64,000 nucleotides of DNA from the NCBI GenBank assembly GCA_949505625.1, contig CATBQD010000008.1:1-64000 (forward strand). The letters are read 5' to 3'. Shown piece by piece: positions 1 through 64,000 of the stretch (within the stretch, counting starts at the first letter, position 1; every line of letters starts with the position of its first letter). The notes beneath the pieces are model-generated. The model saw nothing but the letters and a program-made list of their open reading frames with translations, was not told where the DNA came from and did no database searches. The position numbers and the translations under genes were made by a program. This DNA comes from an uncultured Bacilli bacterium. GTDB lineage: Bacteria; Bacillota_I; Bacilli_A; RF39; UBA660.

Positions 1-92
1 CTTCACTAGTATTATTCTACATAACATATTTATAATCCTTCCTTTTTATAAAAAATAATACAATTTTTACATTTTTCTTTTAAAAGCATTAT

Positions 93-124
93 AAAAAGTG
101 TGTTTATTTTTATCTACACACTTT
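93..124 (-). terminator. Terminator after rnr
   Basis: A perfect 9-bp inverted repeat (AAAGTGTGT / ACACACTTT) lies just downstream of the rnr stop codon, and a T-rich tract follows it when read on the minus strand. Bases 1-92 are AT-rich and I see no gene or other element in them. Confidence 0.75.
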
Positions 125-149
125 CATTATAAATATATTTTCTATTCAC

Positions 150-2075
150 TTAATAAAAGCTTTGATTGCTTAATGTATAAGTCCGCTCTAATTCCTCATT
201 TACAATTTTAAAGGATACTCTATCTGGTATCGTAGTATTTCTAACTAATTTCACTTTTAATAAAGTACCAATACCATATTTCATTTTTGAACTTAAAAAG
301 GTATAACAACATTTTGAAGCATCATATCTACTATCTCTTAAATCTACTCTTGGAATCATTTCTTCAATACAATCTTTTAATTCAATTAAAATTCCTTTAT
401 CTGTACAATCTTTGATAACGGCTTCCATTGTTTCTCCTATGTGATCTAACAAATACTCTCTACATTTTAAACGAATTACTCTTTCTTCACATTTATTAAT
501 TCTTCCCTCTGCACTTGTACAGCTCTCAGTCACTAATTTCATGTCTGCTATTTCTGCCTCGGTTTGAGGGATATCTGATAAATAATTTTTTCTTAAAATT
601 CTATGAATCATTAAATCTGGATATCTTCTAATTGGGGATGTAAAATGAACATTTCTTTGTAATCCAAGTCCAAAATGTCCTGTATCTTCTAATGAATATT
701 TTGCTCTTCTCATACAACTGATCAACATATTTGAAACAATGTGATAATTTGGATGACTGCGATATTGTTCTAATATTTTATTAAACACAAATGATCTCTC
801 ACTTTCTGACACTGAGAATAAAGGATCAATATAAACTCCGATCGTTTTTAATTTTCCTTTCATTGCCTGTAATTTTACCATATCAGGTTGTCCATGAATT
901 CGATGGGGAAATATCATTCCAGCTTCAAATAAAAGTTCCGCAATACTTCGATTAGCAGCTAACATAAATTCTTGAATCAATAATTCGGCTTTTCCTCTAC
1001 TTCTAGCTTTGATATCAACAACATGTCCATAAGAATCTAGTCTCACATTTGGTTCATTACTATCAAAATCAATAGCGCCATTTTGAACTCTAAAATTATA
1101 AAGTATTTCAGCTAAAGTCTCCATAGAATAAAGTGTCTCTTTAAAATTTTCATATCCAAATAACTCATTTCCATCTAATAGCAAATTAACATCCTCATAA
1201 GTCATTCTTTTTTTTGAACAAATCACAGCAGGAAAACATGTAATTTCTTTCACAATTCCCATCTTAGAGATTCGCATTTCTACACTAAGTGTATATCGAT
1301 CTACATTTTCATTTAATGAGCATACACCATTTGATATTATTTTAGGAAACATTGGAAATACAGAACTTAATAGGTAAGCTGTCATCCCTCTTTTTCTTGC
1401 CTCTAAATCAAGGGGGCTTCCTTCCTTTATATAATAACCAACATCAGCTATATGAACACCTAATATATAATCTGATCCATCCATTTTTAAAGATACGGCA
1501 TCATCAAAGTCTTTAGAATAAATTCCATCAATGGTAAAAATTTGTTCTCGTCTAAGATCGACTCTTTCTAAAGCATCACAATTTTTTCTAGGTTCATGTG
1601 TATATCTTGCCTGTTTCATTGCCTTTTTAGAAAATACAGTTGGAATTCCATGTTGCTCTGCAATATCCATAATATCAATTCCAGTATCTTCTTTACTACC
1701 CAATACTTGATAAATAATTGCCTTTAATTCATCGCCATGAAAATCTATCTTAAAACGCACTTTTGCTCCTTCATATAAGTTTGGAAAATACTTACATGGA
1801 ATTCTGATTTTTCCACCTTTCTTATAAGAAAATAAAATAATTGGATCTCCATTGTCAAAGATAATTTCTCCTACTTGGTTTTCTCTAAAGGTATGAAGCT
1901 TTCTTAATTCTATTTTTTTCTTCTCTTCTTTCATCTCACAAATAATAATGTCTCCATTTTGATAATTTCCTAAAAATCTTCTTGAAATCGCAATACTCGG
2001 TCTTTGCAATAAATGAAGATAAACACTCTCTTCTTTTCCCGATTCTAAAATTTGACCAATAAAAATATTTTCCAT
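150..2075 (-). CDS. rnr: Ribonuclease R (RNase II/RNB family 3'-5' exoribonuclease)
   Basis: Processive 3'-5' exoribonuclease that degrades structured RNA in the cytoplasm and takes part in mRNA decay and rRNA/tRNA quality control. An OB/cold-shock-like region occupies roughly residues 1-130. The RNB catalytic domain follows, with the metal-binding signature IDGIYSKDFDDA near residues 182-193 and a conserved GLGLQRNVHFTSPIRRYPD segment. An S1 domain lies at about 555-635. At 641 residues it is shorter than B. subtilis or E. coli RNase R (about 780-815); the N-terminal helix-turn-helix part and the lysine-rich tail are missing. The start is supported by AGGAGGG a few bases upstream. The usual neighbours secG and smpB are absent. 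Confidence 0.95.
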   Translation of the reverse strand: MENIFIGQILESGKEESVYLHLLQRPSIAISRRFLGNYQNGDIIICEMKEEKKKIELRKLHTFRENQVGEIIFDNGDPIILFSYKKGGKIRIPCKYFPNLYEGAKVRFKIDFHGDELKAIIYQVLGSKEDTGIDIMDIAEQHGIPTVFSKKAMKQARYTHEPRKNCDALERVDLRREQIFTIDGIYSKDFDDAVSLKMDGSDYILGVHIADVGYYIKEGSPLDLEARKRGMTAYLLSSVFPMFPKIISNGVCSLNENVDRYTLSVEMRISKMGIVKEITCFPAVICSKKRMTYEDVNLLLDGNELFGYENFKETLYSMETLAEILYNFRVQNGAIDFDSNEPNVRLDSYGHVVDIKARSRGKAELLIQEFMLAANRSIAELLFEAGMIFPHRIHGQPDMVKLQAMKGKLKTIGVYIDPLFSVSESERSFVFNKILEQYRSHPNYHIVSNMLISCMRRAKYSLEDTGHFGLGLQRNVHFTSPIRRYPDLMIHRILRKNYLSDIPQTEAEIADMKLVTESCTSAEGRINKCEERVIRLKCREYLLDHIGETMEAVIKDCTDKGILIELKDCIEEMIPRVDLRDSRYDASKCCYTFLSSKMKYGIGTLLKVKLVRNTTIPDRVSFKIVNEELERTYTLSNQSFY

Positions 2076-2124
2076 AAAACCCTCCTACTATTATAATCAT
2101 ATCACAAAATAAAATAGTTGAAAC

Positions 2125-2149
2125 AAAAAAAGACATCAATGATGATGTC
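2125..2149 (-). terminator. Terminator overlapping the end of the ZIP gene
   Basis: On the minus strand GACATCA-TCAT-TGATGTC is followed by TTTTTTT. The hairpin is built from the last His codons and the TGA stop of the ZIP transporter gene, so coding sequence and terminator share bases. Confidence 0.85.
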
Positions 2150-2915
2150 CTCCGATAAATAGGCTAAGAAATAGAATAGAAATTCCAAGAATCATTCCTA
2201 TTATTATTTCCTTTTTGTTTTTGGAATGAATCATTTGTTCTAATAGTTCAAATAAAGCAATATAGATGAGCATTCCAAGTGTGATACTTAATAAGATTCC
2301 TAAAATAAGTTCTTCTTTCATAATCCCATTTAAGAAAAACATAAATACTCCGCCTATAAATGTTGATATCGAAATCAAAAAACTAATTAGAATAGTTTTC
2401 TTTTTATTGTTACTGCTTTTATAAAAAGTTGAAGCAATTACCATCCCCATAGGAATATTGTGTAGTCCTACTCCAAGTCCGACTAATACCCCTAAATGAA
2501 TGGATGTAGATGCGGTTCCATAAATTGCCATCCCTTCTATTAAATTGTGTAAAACTAAAGCAATACTAGAAACAATTCCAATATGATATAAATGTTCCAT
2601 GTGTTCCTTTTTGCTATGATGATGTCCTTCATCATCTGCATGATGAGGAATGAAATGATCTAATAATTTTAATATCACAATTCCTAATATAACAAATCCC
2701 AATAGCATGGGGATCCGCCATATTCCTAGTTCTTCTAAATGCTCATACGCTTCGGGAAAGAGTTCAAAAACAGATAAACTTACCATAACTCCAAAAGCTA
2801 ATGCAAGAGAAAAAGAAACAAATCTCTCATTATTTTTGGTAATGAAAACAATAATAGTTCCAAATAATATAAATAGTCCTAAAATTAATGTTAATAAAAG
2901 TGCGAATATTTCCAT
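2136..2915 (-). CDS. ZIP family divalent metal transporter
   Basis: Predicted inner-membrane zinc/iron-type permease of the ZIP (ZupT-like) family. It has about eight hydrophobic helices. The two family signatures are visible: HNLIEG in the fourth helix and HNIPMG in the fifth, which supply the metal-site histidines. The cytoplasmic loop is His/acid rich (HHADDEGHHHSKKEH), as is typical for ZIP proteins, and the protein ends in GGHHH. The ORF track starts at 2921, but that ATG directly abuts the Shine-Dalgarno AAGGAAG; the second ATG at 2915 has about six bases of spacing and is preferred. Metal specificity cannot be told from sequence. It stands as a single gene between terminators. Confidence 0.9.
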   Translation of the reverse strand: MEIFALLLTLILGLFILFGTIIVFITKNNERFVSFSLALAFGVMVSLSVFELFPEAYEHLEELGIWRIPMLLGFVILGIVILKLLDHFIPHHADDEGHHHSKKEHMEHLYHIGIVSSIALVLHNLIEGMAIYGTASTSIHLGVLVGLGVGLHNIPMGMVIASTFYKSSNNKKKTILISFLISISTFIGGVFMFFLNGIMKEELILGILLSITLGMLIYIALFELLEQMIHSKNKKEIIIGMILGISILFLSLFIGGHHH

Positions 2916-2928
2916 AACCATCTTCCTT

Positions 2929-2950
2929 AAAAAAAGAGTTTTTCACTCTT
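2929..2950 (-). terminator. Terminator after the lipoprotein gene
   Basis: AAGAG-TGAAAAA-CTCTT followed by a T-run on the minus strand, between the lipoprotein stop and the ZIP start. A TATAAT box for the ZIP gene sits just upstream of it, so this hairpin may lie inside the 5' leader of the ZIP transcript. Confidence 0.6.
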
Positions 2951-2970
2951 CTTCATTATAACACAGATTT

Positions 2971-3867
2971 TTATTTTCCTAAAATGCTTTTTACATATTC
3001 TTTGGCATTTTGATAAGCTTCATCAAGTTCAGGCTTTACATCCTCATAAATGCCTGTTACTTTATCTTTTCCATCTTCTAGATAAGGTTTGGCACTATCC
3101 CAAGCGTTTTCAAGTGCTGGAATAGCTGATTCTACATAAGGTCTTAAAGCATCCTCTACTTTATCGCTAAGTGATTCACATTTTTGGAATAATGTTGTAT
3201 TTTCTACATATTCACTAAATGCTTCTAATCCATCTATCACTTCCTGTTTATCAATATCTGGAAGATGTCCTTTTACACTATCTATAGTTCCTTCAAAATC
3301 AAAGCTCTCTACTTTATCTACACCACTTCTAAGTCCATTAATGCAAGTTCCTGTTACATAATTTGCTCTATAATAAGTAGAAATTACTTCATTTACTTCT
3401 TCATCTTCTTCTACATAAGTAACATTTGGATAATATAAAGCAATGGACTTTTCTTCTTTTTCACTGATAGAATTTCCACAATAATAAATTTGAACCATTG
3501 GATTCTCTTTTAAAGAAGCCTCAAAAATTTCTCTACTATTCGTCTGGTCTTGTGTGATACTCTTTGATTTTTCACTTTCATCTATTAATGCTTTTGTAGT
3601 ACTGCTTTCTGATTGATACAAAACAACTTGATTTTCGCCTTCTAAAGAACTTATAAAACGAATTAATTCTTGTTTTTCTTCTTCTGTTGATGGTGCCATA
3701 ACAACAGATTTTGAAATATCAAACCCACCTATTTTTGTCGTTTCTTCACTTGTTATAATTACTGGTTCGATTACTTGTTCTGGTACTTGTTCTTTTGATA
3801 AGGAACAACCTGATAATAAAATTGTTGCTGTGAGCGCAAATACTGCTAATCTATTTTTCTTTTTCAT
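2971..3867 (-). CDS. Putative lipoprotein of unknown function
   Basis: Residues 1-21 form a lipoprotein signal peptide: a lysine-rich start, a hydrophobic stretch and the lipobox LLSGC, with Cys21 as the predicted lipid anchor. The mature part is acidic. The middle (about residues 50-190) looks mixed alpha/beta. The C-terminal ~90 residues are rich in charged, amphipathic helix (YVESAIPALENAWDSAKPYL and similar), like an elongated helical stalk. I do not recognise a family. It has its own promoter-like TATAAT upstream and terminators on both sides, so it appears to be transcribed alone. It acts on the outer face of the membrane by inference from the lipobox. Confidence 0.8.
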   Translation of the reverse strand: MKKKNRLAVFALTATILLSGCSLSKEQVPEQVIEPVIITSEETTKIGGFDISKSVVMAPSTEEEKQELIRFISSLEGENQVVLYQSESSTTKALIDESEKSKSITQDQTNSREIFEASLKENPMVQIYYCGNSISEKEEKSIALYYPNVTYVEEDEEVNEVISTYYRANYVTGTCINGLRSGVDKVESFDFEGTIDSVKGHLPDIDKQEVIDGLEAFSEYVENTTLFQKCESLSDKVEDALRPYVESAIPALENAWDSAKPYLEDGKDKVTGIYEDVKPELDEAYQNAKEYVKSILGK

Positions 3868-3939
3868 AACGTATTTCCCCCATTTCTAGTTTCTTATTAT
3901 AATATAAAATATTATATTTGTAAAATTTTAGTACAAATG

Positions 3940-3967
3940 AAAAAGAACTCTAATGATTAGAATTCTT
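3940..3967 (-). terminator. Terminator after the P-type ATPase gene
   Basis: AAGAATTCTAAT-CA-TTAGAGTTCTT followed by TTTT on the minus strand. It has one mismatch in the stem and overlaps the last base of the stop codon. Confidence 0.65.
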
Positions 3968-6296
3968 AAATCGTTTTTTTCTTTTTAATTTTGCGCTCAA
4001 TTCTCCATTCAATAAAATCTGTAAATAATCGAAACGCCAATAATGAAGTTACCATTAATCCACCTAAAAGGATTATCATTTTTAAGTTTAACCATACAAG
4101 TGAATAAAATTCCCTTAAGAAAATGCACTGTAAAAGCATTAATGTAATCATACTAATAAACAATGCTTTTTTTAGAACATTGAATGGTTTACATAATTGA
4201 TATAATAGTCTAAAACCCACAAATCCATTCATTAATACACACATTGTTGATACTTGTTCATCAGTAAATTGAAATAAATTGCTTGCTAACATAATCATTA
4301 AAATATTAAATACGATTGTTAATGCGCTTGGTATCGATTTACTAAATACATTCTTTAAAAAGTTTCCTTCTATTCGGCTTTTATTTGGCTGTAAAGCAAG
4401 CACAAAAGAAGGAATTCCAATTGTAACAACACTTGTAAGTGTCAATTGAATTGGGATAAATGGATACTGAAGCCCTAAAATGGCAAATGTGACTGCTAAA
4501 ACAGTTGCATATGTTGTTTTTGTTAAAAATAAAGTGGCTGAACGCTCAATATTGTTTACGGTTCTTCTTCCCTCTGCTACAATGGCGGGCATCGAAGCAA
4601 AATTCGAATTTAAAAGAACAAGTTCGGATACATTTCTAGCTGCGTCTGTTCCACTTGCAATTGCAATACTACAATCTGCTTCTTTTAAAGCTAATACATC
4701 ATTAACTCCATCTCCTGTCATAGCGACAATATGCCCTTGTTCTTTTAAAGCTATGACCAATTCTTTTTTTTGCATGGGAGAAACTCTTCCAAATACAGTA
4801 TAATTTTTAGCTGCTTGATACAATTCTTCTTTTGTTTTAACCTGATTCATATCAATCATTTTATTATAATTTTCTACTCCCGCTCTTTTGGCAATGCTAG
4901 AAACGGTTACAACATTATCCCCAGAGATAATTTTTATCATTACTCCTTGGTCTTTAAAATATTTTAGTGTTTCTTTTGCTTCTTTTCTAATTTTATCACG
5001 AATTAAAATTAAAGAAACTAATTCATATTTTTTAGGAAGTTCTCCATTCCAAGTATCTGTATGAATGAGTAGTAAGACACGATTTTCTAAGATATATTTT
5101 TCTAGTTCTTGTTCCATTTCCCCATATTTTTCTTTTAATAAGTATTCTGGTGCCCCTAAAAGATAGGTACCTTGTTTTTCAAATTCTACTCCAGAATATT
5201 TTTTTTCTGAAGAAAACGGAATTTTAGTTTTTGCTTTCCAATCTGTTTTTGAATGATATTTATTTTTTAAAGCCTCAAATGTTGGATTATTATCATCTAA
5301 TGAAGCTGTCATAGAACATAATATAGTAGCTACTTCTTCTTGTTTTACATTATCATAAGGTATTGTTGCATAAACTTCCATAACACCTTCTGTAATTGTA
5401 CCTGTTTTATCTAAACAAAGTGTATCAACGCGTGCTAAAGTTTCGATGCAATATAAGTCTTGGACCAATACTTTATATTTTGATAATCTTACGACACTGA
5501 CTGCTAAAACAGTACTTGTTAGTAAAACAAGACCTTCTGGTATCATTCCTAAAATCGCTGCAACTGTATTTACAACAGAATCACTAAATGTATTATCTTC
5601 AATTCCAAGTTGTCTCATAAATAAGATTAGTCCAATTGGAATAATACCAATAGAAACCATTTTAATTATTTTTTTAAGTGATTTCATAAGAATTGAGTTT
5701 GCCTGCTTCACATAATGGGCTTCTGCTGATATTTTCGCTGTATAATTGTCAATACCAACATGAGTTACTTTTACATAAGCACTACCACTTACAATAAAAC
5801 TACCTGATAATACTTCATCACCAGTTCGTTTTAAAATAGGAATTGATTCTCCAGTAATAAAAGCTTCATTGACTTCTACTTCTCCTTTTATAATAATAGA
5901 ATCTGTAACAACTTGATTTCCAAGAGATAAGTATAGAATGTCATCTAAAACAATTTCTGAATTTTCTACTTCTTCTAGTTTACTATCTCGCAATACTCTT
6001 GATTTGGTAGCTGATATAATAGATAATTTATCAATTGTTCTTTTGGCATTTATTTCTTGAATAATGCTAATTACAATGTTACAAAAAACAACACCTAAAA
6101 ACATAATATTTTTATATGATTTTACAAGAATTAAAGAAAGTGCAAGTGCGAAATTTAAAAAATTAAACAGTGTAAAAATATTAGAAGAAATAATTTGTTT
6201 GATACTTTTTGTTGGTACCGTTGTATCATAATTAACAAGATTTTTTTCTTTTCTAATTTCTACTTCTTTTCTAGTTAAGCCTGTTAATTTATCCAT
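3966..6296 (-). CDS. P-type cation-transporting ATPase (HAD-IC, CtpE/P2-like)
   Basis: Integral membrane ATPase that moves a cation across the cytoplasmic membrane through a phospho-aspartate intermediate. Visible landmarks in order are an N-terminal cation-ATPase helix region, the actuator TGES motif, the PEGL motif in the fourth membrane helix (typical of P2/Ca-like pumps rather than heavy-metal CPx pumps), the phosphorylation site DKTGT, the hinge motif TGDGVND, and six C-terminal helices. There is no N-terminal CxxC metal-binding domain, so a copper or cadmium role is unlikely. Closest in general style to CtpE-type Ca2+/Mg2+ ATPases; the substrate is not settled. Length (776) is normal for the CtpE group. 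The start is supported by AAGGAGGG. It lies just downstream of the 6S-like RNA but has its own promoter. Confidence 0.88.
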   Translation of the reverse strand: MDKLTGLTRKEVEIRKEKNLVNYDTTVPTKSIKQIISSNIFTLFNFLNFALALSLILVKSYKNIMFLGVVFCNIVISIIQEINAKRTIDKLSIISATKSRVLRDSKLEEVENSEIVLDDILYLSLGNQVVTDSIIIKGEVEVNEAFITGESIPILKRTGDEVLSGSFIVSGSAYVKVTHVGIDNYTAKISAEAHYVKQANSILMKSLKKIIKMVSIGIIPIGLILFMRQLGIEDNTFSDSVVNTVAAILGMIPEGLVLLTSTVLAVSVVRLSKYKVLVQDLYCIETLARVDTLCLDKTGTITEGVMEVYATIPYDNVKQEEVATILCSMTASLDDNNPTFEALKNKYHSKTDWKAKTKIPFSSEKKYSGVEFEKQGTYLLGAPEYLLKEKYGEMEQELEKYILENRVLLLIHTDTWNGELPKKYELVSLILIRDKIRKEAKETLKYFKDQGVMIKIISGDNVVTVSSIAKRAGVENYNKMIDMNQVKTKEELYQAAKNYTVFGRVSPMQKKELVIALKEQGHIVAMTGDGVNDVLALKEADCSIAIASGTDAARNVSELVLLNSNFASMPAIVAEGRRTVNNIERSATLFLTKTTYATVLAVTFAILGLQYPFIPIQLTLTSVVTIGIPSFVLALQPNKSRIEGNFLKNVFSKSIPSALTIVFNILMIMLASNLFQFTDEQVSTMCVLMNGFVGFRLLYQLCKPFNVLKKALFISMITLMLLQCIFLREFYSLVWLNLKMIILLGGLMVTSLLAFRLFTDFIEWRIERKIKKKKTI

Positions 6297-6314
6297 ACTA
6301 TCCCTCCTTTTTTT

Positions 6315-6345
6315 ATTATAGCATTAATATAGTTTCCTGTATCAA
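6315..6345 (-). promoter_or_regulatory. Promoter of the P-type ATPase gene
   Basis: Extended -10 TGC-TATAAT (6315-6320) with a TTGATA-like -35 (6340-6345) at 19 bp, downstream of the ncRNA terminator. The ATPase is therefore probably not read from the ncRNA promoter. Confidence 0.5.
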
Positions 6346-6374
6346 AAAAAGTGTGACAGTTTTGTAAGATGTCA

Positions 6375-6556
6375 AAAAAAAAGCCCAAATAATCGGTGCT
6401 CGCAACGATAAAAACCTGATCTCCCAGGTGGGCATCACAGAATTCATATCAGGATTCTTGTATAAATACAAGCTTTCAACAACAATAAATTCATTAGATT
6501 CCCAATCGTTATAAATTAGTAGGTTTTTCTAAATTAAGCTACCATATCATTTAGGC
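6375..6556 (-). ncRNA. ssrS: Long rod-shaped small RNA, probable 6S RNA
   Basis: An independent ~180-nt transcription unit with its own promoter and a run of nine T at the end. The ends pair in a closing stem (GCCUAAAUGAU with AUUAUUUGGGC). Further in, AAAAACCU pairs with AGGUUUUU, UGGGAAUC pairs with GAUGCCCA with one mismatch, and the tip is the hairpin CUUGUA-UUUA-UACAAG. Large internal loops separate these helices, including one that carries UUGCGAGCACCGAU. Size, rod shape with a central bubble, and strong promoter match 6S RNA, which traps the housekeeping RNA polymerase holoenzyme. I see no Shine-Dalgarno or ORF in it. It does not match M-box, Mn2+ (yybP-ykoY) or SRP RNA signatures. The 6S identity is inference from structure and size. 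Confidence 0.6.
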
Positions 6557-6562
6557 AATTAC

Positions 6563-6592
6563 ATTATATCACATTTTTATGTGTTTTGTCAT
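6563..6592 (-). promoter_or_regulatory. Promoter of the 6S-like RNA
   Basis: ATGACA (6587-6592), 18-bp spacer, extended -10 TGA-TATAAT (6563-6568). The -35 box contains the TGA stop codon of the upstream gene. Predicted start of RNA about 6556. Confidence 0.7.
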
Positions 6593-7329
6593 CTCGTTTT
6601 AGATGGAAGTGTAAAAAGTTTTATTTTTGGTTTCTCTTTTGCAATTAAAATAGGAAAACCACGGTGTCTATTTCCAAAGCATGAACTTGGAAAATACTCA
6701 ATTTTTAATCGTTTTCTTCGAGATAATTCATCCTGAATTTTTTCAATTAATAATTTGTGATATTCAGCAGTACTCAAATATGGGATGTCACTATGATTGC
6801 ATCCACAAAGTGCAATACAGAATTCTAAATCTTCTTGCTCTGCTCTTTCAATCATCGTTTCAGTTGCTTCACAAGGAAACATCCCTACCAATAAACTATT
6901 TGGCGTAACACTAACTCTGCTATTAAAATAACTTCTTACAAGTTTTGCTTTTGTTGGATAATCTGTCCATACATTAGCATCATAAACAGTTACACTCCCC
7001 TTACCTAGTTTTAATTGTCGTTCCCGTAAATAATGGCCTAAAATAGGAAAAATGCCACTTCCTATTTCCACAATATCTCTTTTTAAATTGAAATTTCTAT
7101 TTATTATTTCTGTCATTTGGTGGTAAACACTACAACTTGGTTTCATAAGACCTGCTGCTTCATATATTTGAGCTAAAAAAGCACTAGTTAAAGGCTCCCC
7201 TATTTTATCATTCATAAGATGGGCATTTAAATTCCCACTATTGTACCCTAATGCTTCTTTATAATCTTCTTTAAATTTTATTAATATTCTAACAATATCT
7301 CTTCTATCTTCTGTTATATATGGAGACAT
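6589..7329 (-). CDS. Conserved hypothetical protein, possible Rossmann/SAM-binding
   Basis: About 246 residues, soluble, with no signal peptide. The stretch DIVEIGSGIFPILGHYL looks like motif I of a class I SAM-dependent methyltransferase (E/DxGxG) followed by a helix, and SVTVYDAN could be the acidic motif II strand. Later motifs are not convincing, so enzymatic function is unproven. A cysteine cluster (CIALCGCNHSD) follows a segment resembling a methyltransferase strand 4 region. The ORF track begins at 7350, but AGGGGGA lies right before the ATG at 7329, which I take as the start. It has its own promoter and is a single gene followed directly by the ncRNA promoter. Confidence 0.65.
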   Translation of the reverse strand: MSPYITEDRRDIVRILIKFKEDYKEALGYNSGNLNAHLMNDKIGEPLTSAFLAQIYEAAGLMKPSCSVYHQMTEIINRNFNLKRDIVEIGSGIFPILGHYLRERQLKLGKGSVTVYDANVWTDYPTKAKLVRSYFNSRVSVTPNSLLVGMFPCEATETMIERAEQEDLEFCIALCGCNHSDIPYLSTAEYHKLLIEKIQDELSRRKRLKIEYFPSSCFGNRHRGFPILIAKEKPKIKLFTLPSKTR

Positions 7330-7358
7330 ATTTTTTTCCCCCTTTTTCATGGACTTTT

Positions 7359-7386
7359 ATTTTATCACAATTTTTTATTTTGTCAA
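7359..7386 (-). promoter_or_regulatory. Promoter of the 6589-7329 gene
   Basis: TTGACA (7381-7386), 16-bp spacer, TAAAAT (7359-7364). The -35 begins immediately after the T-run of the prs terminator. Confidence 0.6.
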
Positions 7387-7413
7387 AAAAGAGATTTTAT
7401 TAAATCCCTCTTT
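7385..7413 (-). terminator. Terminator overlapping the end of prs
   Basis: AGAGGGATTT-AAT-AAAATCTCT plus T-run on the minus strand; the TAA stop of prs is in the loop. Confidence 0.8.
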
Positions 7414-8500
7414 TTGTTTCTCTATTTCTAATAAATTCTAGAATTTCTTCTTTTCCGTTTAACAAAGGCTGAACAGATTTTCCATTGCCTAATGTATAAA
7501 TGATTTCTGATAAATAAGGCATACAGTCCACTCTGGTTAACCATTTTCTTTCCAAATAAATATCTGGTATATAAGTCAAATTAGTTGTGTAAACTCCATT
7601 AAATAATTTTTGTTCATAGGCTTTATCAAATACTTCAATTCCATTCGTAAATAAAGCAAATGAAGCGGATAAATAAATTCTCCTAGCGCCCATTTCTTTC
7701 ATTTTTTTCGCTACATCAATCATAGATTCCCCTGATGCAATCATATCATCTACAATTAATACATCTTTTCCATTCACATCTTTTCCTAAATAGCTATGTT
7801 CTACTACTGGATTTTTTCCATTTTCTACAATAGAATAGTCCCTTCTTTTATAAGATACTCCTAAATCACATCCTAATAGTTCTGCATAGTATCTGGCTCT
7901 TTCTACGGCTCCCATATCTGGACTTACAATGAAGATATTTTTTAAATCGATATCTTCATTTTCTAAGAATTTTTTTAATATTGTATGAGTTGGATAGAAA
8001 TTATCAAATGGAAGATTTGGAATTGCATTTTGAACCTGTGGATCATGGGCATCAAATGTTACAATTCCATTTACTCCTAATGCTTCTAATTCTTGTAGAG
8101 CTACAGCACAATCTAAAGATTCTCTTCCTTTTCTTTTGTGTTGTCTTGACTCATATAAAAGAGGCATTACAACATGAATGCTAGAAGCATGTCCTTTGAT
8201 TGCTGAAATAACTCTTTTAATATCCTGAAAATGCTCATCTGGAGTCATAATATGGTCCTGTCCATATAAATTATAAGTTATGCCATAATTTCCTACATCC
8301 GAAAGAATAAATACATCCTTATGGCGAACTGTTTCCCCCAGTTCTATTTTTCCTTCTCCATTTGCGAATCTAGGTTGTTTCAATGGAACAAGCAAATTAC
8401 TAATCTTTCCGTGTTGTTCTTGTAATTTTTTAGATATTTCAGTTCCTCTCTTTTCAAAATTTCTAAGTACAATTAATCGAATATTATCATTCGCTTTCAA
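7400..8500 (-). CDS. prs: Ribose-phosphate pyrophosphokinase (PRPP synthetase)
   Basis: Makes 5-phosphoribosyl-1-pyrophosphate from ribose 5-phosphate and ATP, feeding purine, pyrimidine, NAD and His/Trp synthesis. The N-terminal domain keeps FANGE and the catalytic-flap region (SRQHKRKGRESLDCA). TFDAHDP carries the metal/ribose-5-P histidine, and DVLIVDDMIASGES is the PRPP-binding loop of the second phosphoribosyltransferase-fold domain. At about 366 residues it is longer than the usual ~315 and has an inserted segment around residues 85-105 (NLYGQDHIMTPDEHFQDI), as in a divergent Prs subgroup. The ORF track starts at a GTG that overlaps the AGGAGGG ribosome site; the TTG at 8500, nine bases further, is the more likely start. 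Confidence 0.9.
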   Translation of the reverse strand: MKANDNIRLIVLRNFEKRGTEISKKLQEQHGKISNLLVPLKQPRFANGEGKIELGETVRHKDVFILSDVGNYGITYNLYGQDHIMTPDEHFQDIKRVISAIKGHASSIHVVMPLLYESRQHKRKGRESLDCAVALQELEALGVNGIVTFDAHDPQVQNAIPNLPFDNFYPTHTILKKFLENEDIDLKNIFIVSPDMGAVERARYYAELLGCDLGVSYKRRDYSIVENGKNPVVEHSYLGKDVNGKDVLIVDDMIASGESMIDVAKKMKEMGARRIYLSASFALFTNGIEVFDKAYEQKLFNGVYTTNLTYIPDIYLERKWLTRVDCMPYLSEIIYTLGNGKSVQPLLNGKEEILEFIRNRETKRGI

Positions 8501-8592
8501 TACAAACACCCTCCTACTATTACATTCTCAGTATAGCATGAAAGAAATCTAAATTCCAGCAAAAAGAGAGAATTTTTGATTTTTCTACTTTT

Positions 8593-9885
8593 CTAATAAA
8601 ATCTCATATTCCATAAACTCATTTTAATTGGTTCTCTATTTACTAATTCTAATTGTTTTTTACTTAAATATTTTTTATTAATTACAATTGCATGAATATA
8701 ATGTTCTACCCAGTCATTTGTTGCTACATAATATCCCTGAGTTCCAAAACTATTTCCCCAACTATTTTCTATTTTCCATCTATTTACTTTACCATCTACA
8801 ATATTAACACCAGTCATTAACATACAATGACAATTTGTAATTCCATTTGCTCTTAATATTGAATTTTTATCTAACTTTAAATTCATATCAAATAGTTCTC
8901 CATAACGCTCTATAATATCTAACCAAACTCCATTTATTCGTTTGGAAGTAGTAGAAGCATAAAAATAAACTGGTTCTCTATTTGTGATTTGTTTTATAAG
9001 AAGCTCTCTAAAATCATTTGGTGAAACATTTAATACTACATTATCCTGTGTACCACTTATTCTAGAAGTTTCCTTCACCTCATATAACTGATTATATTGT
9101 ATTTTTTCATCTTCATAACTATAAACTTCTATATATTCATCCAATAGATTTACCCCAATATATTTTTCATAAAAGCTTTTTGGAGTCATATCCTTTTCGA
9201 TATGATATACCCCATTTTTATCAGTATATTCAAAATCAAAAATTTCTGGGGGAATACCATAAGTATTGGAAATAATGGTATAAGCCTTTTCTAAATAGTT
9301 TTCTTTTAAAGCATCTACATCAGAAATTTCTTCTAATTCTAAGTAAAACATTCTTAATAATCTAGATAAGATTAGATTAATTTCATAAAAGTTAGAGAAC
9401 GCATACGAATCTGGAAATTTATTTTTGGGAACTACTCCATATTTTTTTATTAAATGAGCAAGTTCGATAAAATATCCACCATTTGTTATCCCCTTTCCTA
9501 ATAACGAAGCAACATCTTTATCATATAAATCTCTCTTATTTTTCTTATATGATATTAATCTTTCTAGTAGCATATTAAACCGTTCTATTTTGTCAAAATA
9601 CGCTATATAATTTTCTGATAATTCAAAATTATCTAAATTACAAGTTTCAATAACCTTTTCTCTTACTATATTAAGTCCTGCATATATCCAGCAAAATTCA
9701 GAATCTTTTTGGTCTGTAATTCCATGTGTTTTAATATCAATACAAAAATCCATATTAAGTTCTGTATCTACATCTGTAATTAGCTCCACAATTCCCACTT
9801 TATTTAGCATTCTATGACGAACTTTATTCGTAGGATTTTTCTCATATTCTTTTTTTAGTTTCTGTAAAGTTACTTCTGCTAACAT
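8593..9885 (-). CDS. pepC: Aminopeptidase C (C1B cysteine peptidase, bleomycin hydrolase family)
   Basis: Cytosolic cysteine aminopeptidase that trims short peptides, usually a hexamer. Catalytic residues are in place: QKDSEFCW holds the active-site Cys and the oxyanion Gln, NCHCMLMTGV holds the His, and KIENSWGNSFG holds the Asn. The length (430) is close to the usual ~440-450. Unlike lactobacillus PepC the sequence is quite diverged outside the catalytic blocks. The start has GAGGT upstream, and a TATAAT box sits between it and the aspS terminator, so it is transcribed as a single gene. No signal peptide, so intracellular. Confidence 0.9.
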   Translation of the reverse strand: MLAEVTLQKLKKEYEKNPTNKVRHRMLNKVGIVELITDVDTELNMDFCIDIKTHGITDQKDSEFCWIYAGLNIVREKVIETCNLDNFELSENYIAYFDKIERFNMLLERLISYKKNKRDLYDKDVASLLGKGITNGGYFIELAHLIKKYGVVPKNKFPDSYAFSNFYEINLILSRLLRMFYLELEEISDVDALKENYLEKAYTIISNTYGIPPEIFDFEYTDKNGVYHIEKDMTPKSFYEKYIGVNLLDEYIEVYSYEDEKIQYNQLYEVKETSRISGTQDNVVLNVSPNDFRELLIKQITNREPVYFYASTTSKRINGVWLDIIERYGELFDMNLKLDKNSILRANGITNCHCMLMTGVNIVDGKVNRWKIENSWGNSFGTQGYYVATNDWVEHYIHAIVINKKYLSKKQLELVNREPIKMSLWNMRFY

Positions 9886-9917
9886 CTTATTACCTCACTT
9901 TATTATATATTTTAACA

Positions 9918-9945
9918 TAAAAACGACTTTTCAAAAAGCCGTTTT
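9918..9945 (-). terminator. Terminator after aspS
   Basis: AACGGCTTTT-TG-AAAAGTCGTT followed by TTT on the minus strand. Confidence 0.75.
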
Positions 9946-9959
9946 CTAAAGAATAATCT

Positions 9960-11705
9960 TTACTTTTCTAGTTTTATTCCTAATTCTTTTAATTGTTTTT
10001 CTTCTACAATATTTGGTGCCTCACTCATCAAATCAGATGCACTTGCTGTTTTAGGGAACGCAATTACATCTCTAATATTTTCTGTTTTCGATAATAGCAT
10101 TGTTAAACGGTCTAAGCCAAACGCAATTCCACCATGTGGAGGAGTTCCATATTGAAATGCATCAATAAAGAAACCAAACTTTTCTTTCGCTGATTCTGGA
10201 GTAAATCCTAATGCTTCAAACATTTTCTTTTGCGTTTCAGCATTATGAATACGAATACTTCCTCCTCCAGCTTCATAACCATTAATTACAATATCATAAG
10301 CTTTTGCTTTACATTCACCAGGATTGCTCATAAGTCTATCTACATCACTATCATGAGGAGCGGTAAAAGGATGATGACAAGCCATATATCTTTTTTCTTC
10401 CTCACTATATTCAAAAACTGGAAAATTAACTACCCAAAGAAGTTTATAATCCTCTGAATCAATCAAACCTAACTCTTTTCCAAGTTTTACACGCAATGCT
10501 CCCAAACTTGTTTTTACAATATTCTTCTTATTTGCAACAATTAATACTAAGTCATTATTTTCTAATTTTAGTCTTTGTTTTACATCTACTAACTCTTCTG
10601 TAGAAAGAACTTTGATAATACTTCCTGAAAGCTCATTATCCATAAATTTTAAATAAGCAAGTCCTGTTGCTCCATATGTTTTTACAAACTCTGTTAATGT
10701 ATCAAGATTTTTTCTAGAATATTTGAGAGCTGCATTTTTTACTACAATGGCATTAATAATTCCATTTTCTTCAATGACTGATTTAAAAACCCCAAATTCT
10801 GTATTTTTAAAGATGGGAGTAATATCTTCTATTTTCATATCAAAACGTAAATCTGGTTTATCACTTCCATATTTGTCAATCGCTTCATCATACTCCATTT
10901 TTAAAAGTGGAAGATCAATATCAATTCCTTTTACTTTTTTAAAGATATTTGCAATTAAACGTTCTGCTAAATCCATAACATCATTTTGTTCTACAAAGCT
11001 CATTTCCAAGTCGATTTGCGTAAATTCTGGTTGTCTATCTGCTCTTAAATCCTCATCTCTAAAACACTTGGCAATTTGATAATAACGCTCCATTCCCCCA
11101 ACCATTAACAACTGTTTAAATAATTGTGGGGATTGTGGAAGGGCATAAAATTTTCCATTGTTCACTCTAGAAGGTACCAAATAATCTCTTGCTCCTTCTG
11201 GCGTCGATTTACAAAGAACTGGTGTTTCTACTTCTACAAAGTCTTCACCATCTAAAAATTCTCTTGTTGCTTTCATAATTTGATGACGAGTCATAATTTT
11301 TTCTTTGATAGCATTTCTTCTTAAGTCTAAATAGCGATATTTTAGTCTAGTATCTTCTAAAGCAGTGGTTGTATCACTAATTTCAAATGGCAAATCATTT
11401 GCTACATTTAAAATTTCAATATTGCTTACTTCTAATTCAATATCTCCAGTTTCCATATTTGGATTTTTACTTTCACGCTCTTTTATTGTTCCAGTAAGTG
11501 CTACAACGTACTCGTTTTTCAAAGTTTCAGCAATTTTATAGCAGTCCTGCCCTGGCCTTACCAATGCCTGGACCACACCACTACGGTCTCTTAAATCTAG
11601 AAATAATAGTCCTCCTAAGTTTCTTTTCTTATTTACCCAACCATGTAAAGTTACTATTTTTCCAACATCTTTTAGTCTAAATTCATTATTTTTATATTGT
11701 TTCAT
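9960..11705 (-). CDS. aspS: Aspartyl-tRNA synthetase
   Basis: Class IIb synthetase that charges tRNA-Asp (possibly also tRNA-Asn, which cannot be decided here). The N-terminal OB anticodon-binding domain (GWVNKKRNLGGLLFLDLRDR) is followed by the catalytic core with class II motifs (RYLDLRR, FRDEDLRADRQPEFTQID, and GIAFGLDRL near the C terminus) and the bacterial GAD insertion between motifs 2 and 3. The length of 581-582 is typical of bacterial AspRS. Two ATGs in a row are possible starts; the second (11705) has better spacing from GGAGG. It is preceded by a T-box leader and followed by a terminator, so it is a monocistronic, tRNA-controlled gene. Confidence 0.97.
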   Translation of the reverse strand: MKQYKNNEFRLKDVGKIVTLHGWVNKKRNLGGLLFLDLRDRSGVVQALVRPGQDCYKIAETLKNEYVVALTGTIKERESKNPNMETGDIELEVSNIEILNVANDLPFEISDTTTALEDTRLKYRYLDLRRNAIKEKIMTRHQIMKATREFLDGEDFVEVETPVLCKSTPEGARDYLVPSRVNNGKFYALPQSPQLFKQLLMVGGMERYYQIAKCFRDEDLRADRQPEFTQIDLEMSFVEQNDVMDLAERLIANIFKKVKGIDIDLPLLKMEYDEAIDKYGSDKPDLRFDMKIEDITPIFKNTEFGVFKSVIEENGIINAIVVKNAALKYSRKNLDTLTEFVKTYGATGLAYLKFMDNELSGSIIKVLSTEELVDVKQRLKLENNDLVLIVANKKNIVKTSLGALRVKLGKELGLIDSEDYKLLWVVNFPVFEYSEEEKRYMACHHPFTAPHDSDVDRLMSNPGECKAKAYDIVINGYEAGGGSIRIHNAETQKKMFEALGFTPESAKEKFGFFIDAFQYGTPPHGGIAFGLDRLTMLLSKTENIRDVIAFPKTASASDLMSEAPNIVEEKQLKELGIKLEK

Positions 11706-11729
11706 CATATTCCTCCTCTTTCTTGGTAT

Positions 11730-11943
11730 TAAAAAACGCCCTTAAGAAAAATCTTAAGGACGAGCTTTTTACCCGTGGTACCACCTTATTTTATTGCATT
11801 TAACAATCTCTAATCTTTAACGCAGATGATACGATTATCTATACATTTAGTGTCTTCAAAAGAATTCTTCCAAATGGTTTCACCAAATCCATTCTCTCTT
11901 TTAGAAAGTATTTCTTTTTACTCCTCTAAATAATAATAACTAT
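11730..11943 (-). promoter_or_regulatory. T-box riboswitch (tRNA-Asp sensing) upstream of aspS
   Basis: On the minus strand AAGGTGGTACCACGGGT (11771-11787) is the classical T-box antiterminator bulge sequence. It is followed by a terminator stem (CGTCCTTAAG / CTTAAGGGCG, 11736-11762) and a T-run. Upstream, stem I contains an AGUA-like segment, an AG-bulge-like AGAGAG, and the specifier region GAA-GAC-A (GAC at 11852-11854), a correct Asp codon. Uncharged tRNA-Asp would stabilise the antiterminator and switch aspS on. Confidence 0.93.
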
Positions 11944-11949
11944 GCTTTT

Positions 11950-11978
11950 AGTATAACTTTAAATTATTTATTCGTCAA
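11950..11978 (-). promoter_or_regulatory. Promoter of the aspS T-box transcript
   Basis: TTGACG (11973-11978), 17-bp spacer, TATACT (11950-11955), immediately before the T-box leader. Confidence 0.75.
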
Positions 11979-11981
11979 TAC

Positions 11982-12818
11982 CTAAGCTGATTTTTTAAAC
12001 GCAAATCCAATTAATTCCAAAATTTTCGATTTGTTTCCTTTTTCTACTTCTATTTGTTCATAAAATTGGTCTAATAATGTTTGTTCTTCTATATAGCTAT
12101 GACTAATCAATTTACCACTTTTCTCTTGATTTCTTGATAGAAATCTTCCATATTCTCCAGCTTTATCTAGCTCTGTATTTTCGACTACCATATAGTTTGG
12201 ATGAGTCACTTCTAATACATCTGTTTTAATGACATTCCCAAGTAAATGCATGCGAGAGCCTGTTCCATAACAAGAAAGATATATTCCATTTAAATGGTCT
12301 TCTTCAAATGTTTTTACTTTAGAATCTGTCACTTCTATCTCACTATGTTCAATTCGAAGATTTCCTTTTAGTGCTGATATTTTAACCCCATATCTTCCAA
12401 CAAATGCACAGTCTCTATAAACTGTTGTTCCAGTAGAAGATTGTAATGTTAACGCTGACAAACTTTCTATTCTATTTTTATTAAAAGACTGAATATCAGA
12501 TACAATAGAAATATCTCCTGAAGCTCTCATATTCATTCCCTCTGGCATTCTAAAATATCCTCCATTAATTGAAAGTGCTCCTAAATTTTCAGTATTCACA
12601 GCTTCTTTCATTACTACTTTGTATGCATCCAATACTATTTTTTCGCAAAGTCGATTTCCAATCGAAAATTCTAATGAATTTCTTCTAGAATAAAATTCAA
12701 AATTAAGAAATGTACAATTCTTAAATATAAATGTACAATTCTCATAGCCGTCAGTTGGAAATTTTCCAATCAATGTGTCATCATGAATAACAATCGTTTT
12801 TCCATATTGTCTTGACAT
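11982..12818 (-). CDS. Hypothetical protein with beta-solenoid-like repeats
   Basis: About 278 residues with no signal peptide and no membrane segment. Much of the chain reads as short beta strands with regularly spaced small or aromatic residues (ENCTFIFKNCTFLNFEFYS; then GALSINGGYF, GDISIVSD, SALTLQSS, GNLRIEHSEIEV), a pattern like a right-handed beta-helix. I do not recognise the family and see no catalytic motif. The ORF track starts at a TTG upstream of its own AGGAGG; the ATG at 12818 (seven bases after AGGAGG) is the sensible start. It has a TTGACA promoter about 80 bases upstream and no operon partners. Confidence 0.65.
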   Translation of the reverse strand: MSRQYGKTIVIHDDTLIGKFPTDGYENCTFIFKNCTFLNFEFYSRRNSLEFSIGNRLCEKIVLDAYKVVMKEAVNTENLGALSINGGYFRMPEGMNMRASGDISIVSDIQSFNKNRIESLSALTLQSSTGTTVYRDCAFVGRYGVKISALKGNLRIEHSEIEVTDSKVKTFEEDHLNGIYLSCYGTGSRMHLLGNVIKTDVLEVTHPNYMVVENTELDKAGEYGRFLSRNQEKSGKLISHSYIEEQTLLDQFYEQIEVEKGNKSKILELIGFAFKKSA

Positions 12819-12934
12819 TTTCATTCCTCCTAACAAGCTGCCCTTTTAGAAAGACATTATGATAATGTATCATTTTTTATGTATTCATGTCAATAACTTT
12901 TTTATTTTTTTGTATTTTTTTTGTTAAATAATGT

Positions 12935-12957
12935 AAAAAGAGTAATTTCTTACTCTT
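12935..12957 (-). terminator. Terminator overlapping the end of topA
   Basis: AAGAGTAA-GAA-ATTACTCTT plus TTT on the minus strand; the TAA stop is part of the stem. Confidence 0.8.
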
Positions 12958-14974
12958 CTATATAATCACAACTACTACATTTTACTTTTTTATTTTTCTC
13001 AACTAACATACTTTTACATTCTGGACATTCTTTCCCAATTGGCTTATCCCAGTATGCTGTTTTGCACTTTGGATAGTTATTACATCCGTAGAAAACTTTT
13101 CCTCTTTTGGTTTTCTTTTCAATTATTTTTCCTTCACAATTTGGACAATCTATTATTTCTATTGTTTCTTTTGGTTCTGCTTTGATGTATTTACACTCTG
13201 GAAAATTGCTACAAGCAACAAAACTTCCATATTTTCCTTTTCTAATAACAAGTGGGTGTCCACATTCTGGACAAACTTCCCCTGTTTCCTCTGCTACTTT
13301 CTTAGGCATTGCATCAAAGGCATGTTTGACACTCGGTTCAAACTCTTTATAAAAATCTTCTAAGGTCTCATACCAAACAATATCCCCATCTGCAATCTGG
13401 TCTAAGTCTTTTTCCATATTTGCTGTATACTCTACATTAATTAAATGAGAAAAATAATCTTGTAATTTATCTGTAATTTCAAATCCAATATCAGTTGGAA
13501 TGAATTTCTTTTCTACAACATTTACATATCCCCTTGTTTTCAATGTTTCCATCGTTGTTGCATAAGTACTAGGTCTACCAATTCCTAGCTCTTCCATTTC
13601 TTTAATCAGTTTTGCTTCTGTATATCTTGCAGGTGGTTTTGTAAAATGTTGTTCTTTTTCTATATCTTCTGAAATAATCATTTCATTTACTTTTAGTTCT
13701 GGAAGTGATTTATCTTTGGTATCTTCATAATCCCCATAGACTTTTAAATAACCATCAAATGTAATGATTTGACCTGATGCTTTGAATTGATAATCATGAT
13801 TATTTAGAATTACTGTTGTATTATCTGTTTTCGCATCTGTCATGATAGAAGCCAAAGCACGACAATATATTAATCGATATAATTTATATTCATCTGCTGT
13901 TAAGTATGGTCTAACACTTTCTGGCGTTCTATTAATACTGGTTGGTCGAATTGCTTCATGAGCATCTTGTACATTTTCTTTTTTCTTTCCTTGTTTTGCA
14001 TGACCGACATATTCTTTTCCATAAGTTCCATTAATATAACCCATTGTTTCTTTTACAAACTCATCTGATAAACGTGTTGAGTCAGTACGCATATAACTAA
14101 TTAATCCAACAGTCTCATCTTCTAGTTTAATTCCTTCATATAATTTCTGTGCAATACTCATCGTTTTTTTAGAAGTCATTCCCAATTTAGATGAAGCATC
14201 TTGTTGCAATGTACTTGTAATAAAAGGAACTTTAGATGGTTTATTTTTAGACTTTTTCTCAACACTTTCAATCTGAAATTCGTTATTTAAACAAGATAAT
14301 ATTTTATCTGCTTCTACCTCGTTTTTTATTTCAATATCTTTATGATTGTGTGCGAATAATTCGGCCTCAAACTCTTTGAATATTGCATTGATAGTCCAAT
14401 ATTCTTCTGCTTTGAATGCTTCTATTTCTCTTTCTCTATCAACGACTAATTTTAAAGCGACACTTTGAACTCTTCCTGCACTGCTTCCATCTGTTTTAGA
14501 CTGAATTAATTTACTCAAGCGGAATCCAATAATACGGTCCAATATTCTTCTTGTTTCTTGACTATTTACTAAATCCTGGTCAATCTTTCTAGCATTTTTA
14601 AAGGACTCTAAAATCGCATTTTTCGTAATTTCGTTAAATACAATTCGGTCATATTTTTTATTATCTAAGCCGAGTGAATCATATAAATGCCACGCAATCG
14701 CTTCTCCTTCACGGTCTGGGTCGCTTGCTAAATAGACAAAATCAGAGCTTTTTACATCTTTTTTTAATTCATCAATGAGTTTTTTCTTTCCTTTAATTGG
14801 CACATAATCTGGTTTGAAATGGTCTTCAATATCTACTCCAAATCCATATTTTCCTTTCGTAGATAAATCTCTTACATGCCCTTTACTAGAAACTACTTCA
14901 TAGTCGTCTCCTAAATATGCTTTAATGGTTGTTGCTTTATGTGGCGATTCGACAATCACTAATTTTTTTCCCAT
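12950..14974 (-). CDS. topA: DNA topoisomerase I (type IA)
   Basis: Relaxes negative supercoils by single-strand passage. The N-terminal TOPRIM domain (KLVIVESPHKATTI with the catalytic Glu, and ASDPDREGEAIAWH with the acidic metal site) is followed by the toroidal core, where the active-site Tyr lies in GLISYMRTDSTR. The C-terminal part carries three zinc ribbons (CPECGHPL..CSNFPEC, CPNCEGK..CNNYPKC, CPECKSM..CSSCD). The length of 674 is normal for Bacillota. It has its own promoter in the short gap after the activase gene and a terminator overlapping its stop, so it is a single-gene unit. Confidence 0.97.
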   Translation of the reverse strand: MGKKLVIVESPHKATTIKAYLGDDYEVVSSKGHVRDLSTKGKYGFGVDIEDHFKPDYVPIKGKKKLIDELKKDVKSSDFVYLASDPDREGEAIAWHLYDSLGLDNKKYDRIVFNEITKNAILESFKNARKIDQDLVNSQETRRILDRIIGFRLSKLIQSKTDGSSAGRVQSVALKLVVDREREIEAFKAEEYWTINAIFKEFEAELFAHNHKDIEIKNEVEADKILSCLNNEFQIESVEKKSKNKPSKVPFITSTLQQDASSKLGMTSKKTMSIAQKLYEGIKLEDETVGLISYMRTDSTRLSDEFVKETMGYINGTYGKEYVGHAKQGKKKENVQDAHEAIRPTSINRTPESVRPYLTADEYKLYRLIYCRALASIMTDAKTDNTTVILNNHDYQFKASGQIITFDGYLKVYGDYEDTKDKSLPELKVNEMIISEDIEKEQHFTKPPARYTEAKLIKEMEELGIGRPSTYATTMETLKTRGYVNVVEKKFIPTDIGFEITDKLQDYFSHLINVEYTANMEKDLDQIADGDIVWYETLEDFYKEFEPSVKHAFDAMPKKVAEETGEVCPECGHPLVIRKGKYGSFVACSNFPECKYIKAEPKETIEIIDCPNCEGKIIEKKTKRGKVFYGCNNYPKCKTAYWDKPIGKECPECKSMLVEKNKKVKCSSCDYIEE

Positions 14975-15001
14975 AATTCACTTCCTTTATGTCAATACTA
15001 A

Positions 15002-15030
15002 TTTATACACTATAATTAAAAACTTGTCAA
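15002..15030 (-). promoter_or_regulatory. Promoter of topA
   Basis: TTGACA (15025-15030), 17-bp spacer, TATAAA (15002-15007), starting six bases after the stop codon of the upstream activase gene. Confidence 0.7.
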
Positions 15031-15035
15031 CTTCC

Positions 15036-15974
15036 TTATGATACTTTTCCACATTTGCTTCCCCAAGACTCAATAAATTTAGAATCTTTATAAATTCTTA
15101 AAATTTCACAATGATTTGAGCATTTTTCACATTCTCTTCCTTTCGTTTCAAATGTAATGTCTGCTACATCTAGACTTCTCATTTTTCCATCCTCGTATTT
15201 ATGTGCTAGCAAGGCAATTCCAATGGCTCCCATCAAATGACTGTTTGGGTCCACAATAATATCTTCCTTTAAAACTTCACTAAAATATTTTGTAACCCCT
15301 TCATTCTTACTCACTCCACCTTGAAACACAATCGGTGGCATTATTTTTTTTCCTTTTCCTACATTGTTTAAATAATTTAACACAACACTTTTACAAAGTC
15401 CTGCAATAATGTCTTCTTTTTTATATCCAACTTGTGCTTTATGAATCAAATCAGACTCTGCGAAAACAGTACAACGTGCCGCTATTTTTACTGGATTTTT
15501 TGAAGTAAGAGCAAGATGTCCAAAGTCTTCTATATCTACTCCTAGTCGTTTGGCTTGACTTGATAAAAAGGAACCAGTTCCTGCTGCACAAAGCGTATTC
15601 ATTGCATAATCTTCTATTAATCCATCTTTTAATAAAATCATTTTAGAATCTTGCCCACCAATTTCTAAGATTGTTCTAACATCTGGATAAAAATGGGTAG
15701 TTCCAATAGCGTGTGCTGTAATTTCATTTTTAACAACATTGGCATCTACCATCAATCCAATCAACTTTCTAGCACTCCCCGTTGTTCCAATTCCATAAAT
15801 TTCTATTTCTTCCTCTAAACTTTCTTTTAGTTGATGTAATAAGTCTTTTACTGCTTTGATTGGATTTCCCTCTGTCCATATATAACTAGAAGTTACAATA
15901 TTATGTTGTTCATCTAATATAACTCCTTTTGTAGAAATAGAGCCAATATCAATTCCTAAATAACCTTTTTTCAA
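15036..15974 (-). CDS. 2-hydroxyacyl-CoA dehydratase activase-like ATPase (BadF/BcrA/HgdC family)
   Basis: Actin-fold ATPase that, in characterised relatives (HgdC), uses ATP to push one electron into a 2-hydroxyacyl-CoA dehydratase. The phosphate-binding loop GIDIGSISTKG is at residues 7-17. The cysteines expected to hold the bridging [4Fe-4S] cluster are in NTLCAAGTGSF and AARCTVF. A further C-terminal CEKCSNHC motif suggests a second cluster or metal site, as in the YjiL subgroup. It begins at TTG and overlaps the stop of the preceding gene by four bases (TTGA), indicating translational coupling. It is the third gene of a three-gene operon with the two dehydratase-like proteins. The physiological substrate is unknown. 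Confidence 0.88.
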   Translation of the reverse strand: MKKGYLGIDIGSISTKGVILDEQHNIVTSSYIWTEGNPIKAVKDLLHQLKESLEEEIEIYGIGTTGSARKLIGLMVDANVVKNEITAHAIGTTHFYPDVRTILEIGGQDSKMILLKDGLIEDYAMNTLCAAGTGSFLSSQAKRLGVDIEDFGHLALTSKNPVKIAARCTVFAESDLIHKAQVGYKKEDIIAGLCKSVVLNYLNNVGKGKKIMPPIVFQGGVSKNEGVTKYFSEVLKEDIIVDPNSHLMGAIGIALLAHKYEDGKMRSLDVADITFETKGRECEKCSNHCEILRIYKDSKFIESWGSKCGKVS

Positions 15975-17059
15975 CGTTTTTTCCTCATTTCTAACATATC
16001 ATAAAAAGCTTCTAATCTGGTTTTAATTCCAACTTCTGATGTGTTTGTATCAAAACTAAAAAATAAAATTGGTACATTATAATCATTACAAACTTTTGTT
16101 AAAATTGGCATTGCTCCAATTTCTGGAGTACAAAAGGAAGATTTGATATGAATAATTCCATCATATCCTTGTTCGCATAGTTCCTTCGCTCTAGCAATGT
16201 TATCCATAGCATCTGCTCCCATTTGGTACGTTACATATTCAGAAATTTCTTTTAAGTATTGTTTTACTTTTTTATGTTTTTGAAATAATAAATATGTGAC
16301 ATTGGTAAATCGCTTGATTTCAAAATTCATAGAAGCTAAAGTTCGCTCTAATTCATAATTAGAATATGGTTCCATCACTGTATAAAGTTCTCCTATGATT
16401 CCAATCTTGAGCGGATTTTCTGGCTTTTGAATTGGAATATTCTCTATTTCTTGCTTGTATTTTTGATATACCTTTTTTAACTCATGATGTGTTTTTACCA
16501 TTTTAAATTTATGAAGCATTTCTGCTTTTACTTTTTCAAAACTTCCTTTTTTTATTTCAAAACCAATATGCTCTCTAATATAATGGTCTATACTATCCAT
16601 ATATTTTAACATTCGTTTTGTAATACTCCCATAATATAAAACTTTTAAAATGGAAAACTTAGGGTCAATTTCCTTCATCATCCGATAGATTCTTTTAAAG
16701 TCTGTTTTCCCAGCTGTTACCAAGTTATAGAATCTGCATTCATATCCTAAATCCTTGATAATCTGTTCTTGCAGTTCTGCATAATATCCATACCTACATC
16801 CCCCTCCTGCTTGAATTAATATTTTGGCACCACTATCAAGCCCTTCTATTAAAGTTCCCAATGTATATTTAAATGGAGTACAAACAAATTCTGGACTATA
16901 CTTAGAACCTATTTCAATTGTTTTAGAGGTAATTGGTTTTGGTTTTATAATCTTATTGTGAATGATATGAGAAAGTAGAAAGTGAGCTGGTACTGCATAA
17001 TCTCCCATAATAGGAAATACAACACTATCTAACTGTTTTTTTATTTTCAAGGATATCAA
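15971..17059 (-). CDS. 2-hydroxyacyl-CoA dehydratase-like protein (COG3581/YjiM-HgdB type)
   Basis: Related to the dehydratase subunit half of the large 'acyl-CoA dehydratase activase-related' proteins. FPIMGDYAVPAHFL matches the family's start, and cysteines in EFVCTPFKYTLG, GGGCRYGYYAE and KSSFCTPEIGAMP are placed to bind an Fe-S cluster. The ORF track start at 17059 is a TTG inside the previous gene with no clear ribosome site; TTG at 17050 or ATG at 17008 are alternatives, and translation is probably coupled to the upstream gene, whose stop is at 17025. Function is inferred from family only; 2-hydroxyacyl-CoA dehydration itself is not proven for this subgroup. Confidence 0.82.
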   Translation of the reverse strand: MISLKIKKQLDSVVFPIMGDYAVPAHFLLSHIIHNKIIKPKPITSKTIEIGSKYSPEFVCTPFKYTLGTLIEGLDSGAKILIQAGGGCRYGYYAELQEQIIKDLGYECRFYNLVTAGKTDFKRIYRMMKEIDPKFSILKVLYYGSITKRMLKYMDSIDHYIREHIGFEIKKGSFEKVKAEMLHKFKMVKTHHELKKVYQKYKQEIENIPIQKPENPLKIGIIGELYTVMEPYSNYELERTLASMNFEIKRFTNVTYLLFQKHKKVKQYLKEISEYVTYQMGADAMDNIARAKELCEQGYDGIIHIKSSFCTPEIGAMPILTKVCNDYNVPILFFSFDTNTSEVGIKTRLEAFYDMLEMRKKR

Positions 17060-17936
17060 TAAAGCTTTCTAAACGAGTTTCCATTCCAGCACTCCCACTT
17101 TCTTCATCAATAATCAAATTTAAATACGGAATATTAATCTTTCTCATAATCAATTCATTGACTAGACTATCAGGTCCACAAGGGAAAGATGATAAAAATA
17201 ATATGCCATCTATATTATCTTTTATTACTGGTATTGTTTCTATCAATTCTTTGTTATATTTCCAATATAAATTTGGAGAAAGTGATTCTTCTGAATTTCG
17301 ATTTTCATTAAGAGTTATCATTTCTCCGTCGATTGCAGTTACATTTAAATCGGACAATATTTTTTTTATGGAATTCCCTATAAAAGTATCTTCAAAATTA
17401 TATGGATGACTAATAATAAGCAATTTGATATTTGTCATATTTAATTTTTTTAATTCTTGTATTCTTTGTTTCTTTCGCATTTTTATGAATTTTTCTATAC
17501 TATGAAAATAAGCAATTTTGGATTGTTCTTTTCCTTTTCCTAAGGATATTCCTAAATGAATAAAACCTTCTAATTCTGATTTTTTATGAGCAACATCCAC
17601 ATTATATGTTAATAAAGGAGTTTTAAAAAGGTTTGACACAATATCATAAAGACTTAAGAAATTGGTACAAGTCTGTTCAAATGTCCCATAGTTGTCAATT
17701 CTAGGAACTAATATATAATCACATTTTTCTTCTAAATAGTGAATATGACCTAAATAAAGCTTTAATGAAAGACACATTTCATCATTCGCAAGTTTGCAGC
17801 CTTGTTCTAATATATCTTTTGTTGTATTGGGACTAATCACAACTTCACATCCTAATTCTTCTAAAAAGGCTTTCCACATTGTTCCATAATAATAATAGTG
17901 TAAGGCTTTTGGTATTCCTATTTTTATCTTGTCCAT
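17025..17936 (-). CDS. DUF2229 / COG3580-type dehydratase-related protein
   Basis: About 303 residues. KIGIPKALHYYYYGTMWKAF and VVISPNTTKDILEQG are the hallmark opening of DUF2229, normally one module of a fused activase-dehydratase protein of more than 1,000 residues in Clostridia. Conserved cysteines occur in NDEMCLSLKLYLGH and SSFPCGPDSL. The ORF track reaches back to 18089, but the ATG at 17936 has AGGTGA in front and matches the family's N terminus; the upstream part is only the intergenic region. It is the first gene of the operon, and a TATAAT box lies about 15-20 bases before the start, giving a very short leader. It is divergent from the DUF1540 gene. Confidence 0.85.
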   Translation of the reverse strand: MDKIKIGIPKALHYYYYGTMWKAFLEELGCEVVISPNTTKDILEQGCKLANDEMCLSLKLYLGHIHYLEEKCDYILVPRIDNYGTFEQTCTNFLSLYDIVSNLFKTPLLTYNVDVAHKKSELEGFIHLGISLGKGKEQSKIAYFHSIEKFIKMRKKQRIQELKKLNMTNIKLLIISHPYNFEDTFIGNSIKKILSDLNVTAIDGEMITLNENRNSEESLSPNLYWKYNKELIETIPVIKDNIDGILFLSSFPCGPDSLVNELIMRKINIPYLNLIIDEESGSAGMETRLESFIDILENKKTVR

Positions 17937-18023
17937 CTTATCACCTAAAGCATTATATGTTGTATTCTTTTCTTTATGAATAATAATTCCACAATGACAC
18001 ATATTAAAAATGGTGATAAAAAA

Positions 18024-18185
18024 ATGGAAAAACAAACAATTCATTGTTCTGTTCATAATTGTGATTTTTGTAATGAGCAAGAGAATCACTGTGAACTAGA
18101 AGAAATTAAAGTATGTAACTGTTCTAATGACCATGAAAAAGAAGCGACTATGTGTGACAGTTTCAAAGAAAAAGAAAACAGATAA
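18024..18185 (+). CDS. Small Cys-rich DUF1540 protein
   Basis: A 53-residue protein, one of three plus-strand genes. The core CSVHNCDFCNEQENHC...VCNC...MCDSF has the regular cysteine spacing of DUF1540, a family presumed to bind a metal ion (seen pattern; metal binding is inferred). The ORF track starts 16 codons earlier, but GGTGAT sits seven bases before the ATG at 18024, which fits the family length. It is transcribed divergently from the dehydratase-like operon across an 87-bp gap and is followed by a terminator. Confidence 0.82.
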   Translation: MEKQTIHCSVHNCDFCNEQENHCELEEIKVCNCSNDHEKEATMCDSFKEKENR

Positions 18186-18202
18186 TTGCCTATCTGTTTT
18201 TT
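18178..18202 (+). terminator. Terminator after the DUF1540 gene
   Basis: ACAGATA-ATTGCC-TATCTGT followed by TTTTT, overlapping the TAA stop. Confidence 0.85.
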
Positions 18203-18232
18203 ATATAAGCCATAGTAAAAATATCTAGTTTA

Positions 18233-18241
18233 TGATATAAT
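18233..18241 (+). promoter_or_regulatory. Extended -10 promoter of the FemX-like gene
   Basis: TGATATAAT (TG-n-TATAAT) with no good -35 at the right distance; start of RNA expected near 18248. Confidence 0.5.
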
Positions 18242-18267
18242 AACTCTGAAATGGAGTGGATAAGTAT

Positions 18268-19521
18268 ATGCTCAAAATGAAACAATTAACACCAGCAGAA
18301 TTTGAGAATTTTACAAATACTTTTAATATACATTCTTTATATCAAACAGTAGAATATGCGAATGTGATGGAGCGTCAAGGATTAGGCACTTTATTTGTTG
18401 GTCTAATAGATGGAGATAATATTGTAGCAGCTTCTTTAATTATTGTTGAAAAAAGTGATGGTTTCAACTATGCTTATGCTCCTAGAGGTTTTTTAATCAA
18501 TTATAATAATTATAGTTTATTGAAAAAATTTACATCTCTTCTAAAAAAATTCCTTGGAAAAAGAGATATCATTGCGGTAAAGTTAAATCCTCTTATCATT
18601 AAAGAAATACATGATAAAGATAATCATTTAAAAGAAAGTAATGATTATTTTGGAAAAGTTTATAATGATTTAAAAAGGCTTGGATACTACCATTTAGGAT
18701 ATAATCATTTTTTTGAAGCTTTCAAACCTAGATTTGAAGCAATTCTAAATTTAGATTTCCCTTATTATCAACTATTTAGCGGAATGAGTAAAGGATATAG
18801 AACAAAAATTAGAAGTGCAGAGAAAAATGGCATGAAAGTTCATAAAGGAAACATCAATAATTTAGATTATTTATATTTACAAACAAAAGAAAAATATCCA
18901 AGAGATTTAAAATTTTTTCAAGATGTTTATCAAGTATTTGGAGCTACAAGTAAAGTAGAATTTTATTATGTCAAACTGGATACTACATATTTTCTTACAA
19001 AGACCCAAGAAGCTTATGCATTAGCAGAACAAAGAAGTACAGAGATAAATCAACAAGTTCTAGCCAATTTAGGAGAAAATAATGCGAAATTGGTTGATCT
19101 TAAAATTGTTTGTGATAATGAAGCAAACTTCTATAAAAATGAACTTATCACAGCTACAAATTTACTTCGTGATTTTCCAACTGGAGCAATACTGGCTTCT
19201 ACCATGATTATTAAGAATAAGGAGGAGATTTTTCTATTCATGGATGGATTTGATCCCAATTATAAACACTTTAATGCCAAACACTTATTACTTTGGAAAT
19301 TAATCGAGAAATTTTCTCAGGAAGGATTTAAAAGATTTAATTTAGGAGGCGTTACAAATCCACTCTTAGAAAAAAATTCTTATAAAGGTTTAAACAATTT
19401 TAAGAAAAATTTCGGTGCTGATATTTATGAATACGTTGGAGATTTAGAGCTCATCACTAACAAAACACTTTATTTTATGTATCGCAATGCAGCACCAATC
19501 AGAAACATGTTAAAACGATAA
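18268..19521 (+). CDS. FemX/FemAB family peptidyltransferase (cell-wall interpeptide bridge)
   Basis: Adds an amino acid from aminoacyl-tRNA to the lysine side chain of lipid II or its precursor, building the peptidoglycan cross-bridge. The double GNAT-like fold is visible: the first domain begins with NIHSLYQTVEYANVMERQG and YAPRGFLINY, the second has PTGAILASTMII and ends with FNLGGVTNP and LNNFKKNFGADIYEYVGDLEL, all typical of FemABX. A helical insertion (about residues 240-300: AEQRSTEINQQV...) corresponds to the coiled-coil arm of FemA. At about 417 residues it is full length. GTG at 18256 overlaps the GGAG ribosome site, so ATG 18268 is preferred. Which residue it adds cannot be told. 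It is convergent with the LTA-synthase-like gene. Confidence 0.92.
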   Translation: MLKMKQLTPAEFENFTNTFNIHSLYQTVEYANVMERQGLGTLFVGLIDGDNIVAASLIIVEKSDGFNYAYAPRGFLINYNNYSLLKKFTSLLKKFLGKRDIIAVKLNPLIIKEIHDKDNHLKESNDYFGKVYNDLKRLGYYHLGYNHFFEAFKPRFEAILNLDFPYYQLFSGMSKGYRTKIRSAEKNGMKVHKGNINNLDYLYLQTKEKYPRDLKFFQDVYQVFGATSKVEFYYVKLDTTYFLTKTQEAYALAEQRSTEINQQVLANLGENNAKLVDLKIVCDNEANFYKNELITATNLLRDFPTGAILASTMIIKNKEEIFLFMDGFDPNYKHFNAKHLLLWKLIEKFSQEGFKRFNLGGVTNPLLEKNSYKGLNNFKKNFGADIYEYVGDLELITNKTLYFMYRNAAPIRNMLKR

Positions 19522-19524
19522 AAA

Positions 19525-19556
19525 CAGTTCAAAATGAACTGCTTTTATTTTTTAAT
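19525..19556. terminator. Bidirectional terminator between the FemX-like and LTA-synthase-like genes
   Basis: CAGTTCA-AAA-TGAACTG with A/T runs on both flanks, placed between two converging genes. Confidence 0.85.
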
Positions 19557-21911
19557 ATGTTTTAACCAATAATATTCTACATTATAAAATTCGTTTAACT
19601 TTCTTTTTCCGTTTGCTGATAATGCTACCCCTAAAGTTTCTTCTTTATACCAAGGTTCATTAATTACACTAAGTTCTTTTTTTAAATCTATTAAATATTG
19701 AAGATAGGAATCCCCTTTCCACCCTAATATTTCAAACAATTCTGGCATTAAAAACATTGGACTAATTGTTGGCGCTTCTCCACGAAATTCACTTCCAGTT
19801 ATATTCTTTGCTGTTTTATTTGCCCATATAAAATATGGAACTCCATAATAATTCATAAAACCATTTTCTGTTGCTGTATTCATGTCAATTCCCATTTGTT
19901 GATATCCAACATTGTCGCTTCCTAAAAATGGATTATGATCAGAAAATATGAGTATTACAACTGGTTCTTCCTGCTCATTAAAATAGTCAATTAAGCTTTT
20001 TATGGCATAATTAGTCCCTTCTATTCCGTGTAAATAATTATTAATCATGTTATAAGTTTCATCATCCATTGCATCTGTTCTTGTTAAATATTCATCATCA
20101 TAAATCTTTTCAGTAGTATATGGCCCATGATTTTGATAAGTAACTGAAAAATGAAAATAGGATTGTTCGTTCTCCATTGCTTGCTCATAACCGCCCTTAA
20201 TATATTCAAAAAATTCACTATCACTTAAAAATTGAGTTTGGATTTTTGCAAAACGATTTTCATAGTAATCAAAATTTTTAAAGCCAAGAATCTCATCAAC
20301 ATTCCGTCTATTATAAAACCATCCGTAAATTGGATGCATCGCCTCAGTATAGTAAATCTCATCTGAAAAATAGTTTATAAAAGAATTGGTAGGACGTCGA
20401 AAATCAGGTATATTATAATACCCTGTTAAATAACTTCGTTCAGTATTAACAGTTCCTCCTCCAAAAACATTAGATATAATTCTTCCAGAATATGAATTTT
20501 CTTGAATTTCATGAAATTCTTTATAGATGTCTTTATTTAATGATACTGATTCAAAAATAGAAAGGTCTTGATAAGCTTCTAACATTATAGAAATAATATT
20601 GATCTGTTTTCCATTTTCATAAGTAGGTATACCCTCTATCTCATACTTGGAAAGAATTTTCTCTACTTTTTTTTCATCATAATTATCTGGTTTTTTTAAT
20701 ACTGAAACTTTTGAACTATGCAAAAATGGATAAATAAAACCTCGAACTTGGTACTGTTGTGTATATGACCAAATATTAATATTTGTTTTATCCCCTGTTC
20801 TTTCATATAATTTTTCATTATAATAAATTGGTTTAAATAAAACGATTGATCCTATAATCAACAGAATTCCAAACATAATTCTTTTTTTATATATCAATTT
20901 CCTTTTTGGCTCATATAAAAATAAAATTATTATAATAAGAAAAGAACATATGATTAAAATAACTGTTGATAAAGAGAAATTTAAGTCATATCTCTTTGTC
21001 ATTTCTAATGATTCGTTAATAAGCCCTAAATCAGAGAAAATAAAAGGATCATCTCGATAAACTAATTTAGTTCTATTTACAAATCCCATTATAAAAATTA
21101 AAAAATTTGTAACTCCAAAACTTATCCATAACCTATTTGTTAACAAATATAATAACAATAATATTATCAATATCGGTAATCCATTTAGTATAACCAAATC
21201 AAATTGCTTCCAATACATTCTAAATGTTGAAATCTCGCTTACTTTCATAGAGAAATTAAAATTAATTGCTAAAATCCAAATTAACAATAATCCAATTATC
21301 ACTATCAAAAATAATTGTTTTCTTTTTTTATTTTCTAATCTTTTCTTAGTAAATGGCAAGATTTTTCTCAAACTTCGATAAATATAAGAATCTTCTGCTA
21401 AAGCAAATAATTCTGCATCAGATTTTCTATAACCATAAAATGTTTCTATATTAGATTTTTTTAAATTTTCTAATAACTGTTTTTTTCTATACCCAGCTAC
21501 CATAATCTTACCATTTAGATTTGAACTTTCTAAATTAAAATCTGTTGCACATATATTATTTATTTTATATTCCGTCAATATAGGCGCTATCAAATCAATT
21601 GGAAGTGCACTAATAATCCAAGAATCCGATGTAATTCTTGATAGAAAATCTTGATTTAATTTATAATAATGGGTCTTCCAAAATTGATTAATTATATTTT
21701 TTATATCTTTCATCTCTCGTAGAAAAGAAAAATATCGAATATAGTGTTGTTCCAATGTAATTTTATTTATACTAAATAAAAATACATAAAAAATATGAAT
21801 AAAAATAAATTTAAATAATCTTTTTTCTTGCTTTAAACAAAATATAAAAAGATCTTGTCCTAAATTACCTTTATAAATTATTTTCTCAAATTCATAAACT
21901 TTACATTTCAT
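19545..21911 (-). CDS. LTA synthase-like sulfatase-family membrane enzyme with N-terminal degenerate HAD domain
   Basis: The C-terminal ~380 residues are a sulfatase/alkaline phosphatase-superfamily domain of the lipoteichoic acid synthase type: GGGTVNTERSYLTG carries the catalytic Thr and FSDHNPFLGSD the metal-binding Asp-His. By family it would transfer or hydrolyse phosphoglycerol groups outside the membrane. About five membrane helices lie at residues 200-355. The first ~195 residues resemble a HAD-type phosphatase, but the nucleophile motif DxD(K)T is replaced by EFEKII (residues 7-12) and the GD-SD motif by GYRKSD, so this domain should be inactive. The start has AAGGTGA upstream, so the HAD part belongs to the protein. 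At 788 residues it is longer than normal LtaS (~620-650). Confidence 0.87.
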   Translation of the reverse strand: MKCKVYEFEKIIYKGNLGQDLFIFCLKQEKRLFKFIFIHIFYVFLFSINKITLEQHYIRYFSFLREMKDIKNIINQFWKTHYYKLNQDFLSRITSDSWIISALPIDLIAPILTEYKINNICATDFNLESSNLNGKIMVAGYRKKQLLENLKKSNIETFYGYRKSDAELFALAEDSYIYRSLRKILPFTKKRLENKKRKQLFLIVIIGLLLIWILAINFNFSMKVSEISTFRMYWKQFDLVILNGLPILIILLLLYLLTNRLWISFGVTNFLIFIMGFVNRTKLVYRDDPFIFSDLGLINESLEMTKRYDLNFSLSTVILIICSFLIIIILFLYEPKRKLIYKKRIMFGILLIIGSIVLFKPIYYNEKLYERTGDKTNINIWSYTQQYQVRGFIYPFLHSSKVSVLKKPDNYDEKKVEKILSKYEIEGIPTYENGKQINIISIMLEAYQDLSIFESVSLNKDIYKEFHEIQENSYSGRIISNVFGGGTVNTERSYLTGYYNIPDFRRPTNSFINYFSDEIYYTEAMHPIYGWFYNRRNVDEILGFKNFDYYENRFAKIQTQFLSDSEFFEYIKGGYEQAMENEQSYFHFSVTYQNHGPYTTEKIYDDEYLTRTDAMDDETYNMINNYLHGIEGTNYAIKSLIDYFNEQEEPVVILIFSDHNPFLGSDNVGYQQMGIDMNTATENGFMNYYGVPYFIWANKTAKNITGSEFRGEAPTISPMFLMPELFEILGWKGDSYLQYLIDLKKELSVINEPWYKEETLGVALSANGKRKLNEFYNVEYYWLKHIKK

Positions 21912-21975
21912 AATTTCACCTTAGTATAAGGATACAGAAAAAGAAAAAAAAATGCAATGATTTCTTTTTCTTTTA

Positions 21976-22938
21976 TTATATTTTCCACATTTTTTTTGTT
22001 TTTTCTACTGCTTCTTTTCTCTGTTCCTCTTTAATTATAGGATCACTTAATTCAATTATATTTTTTACTAATAAAGTCGCATACAAATATCCTTCATAAA
22101 TAAGTGGATCTGGATTTTGTAGTCCTTCTACAGCTCTTTCATATACCAACCTTAAATAATCTTGCTCTAATAGTACTTCTAGAGTTGATCTCAATTGAGC
22201 CTTCTGTGGTAATAATCCATATCTTAATACAACACCAGAATTAACAGTCCAAGCGTTTCTTTTTTTGAACTCTGCTATCATTATAGGTAGATTATCTGCA
22301 AATCGTTCCCATGCTTCATTTGTTATGAAGTCCTGTTCTTTTTCGGATATTACAGGAACCCAGTCTCGATTTACAATATTTTGTAGTAGTTCAAAATTAT
22401 CTGCTTCTACAACTAATTTTATTTTTGCGGCAATCAAATAATTTTTTAGATGCTCTCTTCTACTTATTTCTTCCATACTATATTCTTTAAAAATCGGAGG
22501 TAATTTAGATAAATCTAAAGCATATCTAGAATCATATATCTCAGTGTGATTTCCAACTACTGACTTTAAAATTGAAATATAATTGTCCAAACCAAAATAT
22601 CTTGATAATTCATCATGCAATAATAATTCTCCAAGTCTTCCATGGTCCTTAATCCCGTATTTTTCTTCTAATTCTGCATCTTTTAAACTTCCTGTCAATA
22701 GATATTGGGCAAATCTACCAATGTCATGAAATAGACCATCTACTGCAGCACTCTCTTCAAAACTTTCATGGAATAATCCTGAGCCACTAGTTATTCTAGG
22801 AACAGACTCTGACATGGAAATGCCATGCTTAATTTTTAATTTTACACTGTTATCAGCCTTTCCATACATTCTTTCTATATTTCCTATTTGTACCTTTCCA
22901 TACTTTGTATAAAGCGTTCTTAATCTTTGAATTTCCAT
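21976..22938 (-). CDS. HD-domain metal-dependent phosphohydrolase
   Basis: Cytoplasmic 320-residue protein. The HD signature GLFHDIGRF (His71-Asp72) is preceded by His38 (KIKHGISMSE), and further His/Asp residues follow (KDHGRLGELLLHDE, VVGNHTEIYDSRY, EADNFELL), together making a likely bimetallic phosphohydrolase site. The substrate (nucleotide, cyclic dinucleotide or RNA end) is not identifiable; it lacks the extra motifs of RelA, GdpP or YpgQ types that I could name. GGGAGGG lies before the start. It sits between the tuf terminator and the LTA-like gene and is probably a single gene. Confidence 0.82.
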   Translation of the reverse strand: MEIQRLRTLYTKYGKVQIGNIERMYGKADNSVKLKIKHGISMSESVPRITSGSGLFHESFEESAAVDGLFHDIGRFAQYLLTGSLKDAELEEKYGIKDHGRLGELLLHDELSRYFGLDNYISILKSVVGNHTEIYDSRYALDLSKLPPIFKEYSMEEISRREHLKNYLIAAKIKLVVEADNFELLQNIVNRDWVPVISEKEQDFITNEAWERFADNLPIMIAEFKKRNAWTVNSGVVLRYGLLPQKAQLRSTLEVLLEQDYLRLVYERAVEGLQNPDPLIYEGYLYATLLVKNIIELSDPIIKEEQRKEAVEKTKKMWKI

Positions 22939-22975
22939 AAAACCCTCCCTGTTATAATATTATATTACTTTGATT

Positions 22976-23005
22976 AAAAAAAAACCAGAGATATTTCTGG
23001 TTTTC
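22976..23005 (-). terminator. Terminator of the str operon after tuf
   Basis: AACCAGA-AATATC-TCTGGTT followed by nine T on the minus strand. Confidence 0.9.
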
Positions 23006-23009
23006 ATAA

Positions 23010-24194
23010 TTATTCAACGATTTCTGAAACGTTTCCAGCACCAACAGTTCTTCCACCTTCACGAATTGAGAACTTAGTTCCGTTTTCAATTGCAATTGGG
23101 TGAATTAATTCTACTGTCATTTCAACGTTATCTCCAGGCATAACCATTTCAACACCTTCTGGTAATTCAATAGTTCCTGTTACGTCTGTTGTACGGAAGT
23201 AGAATTGTGGACGGTAGTTACTGAAGAATGGAGTGTGTCTTCCACCTTCTTCTTTGCTAAGTACATAAACTGTAGCTTTGAATTTTTTATGTGGAGTAAC
23301 TGAACCTGGTTTTGCTAATACTTGACCACGTTCTACATCTTCACGAGCAATACCACGTAATAATACACCAGCATTGTCTCCTGCTTCAGCATAATCTAAT
23401 TGTTTACGGAACATTTCGATTCCAGTAACAACTGATTTCTTAGTATCTTTAATACCAACAATTTCAATTTCATCGTTAAGTTTTAATTGTCCTCTTTCAA
23501 CACGTCCTGTAACAACAGTTCCACGACCTGTGATAGTGAATACATCTTCTATTGGCATTAAGAATGGTTTATCTGTATCTCTAGCTGGAGTTTCGATATA
23601 TGTATCAACTGCATCCATTAATTCATCAATCTTAGCAGTCCATGTAGCGTCTCCTTCAAGAGCCTTTAATGCAGAACCACGAATAATTGGAGTATTATCT
23701 CCATCGTATCCATATTCACTTAATAATTCGCGAATTTCCATTTCAACAAGGTCTAATAATTCTGCATCATCAACCATATCACATTTATTCATGAATACAA
23801 CCATACGAGGTACACCAACTTGACGTGATAATAAGATATGTTCACGAGTTTGTGCCATTGGTCCATCAGTTGCAGCAATAACTAAGATTGCTCCGTCCAT
23901 TTGAGCTGCACCAGTAATCATGTTTTTTACATAGTCAGCATGTCCTGGACAGTCAACGTGTGCATAGTGTCTTGCTTCAGTACTATACTCAATATGCGAA
24001 GTATTAATTGTAATACCACGTTCTCTTTCTTCAGGTGCTTTATCAATATTGTTAAAATCAACTTTTTCGTTACCATTTTTTCCAGCTAAATGAGATGAAA
24101 TAGCAGCTGTTAAAGTTGTTTTACCATGATCTACGTGTCCAATTGTACCAATGTTAACATGTGGTTTTGAACGATCATATTTTTGTTTTGCCAT
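23010..24194 (-). CDS. tuf: Elongation factor Tu
   Basis: GTPase that delivers aminoacyl-tRNA to the ribosome. The G1 loop GHVDHGKT, G3 DCPGHADY, G4 NKCD and the two C-terminal beta-barrel domains are all intact; length 394 is standard. A strong AAGGAGG precedes the start. It is the last gene of rpsL-rpsG-fusA-tuf, with an extra internal promoter in the 71-bp gap after fusA, which suits the high demand for EF-Tu. Confidence 0.99.
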
Positions 24195-24226
24195 AAATTT
24201 CCTCCTTATAATTAATTACATAATAT

Positions 24227-24255
24227 ATTTTATATCAACTAAAGAAAAATAGCAA
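24227..24255 (-). promoter_or_regulatory. Internal promoter of tuf
   Basis: TTGCTA (24250-24255), 17-bp spacer, TAAAAT (24227-24232) in the fusA-tuf gap. Confidence 0.45.
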
Positions 24256-24265
24256 GTATTTTCCC

Positions 24266-26338
24266 TTAGTTTCCACCATTTTTCTTGATGATTTCATCAG
24301 AAATATTTCTTGGGACTTCTTCATAATGGTCAAATACCATAGTGAAGTTTCCACGTCCTTGTGTATTTGATCTTAAAGATGTTGCATAACCAAACATTTC
24401 TGAAAGTGGTACCATTGCATCTATTGCAAGTGCATTTCCACGAGACTCTTGGCCAAGTGGACGACCACGACGAGATGTAATATCTCCCATTACATTTCCT
24501 AGATATTCATCTGGAACAATTACTTGAACTTTCATAATTGGTTCTAGTAAGATTGGTTTACATTTATTTTTAGCTTCTTTTAAAGCCATTGAAGCGGCAA
24601 TTTTAAATGCCATTTCAGATGAGTCTACATCATGGTAAGATCCATCATATAAAGTTGCTTTAACATCTACCATTGGGTATCCTGCTAAAACACCAGTTTT
24701 CATAGCATCTTGTAATCCTTTATCAGTAACTGGAATATATTCACGAGGAACAACCCCACCTACTACTGCATCTACAAATTCATATCCTTTATCTGGATTT
24801 GGTTCAAATTTGATCCATACATGCCCATATTGTCCACGTCCTCCAGATTGTTTAATGTATTTACCTTCACATTCTCCAGCTTGAGTTAGTGTTTCACGGT
24901 AAGATACTTGTGGTTTACCAATATTAGCTTCTACATTGAATTCTCTTTTCATACGATCAACGATGATATCTAAGTGAAGTTCACCCATACCAGCAATGAT
25001 AGTTTGACCAGTTTCATGGTTTGTACTAGCTCTGAAAGTTGGATCTTCTTCAGATAATTTTTGTAAAGCTGTAGCCATTTTATCTTGGTCTGCTTTAGAT
25101 TTTGGTTCAACCGCAAGTTCGATAACTGGTTCTGGAAATTCCATTGATTCCAAAATACAAGCTTTCTTTTCATCGCACAATGTATCTCCAGTAGTAGTAT
25201 TTTTTAGACCTACTGCAGCTGCGATATCTCCTGTATATACATCTGTAATTTCAGTACGATTATTAGCATGCATCTGTAAGATACGTCCAATTCTTTCTTT
25301 TGAATTCTTTGTTGCATTTAATACATAGGAACCACTACTTAAATGACCTGAATATACACGGAAGAATGTTAATTTACCAACAAATGGATCAGTCATTACT
25401 TTGAACGCTAATGCACTAAAAGGTTCATTATCACTTGGATGTCTTTCAATATCATTTCCATCTAAATCAACACCTTTAATTGCTTCAATATCAAGCGGAG
25501 ATGGTAAATAATCTACAACTGCATCTAATAATAATTTTACTCCGATATTTCCTAAAGCAGTTCCACAAAGTACTGGGAAGAATTCAACTGCAAGTGTTCC
25601 TTTACGAATTGCGCGTTTGATTAAATCTACTGAAATTTCTTCTCCTTCTAAATATTTGTTCATAAGTTCATCGTCGAACTCTGCAACTGCTTCAATTAAG
25701 TCATTACGTTTTTCTTCTACTAAATCTACCATATCTGCAGGAATATCAATGATTGTTGGATTTTCTTCTTGTTTGCCATCATAATGATAAGCAGTACGAG
25801 TTAATAAATCAATAATTCCATTGAATTCATTTTCTGCTCCGATTGGCCATTCAATAGGTTTTGCATTAACACCTAATCTACTCTTAATAGTCCCTAAACT
25901 ATATTCAAAGCTTGCTCCCATCTTATCCATTTTATTACAGAAAATCATACGAGGTACTTTGAATTCAGTAGCTTGGCGCCATACAGTTTCTGTTTGTGGT
26001 TCAACACCAGCTTGTGAATCTAGAAGTGCCACTGCGCCATCTAGTACACGAAGTGATCTTGATACTTCAACTGTAAAGTCTACGTGTCCTGGAGTATCGA
26101 TGATATTAAATCTATGATTTTTCCAGAAAGCAGTAGTTGCAGCTGAAGTAATAGTAATTCCACGTTCTTGTTCTTGTTCCATCCAGTCCATTTGGGCAGC
26201 TCCATCATGTGTTTCACCAATTTTATGGATTTTACCAGTGTGGAATAGTACACGTTCTGTACAAGTTGTTTTTCCAGCATCAATATGTGCCATGATACCT
26301 ATATTACGTGTATTTTCTAAACTATAATCACGAGCCAT
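24266..26338 (-). CDS. fusA: Elongation factor G
   Basis: Translocation and ribosome-recycling GTPase. N-terminal G domain with [18 protein letters not shown] and CNKMDK, followed by domains II-V; the domain IV tip region ([10 protein letters not shown]) is present. Length 690 is standard, and it is the ordinary str-operon copy rather than a TetM-like protection protein. It lies 27 bases downstream of rpsG. Confidence 0.99.
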
Positions 26339-26365
26339 ACTCTTATTTCCTTTCTTAATTACTTA

Positions 26366-26833
26366 TTACCAACGGTAATGTGCGAATGCTTTATTAGCTT
26401 CTGCCATACGGTGAGTATCTTCACGTTTTTTAACAGCAGCTCCTACACCATTTGATGCGTCGATAATTTCATTTGCTAAATTTTCAGCCATTGAATGACC
26501 ACCGCGTAATCTAGCATATTGAGTTAACCAACGCATTGCTAAAGCTCTTGCTCTATCTGGTTTTACTTCAATTGGCACTTGGTAGTTTGCTCCGCCTACA
26601 CGGCGACTTTTTACTTCTAGTGCTGGTTGAATATTTTCCATTGCTTTATTAAATATTTCCAATGGTTCTTCCCCAGTTTTTTCTTTTACCATATCAAATG
26701 CTTGATACAATATTTTTTGAGCTGTTCCTTTTTTACCATCAATCATAATTGTGTTAATTAGTTTTGTTACTAATTTTGAATTATATATTGGATCTGGTAG
26801 AACATCTCTTTTTATAGCACGTCTTTTACGCAT
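26366..26833 (-). CDS. rpsG: Ribosomal protein S7
   Basis: Primary 16S rRNA-binding protein of the small-subunit head. Length 155 is typical; [19 protein letters not shown] is the standard N terminus and the C-terminal [20 protein letters not shown] is conserved. It follows rpsL by 36 bases with its own ribosome site (GGAGG). Confidence 0.99.
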
Positions 26834-26869
26834 ATTAATCCTCCTCTCCTATTTTGTTACATTTTTAGA

Positions 26870-27286
26870 TTATTTATTCTTTGGTTTTTTAGCACCATAT
26901 TTAGAACGACCTTGACGACGTTTTTCAACTCCAGCTGTATCCATAGTACCACGAATTACATGATAACGAACACCGATTAAGTCTTTAACACGTCCCCCAC
27001 GAACTAATACAACGCTATGTTCTTGTAAGTTATGTCCTTCTCCTGGGATATAAGCATCGATTTCACGACCGTTACTTAATCTAACACGAGCATATTTACG
27101 AAGAGCTGAGTTTGGTTTCTTTGGAGTTTTTGTACCAACACGAGTACAAACACCACGTTTTTGAGGAGAGTTTTGATTTGTTTGTTTTTTCTCCTTGCTG
27201 TTATATCCAATCCCTAATACAGGTGATTTACTTTTTCTTGTTTTTTCACTTCTTCTCTTACGAACTAATTGATTAATTGTAGGCAT
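26870..27286 (-). CDS. rpsL: Ribosomal protein S12
   Basis: Decoding-site protein of the 30S subunit. The first 14 residues of the ORF-track version are upstream sequence; AGGAGG precedes the ATG at 27286, giving the usual 138 residues. The KPNSALRK loop is wild-type at the main streptomycin position (Lys56), but the second loop reads [13 protein letters not shown], with Ile104 where nearly all S12 proteins have Pro (E. coli Pro90). First gene of the str operon; the leader contains a stable hairpin. Confidence 0.98.
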
Positions 27287-27336
27287 AATTTCATCCTCCT
27301 TTCCTTTCCACACATCCAGGTGTTTCAAATTTATGC

Positions 27337-27372
27337 TTAATTAAAGATTTACCAAAGTAAATCTTAATTAAA
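27337..27372 (-). promoter_or_regulatory. Hairpin in the rpsL leader
   Basis: AATTAAGATTTAC-TTTG-GTAAATCTTTAATT forms a long stem with one bulge in the 5' untranslated leader of the str operon. No T-run follows, so it is not a terminator; it could be a ribosomal-protein binding or mRNA-stability element. Confidence 0.55.
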
Positions 27373-27382
27373 ACGTACTACT

Positions 27383-27412
27383 AATATAGCACTAATATAC
27401 CTATTTTGTCAA
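27383..27412 (-). promoter_or_regulatory. Promoter of the str operon
   Basis: TTGACA (27407-27412), 18-bp spacer, TATATT (27383-27388), starting 18 bases after the ORF6N pseudogene. Confidence 0.7.
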
Positions 27413-27429
27413 TAAAATTTATAGTTATT

Positions 27430-27905
27430 TTAAAAATTAGACAAAACTGAATCTTGAACTTTTTGGAATAATAATTCTTTTACAATTTTATCTTCTAATA
27501 AATTGATAGAAAACGTCTTATTTCCAACATGATAAATACTTGCTCCACAATGATTATATTCTTTTATCATCTATCATTAAATAATGGTCATGAAATGTTT
27601 CATCATAAATGAGATTTAAATTATAATATTGTCTCCTGTACTTTCTGATATCTAGTTCCTTTTTCTTTTCTTCAAGCTTAGAAAAAGAAGCATTTAATAA
27701 TTTGATATCTTCTGTATTTTTTATTACTTGATTAGTAATATATTTCTGTTCTAATAAATTATTACCTATATATTTTCTCATTGTTACAAAGGCATCTACA
27801 ATCTCAATACTTATCTGACTAGCCGCTTCTGTTTTAATTACTGTAGCAAGCATAACTACTCCTTCTTCTGTAAACACATTTTATCTGCTCTTTTAGTTCA
27901 TTCAT
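27430..27905 (-). pseudogene. Broken ORF6N-domain (phage antirepressor-like) gene
   Basis: A good ribosome site (AGGAGG) precedes ATG at 27905 (MNELKEQIK), but this frame runs out of homology after about nine codons and a different frame continues with FTEEGVVMLATVIK and VDAFVTMRKYI, the end of an ORF6N domain. About 80 residues of the N-terminal domain are missing. The ORF-track 107-residue reading stops at DDKRI*. One base further (TAAT instead of TAT) the sequence continues as HCGASIYHVGNKTFSINLLED to a stop at 27430, the typical C terminus of this family. So it has one internal deletion and one +1 frameshift. Intact relatives are DNA-binding proteins of phages and mobile elements. No other mobile genes are nearby. 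Confidence 0.75.
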
Positions 27906-27962
27906 AAAGTCCTCCTTTCTGATATTATATTTTATAAATAACAATAAAGCCTTATAAATATG

Positions 27963-27988
27963 AAAAAAAGTTCAATAATCTTGAACTT
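27963..27988 (-). terminator. Terminator after the pilin-like gene
   Basis: AAGTTCAA-GATTA-TTGAACTT followed by a T-run on the minus strand, overlapping the end of the gene. Confidence 0.8.
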
Positions 27989-28473
27989 TATTCTATTTCA
28001 GCATCCAATCTCTCTAGATATCCTTTTGTTGTATATCTGCTTCCACATTTTAAATAAGGGCTATAAGTAACTTTATTTCGTTCTTTTATAAATGTTACAT
28101 ATCCAGAACATATAACCTTAGAATCTTTAATATCATGAACAGATTCTATATATTTATCTCGTATTAATGATTTTAATGTAACTGTAATATTATCATCTTC
28201 TTGTAAATCGTCTCCATAAATAGCAGTATTGTATTCTCTAGCTGCTTTTTTCATTGCTGTTTCTATATCTTTATAAGAGGTATATTCTTTTTCTTCTTCC
28301 TTTTCTACAGGTCTTTTTTGCTCTGTAGAATTATTTGTACTATTTCCCATAGACTCTGATAATCTTCTAAAATTACGATTAATCAAGGATACAATCAATA
28401 ATAAGCAAAATAGTAAAATTCCTATACCAACTAACAATTCTTGTAATCCCCAACCTTTATTATTTAATTTCAT
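27988..28473 (-). CDS. Type IV pilin-like membrane protein of unknown function
   Basis: About 161 residues. The N terminus MKLNNKGWGLQELLVGIGIL resembles a class III signal: short positive leader, Gly, a hydrophobic segment with Glu at position +5 after the Gly, then LLFCLLLIVSLINR. This is how prepilin-peptidase substrates look, but no pilus genes are nearby, so it could also be a simple N-anchored protein. The middle is charged and disordered (NSTNNSTEQKRPVEKEEEKE); the C-terminal ~100 residues form a small alpha/beta domain with two cysteines (ICSGY, LKCGSR) as in minor pseudopilins. ATG at 28473 is preceded by AGGTGATG formed at the NrtR-like stop, so the two genes are translationally coupled. 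Confidence 0.6.
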   Translation of the reverse strand: MKLNNKGWGLQELLVGIGILLFCLLLIVSLINRNFRRLSESMGNSTNNSTEQKRPVEKEEEKEYTSYKDIETAMKKAAREYNTAIYGDDLQEDDNITVTLKSLIRDKYIESVHDIKDSKVICSGYVTFIKERNKVTYSPYLKCGSRYTTKGYLERLDAEIE

Positions 28474-28482
28474 AATCATCAC

Positions 28483-29154
28483 CTAAAATAAATTTCTTTC
28501 TTTAATTTCATCTTTAAAGCTATACAATTTTGCAGGTCTTCCATTTCCTCCTACATTTTTGTCTCCTGTATCTTCAATTAGTCCTAATGTAATAAATTTC
28601 TTTCTGAAATTTCTTCTATCCATTGTAACATTTAATATTTGTTCATAAGCTTTTTGTAATTCAGGAAGTGTAAAATCGCTAGGAAATAAACTTTTTAAAA
28701 CATTGCTACTTACTATCTTTTTTCTTAAAAACTCTATATTTTTCTTTAAAATTCTGGCATGGTCATATGCCATCTTAGGAATGTCTCCAATTTTAAACCA
28801 AGCTGTTTGTATATCATCTCTATCATCTCTTTTAAAAAGAGCAGACACGTTATCAATTAATCCAATGTAAGAAATTGCTATAATCCGGTCATCAGGATCT
28901 CTATCTAAATTACTAAAAATATGACATTGTTCCAAATAAACATCCTTCAGTCCTAACTTTGCCTCGATAGAATCAATCATATTCATTTCTATCGTTTCAT
29001 CATTGGATACAATTCCTCCTGGTAAAATCCAGTATCCCCTATAAGGCTCACTTTTTTTACGAAGTAATAATACTTTCACTTCTCCTTGGTCTATTGTAAA
29101 AATACTAACTAGGCTCTCTAATATATTATAATATTTTCCAAGGCTAAAGTCCAT
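28483..29154 (-). CDS. NrtR-like transcriptional regulator (inactive Nudix + winged helix)
   Basis: Residues ~10-140 form a Nudix fold, but the Nudix box reads GGIVSNDETIEMNMIDSIEA: the catalytic RE..EE is replaced by DS..AK, so it should bind a ligand without hydrolysing it. Residues ~155-223 (SDFTLPELQKAYEQILNVTM, RRNFRKKFITLGLIE, GGNGRPAKLYSF) match the C-terminal winged helix of NrtR-type regulators, which sense ADP-ribose-like effectors and control NAD or sugar genes. The gene has a strong promoter with a TGTGT-N7-ACACA palindrome across the start region, so autoregulation is likely. It is co-transcribed with the pilin-like gene. No NAD biosynthesis gene is nearby. Confidence 0.8.
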   Translation of the reverse strand: MDFSLGKYYNILESLVSIFTIDQGEVKVLLLRKKSEPYRGYWILPGGIVSNDETIEMNMIDSIEAKLGLKDVYLEQCHIFSNLDRDPDDRIIAISYIGLIDNVSALFKRDDRDDIQTAWFKIGDIPKMAYDHARILKKNIEFLRKKIVSSNVLKSLFPSDFTLPELQKAYEQILNVTMDRRNFRKKFITLGLIEDTGDKNVGGNGRPAKLYSFKDEIKERNLF

Positions 29155-29167
29155 TTCATCACCCCTT

Positions 29168-29184
29168 TGTGTTCAAAGTACACA
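29168..29184. promoter_or_regulatory. Candidate operator of the NrtR-like regulator
   Basis: A perfect inverted repeat TGTGT-N7-ACACA sits between the -10 box and the ribosome site of the regulator gene, over the expected RNA start, where a bound repressor would block transcription. Confidence 0.5.
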
Positions 29185-29188
29185 GATA

Positions 29189-29217
29189 ATTATAATATAG
29201 TTAGAATAAATTGTCAA
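29189..29217 (-). promoter_or_regulatory. Promoter of the NrtR-like/pilin-like operon
   Basis: TTGACA (29212-29217), 17-bp spacer, TATAAT (29189-29194): a consensus sigma-A promoter, a type often held down by a repressor. Confidence 0.8.
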
Positions 29218-29222
29218 ACAAC

Positions 29223-30014
29223 TTATTTTTGTAATTTATATTGAAAAGAAACTTCATGAAAATATGGAATTTCAAAAATTTCTGGAACACTGATTTGTTT
29301 TACGATCTCCTTTATAATTGGTTCTATATCTTCTCTTTTTTCTACATAGCCCGAAAACTTTTTCAAGAAAATCTTTCGTACAGGAAGATGAAGAACTGAT
29401 TCTAAATACATAAGCCATAATGCAGCATTATCAGCATCTTTTGAATTTCTTAAATAAATAGATTGTTGATAACGATTCCAAAATTGTTTTTTACTAAAAG
29501 CAGCCAAAATATTAGAAGTTGTATAGCTTATTATACCATCCATACTCCAGCTATCCACATCTACAAATATTGGGACCTCATCATTCAAAATTAAAATATT
29601 TGTATAATAGCAATCCGATACAATAATCCCATATTGTTCATGTAACTCCTTTAATATTTTACTAATTCTTTGATATACTTTTAACACCTTTTCTGGATTG
29701 CCTGAATTTTGCTTGGTCCATTCGTCCAACTGAATCCCATTTTTTAAATAAGGCATCCAGAAACCAATCCTATTTTTATGAGGAACCAATACTAATTCTT
29801 CTGGAATAGCAGCTAATGTCTTTAATGATTTTTCATTTATTAAATAATTTAACAATACCTTTTTACCTTCTATCCCATGATAGAGTGCAAAATTGTATAA
29901 CAATTTTAAAATTTTATCTTCATTTGGAGACAAATATAAACTTCCATCTGTTCCACCCAATAAAGTTGGTTTTAGACATTTCCACTCTGATTTTCCAATG
30001 ATTCTATAACCCAT
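29223..30014 (-). CDS. Protein kinase-like (aminoglycoside phosphotransferase-fold) protein
   Basis: A 263-residue cytoplasmic protein. YGIIVSDCYYTNILIL followed by PIFVDVDSW resembles the catalytic loop (D..xxN) and the DxD metal motif of the kinase superfamily; LDEWT and ILKELHEQYG fit the preceding hinge and helix. The N-lobe GGTDGSLYLSPNEDKILKLL could hold a glycine-rich loop and Lys. Similar small kinase-like proteins exist in many gut Bacilli with no known substrate. It has its own TATAAT box upstream and shows no close operon link with the regulator downstream. Confidence 0.65.
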   Translation of the reverse strand: MGYRIIGKSEWKCLKPTLLGGTDGSLYLSPNEDKILKLLYNFALYHGIEGKKVLLNYLINEKSLKTLAAIPEELVLVPHKNRIGFWMPYLKNGIQLDEWTKQNSGNPEKVLKVYQRISKILKELHEQYGIIVSDCYYTNILILNDEVPIFVDVDSWSMDGIISYTTSNILAAFSKKQFWNRYQQSIYLRNSKDADNAALWLMYLESVLHLPVRKIFLKKFSGYVEKREDIEPIIKEIVKQISVPEIFEIPYFHEVSFQYKLQK

Positions 30015-30070
30015 ATTTGCCCCCTTTCTAATGTCTATTATATTACCACAAATCCTTAAAAACGCAAAGA

Positions 30071-30095
30071 AAAAAGGAATAACTTAATATTCCTT
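30071..30095 (-). terminator. Terminator of rpoBC
   Basis: AAGGAATA-TTAAG-TTATTCCTT plus T-run on the minus strand, beginning at the rpoC stop codon. Confidence 0.88.
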
Positions 30096-33000
30096 AATCC
30101 ATTAATTCTTGTTCTAATGCTTCTAATGGTTCATCTTTTAACATATCTAATTCTAAATCATAATCAGCATCTTTATACTTACGAGCCCCTGTTCCTGCTG
30201 GAATTAATTTTCCAATGATAACATTCTCTTTAAGTCCATTTAAGTAATCTACTCTTCCATGAATTGCTGCATCCGTTAAGATACGAGTTGTCTCTTGGAA
30301 AGAAGCTGCTGATAAGAATGAATCTGTTTCCAAAGACGCTTTTGTGATTCCAAGTAATACTGGTCTACCTGTAGCTGGTCTTTTTCCTTCAAGAATTAAA
30401 CCTTTATTCACATCTGTAAATTCATTAATATTAACCATCGTTCCTGGTAGGAAAACGGTATCTCCACTGTTGATAATCTTGATTTTTGAAATCATACGTT
30501 TTGCGATAATTTCAACGTGTTTATCACTAATATCAACACCTTGTGAACGATATACTTTTTGAATTTCTAATAAAATATATTGTTGAACTGTAATTGGGTC
30601 TGTTACAACTAACAATTCTTTTGGACTAATAGCACCATGGGTTAAACGGTCTCCAGCTTTTACTTCTTGTCCATTTTCAACTGCTAATTTTGCGCCATAG
30701 TTAGAAGTATGTTCTCTTGTTTCAACATCATTTTTAACACTGATAATAAACTTCCCACCATCTTCTTCTATCTTAGTAACTACACCATTGATCTCTGAAA
30801 TGGTAGCTTTTCCTTTTGGATTACGTGCTTCAAACAATTCTTGTACACGAGGAAGACCTTGTGTAATATCGTCTCCAGCAACTCCACCAGTGTTGAATGT
30901 ACGCATGGTTAACTGTGTACCTGGTTCTCCGATTGATTGAGCTGCCATAATACCTACGGTTTCTCCTGTTTCTACAATAGAACCTGTTGCAAGGTTACGT
31001 CCATAACATTTACGACATACTCCATGTTCAGTTTTACAAGTTAATACTGTACGAATTGGAACTTTTGTAATTCCTGCTGCAATAATCTTATCTGCCAATT
31101 GTTCCGTAATATAAGTATTTCTTTCTGCTAAAATTTCTTCTGTTTCAGGATTTAAAATACGTTTATTGGTATAACGACCTACAATACGATCATAAAGTGA
31201 TTCAATAACGGTATTATCTTTAGCATTAAGGAACGCTTCAACAACAACACCTTGATCAGTTCCACAGTCTTCTTCTTTTACAATAATATCTTGTGAAACA
31301 TCAACAAGTCTTCTTGTTAAGTATCCAGCATCTGCTGTTTTTAAGGCTGTATCAACCGCTCCTTTACGAGCACCGTGAGTTGATAAGAAGAATTCTGAAA
31401 TTGTCACACCTTCACTAAATGATGATGTTACTGGGATTTCTTCTGAAAGTCCGCTTGGTTTTGCGAATAATCCACGCATACCTACTAACTGAGTTAACGA
31501 ACCGATATCTCCACGAGCCTTACTGTTAATCATAATGGCAATTGAGTTATCTTGATTATCTTTCATCATTTGCTCAAGTTCTTTACTAATACGTTTTTTC
31601 GCTTCTGTCCAAATATCAATTACTTTTTCATAACGTTCTGTATCAGTAATCAAACCACGTTTAAACTGTTTATTTACTTGATCAACTAAATCTTGACTTT
31701 CTTTTAATACTTGTGGTTTAATTTCACTTTCTTTAATATCACTAATTGCAATTGAAATTCCTGATAATGTAGAATATTTAAATCCTAAATCTTTTAATTT
31801 ATCAAGCATTACTGAAGTTTCAGTTGTTTGATAACGTTTATAAATTTGTGCGATTAAGGCAGTTAATTTTCCTTTATTTAATGCTTCTACCAAAGGCATT
31901 TCTTTAATTTTCTCTGGAATATTTTCTCCTCTAGCGATAAAATATTTACTTGGAGTAATTCTTTCAATATTTTCAGCACTTCCATCATTAATATATTGGA
32001 AAGAATCCGGGAAAATCTCATTAAATTTTAATTTCCCTACTGTAGTCACTAAATATTTATCCATATAACAGTCTGGGAATATTTTATGACGGAAAGCACG
32101 AACTGGTATTGCAATACGAGTATGTAAATCCACTTCTCTTCTTTCATAAGCCATCAATGCTTCATCTGGGTCTTTGAAGACTCTTCCTTCTCCATCATGA
32201 CCTGCTTTTTCCATCGTTATATAATAATTTCCTAATACCATATCCTGTCCTGGAGTAACAATTGGTTTTCCATCTTTTGGTGACAAGATATTGTTAGCAC
32301 CTAACATTAAAATTCTTGCTTCCGCTTGCGCTTCTTCACTAATTGGTACATGAACCGCCATCTGATCTCCATCAAAGTCAGCATTAAAGGCCGCACATAC
32401 TAATGGATGAAGCCTAATTGCTCTACCACCGATTAATTTTGGTTCAAATGCTTGAATACCAAGTCTATGTAAAGTTGGAGCACGGTTAAGCATTACTGGA
32501 TGTTCTTTAATTTTTTCCTCTACTACATCCCATACTCTTTCATCTTGATTTTCAATCATTCTTTTTGCTGCTTTTATATTACTTGCAATTTCTTTTGTTA
32601 CAAGTCCATTAATAACATGTGGCTTAAACAATTCAAGCGCCATTTCTTTTGGAATACCACATTCATACATTTTTAAAGATGGTCCTACAACAATAACAGA
32701 ACGACCTGAATAGTCAACACGTTTTCCAAGTAAGTTTTGACGAAAACGTCCTTGTTTTCCTTTTAACATACTACTAATAGATTTTAAAGGTCTATTTCCT
32801 GCACCTGTAATATTTCTTCCACGTCTACCATTATCAAAAAGTGCATCTACAGCCTCTTGTAACATACGTTTTTCATTTTGAATGATGATACTAGGAGCAC
32901 CTAAATCCATTAACTTTTTAAGACGATTATTACGGTTAATAACACGACGATATAAGTCATTTAAGTCTGATGTTGCAAATCTTCCACCATCCAATTGAAT

Positions 33001-33729
33001 CATTGGACGAAGTTCTGGTGGAATGACTGGTAGTGCATCTAAAATCATCCATTCTGGGCGATTTCCAGACTCTAAGAATGCATCTAATACATCCAAACGT
33101 TTGATTAAACGAATTCTTTTTTGACTACTAGAATCTTTAATTGACTCTATTTCAGCCTTAATATCTGCTACTTCTTTTTCCAAATCTACTTCTTGCAATA
33201 ATTCCTTAATTGCTTCAGCTCCCATACCTACTCTGAAACTACTTCCATATTTTTCATAATAAGCACGATATTCTTTATCACTAATAGTTTGCTTTTTCTC
33301 TAAAGGAGCAGCTCCTGGATCTAGGATAACATAAGATACAAAGTATAATACTTCTTCTAAATCCCTAGGAGACATATCTAGTACTAATCCCATACGAGAT
33401 GGAATTCCCTTAAAAAACCAAATATGAGAACAAGGAGTAGCTAACTCAATATGTCCCATACGTTCACGACGAACTTTTGAACGAGTTACCTCTACTCCGC
33501 AACGATCACAGACAATATTTTTATAACGAAGTCTCTTATATTTTCCACAAGAGCATTCAAAATCTTTTGTTGGACCAAATATTTTTTCACAGAATAATCC
33601 ATCACGTTCTGGTTTTAACGTACGATAATTAATAGTTTCTGCTTTTTTAACTTCTCCGTAAGACCAAGATCTTATTTTTTCTGGAGAGGCAATTGCTATT
33701 TTTAAACCTTCAAAGTTATTTACATCCAT
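30094..33729 (-). CDS. rpoC: RNA polymerase beta' subunit
   Basis: Catalytic subunit of RNA polymerase. The N-terminal zinc finger [20 protein letters not shown], the active-site Mg2+ loop [12 protein letters not shown], the trigger-loop region and the second zinc site ([15 protein letters not shown]) are all present. Length 1211 is typical of Bacillota. It starts two bases after the rpoB stop, so the two are translationally linked; a terminator follows. Confidence 0.99.
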
Positions 33730-33731
33730 TG

Positions 33732-36700
33732 TTATTCCTCCTCCATCTCATCAAAGTCTTCTTCTGCTTCTTCTAAATTGTCTTCAAATTCTTCTTCATA
33801 ATCATCATCAATGTCATCAGAGTCAGCATCTAAATCATCATCGTAACCAACATGACCATCCGCTGCATCTCCTTCCACAACATTTACATCAATTGACTTT
33901 GGAGCCTCTGTTCTGTCTTCAAAGCTATCTTTGTCATCTTCTTCTAAGTCCTTTAATTCTTGGAAATTTCCTTCTTTATCTAAGACAGTAATATCAAGTC
34001 CTAATGCTTGGAACTCTTTTATCAATACTCTAAAGCTTTCTGGGATTCCAGAAGTTGGAATTGGTTGACCTTTTACCAAAGCTTCATACACTTTAACACG
34101 GCCTACCACATCATCTGATTTAATGGTAATCATTTCTTGAAGTACATGAGCAGCACCATAAGCATAAAGTGCCCAAACTTCCATTTCACCAAATCTCTGA
34201 CCACCAAATTGTGCTTTTCCTCCTAGCGGTTGTTGTGTTACTAAAGAATATGGTCCAGTTGAACGAGCATGTAATTTATCATCAACCATGTGATGAAGTT
34301 TAATCATATACATAACTCCAACACTAACGCGATTATCGAATGGTTCTCCAGTACGTCCATCATAAAGTTGGAATTTACCATCTTCTGGTAAGTTTGCTTC
34401 CTTTAAAGCATCAATAATCTCCGTACGACTAGCACCATCAAATACTGGAGTAGCTACATAAATACCAAGTTCTTTGGCTGCCATTCCCAAATGCATTTCT
34501 AGAATCTGCCCAATATTCATACGGCTTGGAACTCCTAATGGGTTAAGTAGAATATCTACTGGTGTTCCATCTTCTAAGTATGGCATATCTTCTTCAGGTA
34601 AAATTAATGAAATAACACCTTTGTTACCATGTCTTCCGGCCATTTTGTCTCCGACACTAATTTTACGTTTTTGAGCAATATAAACACGTACAATTTTTGA
34701 TACTCCTGCTGGAAGTTCATCAGTATCTTCTTTCGTAAATATTTTCACATCATGAACAATACCTTCTCCACCATGTGGAACACGTAATGAAGTATCTCTT
34801 ACTTCTCTTGTTTTTTCTCCGAAAATAGCATGTAATAATTTTTCTTCACTGGTTAATTCTGCCATTCCTTTTGGAGTTACTTTTCCAACCAAAATGTCAT
34901 CATCTTTTACTTCTGTACCAATTCTAACAATACCATTTTCATCTAGATTTTTGCGAGCTTCTTCACTTACATTTGGAATATCTCTTGTAAATTCCTCTGG
35001 TCCTAATTTTGTATCACGACATTCAATTTGATAATCCTCAATATGAATTGATGTATAAACATCATCTTTCACAAGCCTTTCATTTAGAATAACAGCATCT
35101 TCATAATTATAACCATTGTAGTTCATAAATGCTACTGTTACATTTCTTCCTAAAGCCATTTCTCCTTTTTCAGTTGATGGACCATCAGCAATAACTTCTC
35201 CTCGTTCTACTTTATCTCCAAGCTTTACAATTGGAACTTGATGATAACAGGTACCTGCATTACTTCTTTCAAATCCATTTAAATAATAAGTATCCATTCC
35301 ACCCATTGTTTTAACAACAATTTTTTTAGAGTCAACATAGTCTACTGTTCCTGTTGCTTTAGCAATAATAACTGCTCCCGAATCTCTTGCAGCTATTGCT
35401 TCAACACCTGTTCCTACGAGTGGTGCTTCAGCTTTTAATAATGGAATTGCTTGACGTTGCATGTTTGCACCCATCAATGCTCTTTTTCCATCATCATGTT
35501 CAAGGAAAGGAATTCCCTGAGTTGTAATAGATACTACTTGTTGTGGAGATACATCAATATAATCTACTTGTTCTGAATTGACAATCAAGTTTTCTCCACG
35601 ATAACGTACTGGTACTCTTTCTGGTACAATAACATTCTCATCATTTATTTTAACAGTTGCTTGTGATATATAATGTTCTAATTCTTCATCAGCAGTCATA
35701 TAAACAATTTCGTCTGTCAAATGTTTATTTTCTACTTTACGATATGGAGTCATAATAAATCCATAATCATTTACTCTTGCATAACTAGCAAGTGATGTAA
35801 TAAGTCCGATATTTGGTCCTTCTGGAGATTCAATTGGACAAAGTCTTCCATAGTGTGATGGATTTACGTCACGAACTTCCATTCCAGCACGATCTCTAGA
35901 AAGTCCTCCTGGCCCTAAGCTTGATAAACGACGTTTATTTGTAAGCTCTGCTACTGGATTTGTTTGATCCATGAATTGTGATAATTGACTACTTCCAAAG
36001 AATTCTTTAATAGAAGCAGTTAATGGTCTAATATTAATTAATGATTTTGGAGTAACTTCAGTAATTTCTTGTGTTGACATTCTGTCTCTAATTACTCTTT
36101 CAATTCGACTAATACCAATTCTAAATTGATTTTGTAATAATTCTCCCACTTGACGAACACGACGATTTGATAAGTGGTCTATTTCATCAAAAGAACCAAT
36201 TCCTTCAAGTAAATTTAAATAATATGACACAGAAGCATAAACATCTGAAATTGTTAATCGTTTTACTGTAGCGCTTTGATCATTTCCAATAATTTTAACA
36301 ATTTTTTCTGGATTTTTCTTAGAATAAACTTTCACAATTTGCACTTTATTATAAGTATCTAAATCAGTATTTACTAATACTTCTTTTATTCCATATCCAC
36401 TTTCCATAACTGGTTTTAAAGCTTCTAAAACTTCCTTTGTCACAACAGTATCTTTCGCCGCAACAACTTCTTTATTCACTTTAATATCTTCTGCTAAAGT
36501 ACACCCTAATAAACGATCTAATACATTTAATTTACGGTTAAATTTGTAGCGTCCAACTTTCGCTAAATCATAACGGAAAGCATCAAAAAATCTAGAAACT
36601 AGTTGATTCTTTGCACTATCTAGAGTAGATGGTTCTCCAGGTCTTAGCTTAGAATGAATATCAATAAGTGCTTCATCTGTATTTTTATTAGCATCTTTTT

Positions 36701-37367
36701 CTATTGTTCTAGTTAAATAATCATCTTCTCCAAATAAATCATAAATATCCTCGTCATTAGAAAGGCCTAAAGCACGAAGCAATGTTGTAATAGGTACTTT
36801 TCTAGTACGATCAATGCGAACATAAATAACATCTCTAGCATCTGTTTCATATTCTAACCAAGTACCCCTTGTTGGAATAATTTGAGAAGTAATAACAAGT
36901 TTTCCATTCTTTTTATCTACTTCTTTTCCAAAATAAACACTTGGGGAACGAACTAATTGTGAAACAATAACACGTTCTGCTCCATTGATAATGAAGGTCC
37001 CACTATCGGTCATAATTGGCATATCTCCAAGATAAATATCTTGTTCTTTTACCTCTCCTGTTTCTCCATTAAATAATCTTGCTGCTACTTTTAAAGGTGC
37101 TGCATAAGTTGCATATCTTTCTTTGCATCCTTTAATTGAATATCTTGGTGACTCAAAAGAGTATTCTCCAAATTCAAGCGATAAATTTCCAGTAAAACTC
37201 TCTACTGGAAAGATATCATCAAATACTTCTTTAATTCCTTCAGTCATAAACCAGTCATATGACTTTTTCTGAATTTCTAATAAGTTTTCAAGTTCAATTG
37301 CATTTTTTGTTTTTGCGTAATTACGTCTTTCACGGTGATCACCATATTTTTTAACTGTATAAGCCAC
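33732..37367 (-). CDS. rpoB: RNA polymerase beta subunit
   Basis: Second catalytic subunit of RNA polymerase. The rifampicin pocket is fully readable ([13 protein letters not shown], then [16 protein letters not shown]); Asn replaces the usual His at position 526 (E. coli numbering). The C-terminal clamp segments [24 protein letters not shown] are conserved. Beyond residue ~1155 is a strongly acidic tail of Asp/Glu ([20 protein letters not shown]). The first GTG of the ORF track (37376) overlaps the GGGGTG ribosome site; GTG at 37367 is the likely start. It has its own promoter and leader, separate from rplJL. Confidence 0.98.
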
Positions 37368-37402
37368 TCTTTTCACCCCTATAACCTATATTGACTATGC
37401 AT

Positions 37403-37427
37403 GCATGTACGAAAAAATAGTACATGC
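37403..37427 (-). promoter_or_regulatory. Hairpin in the rpoB leader
   Basis: GCATGTAC-N9-GTACATGC is a perfect 8-bp stem in the short leader of rpoB. No T-run follows. It may stabilise the mRNA or act in control of RNA polymerase synthesis. Confidence 0.55.
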
Positions 37428-37439
37428 CACCAATTTAAA

Positions 37440-37468
37440 ATTTTATCAAAAATATATTATTCTGTCAA
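37440..37468 (-). promoter_or_regulatory. Promoter of rpoBC
   Basis: TTGACA (37463-37468), 17-bp spacer, TAAAAT (37440-37445). The TGA stop of the rsmC-like gene lies inside the -35 box. Confidence 0.75.
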
Positions 37469-38049
37469 CGCTTCTTAGAACAAATTACATAAAAACCTTT
37501 ATTTTTTGTAATTAGTTTTGCATCATATTTTTGATTTAAATCTCTTAGCACTGTTTTGGCTCCTTGATCTTTATGAATAACAATCCAAAGTTCTCCATTG
37601 CTTTTCAAGTATTCATAAGCATCAAATAAAATTTTATATAATATTTCTTTCCCAACTCGTATTGGTGGATTTGTAATAATAAAGTCATATTCTTTTTTTA
37701 TATTCTCATAGATATCACTTTCAAATATATTCACATCTACATCATTCTTAGCAGCATTCTTTACAGCAAGTACAAGACTTCGCTTATTGATATCGACCAT
37801 GTCAACCGTCACACAATATTTTCTTTTTAAAAATATCCCAATTGGCCCATATCCACAACCGAAATCAAGCACTTCCCCTTTAATTTGTTCTGAGAGATTT
37901 TCCAAAAGAGTTCTTGTTCCAAAATCTAAACCTTTTTTTGAAAAAACTCCATTGTCTGTTATAAATGTAAATGGCAATCCATCAATATATACTTGATGTT
38001 CTATTTCATTTGTTTTCACATTTTCATCATTTGAAAAATAATACGACAT
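37465..38049 (-). CDS. RsmC-like class I SAM methyltransferase (YbxB family)
   Basis: Predicted 16S rRNA (guanine-N2) methyltransferase of the RsmC/COG2813 single-domain type (194 residues, like B. subtilis YbxB in the same rplL-ybxB-rpoB position). Motif I is VLDFGCGYGPIG, the acidic motif II VDMVDIN, and the catalytic NPPIRVGK is the NPP(F/Y/W/I) signature of N-methyltransferases acting on exocyclic amines. The exact target base is inferred. It is weakly separated from rplL by an attenuator-like hairpin. Confidence 0.88.
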   Translation of the reverse strand: MSYYFSNDENVKTNEIEHQVYIDGLPFTFITDNGVFSKKGLDFGTRTLLENLSEQIKGEVLDFGCGYGPIGIFLKRKYCVTVDMVDINKRSLVLAVKNAAKNDVDVNIFESDIYENIKKEYDFIITNPPIRVGKEILYKILFDAYEYLKSNGELWIVIHKDQGAKTVLRDLNQKYDAKLITKNKGFYVICSKKR

Positions 38050-38074
38050 AATAACTCCTTTTATATACAGCGAA

Positions 38075-38099
38075 AGCCCATACTAAATCAGTATAGGCT
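38075..38099 (-). terminator. Attenuator-like hairpin between rplL and the rsmC-like gene
   Basis: A 10-bp stem (AGCCTATACT / AGTATGGGCT) with only TTT after it, suggesting partial termination that lowers downstream expression relative to rplJL. Confidence 0.6.
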
Positions 38100-38119
38100 A
38101 AAACCATTTATTATTTCAA

Positions 38120-38488
38120 TTATTTTAATTCGATAGTAGCGCCAGCTTCTTCAAATTTAGCTTTTAATTCATTAGCTTCATCTGCAGTAGCTTTTTCTTT
38201 AACAACTCCACCATTATCAGCTAAATCTTTTGCTTCTTTTAATCCAAGACCAGTAATGTCACGAACTAATTTGATAACAGCAATTTTGTTAGCACCAGCA
38301 CTTGCAAGAACTACATCTACAGTGCTTGGTCCTTCTTCAGCTGCAGCACCAGCTGGAGCAGCAGCAACTGCAACTGCACTTGGATCTACACCAAATTCTT
38401 CTTTCATTAAATCTACTACTTCTTTAATTTCTAAAAGTGTCATCTCTTTTAGTGAATCAATAATTTCTTTTGCGCTTAATTTTGCCAT
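38120..38488 (-). CDS. rplL: Ribosomal protein L7/L12
   Basis: Flexible stalk protein that recruits translational GTPases. N-terminal dimerisation domain (AKEIIDSLKEMTLLEIKEV), Ala/Gly-rich hinge (VAVAAAPAGAAAEEG), and C-terminal factor-binding domain (KIAVIKLVRDITGLGLKEAK). 122 residues, standard. It lies 23 bases after rplJ, as in other bacteria. Confidence 0.99.
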   Translation of the reverse strand: MAKLSAKEIIDSLKEMTLLEIKEVVDLMKEEFGVDPSAVAVAAAPAGAAAEEGPSTVDVVLASAGANKIAVIKLVRDITGLGLKEAKDLADNGGVVKEKATADEANELKAKFEEAGATIELK

Positions 38489-38511
38489 TTTATATTCCTC
38501 CTTTTAAATAA

Positions 38512-39009
38512 TTATTTTTCCTCTAAATTTTTACTATGTAAATCTAAACAAATTGAGAAGTCTCTTGGGATTGCTAATAATCCACTTGCAAACATAGTAA
38601 GTAATCCTTCTCTTGATGGAATTGCTGCAAGTTTTTTTAGCATTGTCTCATCCGCAATTTCTCCATCTACGATACCAACTTTCAATACCAAAGCTGGATG
38701 TTCTTTTGCATAGTCATTAAGTACTTTGATTGGAGCAACTGCATCTGTTCCAAAAGCCATTGCTTTAGGCCCATTTAGTTCTTCATCCAAAGCGGTAATT
38801 TTAAGAGCATCTAATGCACGACGTGCTAAAGTGTTCTTATAAATTTTAAAATCAGATCCTGATTCTCTAAGTTTTCTTCTTAACTCATTTGTTTCAGTAA
38901 CTGTTAAGCCGTGATATTCAAAGAATACAACGCTTGATGATTCTTTTACTCTATCACTAATCTCATTAATAATCTCTTGTTTTTGATCTAAGATCTTTTG
39001 ATTTGCCAT
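38512..39009 (-). CDS. rplJ: Ribosomal protein L10
   Basis: Base of the L7/L12 stalk, binding 23S rRNA. The ORF track adds 16 upstream residues; the ATG at 39009 has GGAGGTG before it and gives 165 residues, the usual size. EYHGLTVTETNELRRKLRESG is the conserved rRNA-binding region and the C-terminal helix binds L12 dimers. Expression is expected to be controlled by the L10 leader upstream. Confidence 0.98.
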   Translation of the reverse strand: MANQKILDQKQEIINEISDRVKESSSVVFFEYHGLTVTETNELRRKLRESGSDFKIYKNTLARRALDALKITALDEELNGPKAMAFGTDAVAPIKVLNDYAKEHPALVLKVGIVDGEIADETMLKKLAAIPSREGLLTMFASGLLAIPRDFSICLDLHSKNLEEK

Positions 39010-39039
39010 ATTACACCTCCTCATTTTTTGTGCAATACC

Positions 39040-39155
39040 GTAAAAAGAGTCCAACATTTTACCGTAAGACTCTTTTTGTTTAAAAACTTCCTCGGTAGGA
39101 AATATTAAGCTTTAAAGCTCCTACTGTCTACGGTATTTATACATTATCCCAAAGC
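39040..39155 (-). promoter_or_regulatory. L10 leader (rplJL autoregulatory RNA)
   Basis: The leader contains AGACAGTAGGAGC and CTTAATATTTCCTACCGAGG, the conserved parts of the Bacillota L10 leader that bind the L10(L12)4 complex. It is followed by a hairpin AAAAAGAGTC / GACTCTTTTT (39043-39077) with a T-run that can act as terminator. Excess L10 would favour termination. Confidence 0.8.
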
Positions 39156-39161
39156 GACTAT

Positions 39162-39190
39162 AGTATAACACAGTTATTACTAATTGTCAA
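39162..39190 (-). promoter_or_regulatory. Promoter of rplJL
   Basis: TTGACA (39185-39190), 17-bp spacer, TATACT (39162-39167). The -35 is inside the last codons of rplA, overlapping its coding end. Confidence 0.75.
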
Positions 39191-39875
39191 AGCTATTTGT
39201 ATCAATTTTAATTCCAGGACCCATCGTTGATGAAACTGATATATTTTTAATATAAGTTCCTTTGACAACAGATGGCTTTGTTTTAATAATCAATGATACG
39301 AAAGCATTTAAATTTTCTACTAATTTGTTATCATCAAATGATGTTTTTCCAATAATAACATGTACATTACCATAACTATCTGTACGGTATTCTACACGTC
39401 CTTTTTTAACATCTTCTACTGCTTTTGCTACATCCATAGTAACTGTTCCAGTTTTAGGGTTTGGCATCAATCCTTTAGGTCCTAAAACACGTCCTAATTT
39501 ACCAAGAGCTGGCATCATGTCTGGAGTTGCAATCATAGTATCAAAATCGAACCAATTTTCTTTTTCGATTTTTGTAATCATGTCCATATCTCCTACATAA
39601 TCTGCGCCTGCAGCTTCTGCTGCTTTTGCTTGTTCACCCTTAGCAATTACTAAAACTTTTTTTGTTTTTCCTGTTCCATTTGGAAGAACAGTTGCACCTC
39701 TTAATTGTTGATCTGCCTTTTTAGTATCTAAGTTTAAACGGATTGCCAATTCAACTGAACCATCAAATTTTGTTACAGCCGTTTCTTTTACTAATTTAAT
39801 TGCTTCTTCTTTTGTATAAAGTTTGTTCTTTTCTACTTTTTTAGCAGCTTCTACATACTTTTTACCTTTTTTCAT
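39180..39875 (-). CDS. rplA: Ribosomal protein L1
   Basis: Forms the L1 stalk of the 50S subunit and commonly represses its own operon by binding mRNA. 231 residues, standard; [15 protein letters not shown] and [18 protein letters not shown] are conserved. It follows rplK with a 69-bp gap that contains a structured element like the one before rplK. Confidence 0.99.
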
Positions 39876-39888
39876 TTTTTTACCTCCT

Positions 39889-39923
39889 TATGTGGTATAT
39901 GCGGATTATTTTCCTCCCACATA
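39889..39923 (-). promoter_or_regulatory. Candidate L1-binding mRNA element before rplA
   Basis: TATGTGG...CCACATA closes a stem with GGGAGG and AUCCGCAUAU inside; it ends just before the rplA ribosome site. A second hairpin ACATAGG-GAAT-ACCTATGT (39919-39937) competes with it, because the two share ACATA bases. A related element precedes rplK. Confidence 0.4.
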
Positions 39924-39944
39924 GGTATTCCCTATGTATATATT

Positions 39945-40373
39945 TTAGCCTTCGATTTTAACGCCCATGTTGATAGCAGTACCTTCAACAATTTTAATTG
40001 CTTCTTCTACTGAATAACAATTAAGATCTGGCAATTTAATCTCTGCAATTTCTTTAATTTGACTATTTGTCAATGTTGCAACAGTTTCTTTAGATCCTTT
40101 AGCAGAACCTGATTTTAATTTTGCATATTTCTTAATTAAGAAAGCTGCTGGTGGAGTTTTAATTACAAAGTCAAATGTTCTATCTTCATAAATAGAAATT
40201 TCAACTGGTAATACATCTCCCATTTTATCTTTTGTTGCATCATTATATTTTGTACAGAATTCCTGTAAATTAATCCCAGCTGGTCCTAATACAGTTCCTA
40301 CTGGAGGAGCTGGTGTTGCTTTCCCTGCTGGTATTTGCAATTTAACAATTTTTGCTACGTTCTTTTTTGCCAC
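39945..40373 (-). CDS. rplK: Ribosomal protein L11
   Basis: Part of the GTPase-associated centre of the 50S subunit. GTG at 40373, six bases after AGGAGGTG, is the likely start rather than the GTG in the ORF track (40382) that overlaps the ribosome site; this gives about 142 residues, as usual. [21 protein letters not shown] is the standard N-terminal part (split here by known conservation). First gene of rplK-rplA. Confidence 0.98.
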
Positions 40374-40400
40374 GAAAAACACCTCCTATATTTTTTTCGC

Positions 40401-40439
40401 GAGTGGTCTTAATGATATCCGCATTTTAATCTCCCACTT
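40401..40439 (-). promoter_or_regulatory. Candidate L1-binding mRNA element before rplK
   Basis: AGTGGGAGAT...GCGGATATCATTAAGACCACT: outer stem AGTGG/CCACT with a GGGAG segment inside, similar in layout to the element before rplA and to known L1 targets. It lies in the leader of the rplKA transcript. Confidence 0.4.
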
Positions 40440-40475
40440 GTTTTATCTATATGAATAAATCAATATAGCCATTCC

Positions 40476-40504
40476 ATAATAGCATAATTTTACACATTTG
40501 TAAA
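40476..40504 (-). promoter_or_regulatory. Promoter of rplKA
   Basis: TTTACA (40499-40504), 17-bp spacer, TATTAT (40476-40481), beginning right at the end of nusG. Confidence 0.6.
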
Positions 40505-41044
40505 CTATGCTGGTTCAATTTCTGATAGTTCTAATTCAACTACTGTTTCTTGTCCGAATAAATCCAAAACTACTTCGATTGTACCATTTCCTGTTTCTAA
40601 ATTCTTTACTTTTCCATACATATTAGCAAATGGTCCTCCAATAACTTTAATACTATCTCCGACTTTAAGTCCTTCTCCAATTTCAATACGACTCATACCC
40701 ATACTATTTAAAATATTATCTACTTCTGCTGGAGTAAGGGGAAAAGGCTTTGCTCCTTTTCCTGAAGAACCGATAAATCCTGTTACTCCAGGAGTGTTTC
40801 TAACTACAAACCAGGCTTCATCTGTCATTACCATTTCTACCAAAATATATCCAGGAAACATTTTCTTTTGTTTTGTTTTTTCGGCCCCTGTTTTTTTATC
40901 TTTTTCTATGATGGTTTCTTCTGGAACTACTACTCTAAAGATATAGTCTTCTAGTCCCATAGAACTTGCACGCATCTCTAATTTTTCTTTTACTTTATTC
41001 TCATGTCCAGAATAAGTATTAACAACATACCATTCTTTTTGCAT
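40505..41044 (-). CDS. nusG: Transcription termination/antitermination protein NusG
   Basis: Binds RNA polymerase and affects pausing and coupling to the ribosome. N-terminal NGN domain (WYVVNTYSGHENKVKEKL, then KMFPGYILVEM) and C-terminal KOW domain (GDSIKVIGGPFANMYGKV). 179 residues, standard. Its ATG shares the last base of the secE stop (TAATG), so it is translationally coupled with secE. Confidence 0.98.
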   Translation of the reverse strand: MQKEWYVVNTYSGHENKVKEKLEMRASSMGLEDYIFRVVVPEETIIEKDKKTGAEKTKQKKMFPGYILVEMVMTDEAWFVVRNTPGVTGFIGSSGKGAKPFPLTPAEVDNILNSMGMSRIEIGEGLKVGDSIKVIGGPFANMYGKVKNLETGNGTIEVVLDLFGQETVVELELSEIEPA

Positions 41045-41223
41045 TAGTTAAAAAGGGTCCTTATACCCGCAAAAATTAAATCTGTTAATCCAAAAAATAA
41101 TCCGAATACAAGAATAAATGAGATTGTTGCAATAGAATAAGTTAACATTTCTTTTTTATTAGGCCATCTTACTTTGCCCATTTCTTTTTTGACACCAATG
41201 AAAAATCTAGCTATTTTTTTCAT
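41044..41223 (-). CDS. secE: Preprotein translocase subunit SecE
   Basis: A 59-residue protein too short for the ORF track. Reading the minus strand from ATG at 41223 gives MKKIARFFIGVKKEMGKVRW, then PNKKEMLTYS and a single membrane helix ending in RTLFN. The KKEM.KV.WP..KE pattern and one C-terminal helix are the SecE signature. It stabilises the SecYEG channel in the membrane. The start has GTAGGTGA upstream. The position directly before nusG is the conserved bacterial one. No rpmG (L33) precedes it here, unlike in many Bacilli. Confidence 0.95.
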   Translation of the reverse strand: MKKIARFFIGVKKEMGKVRWPNKKEMLTYSIATISFILVFGLFFGLTDLIFAGIRTLFN

Positions 41224-41288
41224 ATATTCACCTACTTTTTAATTTTATGTTTTTTCCATTAAAAAAACACTTCTTTGTGTCTATATCC

Positions 41289-41317
41289 ATAATAGCAAAG
41301 AAATGTTTTATTGTCAA
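41289..41317 (-). promoter_or_regulatory. Promoter of secE-nusG
   Basis: TTGACA (41312-41317), 17-bp spacer, TATTAT (41289-41294). A weak ACAC-AAAGAA-GTGT hairpin with a T-run follows in the leader and might cause some early termination. Confidence 0.7.
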
Positions 41318-41323
41318 TCTATT

Positions 41324-42589
41324 TTAATATTTTCTAAAACGATTATTGAAAGAACCCCCAAGAGCTGGTGCATTTAACATAATTCTAGGATTAAACATAT
41401 TGGCTTCAAATTGACTCCAGTAATAATAATCTTTTTTATAATGGCCATTTGCTAAAGCAAAATGAACATGCTGTCCAGTAGAACATCCATCCCACCACTC
41501 AATTGAAGGATTTCCACCCATTGTTCCTATCTGTGTGTCCATTGTAACTACTTGATCATCTCTTACCATAATCGTTCTAAGATGTGCATACATACTCGTA
41601 TATTTTTTTCCATTAATGTTATGGATGATATAAACCATATTTCCGCCACATTCGCCTCGATCTGTATGGCCAACTACAATTCCAGGAGCTGCTGCATATA
41701 CCGGAACTGCACTCCCTGATTGTGCCATATCAATTGCTCCATGAAAATCACATCTATATACTTTTTCATTTTTTCCTGTTTCTTTATTATACTCATATAT
41801 ATAATAACAACGACTTCCAAATTCACTTGTAACTCTTCCACTTATTATCGGCCGATAAAAAGCAGTTCCTACAGGCAAAGTTTGAGTACGATTATAGCAG
41901 TCCTCAATTTCTTCATCTTCACCACATTTCTGATCTTCTAATTTTTTTATATCAGCTTTTACTGTTATTATGTCTTTTTCGAGACTTATACTTGCTGCTG
42001 ATGTAGTGGTTAGTTCTTCACCCAATTTATTTTTCTGGTTTGCTAACTCTATTTGTGTTTTTTTCAATTCTTCTTGCTTTTCTTCTTTTTCTTTTTTCTT
42101 CTTTTTATTACTTTCAATCAATGTATTATATTCATCTACCAATTCCTCATTATAGGAAGATAATTGTTCCGAAATTGCCATTCGATAAATAAAGTCAGTA
42201 AAATCCTTTGCTCCAAATGCATATTCTAAATAAGCTGACTCTCCGCTTGATACTTGTAAAAAATTTATAATTTCTTTAATTTCTTTATCTTTATCCTCAA
42301 TGTCTTTTTCAGCTTGGGTGATTTCACTTTGCAAAGTAATCATTTCATCACTAAGCCGATTAATTGTATTTGTATTTTCAGTTATTGAATTTGTAATTTT
42401 ATCTATTTCTTCCTGTGTTAATTTTTCTTTTTCTTTACTTTCTTCTAATTCCGCTTCCTTTTCAGCCAATTGTCTGCGAACATCTGCTAAAGTTTGTCCT
42501 TTTACTTGCATATTTGGAAAAAACAATCCTGGTAGTACTAGTGCTAATACTAAGGTCATATTACCAATTTTCTCTATTTTTTTTAACAT
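41324..42589 (-). CDS. Secreted M23-family murein endopeptidase with coiled coil (EnvC-like)
   Basis: Residues 1-31 form a signal peptide. Residues ~35-225 form a long coiled coil (AEKEAELEESKEKEKLTQEE and onward), as in EnvC/PcsB-type hydrolases or activators. Residues ~250-400 form a LytM/M23 domain with HGAIDMAQSG (metal ligands His and Asp), and HVHFALANG near the end (His-x-His). All metal ligands look present, so it is probably an active peptidoglycan endopeptidase, perhaps controlled by FtsEX-like partners (inference). It lies at the end of a three-gene run with small gaps or overlaps. Confidence 0.88.
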   Translation of the reverse strand: MLKKIEKIGNMTLVLALVLPGLFFPNMQVKGQTLADVRRQLAEKEAELEESKEKEKLTQEEIDKITNSITENTNTINRLSDEMITLQSEITQAEKDIEDKDKEIKEIINFLQVSSGESAYLEYAFGAKDFTDFIYRMAISEQLSSYNEELVDEYNTLIESNKKKKKEKEEKQEELKKTQIELANQKNKLGEELTTTSAASISLEKDIITVKADIKKLEDQKCGEDEEIEDCYNRTQTLPVGTAFYRPIISGRVTSEFGSRCYYIYEYNKETGKNEKVYRCDFHGAIDMAQSGSAVPVYAAAPGIVVGHTDRGECGGNMVYIIHNINGKKYTSMYAHLRTIMVRDDQVVTMDTQIGTMGGNPSIEWWDGCSTGQHVHFALANGHYKKDYYYWSQFEANMFNPRIMLNAPALGGSFNNRFRKY

Positions 42590-42597
42590 CTTTTCAC

Positions 42598-43236
42598 CTA
42601 CTCTTCTCTTAAGGCTTTTCTTATCTGTTTATAATTAGTGCAATATTTAGATACTAATGTCCAAAATTCTTTGGAATGATTAAAATGTCTAAAATGGGAT
42701 AATTCATGAATAATAACATAATCTAATTTTGTACTATCATATTCCATCAATCTACTATTTAAAGTAACAGAATTGTCTTTGATGTTACAAACTCCCCATC
42801 TTGTTTTCATTGTTCTAATTTTTAATTTTGGTTTTGGAATAGATTCCTCAAATCGATCATACCAGAATATTAGATGTTCCTCAAATATTTTCTTCATTTC
42901 TTTTTGGTACCAAAGTTCTAGTTTCCTTTTTGTGGGGGCAAATATTTTATTGCCATAGATTTCTATGTTATCTATTCCAGATACAATAATTATATCATAC
43001 ATTTCCCCTAAAATATAAAAGTTCTCCTTTTTCATATCTTCTTTTTGACACTTTATTAGCATCTTTTTTAATGCCTCTACATTATCATTTAATAATTTTT
43101 CAATTTGCTTATCTGTTACCCATTTATTTGTAGTAACAGAAATAACATTTCCACTTTTTACTCTAATATATGTATTCTTGTTTTTTTTTCTAATAATTTC
43201 TACAGGATAGATGTTTTCTTCTATTTTGAACTCCAT
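42598..43236 (-). CDS. YgjP-type metallopeptidase (M48-like, WLM/SprT fold)
   Basis: Predicted zinc metallopeptidase of unknown substrate. The zinc site HELSHFRHFNHSKEFW (HExxH...H) is intact, and KTRWGVCNIKDNSVTLNSRLM is the conserved block before it. ATG at 43236 is used because it matches the family start; the ORF track extends into the previous gene. It overlaps that gene by 16 bases and is followed after 8 bases by the M23 gene, so the three are probably one operon. Confidence 0.88.
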   Translation of the reverse strand: MEFKIEENIYPVEIIRKKNKNTYIRVKSGNVISVTTNKWVTDKQIEKLLNDNVEALKKMLIKCQKEDMKKENFYILGEMYDIIIVSGIDNIEIYGNKIFAPTKRKLELWYQKEMKKIFEEHLIFWYDRFEESIPKPKLKIRTMKTRWGVCNIKDNSVTLNSRLMEYDSTKLDYVIIHELSHFRHFNHSKEFWTLVSKYCTNYKQIRKALREE

Positions 43237-44132
43237 ATACTTGTAAAACTCCTGTTTCCATTTAAATAAGCATGACGATAACATTTCATCAAAGTTTGAT
43301 GTAATTCTTTTGCAAATTTAATACTTTTATCATTTTGCTTATAATTGTAAAGAGCATCTATTTTTTTTAATACAATTGCGCTTATTGTAAAATCATTAAT
43401 GTCTTTTACTTCTGAAAAATCTTTCAAATGATCTAAATAACTTCCAAATGCCATCCATTTTTCATATTCTTCACTATAGTGTTCTGTTCTTCGGTATAAA
43501 ATAGAAAAGAAAAATGGCAAAAACAAAATTGGTAAAATTGTACTATATCCAGTGAATAAATGATAGCCTCCTATAAAATTAGCAATCAATAATAATATTC
43601 CAAAATTTTTTACTAGCTTTACCATTCCATAACCTTGTTTCTCATCAAAGAATCTTCTTTTAGAAGACTCACGTCGTAATACTTTTTTCCATAAATCGAA
43701 TTGAAATAAGAATTCTGTATCCCCTTTTTTAGTTCCACAAAATACCGCCATTTCTTTTAAAGAAAATTCTCCCATTTTTCCAATTGACATTAAAAAATCT
43801 TTAATTACAACTTCAGAACGAGCCAATTTAATTCTTCCTGGAGCATTTACAATTTTAAAGTGATAATCATCATCATAAAACTTTAATTCTAATGCTCCCT
43901 TTTTTATTAAACTTAATATTACAGTTGTAAAAACTTGTGGTTCTATTTTTCGATATAATAATAAAGATAATTCACCTGCATCAAGATCGCTCGGAAGCTC
44001 TTTATAATATTTTTGATTAAAACTATTTGGATATGGCTTATAATTATGATTATATAAATAAATAATCAAAGTCATAGCTCCAATATACCACACAATCAAT
44101 AAAAAATAATATATGAAAGTTAAGATTTCCAT
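43221..44132 (-). CDS. DUF2207-like membrane protein (C-terminal part of family)
   Basis: 303 residues. One N-terminal membrane helix (FIYYFLLIVWYIGAMTLII), then the cytosolic segment LPSDLDAGELSLLLYRKIEP, which is a DUF2207 hallmark, then two helices at about residues 180-215 and a helical C terminus. The extracellular N-terminal half typical of DUF2207 is absent. Function unknown. Confidence 0.7.
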   Translation of the reverse strand: MEILTFIYYFLLIVWYIGAMTLIIYLYNHNYKPYPNSFNQKYYKELPSDLDAGELSLLLYRKIEPQVFTTVILSLIKKGALELKFYDDDYHFKIVNAPGRIKLARSEVVIKDFLMSIGKMGEFSLKEMAVFCGTKKGDTEFLFQFDLWKKVLRRESSKRRFFDEKQGYGMVKLVKNFGILLLIANFIGGYHLFTGYSTILPILFLPFFFSILYRRTEHYSEEYEKWMAFGSYLDHLKDFSEVKDINDFTISAIVLKKIDALYNYKQNDKSIKFAKELHQTLMKCYRHAYLNGNRSFTSIWSSK

Positions 44133-44179
44133 TGGTTCACTTCCTATCTTCTCTCATTTTAGCATACTTTTATAAAAGA

Positions 44180-44202
44180 AAAAAGATGATTTCACATCTT
44201 TT
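44180..44202 (-). terminator. Terminator after the 44208-44678 gene
   Basis: AAAGATG-TGAAAT-CATCTTT followed by TTT on the minus strand. Confidence 0.7.
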
Positions 44203-44207
44203 CCATT

Positions 44208-44678
44208 CTATTTTAATTTCTTATTGATTTCATGAAGTATTTTTAATATATAAGCAAGCCACTTTAACAACGCTTCTGTAAAATAACCAGCTAGCATTAA
44301 TAATATTATTAAAACTATTCCTGAAATTAAAAGCGTTGGTTCTTTTAATAAAATAGCAAGTACTAAATATGCTATTCCAACAATTACAGCCCCTACTATA
44401 GATAATATTTTAACAAACGTTCCATATCCGAGTAAAAAATTATAATTTTTTCTAATCCCAACTGTGTCATCTCTTTTAAAAGCTTGTTTCATCGCTTCTT
44501 CTTTAGCTGCTTTCCTAGCTTCCTTTTCAAGCCTTAGTGCCTCTTCATAAGCACTATTTTCTTCATAGTCATCATCTTCTTCGTCCCAGTCATCGTACTC
44601 ATCATTATCCATTATAATTTCTTCTGCTTCTTTTGATTTTGTTATTTCTTCTTGAACAACTTCTTTTTTCTTAGCCAT
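44208..44678 (-). CDS. Small membrane protein with acidic N terminus, function unknown
   Basis: 156 residues. The first ~75 are highly charged, with an acidic block (DNDEYDDWDEEDDDYEE) followed by a basic one (LEKEARKAAKEEAMKQ). Two hydrophobic helices follow (FVKILSIVGAVIVGIAYLVL and LLISGIVLIILLMLAGYF), then a short amphipathic C terminus. I recognise no family. GGGAGG precedes the start. It is placed between terminators and likely transcribed alone. Confidence 0.65.
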   Translation of the reverse strand: MAKKKEVVQEEITKSKEAEEIIMDNDEYDDWDEEDDDYEENSAYEEALRLEKEARKAAKEEAMKQAFKRDDTVGIRKNYNFLLGYGTFVKILSIVGAVIVGIAYLVLAILLKEPTLLISGIVLIILLMLAGYFTEALLKWLAYILKILHEINKKLK

Positions 44679-44721
44679 TTATATTCCTCCCAATTCTCAT
44701 TTTATTATATCACATTCAAAA

Positions 44722-44746
44722 GAAAAGAAGCAACTTCTATGCTTCT
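44722..44746 (-). terminator. Terminator after the YfcC-type carrier gene
   Basis: AGAAGC-N9-GCTTCT followed by a T-rich tract on the minus strand. Confidence 0.75.
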
Positions 44747-46230
44747 TAAATAAACAATGTAGAAATAACTAATACAAGCATAATAATCGCTAAAATGATA
44801 AGTAAAAACTTCCAAATATATTTTAGCCAATCTTTATACGACACTTCCAAATAGCTTAAACCTGATATTAAAATTACACTAGATGGGAATATCATCATTG
44901 CAAGCCCATACATTGATTGAAGAACAAGTCCTACAACTGGTAATGTTGCTGCATCATATTTTGTTGCCAATAAAGGTCTTGTTTCTCCAACTAAATAGTA
45001 AAAATCATTATAGAAAAATCCGCCAATGAAAGATAATATTGATGTGATAAATACATTGAATGATTTTGTTAAATTTAACAAGTAATTGGTAATTGTTGCA
45101 AACATATTTCCGGATTGATTCGTTAAAATAACTGCAAAGAAAATACTACAAATACTTGCATAGAAAGCAACTTTAATCATTTTCTTTGCACCTTTAAAGA
45201 ATCCATCTAAAATTTCATCAAATTTTAAACTGTAAATCCATCCAATTAATAAACTAGAAATAATTAATACAACAGTTAATTCATAATAAGACCAATATCC
45301 AAATTGAGTTAATCCACCAAGAAGATTTGCTACTAATGGATAGTTTCCAATCTTAATTTCCATAAGTGATGTATAAATGTTTTGAAAGAATGAAATTTTG
45401 AAACCATAAAACCAATTGAACATCATTACCAATGATAAGATAACTGCTAATAAAATAATTACAATTATTGGAGCTATGCTTTTACTATTCTGATATTTCT
45501 CTTGGAAAAATGGGATTTTTGATTCTTCTTTTTCTTCTTTTATAATCACATCTTCTTTTTTCTTAGAAGTCTTTGTCTCTTTTTTCTCAGTTTTCTTTTC
45601 TTTATTTTTTGCCATTACTAAATCTACTTTTGCATATTTTGTTACAAAAAGAATAAGCAATGTCACTAGCATAATCAATAAAATTATTTTTGTAAATATT
45701 AGATTATTGACATCTAACTCAAGGTATGTATTGATATATCCACTTACATTAAATCCATAAGTACTTCCAATCAATCCTACTAAAATAGCCCCCACTGTTG
45801 ATGCTAAAGCAGTTGTTTTTTTCATTCCCATAACAAGAATAACAGTTATAAAGAATGGAACTAATACAAATAATGGGAAACTCAAAGCGGTAAGAGACGC
45901 TAAAAGAGCAAAGCCTCCTATTACAAGAGATAAAAATAAAGTTTCTTTTCCTTTCCAATAATTTGCGACTCTTTTTACAAATGGAACATAGGCACCTGTT
46001 CTATTTAACACTCCATAAAGGCCACCAATTCCTAAAAACACAAGTCCATATTGTAAAAACGTTCCTATCGTTAACAATGGTAAACGAAATAAATGAAAGA
46101 TTCCTACTGGACTAGTTGTTCCTTCTACATAAGTTCCACTTGTTAAAGTTCCTACTGGAATAATCCAACTTAATGCGACTAACACCAAAAAGAAAATTAC
46201 AAGTGTTTTAAATAAGTTATGTTTTTTCAT
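44746..46230 (-). CDS. YfcC/DcuC-type membrane carrier (C4-dicarboxylate or amino acid, putative)
   Basis: About 494 residues with a dozen or so membrane helices in two halves, separated by a charged cytoplasmic loop (KNKEKKTEKKETKTSKKKED). The opening ALSWIIPVGTLTSGTY is the signature start of the YfcC family in the DcuC/ArcD clan. Members are thought to move dicarboxylates, arginine/ornithine or basic amino acids; this one's substrate is unknown. The ORF track starts 26 codons too early; GGAGG precedes ATG 46230. It is divergent from the radical SAM gene, with an extended -10 box (TGATATAAT) in the shared 179-bp gap. Confidence 0.8.
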   Translation of the reverse strand: MKKHNLFKTLVIFFLVLVALSWIIPVGTLTSGTYVEGTTSPVGIFHLFRLPLLTIGTFLQYGLVFLGIGGLYGVLNRTGAYVPFVKRVANYWKGKETLFLSLVIGGFALLASLTALSFPLFVLVPFFITVILVMGMKKTTALASTVGAILVGLIGSTYGFNVSGYINTYLELDVNNLIFTKIILLIMLVTLLILFVTKYAKVDLVMAKNKEKKTEKKETKTSKKKEDVIIKEEKEESKIPFFQEKYQNSKSIAPIIVIILLAVILSLVMMFNWFYGFKISFFQNIYTSLMEIKIGNYPLVANLLGGLTQFGYWSYYELTVVLIISSLLIGWIYSLKFDEILDGFFKGAKKMIKVAFYASICSIFFAVILTNQSGNMFATITNYLLNLTKSFNVFITSILSFIGGFFYNDFYYLVGETRPLLATKYDAATLPVVGLVLQSMYGLAMMIFPSSVILISGLSYLEVSYKDWLKYIWKFLLIILAIIMLVLVISTLFI

Positions 46231-46323
46231 TTTTCTAACCTCCAGAAACATTATATCAAAATCATTGAAAATAGAAAAGTTTTTGTAATTTTTTTCGTAT
46301 TTTTTCAAAATTTTTTCACATCA

Positions 46324-46353
46324 TTGACAAAATAGTGTCAATTTCTTTATAAT
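46324..46353 (+). promoter_or_regulatory. Promoter with overlapping inverted repeat, radical SAM gene
   Basis: TTGACA (46324-46329), 18-bp spacer, TATAAT (46348-46353). The -35 hexamer is itself one arm of a perfect palindrome TTGACA-AAATAG-TGTCAA (46324-46341), which could be an operator or chance from the AT-rich -35 consensus. Confidence 0.6.
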
Positions 46354-46409
46354 AAATGAAATGAACTATCATATGATTATATTAGAAGTTCTTGGAAAGG
46401 TATTGTTAT

Positions 46410-47723
46410 ATGAAATGGACTAGAAAAGAAAATTTATTTCCTTATACGGAAAATAACAAACGTTATCATACTTTAGATTATTTTTATAAAAAAGAATTTC
46501 ATTCTAAAATTTTTAAGGTTAGTTTAAACGCTGGCTTCACTTGCCCCAATATTGATGGAACAGTAGGAACTGGAGGATGTATTTATTGTTCTCATTTAGG
46601 AAGTGGAGATTTTGCTGGCAAAGAACAAGATGATTTAATTACACAATTTGAACAAGTAAAAAATATAGTCAGAAAAAAATGGCCAAATAGTAAATATATT
46701 GGATATTTTCAAGCACATACAAATACTTATGCAGATATTAATATATTAAAAGAAAAATATGAAACTATTTTAAAACTAAAAGATGTTATTGGACTTTCTA
46801 TCGCAACAAGAGCCGATGCAATTAACGATGAATGTCTAAATTATTTAGAAGAATTATCAAAACGCACTTTCTTGACAGTAGAATTAGGCTTACAGACAAT
46901 TCATGAAGAAACTTCTAAATTTATTAATAGGTGCCATACTTTAGAATGCTTTGAACATATGGTTTTCGAGCTTCGTAAACGTAACATCAATGTTGTCGTT
47001 CACATTATGAATGGATTACCTGGAGAAACAAAAGAGATGATGTTAGATACAATTCGTTATCTAAATAAATTGGATATTAATGGAATTAAAATTCATATGT
47101 TACATGTCTTAAAAAATACAAAATTGGGACAGCTTTATCTTGAAAAGCCATTTCCAATTTTAACAAAAGAGGAATATGTAGATATCGTTTGTGACCAGTT
47201 AGAACTTTTAAGGTCTGATATTGTAATTCATAGAATTACAGGTGATCCTAAAAAAGAAGATTTAATTTCACCTGATTGGTTACTCAAAAAATTTGATGTT
47301 TTAAATTCTATTGATAAAGAATTAATACGTAGAAATACTTATCAAGGATTTAGACTATCTTCTGACAATTTTAGAAAAAAGATTATATCAGAAAATTTAC
47401 GCACTCACGATCACGTTTATAGTTTTGATACCTCCCTAAAAACACTTCAATTTTTATGTTTATTAACACCAAAGGGGGTTTTAAAAACAGCTGATGACAC
47501 CAATATTTATGATTTACAAAATGATGAAAAAGGAAAATTAAGTTTTATCTATTCTACAGAACCAAAATTACTTTGTAGAAATAATATCAATATCTGGTTA
47601 TCATTATTAAATTCTAAAGGTATTATTTTAATTGAAAGTAGTCATCCAAATAGTTTTTATAAAGAAATTGGGGAAGAAATATTCTTCTTAGATACTTATT
47701 TTTATATCATAAAAAAGAATTAA
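46410..47723 (+). CDS. TIGR01212-type radical SAM protein (YtqA family) with C-terminal extension
   Basis: Radical SAM enzyme; the cluster motif is in CPNIDGTVGTGGCIYC, the YtqA/YhcC variant of CxxxCxxC. The family core runs to about residue 320 (VLNSIDKELIRRNTYQG). B. subtilis YtqA is ~320 residues; here ~115 more follow, with FLCLLTPKGVLK and IWLSLLNSKGIILIES, which read like strand/turn motifs of a Rossmann methyltransferase but without a recognisable SAM-binding motif. In Bacillus ytqA is next to the tRNA methyltransferase gene mnmM (ytqB), so a decayed or rebuilt fusion is possible (inference). ATG 46410 is chosen after GGAAAGG. Ends overlap the convergent SNF2 gene by four bases. Confidence 0.85.
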   Translation: MKWTRKENLFPYTENNKRYHTLDYFYKKEFHSKIFKVSLNAGFTCPNIDGTVGTGGCIYCSHLGSGDFAGKEQDDLITQFEQVKNIVRKKWPNSKYIGYFQAHTNTYADINILKEKYETILKLKDVIGLSIATRADAINDECLNYLEELSKRTFLTVELGLQTIHEETSKFINRCHTLECFEHMVFELRKRNINVVVHIMNGLPGETKEMMLDTIRYLNKLDINGIKIHMLHVLKNTKLGQLYLEKPFPILTKEEYVDIVCDQLELLRSDIVIHRITGDPKKEDLISPDWLLKKFDVLNSIDKELIRRNTYQGFRLSSDNFRKKIISENLRTHDHVYSFDTSLKTLQFLCLLTPKGVLKTADDTNIYDLQNDEKGKLSFIYSTEPKLLCRNNINIWLSLLNSKGIILIESSHPNSFYKEIGEEIFFLDTYFYIIKKN

Positions 47724-50700
47724 GATTCTAATAAGTTTCTTAATTCTTTTTCTGTTAATTTTGATAAAATGATTTGATCTCTATTTTCCCCTTCTATTAC
47801 TTGTTCACTTAAATTCTTCTTCTTATTTTGAAGTTCTACAATTTTTTCTTCAATAGTTCCTTTTGCCACTAATTTAATAACCTCTACAACTTTTTTTTGA
47901 CCAATTCTATGTGTTCTATCTGTTGCTTGATTTTCTACTTGTGGATTCCACCACGGATCAACATGAATAACAATATCTGCACTTGTTAAATTAAGACCTG
48001 TTCCTCCTGCTTTTAAAGAAATTAAAAATATATTCGTTTCATCTATATTAAATGCATTTGCCATTTCCATTCTTCTTTTTGCAGGTGTACTTCCATCTAA
48101 GTAATAATAAGAAATATTTTCTTGATCTAATTCTTGCCTAATAAGACCTAAAGCTGAAGCAAATTGAGAGAAAACTAATATTTTATGACCATTTGAAATA
48201 GCTCCATTTACAATTTCTAATAAAGTTTTTATTTTACTACCTACTCTTGTTTCTTGATCCACAATTAATCTTGAATCAATACAAATTTCTCTTAATTTTG
48301 TTAATAAAGATAAAATTAAGATTTGACTTTTCATAAATCCTTCTTTTTCAATTGTTTCTTCAATCAATTCTTTTGTTCTAATTTGTTCTCCAATATATAA
48401 TTTTTTTTCATATTCATCTAGTTCTACTAGCACCTGATTTTCTAATTTTTCAGGTAAATCTTTTAAAACCTCTTTCTTTCTTCTTCTTAAAATAAATGGC
48501 GCAATTTGCTTATTTAATTCATACAAAAGTTCGGGATTCTCTTCTATTTCTTTTGCACTATAAAGCCTTTTAAATTTAGATAAATTAGACAGATATCCAG
48601 GCATAATAAAATCAAAAATGCTCCATAATTCTAAAATAGAATTCTCAATTGGAGTTCCAGTTAAAGCAAATTTAGTATCAGCACAAATTCCTTTACAAGC
48701 TTTAGTAACTTCTGTATTTAGATTCTTGATATTTTGAGCTTCATCAATAATACAAGTATCAAAATGAATTTTTTTATAATTATCTATATCTTGTCTAAGC
48801 AATCCATAGGAGGTAATTAATACTTGATAATCTTTTTCCAATAAATTCATTCTTTTTTCTTTCGTTCCATTGACTAACAAAATAGAAATATTTTTTTCAA
48901 ATTTATGGAATTCATTTTCCCAATTATAAATTAAAGATGTTGGTACAACAATTAAGAATTTGGCATTTTTATTTTTCTGCAATTTTAATTTAATATACAT
49001 AATGGTTTGAATGGATTTTCCTAATCCCATCTCGTCTGCTAAAATACCTCCAAATCCACAAGCTGAAATTGTTGTTAGCCATTTTACACCAATTTCTTGA
49101 TAATCTCTTAAAATTTTTAAATCAGATTTTGGTAAATTAATATCTGAATTCTTATATTGATTAAATTTATCAATTAAATTTTCAAAACGATTATCCAATC
49201 TTACAAAATCCAATTTTTCCTCTTCTATTAGTCTTTCAATTTGTAGGCACTTGTATTTAGAAACTTCTATTTTTTCTTTTTTTAAATCTTCTTTTTTGAG
49301 TTCTAACTCATCAATTAATTTCTCCATTTTTTTTAAATCTTTATTTTCTTCTATATTCATATAATCGCCATTTTTCAATCGATAATATTTTTTCTTTAAT
49401 TTAACTGCATTTAATAAATTAGAAATTTCTTTTTTATCAATGCCATCAATATTAAATTGATAAGATAGAATATTGTCTCTTCCAATACCAAATCCACTTT
49501 CTAATCTTACTTTTTTGATAATTTTAATATCTTTTAAATCTTTGGAAACATAAACTTCATAACATTCTGTTAATTTTTTTAAGCCAGTTTCTAAAAAAGA
49601 TACAATATCTTCTTCTAAAGAAAGTTCAAATACTTGTTTCTTTTCGTTTAAAACAAAATGATAATGCATTAGAACTTCTATCCATTCTTGTTCTTTATTT
49701 TTATCCTGCATTACATAAACTGGCGCTTCTTCAAATAAGTTCCACTCGTAATCATAAATAAAAAGTTTGATGTGAGCTTCTATGATATTTCGTTTTTTTT
49801 CAAAGAAATATTTCACTTTTGGTTTTTCTAAAACAAATTTCTCTTCTATTTCTTTTGTCATTTTAATATCAGGATTAATTCCATAAATTTTAGGTAAAAT
49901 TGAGCTAGAGAAATCTTTATATTCATTTGGTTTAAATAATAATTGTTGTTTATGATTCATCACAATTAATTTTAAAAAATTGGCACTTTCAGAATCAATA
50001 TGATAGCAATGATTATCATCCATAAAATATTCATAGTCTTCTGTTAATGGCTTAATTTCTTCATAGTGAAATATAACTCGTAGATCCCCATTTATTTCAT
50101 CCATATTCGTTTTAAACGCATAATCAGTTTGAATATGAGAATAAGAACGAGTATGATACCCCTCTTCTATTTTAAATGGATGAGTACCTAATAATTTTAG
50201 AAATTCTTTTAAAGATTTTCCAGAAAGCACAATTGAGGTTACTTTGCTTGTCCCATAATAGCCATAATAACTTCGGTTAATTGTTTGACTGTCTACATAA
50301 AATTTTAGAAAATCGACAATTTTCTCATCTTCTTTTGAAAAAAAATATTCTTCTGAAGAATAAAGAAAGGACTTTCCGAACTCTACTTTTTCATTTCCTA
50401 TTGGATAATTATTTAAAAAATCTTCTAATTGTTTTTTCAAAACATATTTTTTATCTTCTCCAATTTTTATGATCAGCTCATATTCATATTTGTTTCGAAA
50501 GCTTGAAGGCCTTAAAAGAATTTCCATTCCAAGCTGTTTCTTTTTCTTTTTTGAAATCATTTTAGAAAATAAATAACGATTAAATTCTTCATCATAGCGA
50601 TTTTTTAAAATACTTAATCCTTGGTCTACAAGCTCTTCATTCGCCAAAAAATACATAATAACCAACGCTATATGGGGACAATATTCTAAAGCATCAAAAT

Positions 50701-50926
50701 GATCACAATCACATTTTACTTCTTTTACATTTTTATCAGCATCTACAAATAAAGTGACCAAATTTCTGTCTTTTCCATTATACTCAAAATTAAAAAGAAC
50801 TAATTTTGTTCCAGAAGGCTCACAACCTAGATAAGTCAAACTATCAATATTTAATTCTAAAGCTTTTATATAATTGTTCATACCAACAATATTTATGATG
50901 TCTTCCATTCGCACTATTTTCGACAT
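47720..50926 (-). CDS. SNF2-family DNA-dependent ATPase with N-terminal SWIM zinc finger
   Basis: 1068 residues. Near the N terminus CDCDHFDALEYCPHI is a SWIM-type zinc finger (CxC...CxH). Residues ~130-590 correspond to the bacterial SNF2-associated region. The Swi2/Snf2 helicase core starts at ~600: LADEMGLGKSIQTI (Walker A), IDEAQNIKN (DExx box), ALTGTPIENS (motif III), and in the second lobe FSQFASALG, LKAGGTGLNL and ATDRTHRIGQ (motif VI). It probably remodels protein-DNA complexes or helps transcription/repair; the bacterial role is not settled. It is a single gene with GGGGGGA before the start. Confidence 0.92.
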   Translation of the reverse strand: MSKIVRMEDIINIVGMNNYIKALELNIDSLTYLGCEPSGTKLVLFNFEYNGKDRNLVTLFVDADKNVKEVKCDCDHFDALEYCPHIALVIMYFLANEELVDQGLSILKNRYDEEFNRYLFSKMISKKKKKQLGMEILLRPSSFRNKYEYELIIKIGEDKKYVLKKQLEDFLNNYPIGNEKVEFGKSFLYSSEEYFFSKEDEKIVDFLKFYVDSQTINRSYYGYYGTSKVTSIVLSGKSLKEFLKLLGTHPFKIEEGYHTRSYSHIQTDYAFKTNMDEINGDLRVIFHYEEIKPLTEDYEYFMDDNHCYHIDSESANFLKLIVMNHKQQLLFKPNEYKDFSSSILPKIYGINPDIKMTKEIEEKFVLEKPKVKYFFEKKRNIIEAHIKLFIYDYEWNLFEEAPVYVMQDKNKEQEWIEVLMHYHFVLNEKKQVFELSLEEDIVSFLETGLKKLTECYEVYVSKDLKDIKIIKKVRLESGFGIGRDNILSYQFNIDGIDKKEISNLLNAVKLKKKYYRLKNGDYMNIEENKDLKKMEKLIDELELKKEDLKKEKIEVSKYKCLQIERLIEEEKLDFVRLDNRFENLIDKFNQYKNSDINLPKSDLKILRDYQEIGVKWLTTISACGFGGILADEMGLGKSIQTIMYIKLKLQKNKNAKFLIVVPTSLIYNWENEFHKFEKNISILLVNGTKEKRMNLLEKDYQVLITSYGLLRQDIDNYKKIHFDTCIIDEAQNIKNLNTEVTKACKGICADTKFALTGTPIENSILELWSIFDFIMPGYLSNLSKFKRLYSAKEIEENPELLYELNKQIAPFILRRRKKEVLKDLPEKLENQVLVELDEYEKKLYIGEQIRTKELIEETIEKEGFMKSQILILSLLTKLREICIDSRLIVDQETRVGSKIKTLLEIVNGAISNGHKILVFSQFASALGLIRQELDQENISYYYLDGSTPAKRRMEMANAFNIDETNIFLISLKAGGTGLNLTSADIVIHVDPWWNPQVENQATDRTHRIGQKKVVEVIKLVAKGTIEEKIVELQNKKKNLSEQVIEGENRDQIILSKLTEKELRNLLES

Positions 50927-50993
50927 TTCGATCCCCCCTTATAATATTTATAGTATAACAAAAAGTACATTTGTTCGTCAATTGTTCTAATAT

Positions 50994-51018
50994 AAAAAAA
51001 GAAGTTTAGGAACTTCTT
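50994..51018 (-). terminator. Terminator overlapping the end of the HerA-like gene
   Basis: GAAGTT-CCT-AAACTTC plus T-run on the minus strand; the TAA stop is in the hairpin. Confidence 0.8.
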
Positions 51019-52784
51019 CTTTCTATAAACCAAATACCACTAATATCACAGCTATTGCTTGCTGGAGCAGGATTTGGCATTTTTAATTTGATTAAAACTG
51101 GTATTTTAAAGGCATTTCCAAATGCAATACAAGTTCCTGGCTGTAAAATACGTAATCTTTTTACTACTTCATTTGTAATATTTGGAACCATTTTTTGAAT
51201 GTATTCTACATCAAGTGGATGCAACATTTTAAAAATCAAGAAATTACTGCATTGAGATAAACAAGTTTCTGATAATTCTCCTGGGCGTTGTGAAATTAAC
51301 CCTAAAAGAACTCCATACTTTCTTCCTTCTTTAGTAATACGATCAAAAATATTATAACCTAAAAGTGCCACGTCATTATCATTCTGTACATATCTGTGAG
51401 CTTCTTCTAATATAATGTGGAATGGCAAAGTTGCTCTTTTTTCCATATCTTTGGCATAATCAAATAACAATTTAGAATATACTTTGGTTAATATTTTCGC
51501 AAATCTATCATCAACATAGTTAATATTAAAGTTAATTATTTGAGCTTTTCTTCCGTCATAAGAAGTTAATAAACTTCTAATATATTGTTCCCTTGAGATA
51601 TAGTCTTTCACATCAAAGTAAATAGCGTAATCACTATTAACTAGAGAATGTAAACGTACCTTTAATACATTAGCATCATCATATACTTTATCGCTTTTTA
51701 AAACGCCTTCTGCAATTAATGCAAAATCAAAAGCATCTCTTAAATCTTTTAATTCATATTTAAATGTTCCATCTGGCATTTTTAACTCTAAATCATCATT
51801 TAAAAACGTCTGCATAAAGGAAGTAAGTAATTCCATTTCTCGAATCTTTCCAGATGCATCTATTAATAAACATTGCTTTAATGGTCTTGTATATCCAGGT
51901 TGATAAATTGGAGTTTCTAGATTTAATTCTTTTGTATTATAAGTTGTTAGTACAGAAAATACTTGGTCTCTGATTTGCGCTGGTGGGCGACCACTTGCAA
52001 GAATATCTAAGATGGCTCTAGCAATAATATCATTTTTATGTTTAATAACAATTTCTTCTTCTCTTCCAAAAATAGTAACTAATTTTAAAGCTTGTTCAAT
52101 AATTGGAAGTTGAGATGGTTTTTCAGCATTTAACAATATTGCAATATCATCTGTATCTAATAACCATAATGGTATTTTAATAATTTCTGTTTCACTAAAT
52201 CTTGTATTGGTTGTATATGATTTAAAACTAATTTCTGGAGTAATTTCATGTAATCTATTAAATGCAGAATGATATTCTCCATATGCATCAAAAATAAAAA
52301 TACTAGAACGATATGCAATCGAATTCTTCTTTTCAAATAGATTTTGCAATATACGGGCAACACTACATGATTTTCCACTTCCTGTGCTTCCAAATATTGC
52401 AAAATGATTACTGAAAAACTGATTAACATTAACTCCCACTTTTACTCCATCATAAATAGCGCTTTCTCCAATTACCAAATCTTTATTTTCTTGATAATTT
52501 GGAAGTCCTATAATAAGGGGAATTCGTTCTTTTGAAATGAGCTTTACTGTTGCAGCAAAGGATGGTTTTTTTATAACCCCAAATACAAATTCTTCCCCTA
52601 TCATCTCTCCAAGTAAGCTAATATATCCAATTCCATCTTTAATATCAACGATTTCTCCAATAAAGCGTCTTTCTGGTTCTTCCATTATAACATGATTATT
52701 AATAATACTTTGGAATTTATCCAATTCTATATTTAATTTTATGATAACAGTATTATCGTCAATTCCAATAATCTTTCCTAGCAT
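51006..52784 (-). CDS. HerA-like ATPase (HAS-barrel, DUF87)
   Basis: 592 residues. The first ~100 form a HAS-barrel-like beta domain; the P-loop GSTGSGKS is at 132-139, a Walker B acidic pair at about 455 (IILEEAHRYVQND), and a conserved arginine-rich region follows (GRKYGVLLGLISQRPGELS). This is the HerA/FtsK clade of ring DNA translocases, which in archaea work with the nuclease NurA in end resection. No NurA-like or Sir2-like nuclease gene is adjacent, so it may act alone or with a distant partner. AGGAGGG precedes the start. Confidence 0.88.
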   Translation of the reverse strand: MLGKIIGIDDNTVIIKLNIELDKFQSIINNHVIMEEPERRFIGEIVDIKDGIGYISLLGEMIGEEFVFGVIKKPSFAATVKLISKERIPLIIGLPNYQENKDLVIGESAIYDGVKVGVNVNQFFSNHFAIFGSTGSGKSCSVARILQNLFEKKNSIAYRSSIFIFDAYGEYHSAFNRLHEITPEISFKSYTTNTRFSETEIIKIPLWLLDTDDIAILLNAEKPSQLPIIEQALKLVTIFGREEEIVIKHKNDIIARAILDILASGRPPAQIRDQVFSVLTTYNTKELNLETPIYQPGYTRPLKQCLLIDASGKIREMELLTSFMQTFLNDDLELKMPDGTFKYELKDLRDAFDFALIAEGVLKSDKVYDDANVLKVRLHSLVNSDYAIYFDVKDYISREQYIRSLLTSYDGRKAQIINFNINYVDDRFAKILTKVYSKLLFDYAKDMEKRATLPFHIILEEAHRYVQNDNDVALLGYNIFDRITKEGRKYGVLLGLISQRPGELSETCLSQCSNFLIFKMLHPLDVEYIQKMVPNITNEVVKRLRILQPGTCIAFGNAFKIPVLIKLKMPNPAPASNSCDISGIWFIERRSS

Positions 52785-52834
52785 AGCATACCCCTCCTAT
52801 AATACTACTATTATATCAAACCACAAGAAAAATA

Positions 52835-52856
52835 AAAAGAGGATTTTCCTCTTTTC
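52835..52856 (-). terminator. Terminator after yqeH
   Basis: AAGAGGA-AAA-TCCTCTT followed by a T-rich tract on the minus strand. Confidence 0.8.
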
Positions 52857-52857
52857 A

Positions 52858-53859
52858 TTAAATTAATGGCCTTCTTGTATAAATTAAAGTTCCTTTTATA
52901 ACATAAATTTCTATTTCGCATGGTTCTTTAAAATGAACAAATCCTAAACCAGCTATGACAACATCAGTATCTGCATCTACAAACATACTGATATGTTCTA
53001 ATTCTTTTAGTTTATCTGTTTCTTTATAAAGTCTCTCTAAACGAACTGTATTCGCCACATAAACTGTCACACTATTTCTACATTTAATATCAATTCTCAT
53101 CAAATCTTCAAATAAAATTGTTTGATCTACTTTTACTTGATAAGTAATTGGACGGATTTCATGTTTCGGTGTTATTTTTTTGAGTGTTTTAATATCTACA
53201 TGCTCAGTCATATTTCCACTATCTAATAATCCTGGTGTATCAATAAGTGTCAATTTATCATCTAACTTAATTTCAATTTCATTTAATGTTGTTGAAGGAA
53301 GCATACTGGTGGTAATCATTTCTTCACTATCAGAATAATTGTATAATATTTTATTAACCATTGTACTTTTTCCAGAATTTGTAAGTCCTACAATATAAAC
53401 ATTTTTACTTTTTTGATATTTTCTAATTAAAGTCATTAGTTCATCCATATGATAATTTTTAAAGCTACTAATCATTAAAGCATTTTTAGGCTTTATTTCA
53501 AAATGATTCATATAGGAAAGTAACTTTTCATCTCGGATACTTTTTGGTAGCAAATCTCTTTTGGTCATAACTAAGATAATATCATTGGTTAAATACCTAC
53601 TAAAAAGTTCAATATCTTTACTTAAGTTAAAAATATCAACCACTAAAACAACTAAATCTTTACTATCATTAATTCGTTTTAGAACTTGAATGAATTCTTC
53701 ATTGCTTTTAGCAACTACTTTATAATCTCCATAATTTTGAATTCTAAAACAACGTTCACAAAGTCTACTTGCTTCATAATTTTCTATTTTTATATATCCT
53801 TCTTTTTCTTTATCAATTGCTTGCATTGTAGAACCACAACCAAAACATTTTTTTATCAT
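52858..53859 (-). CDS. yqeH: Ribosome biogenesis GTPase YqeH
   Basis: Circularly permuted GTPase needed for 30S assembly. An N-terminal zinc finger (CFGCGSTMQ...CERC) comes first. The G motifs appear in permuted order: G4 TKRDLLP before G1 GLTNSGKST, then G3 DTPG. The C-terminal domain follows. 333 residues, a little shorter than B. subtilis YqeH (366). A TTCAAT-17-TACAAT promoter lies in the 161-bp gap after the RNase J-like terminator; I see nothing else in that gap. Confidence 0.94.
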   Translation of the reverse strand: MIKKCFGCGSTMQAIDKEKEGYIKIENYEASRLCERCFRIQNYGDYKVVAKSNEEFIQVLKRINDSKDLVVLVVDIFNLSKDIELFSRYLTNDIILVMTKRDLLPKSIRDEKLLSYMNHFEIKPKNALMISSFKNYHMDELMTLIRKYQKSKNVYIVGLTNSGKSTMVNKILYNYSDSEEMITTSMLPSTTLNEIEIKLDDKLTLIDTPGLLDSGNMTEHVDIKTLKKITPKHEIRPITYQVKVDQTILFEDLMRIDIKCRNSVTVYVANTVRLERLYKETDKLKELEHISMFVDADTDVVIAGLGFVHFKEPCEIEIYVIKGTLIYTRRPLI

Positions 53860-53976
53860 TATAAATCCCTTCTTTACTTTCTTTATTGTAGCACATTATC
53901 TTTAAAAATTGAATGAAAAAAAGAAGAAATCTCTATTTATTCTCTATATTATTTTGATAAATATTATGATTAGAAT

Positions 53977-54015
53977 TAAAAAAAACTGTTGAAAATAAGA
54001 AGCATCAACAGTTTC
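53977..54015 (-). terminator. Terminator after the RNase J2-like gene
   Basis: AACTGTTGA ... TCAACAGTT with an eight-T run on the minus strand. Confidence 0.88.
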
Positions 54016-54020
54016 TTTTT

Positions 54021-55667
54021 TTATACTTCTTGCATGACTATTAAAATCATTGGTTTACATTCTGTCTGTTGGTAAAAATATTTTCCAACTTTGTCACGAA
54101 TGCCTGATTTTATTTTGTTAAAATCAACATAATTAGGTTTAATATTTTCATTTACAATAGAAAGCGAAATATTTTCTGCCTCTTTAATCAAATCAATATT
54201 ATCTTTAACATAAATAAATCCACGAGTTAAAATCTCTGGTCCAGCTAATACTTTTTTTGTTTCTTTATCTAGTGTAACTGTTACGATTACAATTCCATTG
54301 TCACTTAACGCTTCGCGGTCTTTTAAAACAAGTTCTCCAATATCTCCAACGGTTTTACCATCAATTAAAATATCATCTACTTTAACAGATTCACATTTAT
54401 CTTCTAATTTTCCATCAATAAATGTTACTGTTTGACCATTTAATTTAAGTAGTATATTTTCTTCTGGCATTCCTAGTGAGGCAGCTTTATTTGCGCTTTC
54501 TACTTGATGACGATATTCTCCCATAATTGGAAAATAATATTTTGGACTCATTAAGTCCAACATTAGCATCAAGTCTTCACTAGAAGCATGATGTGATAAA
54601 TATTGTTTACTTGATAGAATAACTAAATTTGCCCCAAGTCTAGCAATACTATCATGCATTGCAGTTGCACTTTTTTCCATTCCATCATAAACAGGTGTAG
54701 CAAATACAACTGTATCATTACTATGAATTTTAATAAATTTATCATATCCTCTAATAATTCTCTTTAAGTTAGAAAATGGTTTTTCTCTCTCATCAGAAAT
54801 CAATACTATAATTCCCGGATCATTTACATGATGAATATTTTCTAATTTTGTTTTATCAAAATTTAAATAACCCATTTCTAAAGCTTTTAGAATTGTCGTC
54901 TCTAAACTTTTCCCTAAAACAACAACTTTCCGATCTGTTTTTAATATCTCCATAAATAATTCTTGAATTCTATAAAATTGTGCTCCTGAAATATTAATTA
55001 AAATTCGTTCTTCATTCCGATAAATAATTTCTCTAAATAAACTTGCTGTTCTATGTTTTGGAGAAGTAAATCCTGCCTTATCGGCATATAAGGACTCACT
55101 CATTAAACATAATACCCCTTGTTTTCCAACATAAGCAAGTTTTCCAATATCTGTTTTATAAGCTCCTACCATAGTTGGATCAAATACAAAATTTCCTGTG
55201 TAAAAAATAGCTCCATCTGGTGTATAAATTACATACCCAACACTATCTGGTACTGAATGTGTTACACTAACTGGAAATATTGAAACTTTACCAAAATTAA
55301 TTTTTCGATGAGCTTTTATTTCTTTTAATTGGCTTGTTTTTATTCCATCTTCTAAAAGCGCCATTTTAAGTAATTCGATTGTAAAAGTTGTACCATAAAT
55401 TGGAACATCAGAGAAATCCTCAATCATATCTGGAAGAGCTCCCATTTGTTGATCATGACCATGAGTGATAAAAAAACCTTTTATTCTCTCCTTGTTTTCT
55501 TTTAGATAATCATAATTAGGTATAATATAATCAACACCCAACATTTTATCATCTGCATATTTTAAACCCGCATCAAATACAAAAATATCTTTGTCGACTT
55601 CTACGACATACATATTTTTACCAACTTCATTTAGTCCACCTAGACTAAATATTCTAATTTTACTCAT
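54021..55667 (-). CDS. rnjB: RNase J2-like protein with lost metal-binding site
   Basis: Fold and length (548) match RNase J: beta-lactamase domain, beta-CASP domain and C-terminal domain (SLGGLNEVGKNMYVVE, THSVPDSVGY, GEYRHQVE, ETKKVLAGPEILTRGF). The zinc ligands, however, are gone. The HxHxDH motif reads HGHDQQ (residues 69-74), the TGDF aspartate is Asn (TGNF), and the late PVHGEYR histidine is Met (PIMGEYR). RNase J2 of B. subtilis also has a degenerate motif and works as partner of active RNase J1. So this is probably a structural or regulatory J2 partner, with an active RNase J1 encoded outside the window. Confidence 0.9.
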   Translation of the reverse strand: MSKIRIFSLGGLNEVGKNMYVVEVDKDIFVFDAGLKYADDKMLGVDYIIPNYDYLKENKERIKGFFITHGHDQQMGALPDMIEDFSDVPIYGTTFTIELLKMALLEDGIKTSQLKEIKAHRKINFGKVSIFPVSVTHSVPDSVGYVIYTPDGAIFYTGNFVFDPTMVGAYKTDIGKLAYVGKQGVLCLMSESLYADKAGFTSPKHRTASLFREIIYRNEERILINISGAQFYRIQELFMEILKTDRKVVVLGKSLETTILKALEMGYLNFDKTKLENIHHVNDPGIIVLISDEREKPFSNLKRIIRGYDKFIKIHSNDTVVFATPVYDGMEKSATAMHDSIARLGANLVILSSKQYLSHHASSEDLMLMLDLMSPKYYFPIMGEYRHQVESANKAASLGMPEENILLKLNGQTVTFIDGKLEDKCESVKVDDILIDGKTVGDIGELVLKDREALSDNGIVIVTVTLDKETKKVLAGPEILTRGFIYVKDNIDLIKEAENISLSIVNENIKPNYVDFNKIKSGIRDKVGKYFYQQTECKPMILIVMQEV

Positions 55668-55738
55668 TTTTTACTCCTTTCTTTTCCACAAATAAAAATG
55701 ACTAATTCATTATACCATAAAGGCCTTAATTAGTCTAT

Positions 55739-56170
55739 TTATCTTTGATCATATTTATTTAATGGTTTCCACAGCACTTTTACTTTGGATAAATCATGAT
55801 CCAAGGATACCATTTCTCCTTCTTCATTATATAAAATGGCATATTCTATTCTTTGTGGTAAAACAGGCCTTAAAAGATAAAAATCTTCCACTTCACTACT
55901 CTGAATTTTCCACTTCCTTCGCTTTAAATTAAAACGAAGTAGTTCTAATCCACTTTTATCTCTCTTAGCATATAAATACTCCATCCACTCCTCAGCTCTA
56001 GAAAAACTGTCAAAAAAATAAACCGCTTTTCTAATATCTCCAACAGACCTGCTTCTTTCTCCGCACTTTGGTTTTAGACCTTCAATCATAATCTTTGGCA
56101 TTGTTTCTTTTTCTGTCAAATGATACACATAATGATCTTGATACCAAATAAATTCATCTAAAAAAACCAT
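55739..56170 (-). CDS. Small protein with ADP-ribosyltransferase/KptA-like N-terminal pattern, function unknown
   Basis: 143 residues, cytoplasmic. VYHLTEKETMPKIMIEGLKPKCGERS and then AVYFFDSFSRAEEWM read like the start of ADP-ribosyltransferase-fold proteins (Tpt1/KptA, DarT-type: HxT near the start, IL..GL, then Y-F strand). I cannot place a catalytic Glu with certainty, so activity is unproven. Similar small proteins are common as singletons in gut Bacillota. TATAAT lies just upstream, and the mRNA would begin with a hairpin (AGCAC/GTGCT) whose loop holds the ribosome site. Confidence 0.55.
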   Translation of the reverse strand: MVFLDEFIWYQDHYVYHLTEKETMPKIMIEGLKPKCGERSRSVGDIRKAVYFFDSFSRAEEWMEYLYAKRDKSGLELLRFNLKRRKWKIQSSEVEDFYLLRPVLPQRIEYAILYNEEGEMVSLDHDLSKVKVLWKPLNKYDQR

Positions 56171-56194
56171 AGGAGCACTTCCTTTTTGGTGCTT

Positions 56195-56222
56195 ATTATA
56201 TCATATGTTTTCTCTTTTTCAA
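56195..56222 (-). promoter_or_regulatory. Promoter of the ART-like gene
   Basis: TTGAAA (56217-56222), 16-bp spacer, extended -10 TGA-TATAAT (56195-56200). Confidence 0.55.
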
Positions 56223-56267
56223 AAAATATTTATCTACATATTGTAATAGTACACATTTATAGTAAGA

Positions 56268-56738
56268 TTAAACAATAACATCTTCTAGTTCATAAGAAAT
56301 CACTTTCTTTAAAGATTCTAATGATAATTCTACTTGATAACCTATTTTTCCTCCACTAAAGATAATCGTCTCATGGCCTAATGCTGTATTATCAATAACT
56401 GTTTTAAAATATTTTTTCATTCCAATTGGAGAACAACCACCATGAATATATCCAGTTAAGTTTAACAAATCTTTTGATTTTATCATTTCAACACTTTTTT
56501 CACCAACTGCTTTGGCTGCTTTTTTTAAATCTAATTCTTCTGCTACTGGTATCATAAAAACATAATTATTTTTGCTTTTTGAAGTTGTTACAAGCGTTTT
56601 AAAAACATGAGTTATATCTTGATTTAAAACATTTGCTACTTCTACTCCACTAATTGCTCCTGTTCCAAGATAAGAATAGTGTCTATATGGAATCTTTTTT
56701 TGATCCAGAAGCCTCATAACATTAGTTTTCTCTTCCAT
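56268..56738 (-). CDS. ybaK: Cys-tRNA(Pro)/Cys-tRNA(Cys) deacylase (YbaK/EbsC)
   Basis: Trans-editing factor that hydrolyses mischarged Cys-tRNA(Pro). 156 residues; HVFKTLVTTSKSKNNYVFMIPV and GYIHGGCSPIGMKK are the YbaK hallmarks (catalytic Lys and GxxxGG/SPxG). Overlaps the upstream MazG-like gene by 17 bases, so the two are co-transcribed. Confidence 0.92.
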   Translation of the reverse strand: MEEKTNVMRLLDQKKIPYRHYSYLGTGAISGVEVANVLNQDITHVFKTLVTTSKSKNNYVFMIPVAEELDLKKAAKAVGEKSVEMIKSKDLLNLTGYIHGGCSPIGMKKYFKTVIDNTALGHETIIFSGGKIGYQVELSLESLKKVISYELEDVIV

Positions 56739-57036
56739 TTTGAATACTTTCTAAATAAATTTTTTCTCTAAATCCGCCTCTATTTTGAGCTTTTTCTTTT
56801 CTTACACGTTCAACATCATCAAAACTCCATCCATGAACATCTAATAATGTGTAAATTACTTCCATCACATCAGCTACTTCTTCTATATTTTGATCGCTCA
56901 AATATTCATTCACTTCTTCTACTAATTTTTTATCTAGTTCTTTTTTAAATTCCTCATCTGTTAAGATTCTTGTTTTTGGAGTATTTCCCTGTTCCATTAT
57001 AATATTTGGTATTAAGTCTCTTACTAACTTTTGCAT
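56722..57036 (-). CDS. MazG-like nucleoside triphosphate pyrophosphohydrolase
   Basis: 104 residues. Starts with MQKLVRDLIPNIIMEQG, a conserved block of small MazG/phosphoribosyl-ATP-pyrophosphohydrolase-type proteins. The metal site KLVEEVNEYL...EEVADVMEVI shows the EExxE...ExxD pattern. Likely hydrolyses a (d)NTP to a monophosphate as house-cleaning; a role in His synthesis is unlikely since no his genes are near. Overlaps ybaK. Confidence 0.85.
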   Translation of the reverse strand: MQKLVRDLIPNIIMEQGNTPKTRILTDEEFKKELDKKLVEEVNEYLSDQNIEEVADVMEVIYTLLDVHGWSFDDVERVRKEKAQNRGGFREKIYLESIQNGREN

Positions 57037-57080
57037 ATTCTTTCACTCTCCTAAAAAAATTGTATCATATTTTTATAAAA

Positions 57081-57431
57081 CTATCTATTCTTTTTAATCC
57101 AAGTCATAATAACACTTACAATATAATCTTTTTCTTCCTTTGAAAGCTCTTTTCCTTTTTTTATCTTATGCCACTTTTCTATGCAGCCTCTGCAACAGGT
57201 CGCTGTTGCATGTTGCGCAATAAAGACTGGATGTCCTTTCATAGGAGTTTGCTTTCCATCATTTAAAATATTGGATGGTGCTATACGAGCTCCAATAAAA
57301 TCATAAGCATGTTTTTCAATTATATCTATTCCTTTTTCTTCTATATATAATTTTTCTTTCTGTTTTAATATAAAGGCACTTCTAAACTTTGATTTTTGCA
57401 GCTGTGCTAATATAAATTCTATTTGATCCAT
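57081..57431 (-). CDS. DUF4186 family protein
   Basis: 116 residues. The conserved parts are FRSAFILKQKEKLYIEEKG, the segment KGHPVFIAQHATATCCRGC with a CCxxC, and HKIKKGKELSKEE. This matches DUF4186, a small bacterial family of unknown function; the His/Cys cluster suggests metal binding (inference). No signal peptide. Confidence 0.85.
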   Translation of the reverse strand: MDQIEFILAQLQKSKFRSAFILKQKEKLYIEEKGIDIIEKHAYDFIGARIAPSNILNDGKQTPMKGHPVFIAQHATATCCRGCIEKWHKIKKGKELSKEEKDYIVSVIMTWIKKNR

Positions 57432-57458
57432 ATGAAAAAGAAAGTATTATCCTTTCCT

Positions 57459-58148
57459 TTAAAATAAAATTTTAGGAATGACATAGACAACTACAAATAA
57501 TGTTATACAAACAGTTGAAACAAATACATAAGCCAGTTTATTTTTATCTATTTTTGTAATTTCCATAATTCCTTGACATAAATAAACCAAATAAAATAAG
57601 CTAGCAATTAATAAGATGAAAAGAGTTAATTTTATAGAAAGAAATACCATAATTATAGAAATAAATAATGCTAAAGTCACTATAATTGAGCAAGTTCCAA
57701 TCAGAGATGTTATTGCTTTAAAACTGACTTTCGTTTTAAACACCGAATCAATTAATACATAAATCATAGAAATTGTAACTATAAATCCCACTATGACTAG
57801 TAAAATACCAAATAATAAGGTTTTCACAAATGGAACTTCCATTCTCATCACAAAATGACCAACTTCAAAATTACTTTCTTTTAATAAACAATATAAAAAT
57901 AATCCAAAGATAAAAGCATTTATGAAAATTGTTATTGTATTAAATTTGAAATTCTTTTCGGTTCCATATTTTTTAATAGTATCAATTGGTACTTTTATTA
58001 ATCCTTTTGTAATCTCTGAAAACAAATTGAAATAATTTCTAGTAACTGTTTTTGTTTGTGTTAATATATCCATTTCTTTCGTTATTTCACAAGAACACTC
58101 TTTCCCGTCTTCTAATGGTTTTCCACACTTAATACAAAATTTTGCCAT
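57459..58148 (-). CDS. Zinc-ribbon membrane protein (Yip1-like topology), function unknown
   Basis: 229 residues. An N-terminal zinc ribbon (CIKCGKPLEDGKECSC) is followed by about five membrane helices from residue 70 on. It is a common Bacillota architecture of zinc ribbon plus multi-helix membrane domain. It sits 15 bases after the next zinc-ribbon protein gene, so the two likely form an operon and may work together at the membrane. Confidence 0.75.
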   Translation of the reverse strand: MAKFCIKCGKPLEDGKECSCEITKEMDILTQTKTVTRNYFNLFSEITKGLIKVPIDTIKKYGTEKNFKFNTITIFINAFIFGLFLYCLLKESNFEVGHFVMRMEVPFVKTLLFGILLVIVGFIVTISMIYVLIDSVFKTKVSFKAITSLIGTCSIIVTLALFISIIMVFLSIKLTLFILLIASLFYLVYLCQGIMEITKIDKNKLAYVFVSTVCITLFVVVYVIPKILF

Positions 58149-58163
58149 TACTCATCCCTCCTT

Positions 58164-59369
58164 TTAATTTCTAGAAAAATGATCTTCTAAGTTATTGGCA
58201 TCTATCAAATAATACGTTTTATTTTTAATATTATATGAAAGATTCATATAGGTATAACTTTTTAAGGTCTTTACTTGTTCCTGTGAGGAACTGTCTAAAT
58301 ATTGAACACTATACTGATAGTTGGACTTAAAACGAAATTCTAAATATCCATTTTCATCCAATTTTACACTGGATAACGTAATGTTTGTAAATTCAATAGA
58401 CGTTAAAGTATTATAAGACTGTTTTAGCTTTTCTTTTAATAAATTATATTTCTTTTCTATTGTTGCTGAATTTTCCTTTTCTATGTTCAGATTATCTAAA
58501 GCCTCAAAGGTTTTATCTTGTATAGCTCCTTCATAAAGAACTGACAAATCGTTTTTAATCAAAGTTGCTACTTTTTCTTGTTCCTCTTTTATAATATCAC
58601 TTAATGATATATTTGCTGTATAAGTATTTCTATAAATATTAGGAGTAACTTCATCCTCTATTTGATATCCATTTTCTAGTTCTACCATAATTGTTGTAGA
58701 TGTTCTAAATACATTTTCTAAAATATAAACATCTGTTGTTTCTGTTGATTTATTTTTATCTAAATACTTTTCTTTTACTTCTACTCCTGCATAAGTAACT
58801 TTGGCGTTTTTTGGTACAACAATTTTAAAATCTTCTACTATTTTATCATTAGTTTCAGAAGTAGATATTTTCCAATCGTCAAAGAATAATAACCATTTCT
58901 TTTTCTGCTTTATCAAAGATATTCTCATTGATTTCTCTACACTACTATCTTCTTCTGTATAAACAAAAGCAACAGATGCTGTTAACTTATTATTTCCATA
59001 TTCAACATCAGTAACATGATAGTTTACAATTTTATTTTTTTCTAATAATTTTTGGTAAATTTCTTTTGTAACAAACGTTTTATCCCCTTCTATTTCTAGA
59101 TAAGAATAAAGTTTACTTGTATCCCCATTTACAATCGCATCCATATACCTTTCTGCCACTTTTTTAGGAGATAACATATATGATAAAGAATAAAATCCAA
59201 CAATTAAACTAATTACAATAATTATCATCGTTCCAATCATATATTTATTTTTCTTAGATGTTTCTTTTTTCGCTTTGACCATTTCTTTCTTTCTTTTTAA
59301 ATTTTTTCCACATTCTTCACAAAATAATGCACCTTTTTTATTTTTTGTTCCACATTCATTACAATACAT
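58164..59369 (-). CDS. TcaA/YvbJ-like zinc-ribbon membrane protein
   Basis: 401 residues. N-terminal double-CxxC zinc ribbon (MYCNECGTKNKKGALFCEECG), basic linker, one membrane helix (MIGTMIIIVISLIVGFYSL), then a large extracellular part. The first extracellular segment (PKKVAERYMDAIVNGDTSKLYSYL) resembles the NTF2-like repeats of S. aureus TcaA and B. subtilis YvbJ. TcaA affects cell-wall antibiotic tolerance, but that role is not shown here. ATG 59369 is used; the ORF track extends 16 codons into the leader. Confidence 0.8.
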   Translation of the reverse strand: MYCNECGTKNKKGALFCEECGKNLKRKKEMVKAKKETSKKNKYMIGTMIIIVISLIVGFYSLSYMLSPKKVAERYMDAIVNGDTSKLYSYLEIEGDKTFVTKEIYQKLLEKNKIVNYHVTDVEYGNNKLTASVAFVYTEEDSSVEKSMRISLIKQKKKWLLFFDDWKISTSETNDKIVEDFKIVVPKNAKVTYAGVEVKEKYLDKNKSTETTDVYILENVFRTSTTIMVELENGYQIEDEVTPNIYRNTYTANISLSDIIKEEQEKVATLIKNDLSVLYEGAIQDKTFEALDNLNIEKENSATIEKKYNLLKEKLKQSYNTLTSIEFTNITLSSVKLDENGYLEFRFKSNYQYSVQYLDSSSQEQVKTLKSYTYMNLSYNIKNKTYYLIDANNLEDHFSRN

Positions 59370-59388
59370 ATTACACCTCACTATCTTA

Positions 59389-59417
59389 AATGTACATTTC
59401 ATTAAAATAATTGTCAA
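59389..59417 (-). promoter_or_regulatory. Promoter of the zinc-ribbon membrane protein operon
   Basis: TTGACA (59412-59417), 17-bp spacer, TACATT (59389-59394). Confidence 0.65.
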
Positions 59418-59448
59418 GAAATTTCATAAAGTTTCATTGTAATTTCAT

Positions 59449-59480
59449 AAAAAAAGAACTTTATCAAAAAAGTTCTTTTT
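59449..59480 (-). terminator. Terminator after the M6 protease gene
   Basis: AAGAACTTT-TTTGAT-AAAGTTCTT followed by TTTTT on the minus strand. Confidence 0.85.
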
Positions 59481-59526
59481 ACAAATCGTTAGCAAAAAGA
59501 GTATTCAATTGATTGCATTCCTTTTA

Positions 59527-62500
59527 TCACATACTTTGTTCAATTGTACCTTTTCCCATAATATAGTTTTTGATTCTAACATAATCAGTTGCATAAATAC
59601 GATTATCATTGTTGATATCAGCTGCTAGCAAATAAGCTCCATTTAAAGTGGTTTTTCCCATGATGTGATTTTTAATTTTCACATAGTCTGTCGCATAAAT
59701 CAAACCATCCCCATTCACATCTCCTTTAATAACTACTATATAATGATACTCTTGGTTATTAAAACGAAGGGTAAAGCTCATATTTGTGGCAACAATTCCA
59801 TTTGTAAGCTCTACTCCATTTGCACTTTTAAAACTTAATAATGTTACTTTGGAATTGCTAGAAAGTTTTTTTCTAATATCTGCAATATTACTTCCGATTT
59901 GAAAGCCTGCTACATATTTTTCTTTTTTCTTGAGTCCAAAAGAATTTAAAACCTCTGTTTCATTAAGTTTTTGGGCTTCTACTACAGTCACTATACACTC
60001 TGCATATTTACCATTTGCAGTTGTAACTGTTATAGTAGCACGCCCTATTTTTTTAGCCTGCAAGTTTCCTAAAGTATCTACAGATACAATATTAGAATCA
60101 CTCGATTTCCAGTCAACCAAATTTGACATGGTATGATTAGTTGGTTTTATGATTACATTTAATTTTAATTGTTCATTTTCTTCTAATTCTATTTGTTTTC
60201 TATCTAAAATGATATCGGTAATTTCAATATCTGGTAATGTGCTATCTGTCACTATGATTTTTGTTGTTACTTGAAGTTTTCTGCTTCCAACCGAAAACAC
60301 AAAATGAAGTTCTGTATTTCCTGCTTTTAATCCTTTTAACTGTCCATTTTGATATTCTGCAACATCTATTTGGTCTACTTTACTTTCATAACTACTCGGT
60401 AGTGTTATGGAATAAGAAATCGTTTCATTTTTCTTTAGACTTACTTGTTCTGATATGGCTACTTTCATAATCCCTTTTCCCAAATCTTTTTCTGGAAGAA
60501 TATTTAAATTATGAAGAAAAGCTGCATATCCCCCTACTGGAGCAATGTCATTTTTATAATAAACATTTTCCGGCATTTTATATGGAGCTTCAGTAATGCT
60601 TTGAATTCCAATAAACCCTCCGATATTTTTATCTCCACTGATAATACTATCTGCATAGCTATTTTTTATGGTTGCGTTTGAATTTATTCCAATGAAACCA
60701 CCAACATTTTTAGAAGCAGATACATTTACGGTTGCTGAACAGTTTTCTATTATGGCACTAGGAAACACATTTCCTGCAAATCCACCTGTTGATGCAAGTT
60801 CATTAATAGATGTTATATTTGTAATCGTTCCTGAAATTACATGAACATCTTTTACAATTCCATTTGTGATAATGGATGCAAATCCACCTATAGAATCCCC
60901 TGTTCCAGTACTTTTGATATTTTCAATATTTAAATTTTGAACAATTGCCTGAGCATTATATTCTCCTACATTATAAAATACACCAGAGTTCGTAGAAGTT
61001 ATATTGAATAAAGTATGATGATTTCCCTCTAAGCTTCCTTTAAAGTCAATACTCGGATAATTATTAACATCTTTAAAATCTAAATCCTTTGTTAATTCAT
61101 AATATTTTCCTTTGGTATCCATTTGCATTAGATATAAAAAGGTATTTACATCACTTATCAAATATGGAGAAGCTTCAGTACCATCACCACCTATACTCGG
61201 AAAAGTAACATTAAAAGTAACAGACTCTTTTGTTTCTCCTATTACTTCTATTACAATTCCAGAGTTACCTCCATTAGAATAATAAATTGTTCCGTTATCA
61301 AAATCATGATTATTAACATCAATATTTTTACCTAGTTTTGGACGTTTTAAATTTAGTGTAGCTTGGGATAAATTTCCATTTCCAGCGCCTAATTCAGTCT
61401 CATTTGGTCTAAAAACAAAGATGTGGTCCAATTCACCATGTTCTCCTCCTTCTTTATTTCCAGAATATTTATTCTTTTCATTTACTCGATACACAATAAT
61501 TCCGCTTTCGTCTACAGAATAGGTTTCATAAGTGTCTTTCTTCTCATGATATTCGACAATAAAATATTCATCACTATCACTAGAAGTCTGTATTTTAACA
61601 GCTCTTCTTTCATCTGGGTCAACAAAATTAGGTTTTGATAACGTAATGTTTTTTGTTGTTTTTTCTATAATAGGAAGAGGTTTATGCCAATTAGTCTCCC
61701 CATGATATTCACTAATAAAATATGTTAAAAAATCTTGCGGATTGGAACCAATTGTAGAACCCATAATATCAAAAAATCCGACTGGGTTTCCTTTGGAAGG
61801 CGCAAAACGATATAAATCCATATACCCTAATGTATGTCCAAATTCATGAATGATAGTTCCATAAGTTCCTCTATTAAAAGAAAATAACCCAGCAGCATCT
61901 GAATAATCATATGCATAAATCAAATTATAAGAAACTACTTTTTTCCCTAATATGGTTGCACTAATTCCATGATTATCCATTTTATGAGACCATAATAAAT
62001 CTCCCCAAGCAACTGGATTATCAAGGACACCTCTACCTTCTACAAAGAATGAAATTGCATCGATAATCCCATCATTTCCAGTATCAATATCAGTACCAGT
62101 TATTCCTGATTGTTCTATTTGACCAGATACAAATGAAGTTGCATTATTAATTAGTTCTGTTTCTCTTTCTAAAGACTCACTTGCATTCTTATATCCAATT
62201 GGGTTCGAATCACTATATTTTTGATAATATGCCATTGGATGAGGGTCGACATAGGAAACTACTTTCCCATTTTCTTTTGGAAATATTTCTGTTGTTATGG
62301 ATAATTTTCCATAACTTTCTCTTTCATAATATTTTTTAAATGATGGCACTTTAACTTTTCCAGTTACTGTATCCATTGTAAAAAGTTCATCACTATTCAA
62401 TATAATTTCTGCGTTTCTAACACTTTCTTCATCATCTAAATGTTTTGGATAAGTTCCACTATCACTAAATTCAATAAATACAGCAATATATTTAAGAGAT

Positions 62501-62688
62501 TTTTTCGTATCATTAAAAATGATTTGCGAAGTTTTTAATGGTTCTACTCCATATAGTTCATTATAATTAGAGAACGTTTTACCATTTTCTACAATCTGTA
62601 TAGGCTTTTTGTTTTCTAAGTTCCATATTTGAAAAAATAAAGCAAAAAATAGGATAAAGAGACTAACAAAATTAATTCTTCTTTTCAT
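59527..62688 (-). CDS. Secreted M6-family metalloprotease with GLUG-like repeats, BIG2 domain and dockerin
   Basis: 1053 residues. Residues 1-23 form a signal peptide. The M6 (immune inhibitor A-like) zinc protease domain covers about 50-500, with HEFGHTLGYMDLYR at 281 (HExxH) and SYGKLSIT/GTYGTIIHEFGH context. Residues ~530-710 hold GLUG-like repeats (GGFASII.NG, GGFAGNVF, GGFIGINSNATIKNSYA, GGFIGI). A bacterial Ig-like (BIG2) domain covers about 825-905. The C-terminal ~70 residues form a type I dockerin with two Ca2+ loops (DVNGDGLIYATDYVKIKNH and DINNDNRIYATDYVRIKNY). It is secreted and probably docked to a cohesin on the cell surface. Its start overlaps the upstream surface-protein gene by 17 bases. 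Confidence 0.9.
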   Translation of the reverse strand: MKRRINFVSLFILFFALFFQIWNLENKKPIQIVENGKTFSNYNELYGVEPLKTSQIIFNDTKKSLKYIAVFIEFSDSGTYPKHLDDEESVRNAEIILNSDELFTMDTVTGKVKVPSFKKYYERESYGKLSITTEIFPKENGKVVSYVDPHPMAYYQKYSDSNPIGYKNASESLERETELINNATSFVSGQIEQSGITGTDIDTGNDGIIDAISFFVEGRGVLDNPVAWGDLLWSHKMDNHGISATILGKKVVSYNLIYAYDYSDAAGLFSFNRGTYGTIIHEFGHTLGYMDLYRFAPSKGNPVGFFDIMGSTIGSNPQDFLTYFISEYHGETNWHKPLPIIEKTTKNITLSKPNFVDPDERRAVKIQTSSDSDEYFIVEYHEKKDTYETYSVDESGIIVYRVNEKNKYSGNKEGGEHGELDHIFVFRPNETELGAGNGNLSQATLNLKRPKLGKNIDVNNHDFDNGTIYYSNGGNSGIVIEVIGETKESVTFNVTFPSIGGDGTEASPYLISDVNTFLYLMQMDTKGKYYELTKDLDFKDVNNYPSIDFKGSLEGNHHTLFNITSTNSGVFYNVGEYNAQAIVQNLNIENIKSTGTGDSIGGFASIITNGIVKDVHVISGTITNITSINELASTGGFAGNVFPSAIIENCSATVNVSASKNVGGFIGINSNATIKNSYADSIISGDKNIGGFIGIQSITEAPYKMPENVYYKNDIAPVGGYAAFLHNLNILPEKDLGKGIMKVAISEQVSLKKNETISYSITLPSSYESKVDQIDVAEYQNGQLKGLKAGNTELHFVFSVGSRKLQVTTKIIVTDSTLPDIEITDIILDRKQIELEENEQLKLNVIIKPTNHTMSNLVDWKSSDSNIVSVDTLGNLQAKKIGRATITVTTANGKYAECIVTVVEAQKLNETEVLNSFGLKKKEKYVAGFQIGSNIADIRKKLSSNSKVTLLSFKSANGVELTNGIVATNMSFTLRFNNQEYHYIVVIKGDVNGDGLIYATDYVKIKNHIMGKTTLNGAYLLAADINNDNRIYATDYVRIKNYIMGKGTIEQSM

Positions 62689-63952
62689 TTTGTTTACCCT
62701 TTCTATTTTTTATAATGAAAAATACAAATATTCCTACGCTGAATACAAGTATTCCTGTTAATGCATAGATAATCCCATTTTTTTGTTCTAATTTCTGTTT
62801 TAAATTTTGATATTCTGTTTCTGTTATTGGCGCAAAATTAGAATATAATTGAAATGTTTGTTCTGTTGTTTCATATAAATATTCTATCTTTTTACCTTCA
62901 TTATTTAAAACAGAAACCAAGAAGTAATCAGAAAATCCTTTTTGAAACTGATATCCTTCTACTTCTAAATCATTTATTTTGATGTTTGTTCTTTTAAATC
63001 CTACTTTATCTTGTTCTAAGTCATATAAATAAAAAGTTTGATTTTGAATTGTAATTGGAACTATTTTATTTTTTATTTCATTTTCTTCTTTGTCAAATAA
63101 GTAAAAACTTTTTTCTTTTTTTGAGTTACTTCCATAAATGAAAGTAAGGTTACCATTTTCAAAGACAGAAAAAGTATGTTCATTTAAAGTATGTTGTTTG
63201 GTTTCAAAACCAGTTGGAATTGTTACTCCTTTTAAATTTTTTACAACTCCTATTTCTTCTTTTTTATAGGTAAGATAAATATCAGGTTCTTCTTCTACAT
63301 AGGCATAAATCGTATATTCTTTTACACTTCCATTTTCTGCTGTTACTGTTAATTTTATGGTATTATCTCCAGGGTTTAGATTTATTTCTCCAGTCCCCTT
63401 TACACTCGCTTTTTCATCTGCTGCTTTCGCATCTACTAATAATGTTTTTTGAGTACTCGGTAAATCGACATGATATTCTAATGTATTCGCGTCAAAATTT
63501 GGACTTAGTGTTCCAGAATTGATTGTTAAAGCTGATAACGAATTATTTGTAGAACGTGTATCTACAGGTGGCTTTATCGTAGTTCCAGAAGAAGTACTAC
63601 CTGATGATATTGTAACAGTTACTTTTCTAGAACCTGGTGCATATAAATTGGCATCTGCATCTGAAAATCCCGTTTCTGGGGTTGCTACAATGGTTACAGT
63701 TCCACTGCTTCCTGCTGTTACTGTCACTGTTTGATAGTTCTGTTCTACCCAAACACTAGTTGTTGATAAAGAGCCTCCTGAAACACTCAAATTTACTCTT
63801 CCAATGCAGTCTCCCCCTACTGAAATAGTAAACGTGCTATTAGGCGCAACTTTAGTCTTTGACACACTCATATTAAATGAGGCTGCTTTCACTGGGGCAA
63901 TACTAAATAACATTAATAACATAAATGTTATCCATAATCTCCATTTTTTCAT
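62672..63952 (-). CDS. Membrane-anchored surface protein with Ig-like and cadherin-like beta-sandwich domains
   Basis: 426 residues. Signal peptide 1-23 (ends VKAAS). Residues ~24-118 form an Ig/cohesin-like beta domain (SVSKTKVAPNSTFTISV ... GSSGTVTIVA). Residues ~135-220 form a cadherin-like beta sandwich (SLSALTINSGTLSPNFDANT...YTIYAYV). Then comes a ~150-residue unassigned extracellular part and a C-terminal helix (IYALTGILVFSVGIFVFFII) with a basic tail, giving a membrane anchor. No LPxTG. It overlaps the M6-dockerin gene, so both are made together; it may be the docking partner (inference). Upstream the sequence runs to the window edge. Confidence 0.8.
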   Translation of the reverse strand: MKKWRLWITFMLLMLFSIAPVKAASFNMSVSKTKVAPNSTFTISVGGDCIGRVNLSVSGGSLSTTSVWVEQNYQTVTVTAGSSGTVTIVATPETGFSDADANLYAPGSRKVTVTISSGSTSSGTTIKPPVDTRSTNNSLSALTINSGTLSPNFDANTLEYHVDLPSTQKTLLVDAKAADEKASVKGTGEINLNPGDNTIKLTVTAENGSVKEYTIYAYVEEEPDIYLTYKKEEIGVVKNLKGVTIPTGFETKQHTLNEHTFSVFENGNLTFIYGSNSKKEKSFYLFDKEENEIKNKIVPITIQNQTFYLYDLEQDKVGFKRTNIKINDLEVEGYQFQKGFSDYFLVSVLNNEGKKIEYLYETTEQTFQLYSNFAPITETEYQNLKQKLEQKNGIIYALTGILVFSVGIFVFFIIKNRKGKQNEKKN

Positions 63953-64000
63953 AAATTACCTCTTTCTTTTTATTATCATACCATAACTTTGAGTATTTCC

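Follow-up and report, generated by a model that had tools for sequence, protein, structure and literature searches.

A catalytically dead HAD-IB domain fused to a GacH-like candidate glycerol-phosphate transferase in an uncultured Bacilli bacterium

GacH, the glycerol-phosphate (GroP) transferase of the group A carbohydrate of Streptococcus pyogenes, is reported to cleave phosphatidylglycerol and attach GroP to GlcNAc side chains (PMC12282279). The protein is described as a transmembrane domain (amino acids 1-395) and a catalytic domain (444-822) (PMC12282279), with no HAD domain. In lipoteichoic acid (LTA) synthase, LtaS, the catalytic residue is a Thr (PMC4192460). Phosphoribose-phosphatase (PRP) domains, which belong to the HAD proteins, act with UbiA-type phosphoribosyltransferases; the published PRPs, among them that of Citrobacter youngae ORF15, are catalytic and are joined to the transferase (PMC11127046).

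We analysed a stretch of 64,000 nucleotides (the window) from contig CATBQD010000008.1 of an uncultured Bacilli bacterium. On its minus strand, positions 19545..21911 encode a protein of 788 amino acids in which a dead HAD-IB domain is followed by about five transmembrane helices and a sulfatase-fold ectodomain of the GacH/LtaS type. This fusion protein is real and rare. Searches of the open-access literature gave no paper that brings together LTA synthase, haloacid dehalogenase and a fusion of the two; a search for GtrA, HAD and polyprenyl fusion yielded one paper, which, judged by its title and abstract, concerns GtcA in LTA glycosylation.

The fusion gene and its transferase ectodomain

A single frame spans the whole ORF (21911..19545, minus strand). 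The frame is closed by a TAA four codons before the ATG, which is also preceded by AAGGTGA, a stretch resembling a ribosome binding site (21916..21922, minus); both agree with the clear start that a preliminary description of this DNA had noted. Its further claim that the fusion is real is borne out by a survey of genus, family, class and phylum samples, which contain full-length fusions in five genomes of two families. These are the present genome (G000), a second genome of the same genus (G003) with an orthologue that is 61% identical, and three genomes of family f19 (G623, G806 and G810) with orthologues that are 37-40% identical. A sequencing or assembly artefact is rejected as the source of the fusion by this recurrence. 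A search for related loci with the full fusion protein as query gave no matches.

The gene is a single-gene insertion, its insertion site spanning positions 19522..21975, between a convergent pair formed by a FemAB gene (18256-19521) and an HD gene (21976-22938). In all five of the other genus genomes these two flanking genes adjoin each other, separated by approximately 25-35 bp. The fusion gene has a G+C content of 25.2%, compared with 29.7% for the window, and the G003 orthologue has a different location, where a large polysaccharide cluster ends. The gene was likely gained horizontally in this genome, where it stands alone, outside any sugar cluster. Polysaccharide clusters are the setting of two of the five fused orthologues (G003 and G810) and of a close homologue, in G148, that is not fused. 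On the far side of FemAB, the window carries an ordinary cluster of the CoA enzyme activase/DUF2229 type (15036-18089), and similar genes are present in G003 (L160:13-2900).

The pseudo-HAD domain comprises residues 1-190 (21342..21911, minus) and is predicted to be cytosolic. It is followed by a membrane part, residues 200-363 (20823..21314, minus), in which hydropathy indicates about five hydrophobic helices. Helices are also present there in a full-length AlphaFold model, although this model has low confidence (pLDDT 58.9) and is uninformative past the HAD domain, its alignment having consisted of HAD rows alone. The ectodomain, residues 438-730 (19722..20600, minus), matches the Sulfatase family (PF00884) with 101.6 bits, and its position after some five N-terminal hydrophobic segments is the one that the GacH/LtaS type requires.

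The only PDB sequence matches to the ectodomain at E <= 0.001 are GacH entries (5wcx, 6dgm and 5u9z), with a best E of 3.6e-12. As in GacH, an N-terminal membrane part precedes an extracellular catalytic domain, and the Thr, His and Asp-His motifs align. The preliminary description had stated that the sulfatase domain keeps its Thr and Asp-His. These correspond to T487, the predicted catalytic threonine (20451..20453, minus), and to D658-H659, predicted metal ligands (19935..19940, minus), and E445, H526, R535 and H595 likewise align with the GacH/LtaS-type family. The ectodomain therefore looks catalytically intact. The earlier label of LTA synthase-like enzyme has fared less well and is probably wrong. 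The ectodomain appears to share its sulfatase fold and Thr/metal chemistry with LtaS, but it is nearer to GacH. In addition, a separate gene resembling canonical LtaS (L071), only weakly similar to the fusion protein (E 1.5e-5), is present in this genome and conserved in the genus. We therefore reject the fusion protein as the LTA synthase of this genome and prefer to read the ectodomain as a glycan-decorating GroP transferase, a reading with which the polysaccharide-cluster setting of two fused orthologues and of the G148 homologue agrees.

The HAD-IB domain and its active relatives

The identification of the N-terminus as a HAD domain, proposed earlier for the first ~195 residues, is secure. 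Residues 1-195 match HAD relatives from other genomes in BLAST searches with E values down to 3e-24. An AlphaFold2 model of these residues, computed from 80 alignment rows, has a pLDDT of 93.2 and a pTM of 0.87, and its predicted fold contains a Rossmann-like HAD core and a helical cap. Foldseek places the model among HAD-IB/SerB phosphatases (best E 3.9e-6), the best PDB matches being 3fvv (TMq up to 0.72) and HAD-IB structures of the phosphoserine-phosphatase type. Even the weakest N-termini of the orthologues score 23.6-27 bits (23.6 for G810), compared with at most 9.8 bits for shuffled sequences, against a family profile that includes the rows of the window protein and G003. Chance resemblance to HAD proteins is rejected by the BLAST matches, the fold prediction and the shuffled-sequence scores. 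The HAD relatives match PF12710 well above the cut-off, whereas the window protein has no match to this Pfam model and matches TIGR01490 only weakly (E 0.0018), as expected of a decayed member of the family.

The decay is evident at the catalytic positions. Seven of these (D7, D9, T11, S101, K142, D161 and D165) were compared in alignment A2, whose rows were gathered by similarity searches. They read DDTSKDD in 33 of 38 aligned rows and DDTTKDD in two, whereas EEISRYD stands in both the window protein and the orthologue from G003. In motif I, for which DxDx[TV] is usual, E7-F8-E9 replaces D-F-D (21885..21893, minus), eliminating both the nucleophile and the acid/base, and residue 11 is Ile. 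The motif II Ser is kept as S101 (21609..21611, minus) in both proteins. The motif III Lys is replaced by R142 (21486..21488, minus), with K143 adjacent to it, and in motif IV (21417..21431, minus) the first Asp is Y161 while the second, D165, is retained. The preliminary description had recognized the change of DxD to ExE and of another catalytic Asp to Tyr, and to these the alignment adds the loss of T11 and K142. In a HAD enzyme, exchange of the nucleophilic Asp combined with loss of K142, T11 and D161 would be expected to abolish normal catalysis. Because both DxD aspartates, the motif III Lys and one motif IV Asp are missing, we infer that the domain cannot act as a normal HAD phosphatase.

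All five fused HAD domains are dead, and intact motifs occur only in relatives with other architectures; as the predicted fold is HAD, the observation withstands both of the refutation tests posed in the preliminary description. These active relatives stand alone, are fused to GtrA (PF04138), or are fused to large polytopic membrane proteins, one of which has a DUF6080 match. One intact HAD-GtrA fusion is encoded in the present genome (L001:1027-2010, minus strand, G000:C5), where it reads DDTSKDD and adjoins genes for a UDP-GlcNAc 2-epimerase and a WecG/TagA-family protein. The window protein resembles it in carrying an N-terminal domain of the same HAD family on a membrane protein of surface-glycan assembly, but differs in its degenerate residues and in having a sulfatase domain instead of GtrA. 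A second dead HAD occurs in a genome of another family (G055; L026:1306-2256, minus strand), in a protein that has the length of a GtrA fusion and no Pfam match. Its seven positions read TSVSRYE; motif I is TFSKV, the motif IV position holds Tyr, and because it has no YKGN, a signature of the fused proteins considered below, it probably decayed independently.

The genomic neighbourhood of the active relatives offers a clue to their substrate. Of 80 loci retrieved through HAD similarity, 34 contain a UbiA gene, which in 26 of the 80 lies directly upstream on the same strand. Such an arrangement, with the HAD-IB gene right after a gene for a UbiA phosphoribosyltransferase-like protein, is found among loci L080-L159, for instance at L100:3031-4975 and L147:128-3293. 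The best models for two UbiA proteins that we scanned are those for decaprenyl-phosphate phosphoribosyltransferase, at scores below the cut-offs. The active relatives resemble PRP domains such as ORF15 in their HAD fold and helical cap, and may also resemble them in being associated with a polyprenyl phosphoribosyltransferase, which here takes the form of gene neighbourhood (PMC11127046). Taken with these published systems, the UbiA neighbourhood suggests that the active family probably consists of lipid-linked phosphosugar phosphatases, and the members that follow UbiA are likely pentofuranose-lipid phosphatases. The substrate may vary, since in four genus genomes, including this one, HAD-GtrA is present and UbiA was not detected. 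The ancestor of the dead domain was probably a lipid-linked-phosphosugar phosphatase as well; in contrast to the catalytic PRPs, the window domain is dead and is joined to a GroP-type transferase.

History of the fusion and constraint on the dead domain

The fused proteins share a derived signature, Y13-K14-G15-N16 (21864..21875, minus), where YDGD is usual. YKGN is common to four of the five fused orthologues, while the active relatives mostly have YDGD. N16 is absent from every active row of A2 and likewise from those of a further alignment, A3, whose sequences were selected by a YDFD pattern and so have an intact motif I by construction. A tree of ectodomains unites the five fused proteins with the G148 homologue, which is not fused, in one clade (100/100) whose inner forks are less certain. 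The shared signature, its absence from active rows and the ectodomain grouping together favour a single ancient fusion whose HAD part was by then inactive. One fusion event followed by loss in G148 is likewise favoured, but not proved.

The dead domain is decayed to different degrees in the fused orthologues. Motif I has become LFTKC or LFSKC in G623 and G806, leaving no acidic residue at the DxD positions, and the N-terminus of G810 is more decayed still. In the f19 orthologues S101 aligns with Cys or Ala, and the motif IV pair is not conserved. By visual comparison, the most degenerate orthologue has a hydrophobic stretch similar to one in the cap region of the window protein (residues 29-50; 21762..21827, minus), which is helical in the model. 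The HAD part is diverging much faster than the ectodomain: between the window protein and that of G623, identities amount to 40/171 in the former and 176/380 in the latter. In one close pair, G623 and G806, the HAD domain is nevertheless under purifying selection, with dN/dS of approximately 0.17 (NG86) or 0.30 (YN00). The comparison of the window with G003 was left out, synonymous change there being near saturation.

Possible roles of the dead domain

The explanation that we tentatively favour is that the protein is a membrane-bound, GacH-like GroP transferase and that its cytosolic N-terminus, a dead HAD-IB phosphatase, is kept as a non-catalytic docking or stability module. Judging from family and conserved residues, the ectodomain would take glycerol phosphate from phosphatidylglycerol onto its Thr outside the cell and would then hand it on to a polysaccharide that is either part of the wall or secreted. 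The active relatives, which probably dephosphorylate polyprenyl-linked phosphosugars, are joined to flippases and membrane enzymes that would use those lipids, or are encoded next to them. Having lost catalysis, the domain would most likely keep a membrane-facing or partner-binding surface and might thereby keep the transferase close to the machinery of glycan assembly. Searches of the five fused genomes found UbiA in G003 alone and not in the other four (this one, G623, G806 and G810), and no active HAD of the same family was found in G623, G806 or G810; the docking partner therefore cannot be either of these proteins everywhere. The unfused G148 homologue indicates that close relatives can do without the HAD domain.

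This last protein, together with the progressive decay of the domain, makes a serious rival of a second explanation, in our estimation an unlikely one, by which the HAD part is left over from an old fusion and decays as a passenger, tolerated because it is harmless. The decay deepens from this genome and G003, through G623 and G806, to G810, yet approximately 150-190 residues remain in frame in all five genomes. Faster divergence than in the ectodomain would suit a passenger, but the dN/dS of the HAD part in G623 and G806 is well below 1. An unfused relative inside the fused clade is compatible with loss of a dispensable segment, whereas a confidently predicted fold that has outlasted catalysis is harder to reconcile with mere tolerance.

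It was suggested in the preliminary description that the HAD part may sense a cytosolic phospho-metabolite and control the synthesis of LTA or glycerophosphate polymers outside the membrane; on this view, ligand binding in the dead pocket would regulate the external transferase allosterically, through the membrane. The part of this proposal that stands is the joining of a dead HAD to a GroP-type transferase; sensing itself now seems improbable. A modified anion pocket is conceivable in the window protein, where the fold is intact, S101 and D165 are kept and K143 lies beside R142, and the G003 orthologue is in the same dead state. With the changes at S101 and motif IV in the f19 orthologues, however, the fused clade as a whole has no conserved pocket, and UbiA, the maker of the predicted ancestral substrate, is the protein that four of the five fused genomes appear to lack in our searches. 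Weak or altered phosphatase activity at the ExE site is very improbable: acidic residues at both DxD positions might still bind metal, with S101 and D165 kept, but the loss of the nucleophile and of three further catalytic residues would be expected to abolish normal catalysis, and acidic residues are absent from these positions in G623 and G806.

Retention of dead phosphatases as regulators or scaffolds is documented best for eukaryotes. If the docking and stability reading is true, the fusion protein would provide a bacterial case of a dead phosphatase in a membrane-spanning surface-glycan enzyme. A broader and more speculative view, which we consider doubtful at present, is that the HAD-IB family recurs as a cytosolic module in the extracytoplasmic decoration of glycans in Bacillota-type bacteria, and that in this clade it has become a pseudoenzyme that would couple an outer-face GroP transferase to inner-face assembly of lipid-linked sugars. 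For the active family, our hypothesis is that a HAD beside UbiA, whether standing alone or fused to GtrA or a membrane enzyme, provides the phosphatase step of pentofuranose decoration in bacteria of the Gram-positive type. This would extend the systems described in PMC11127046.
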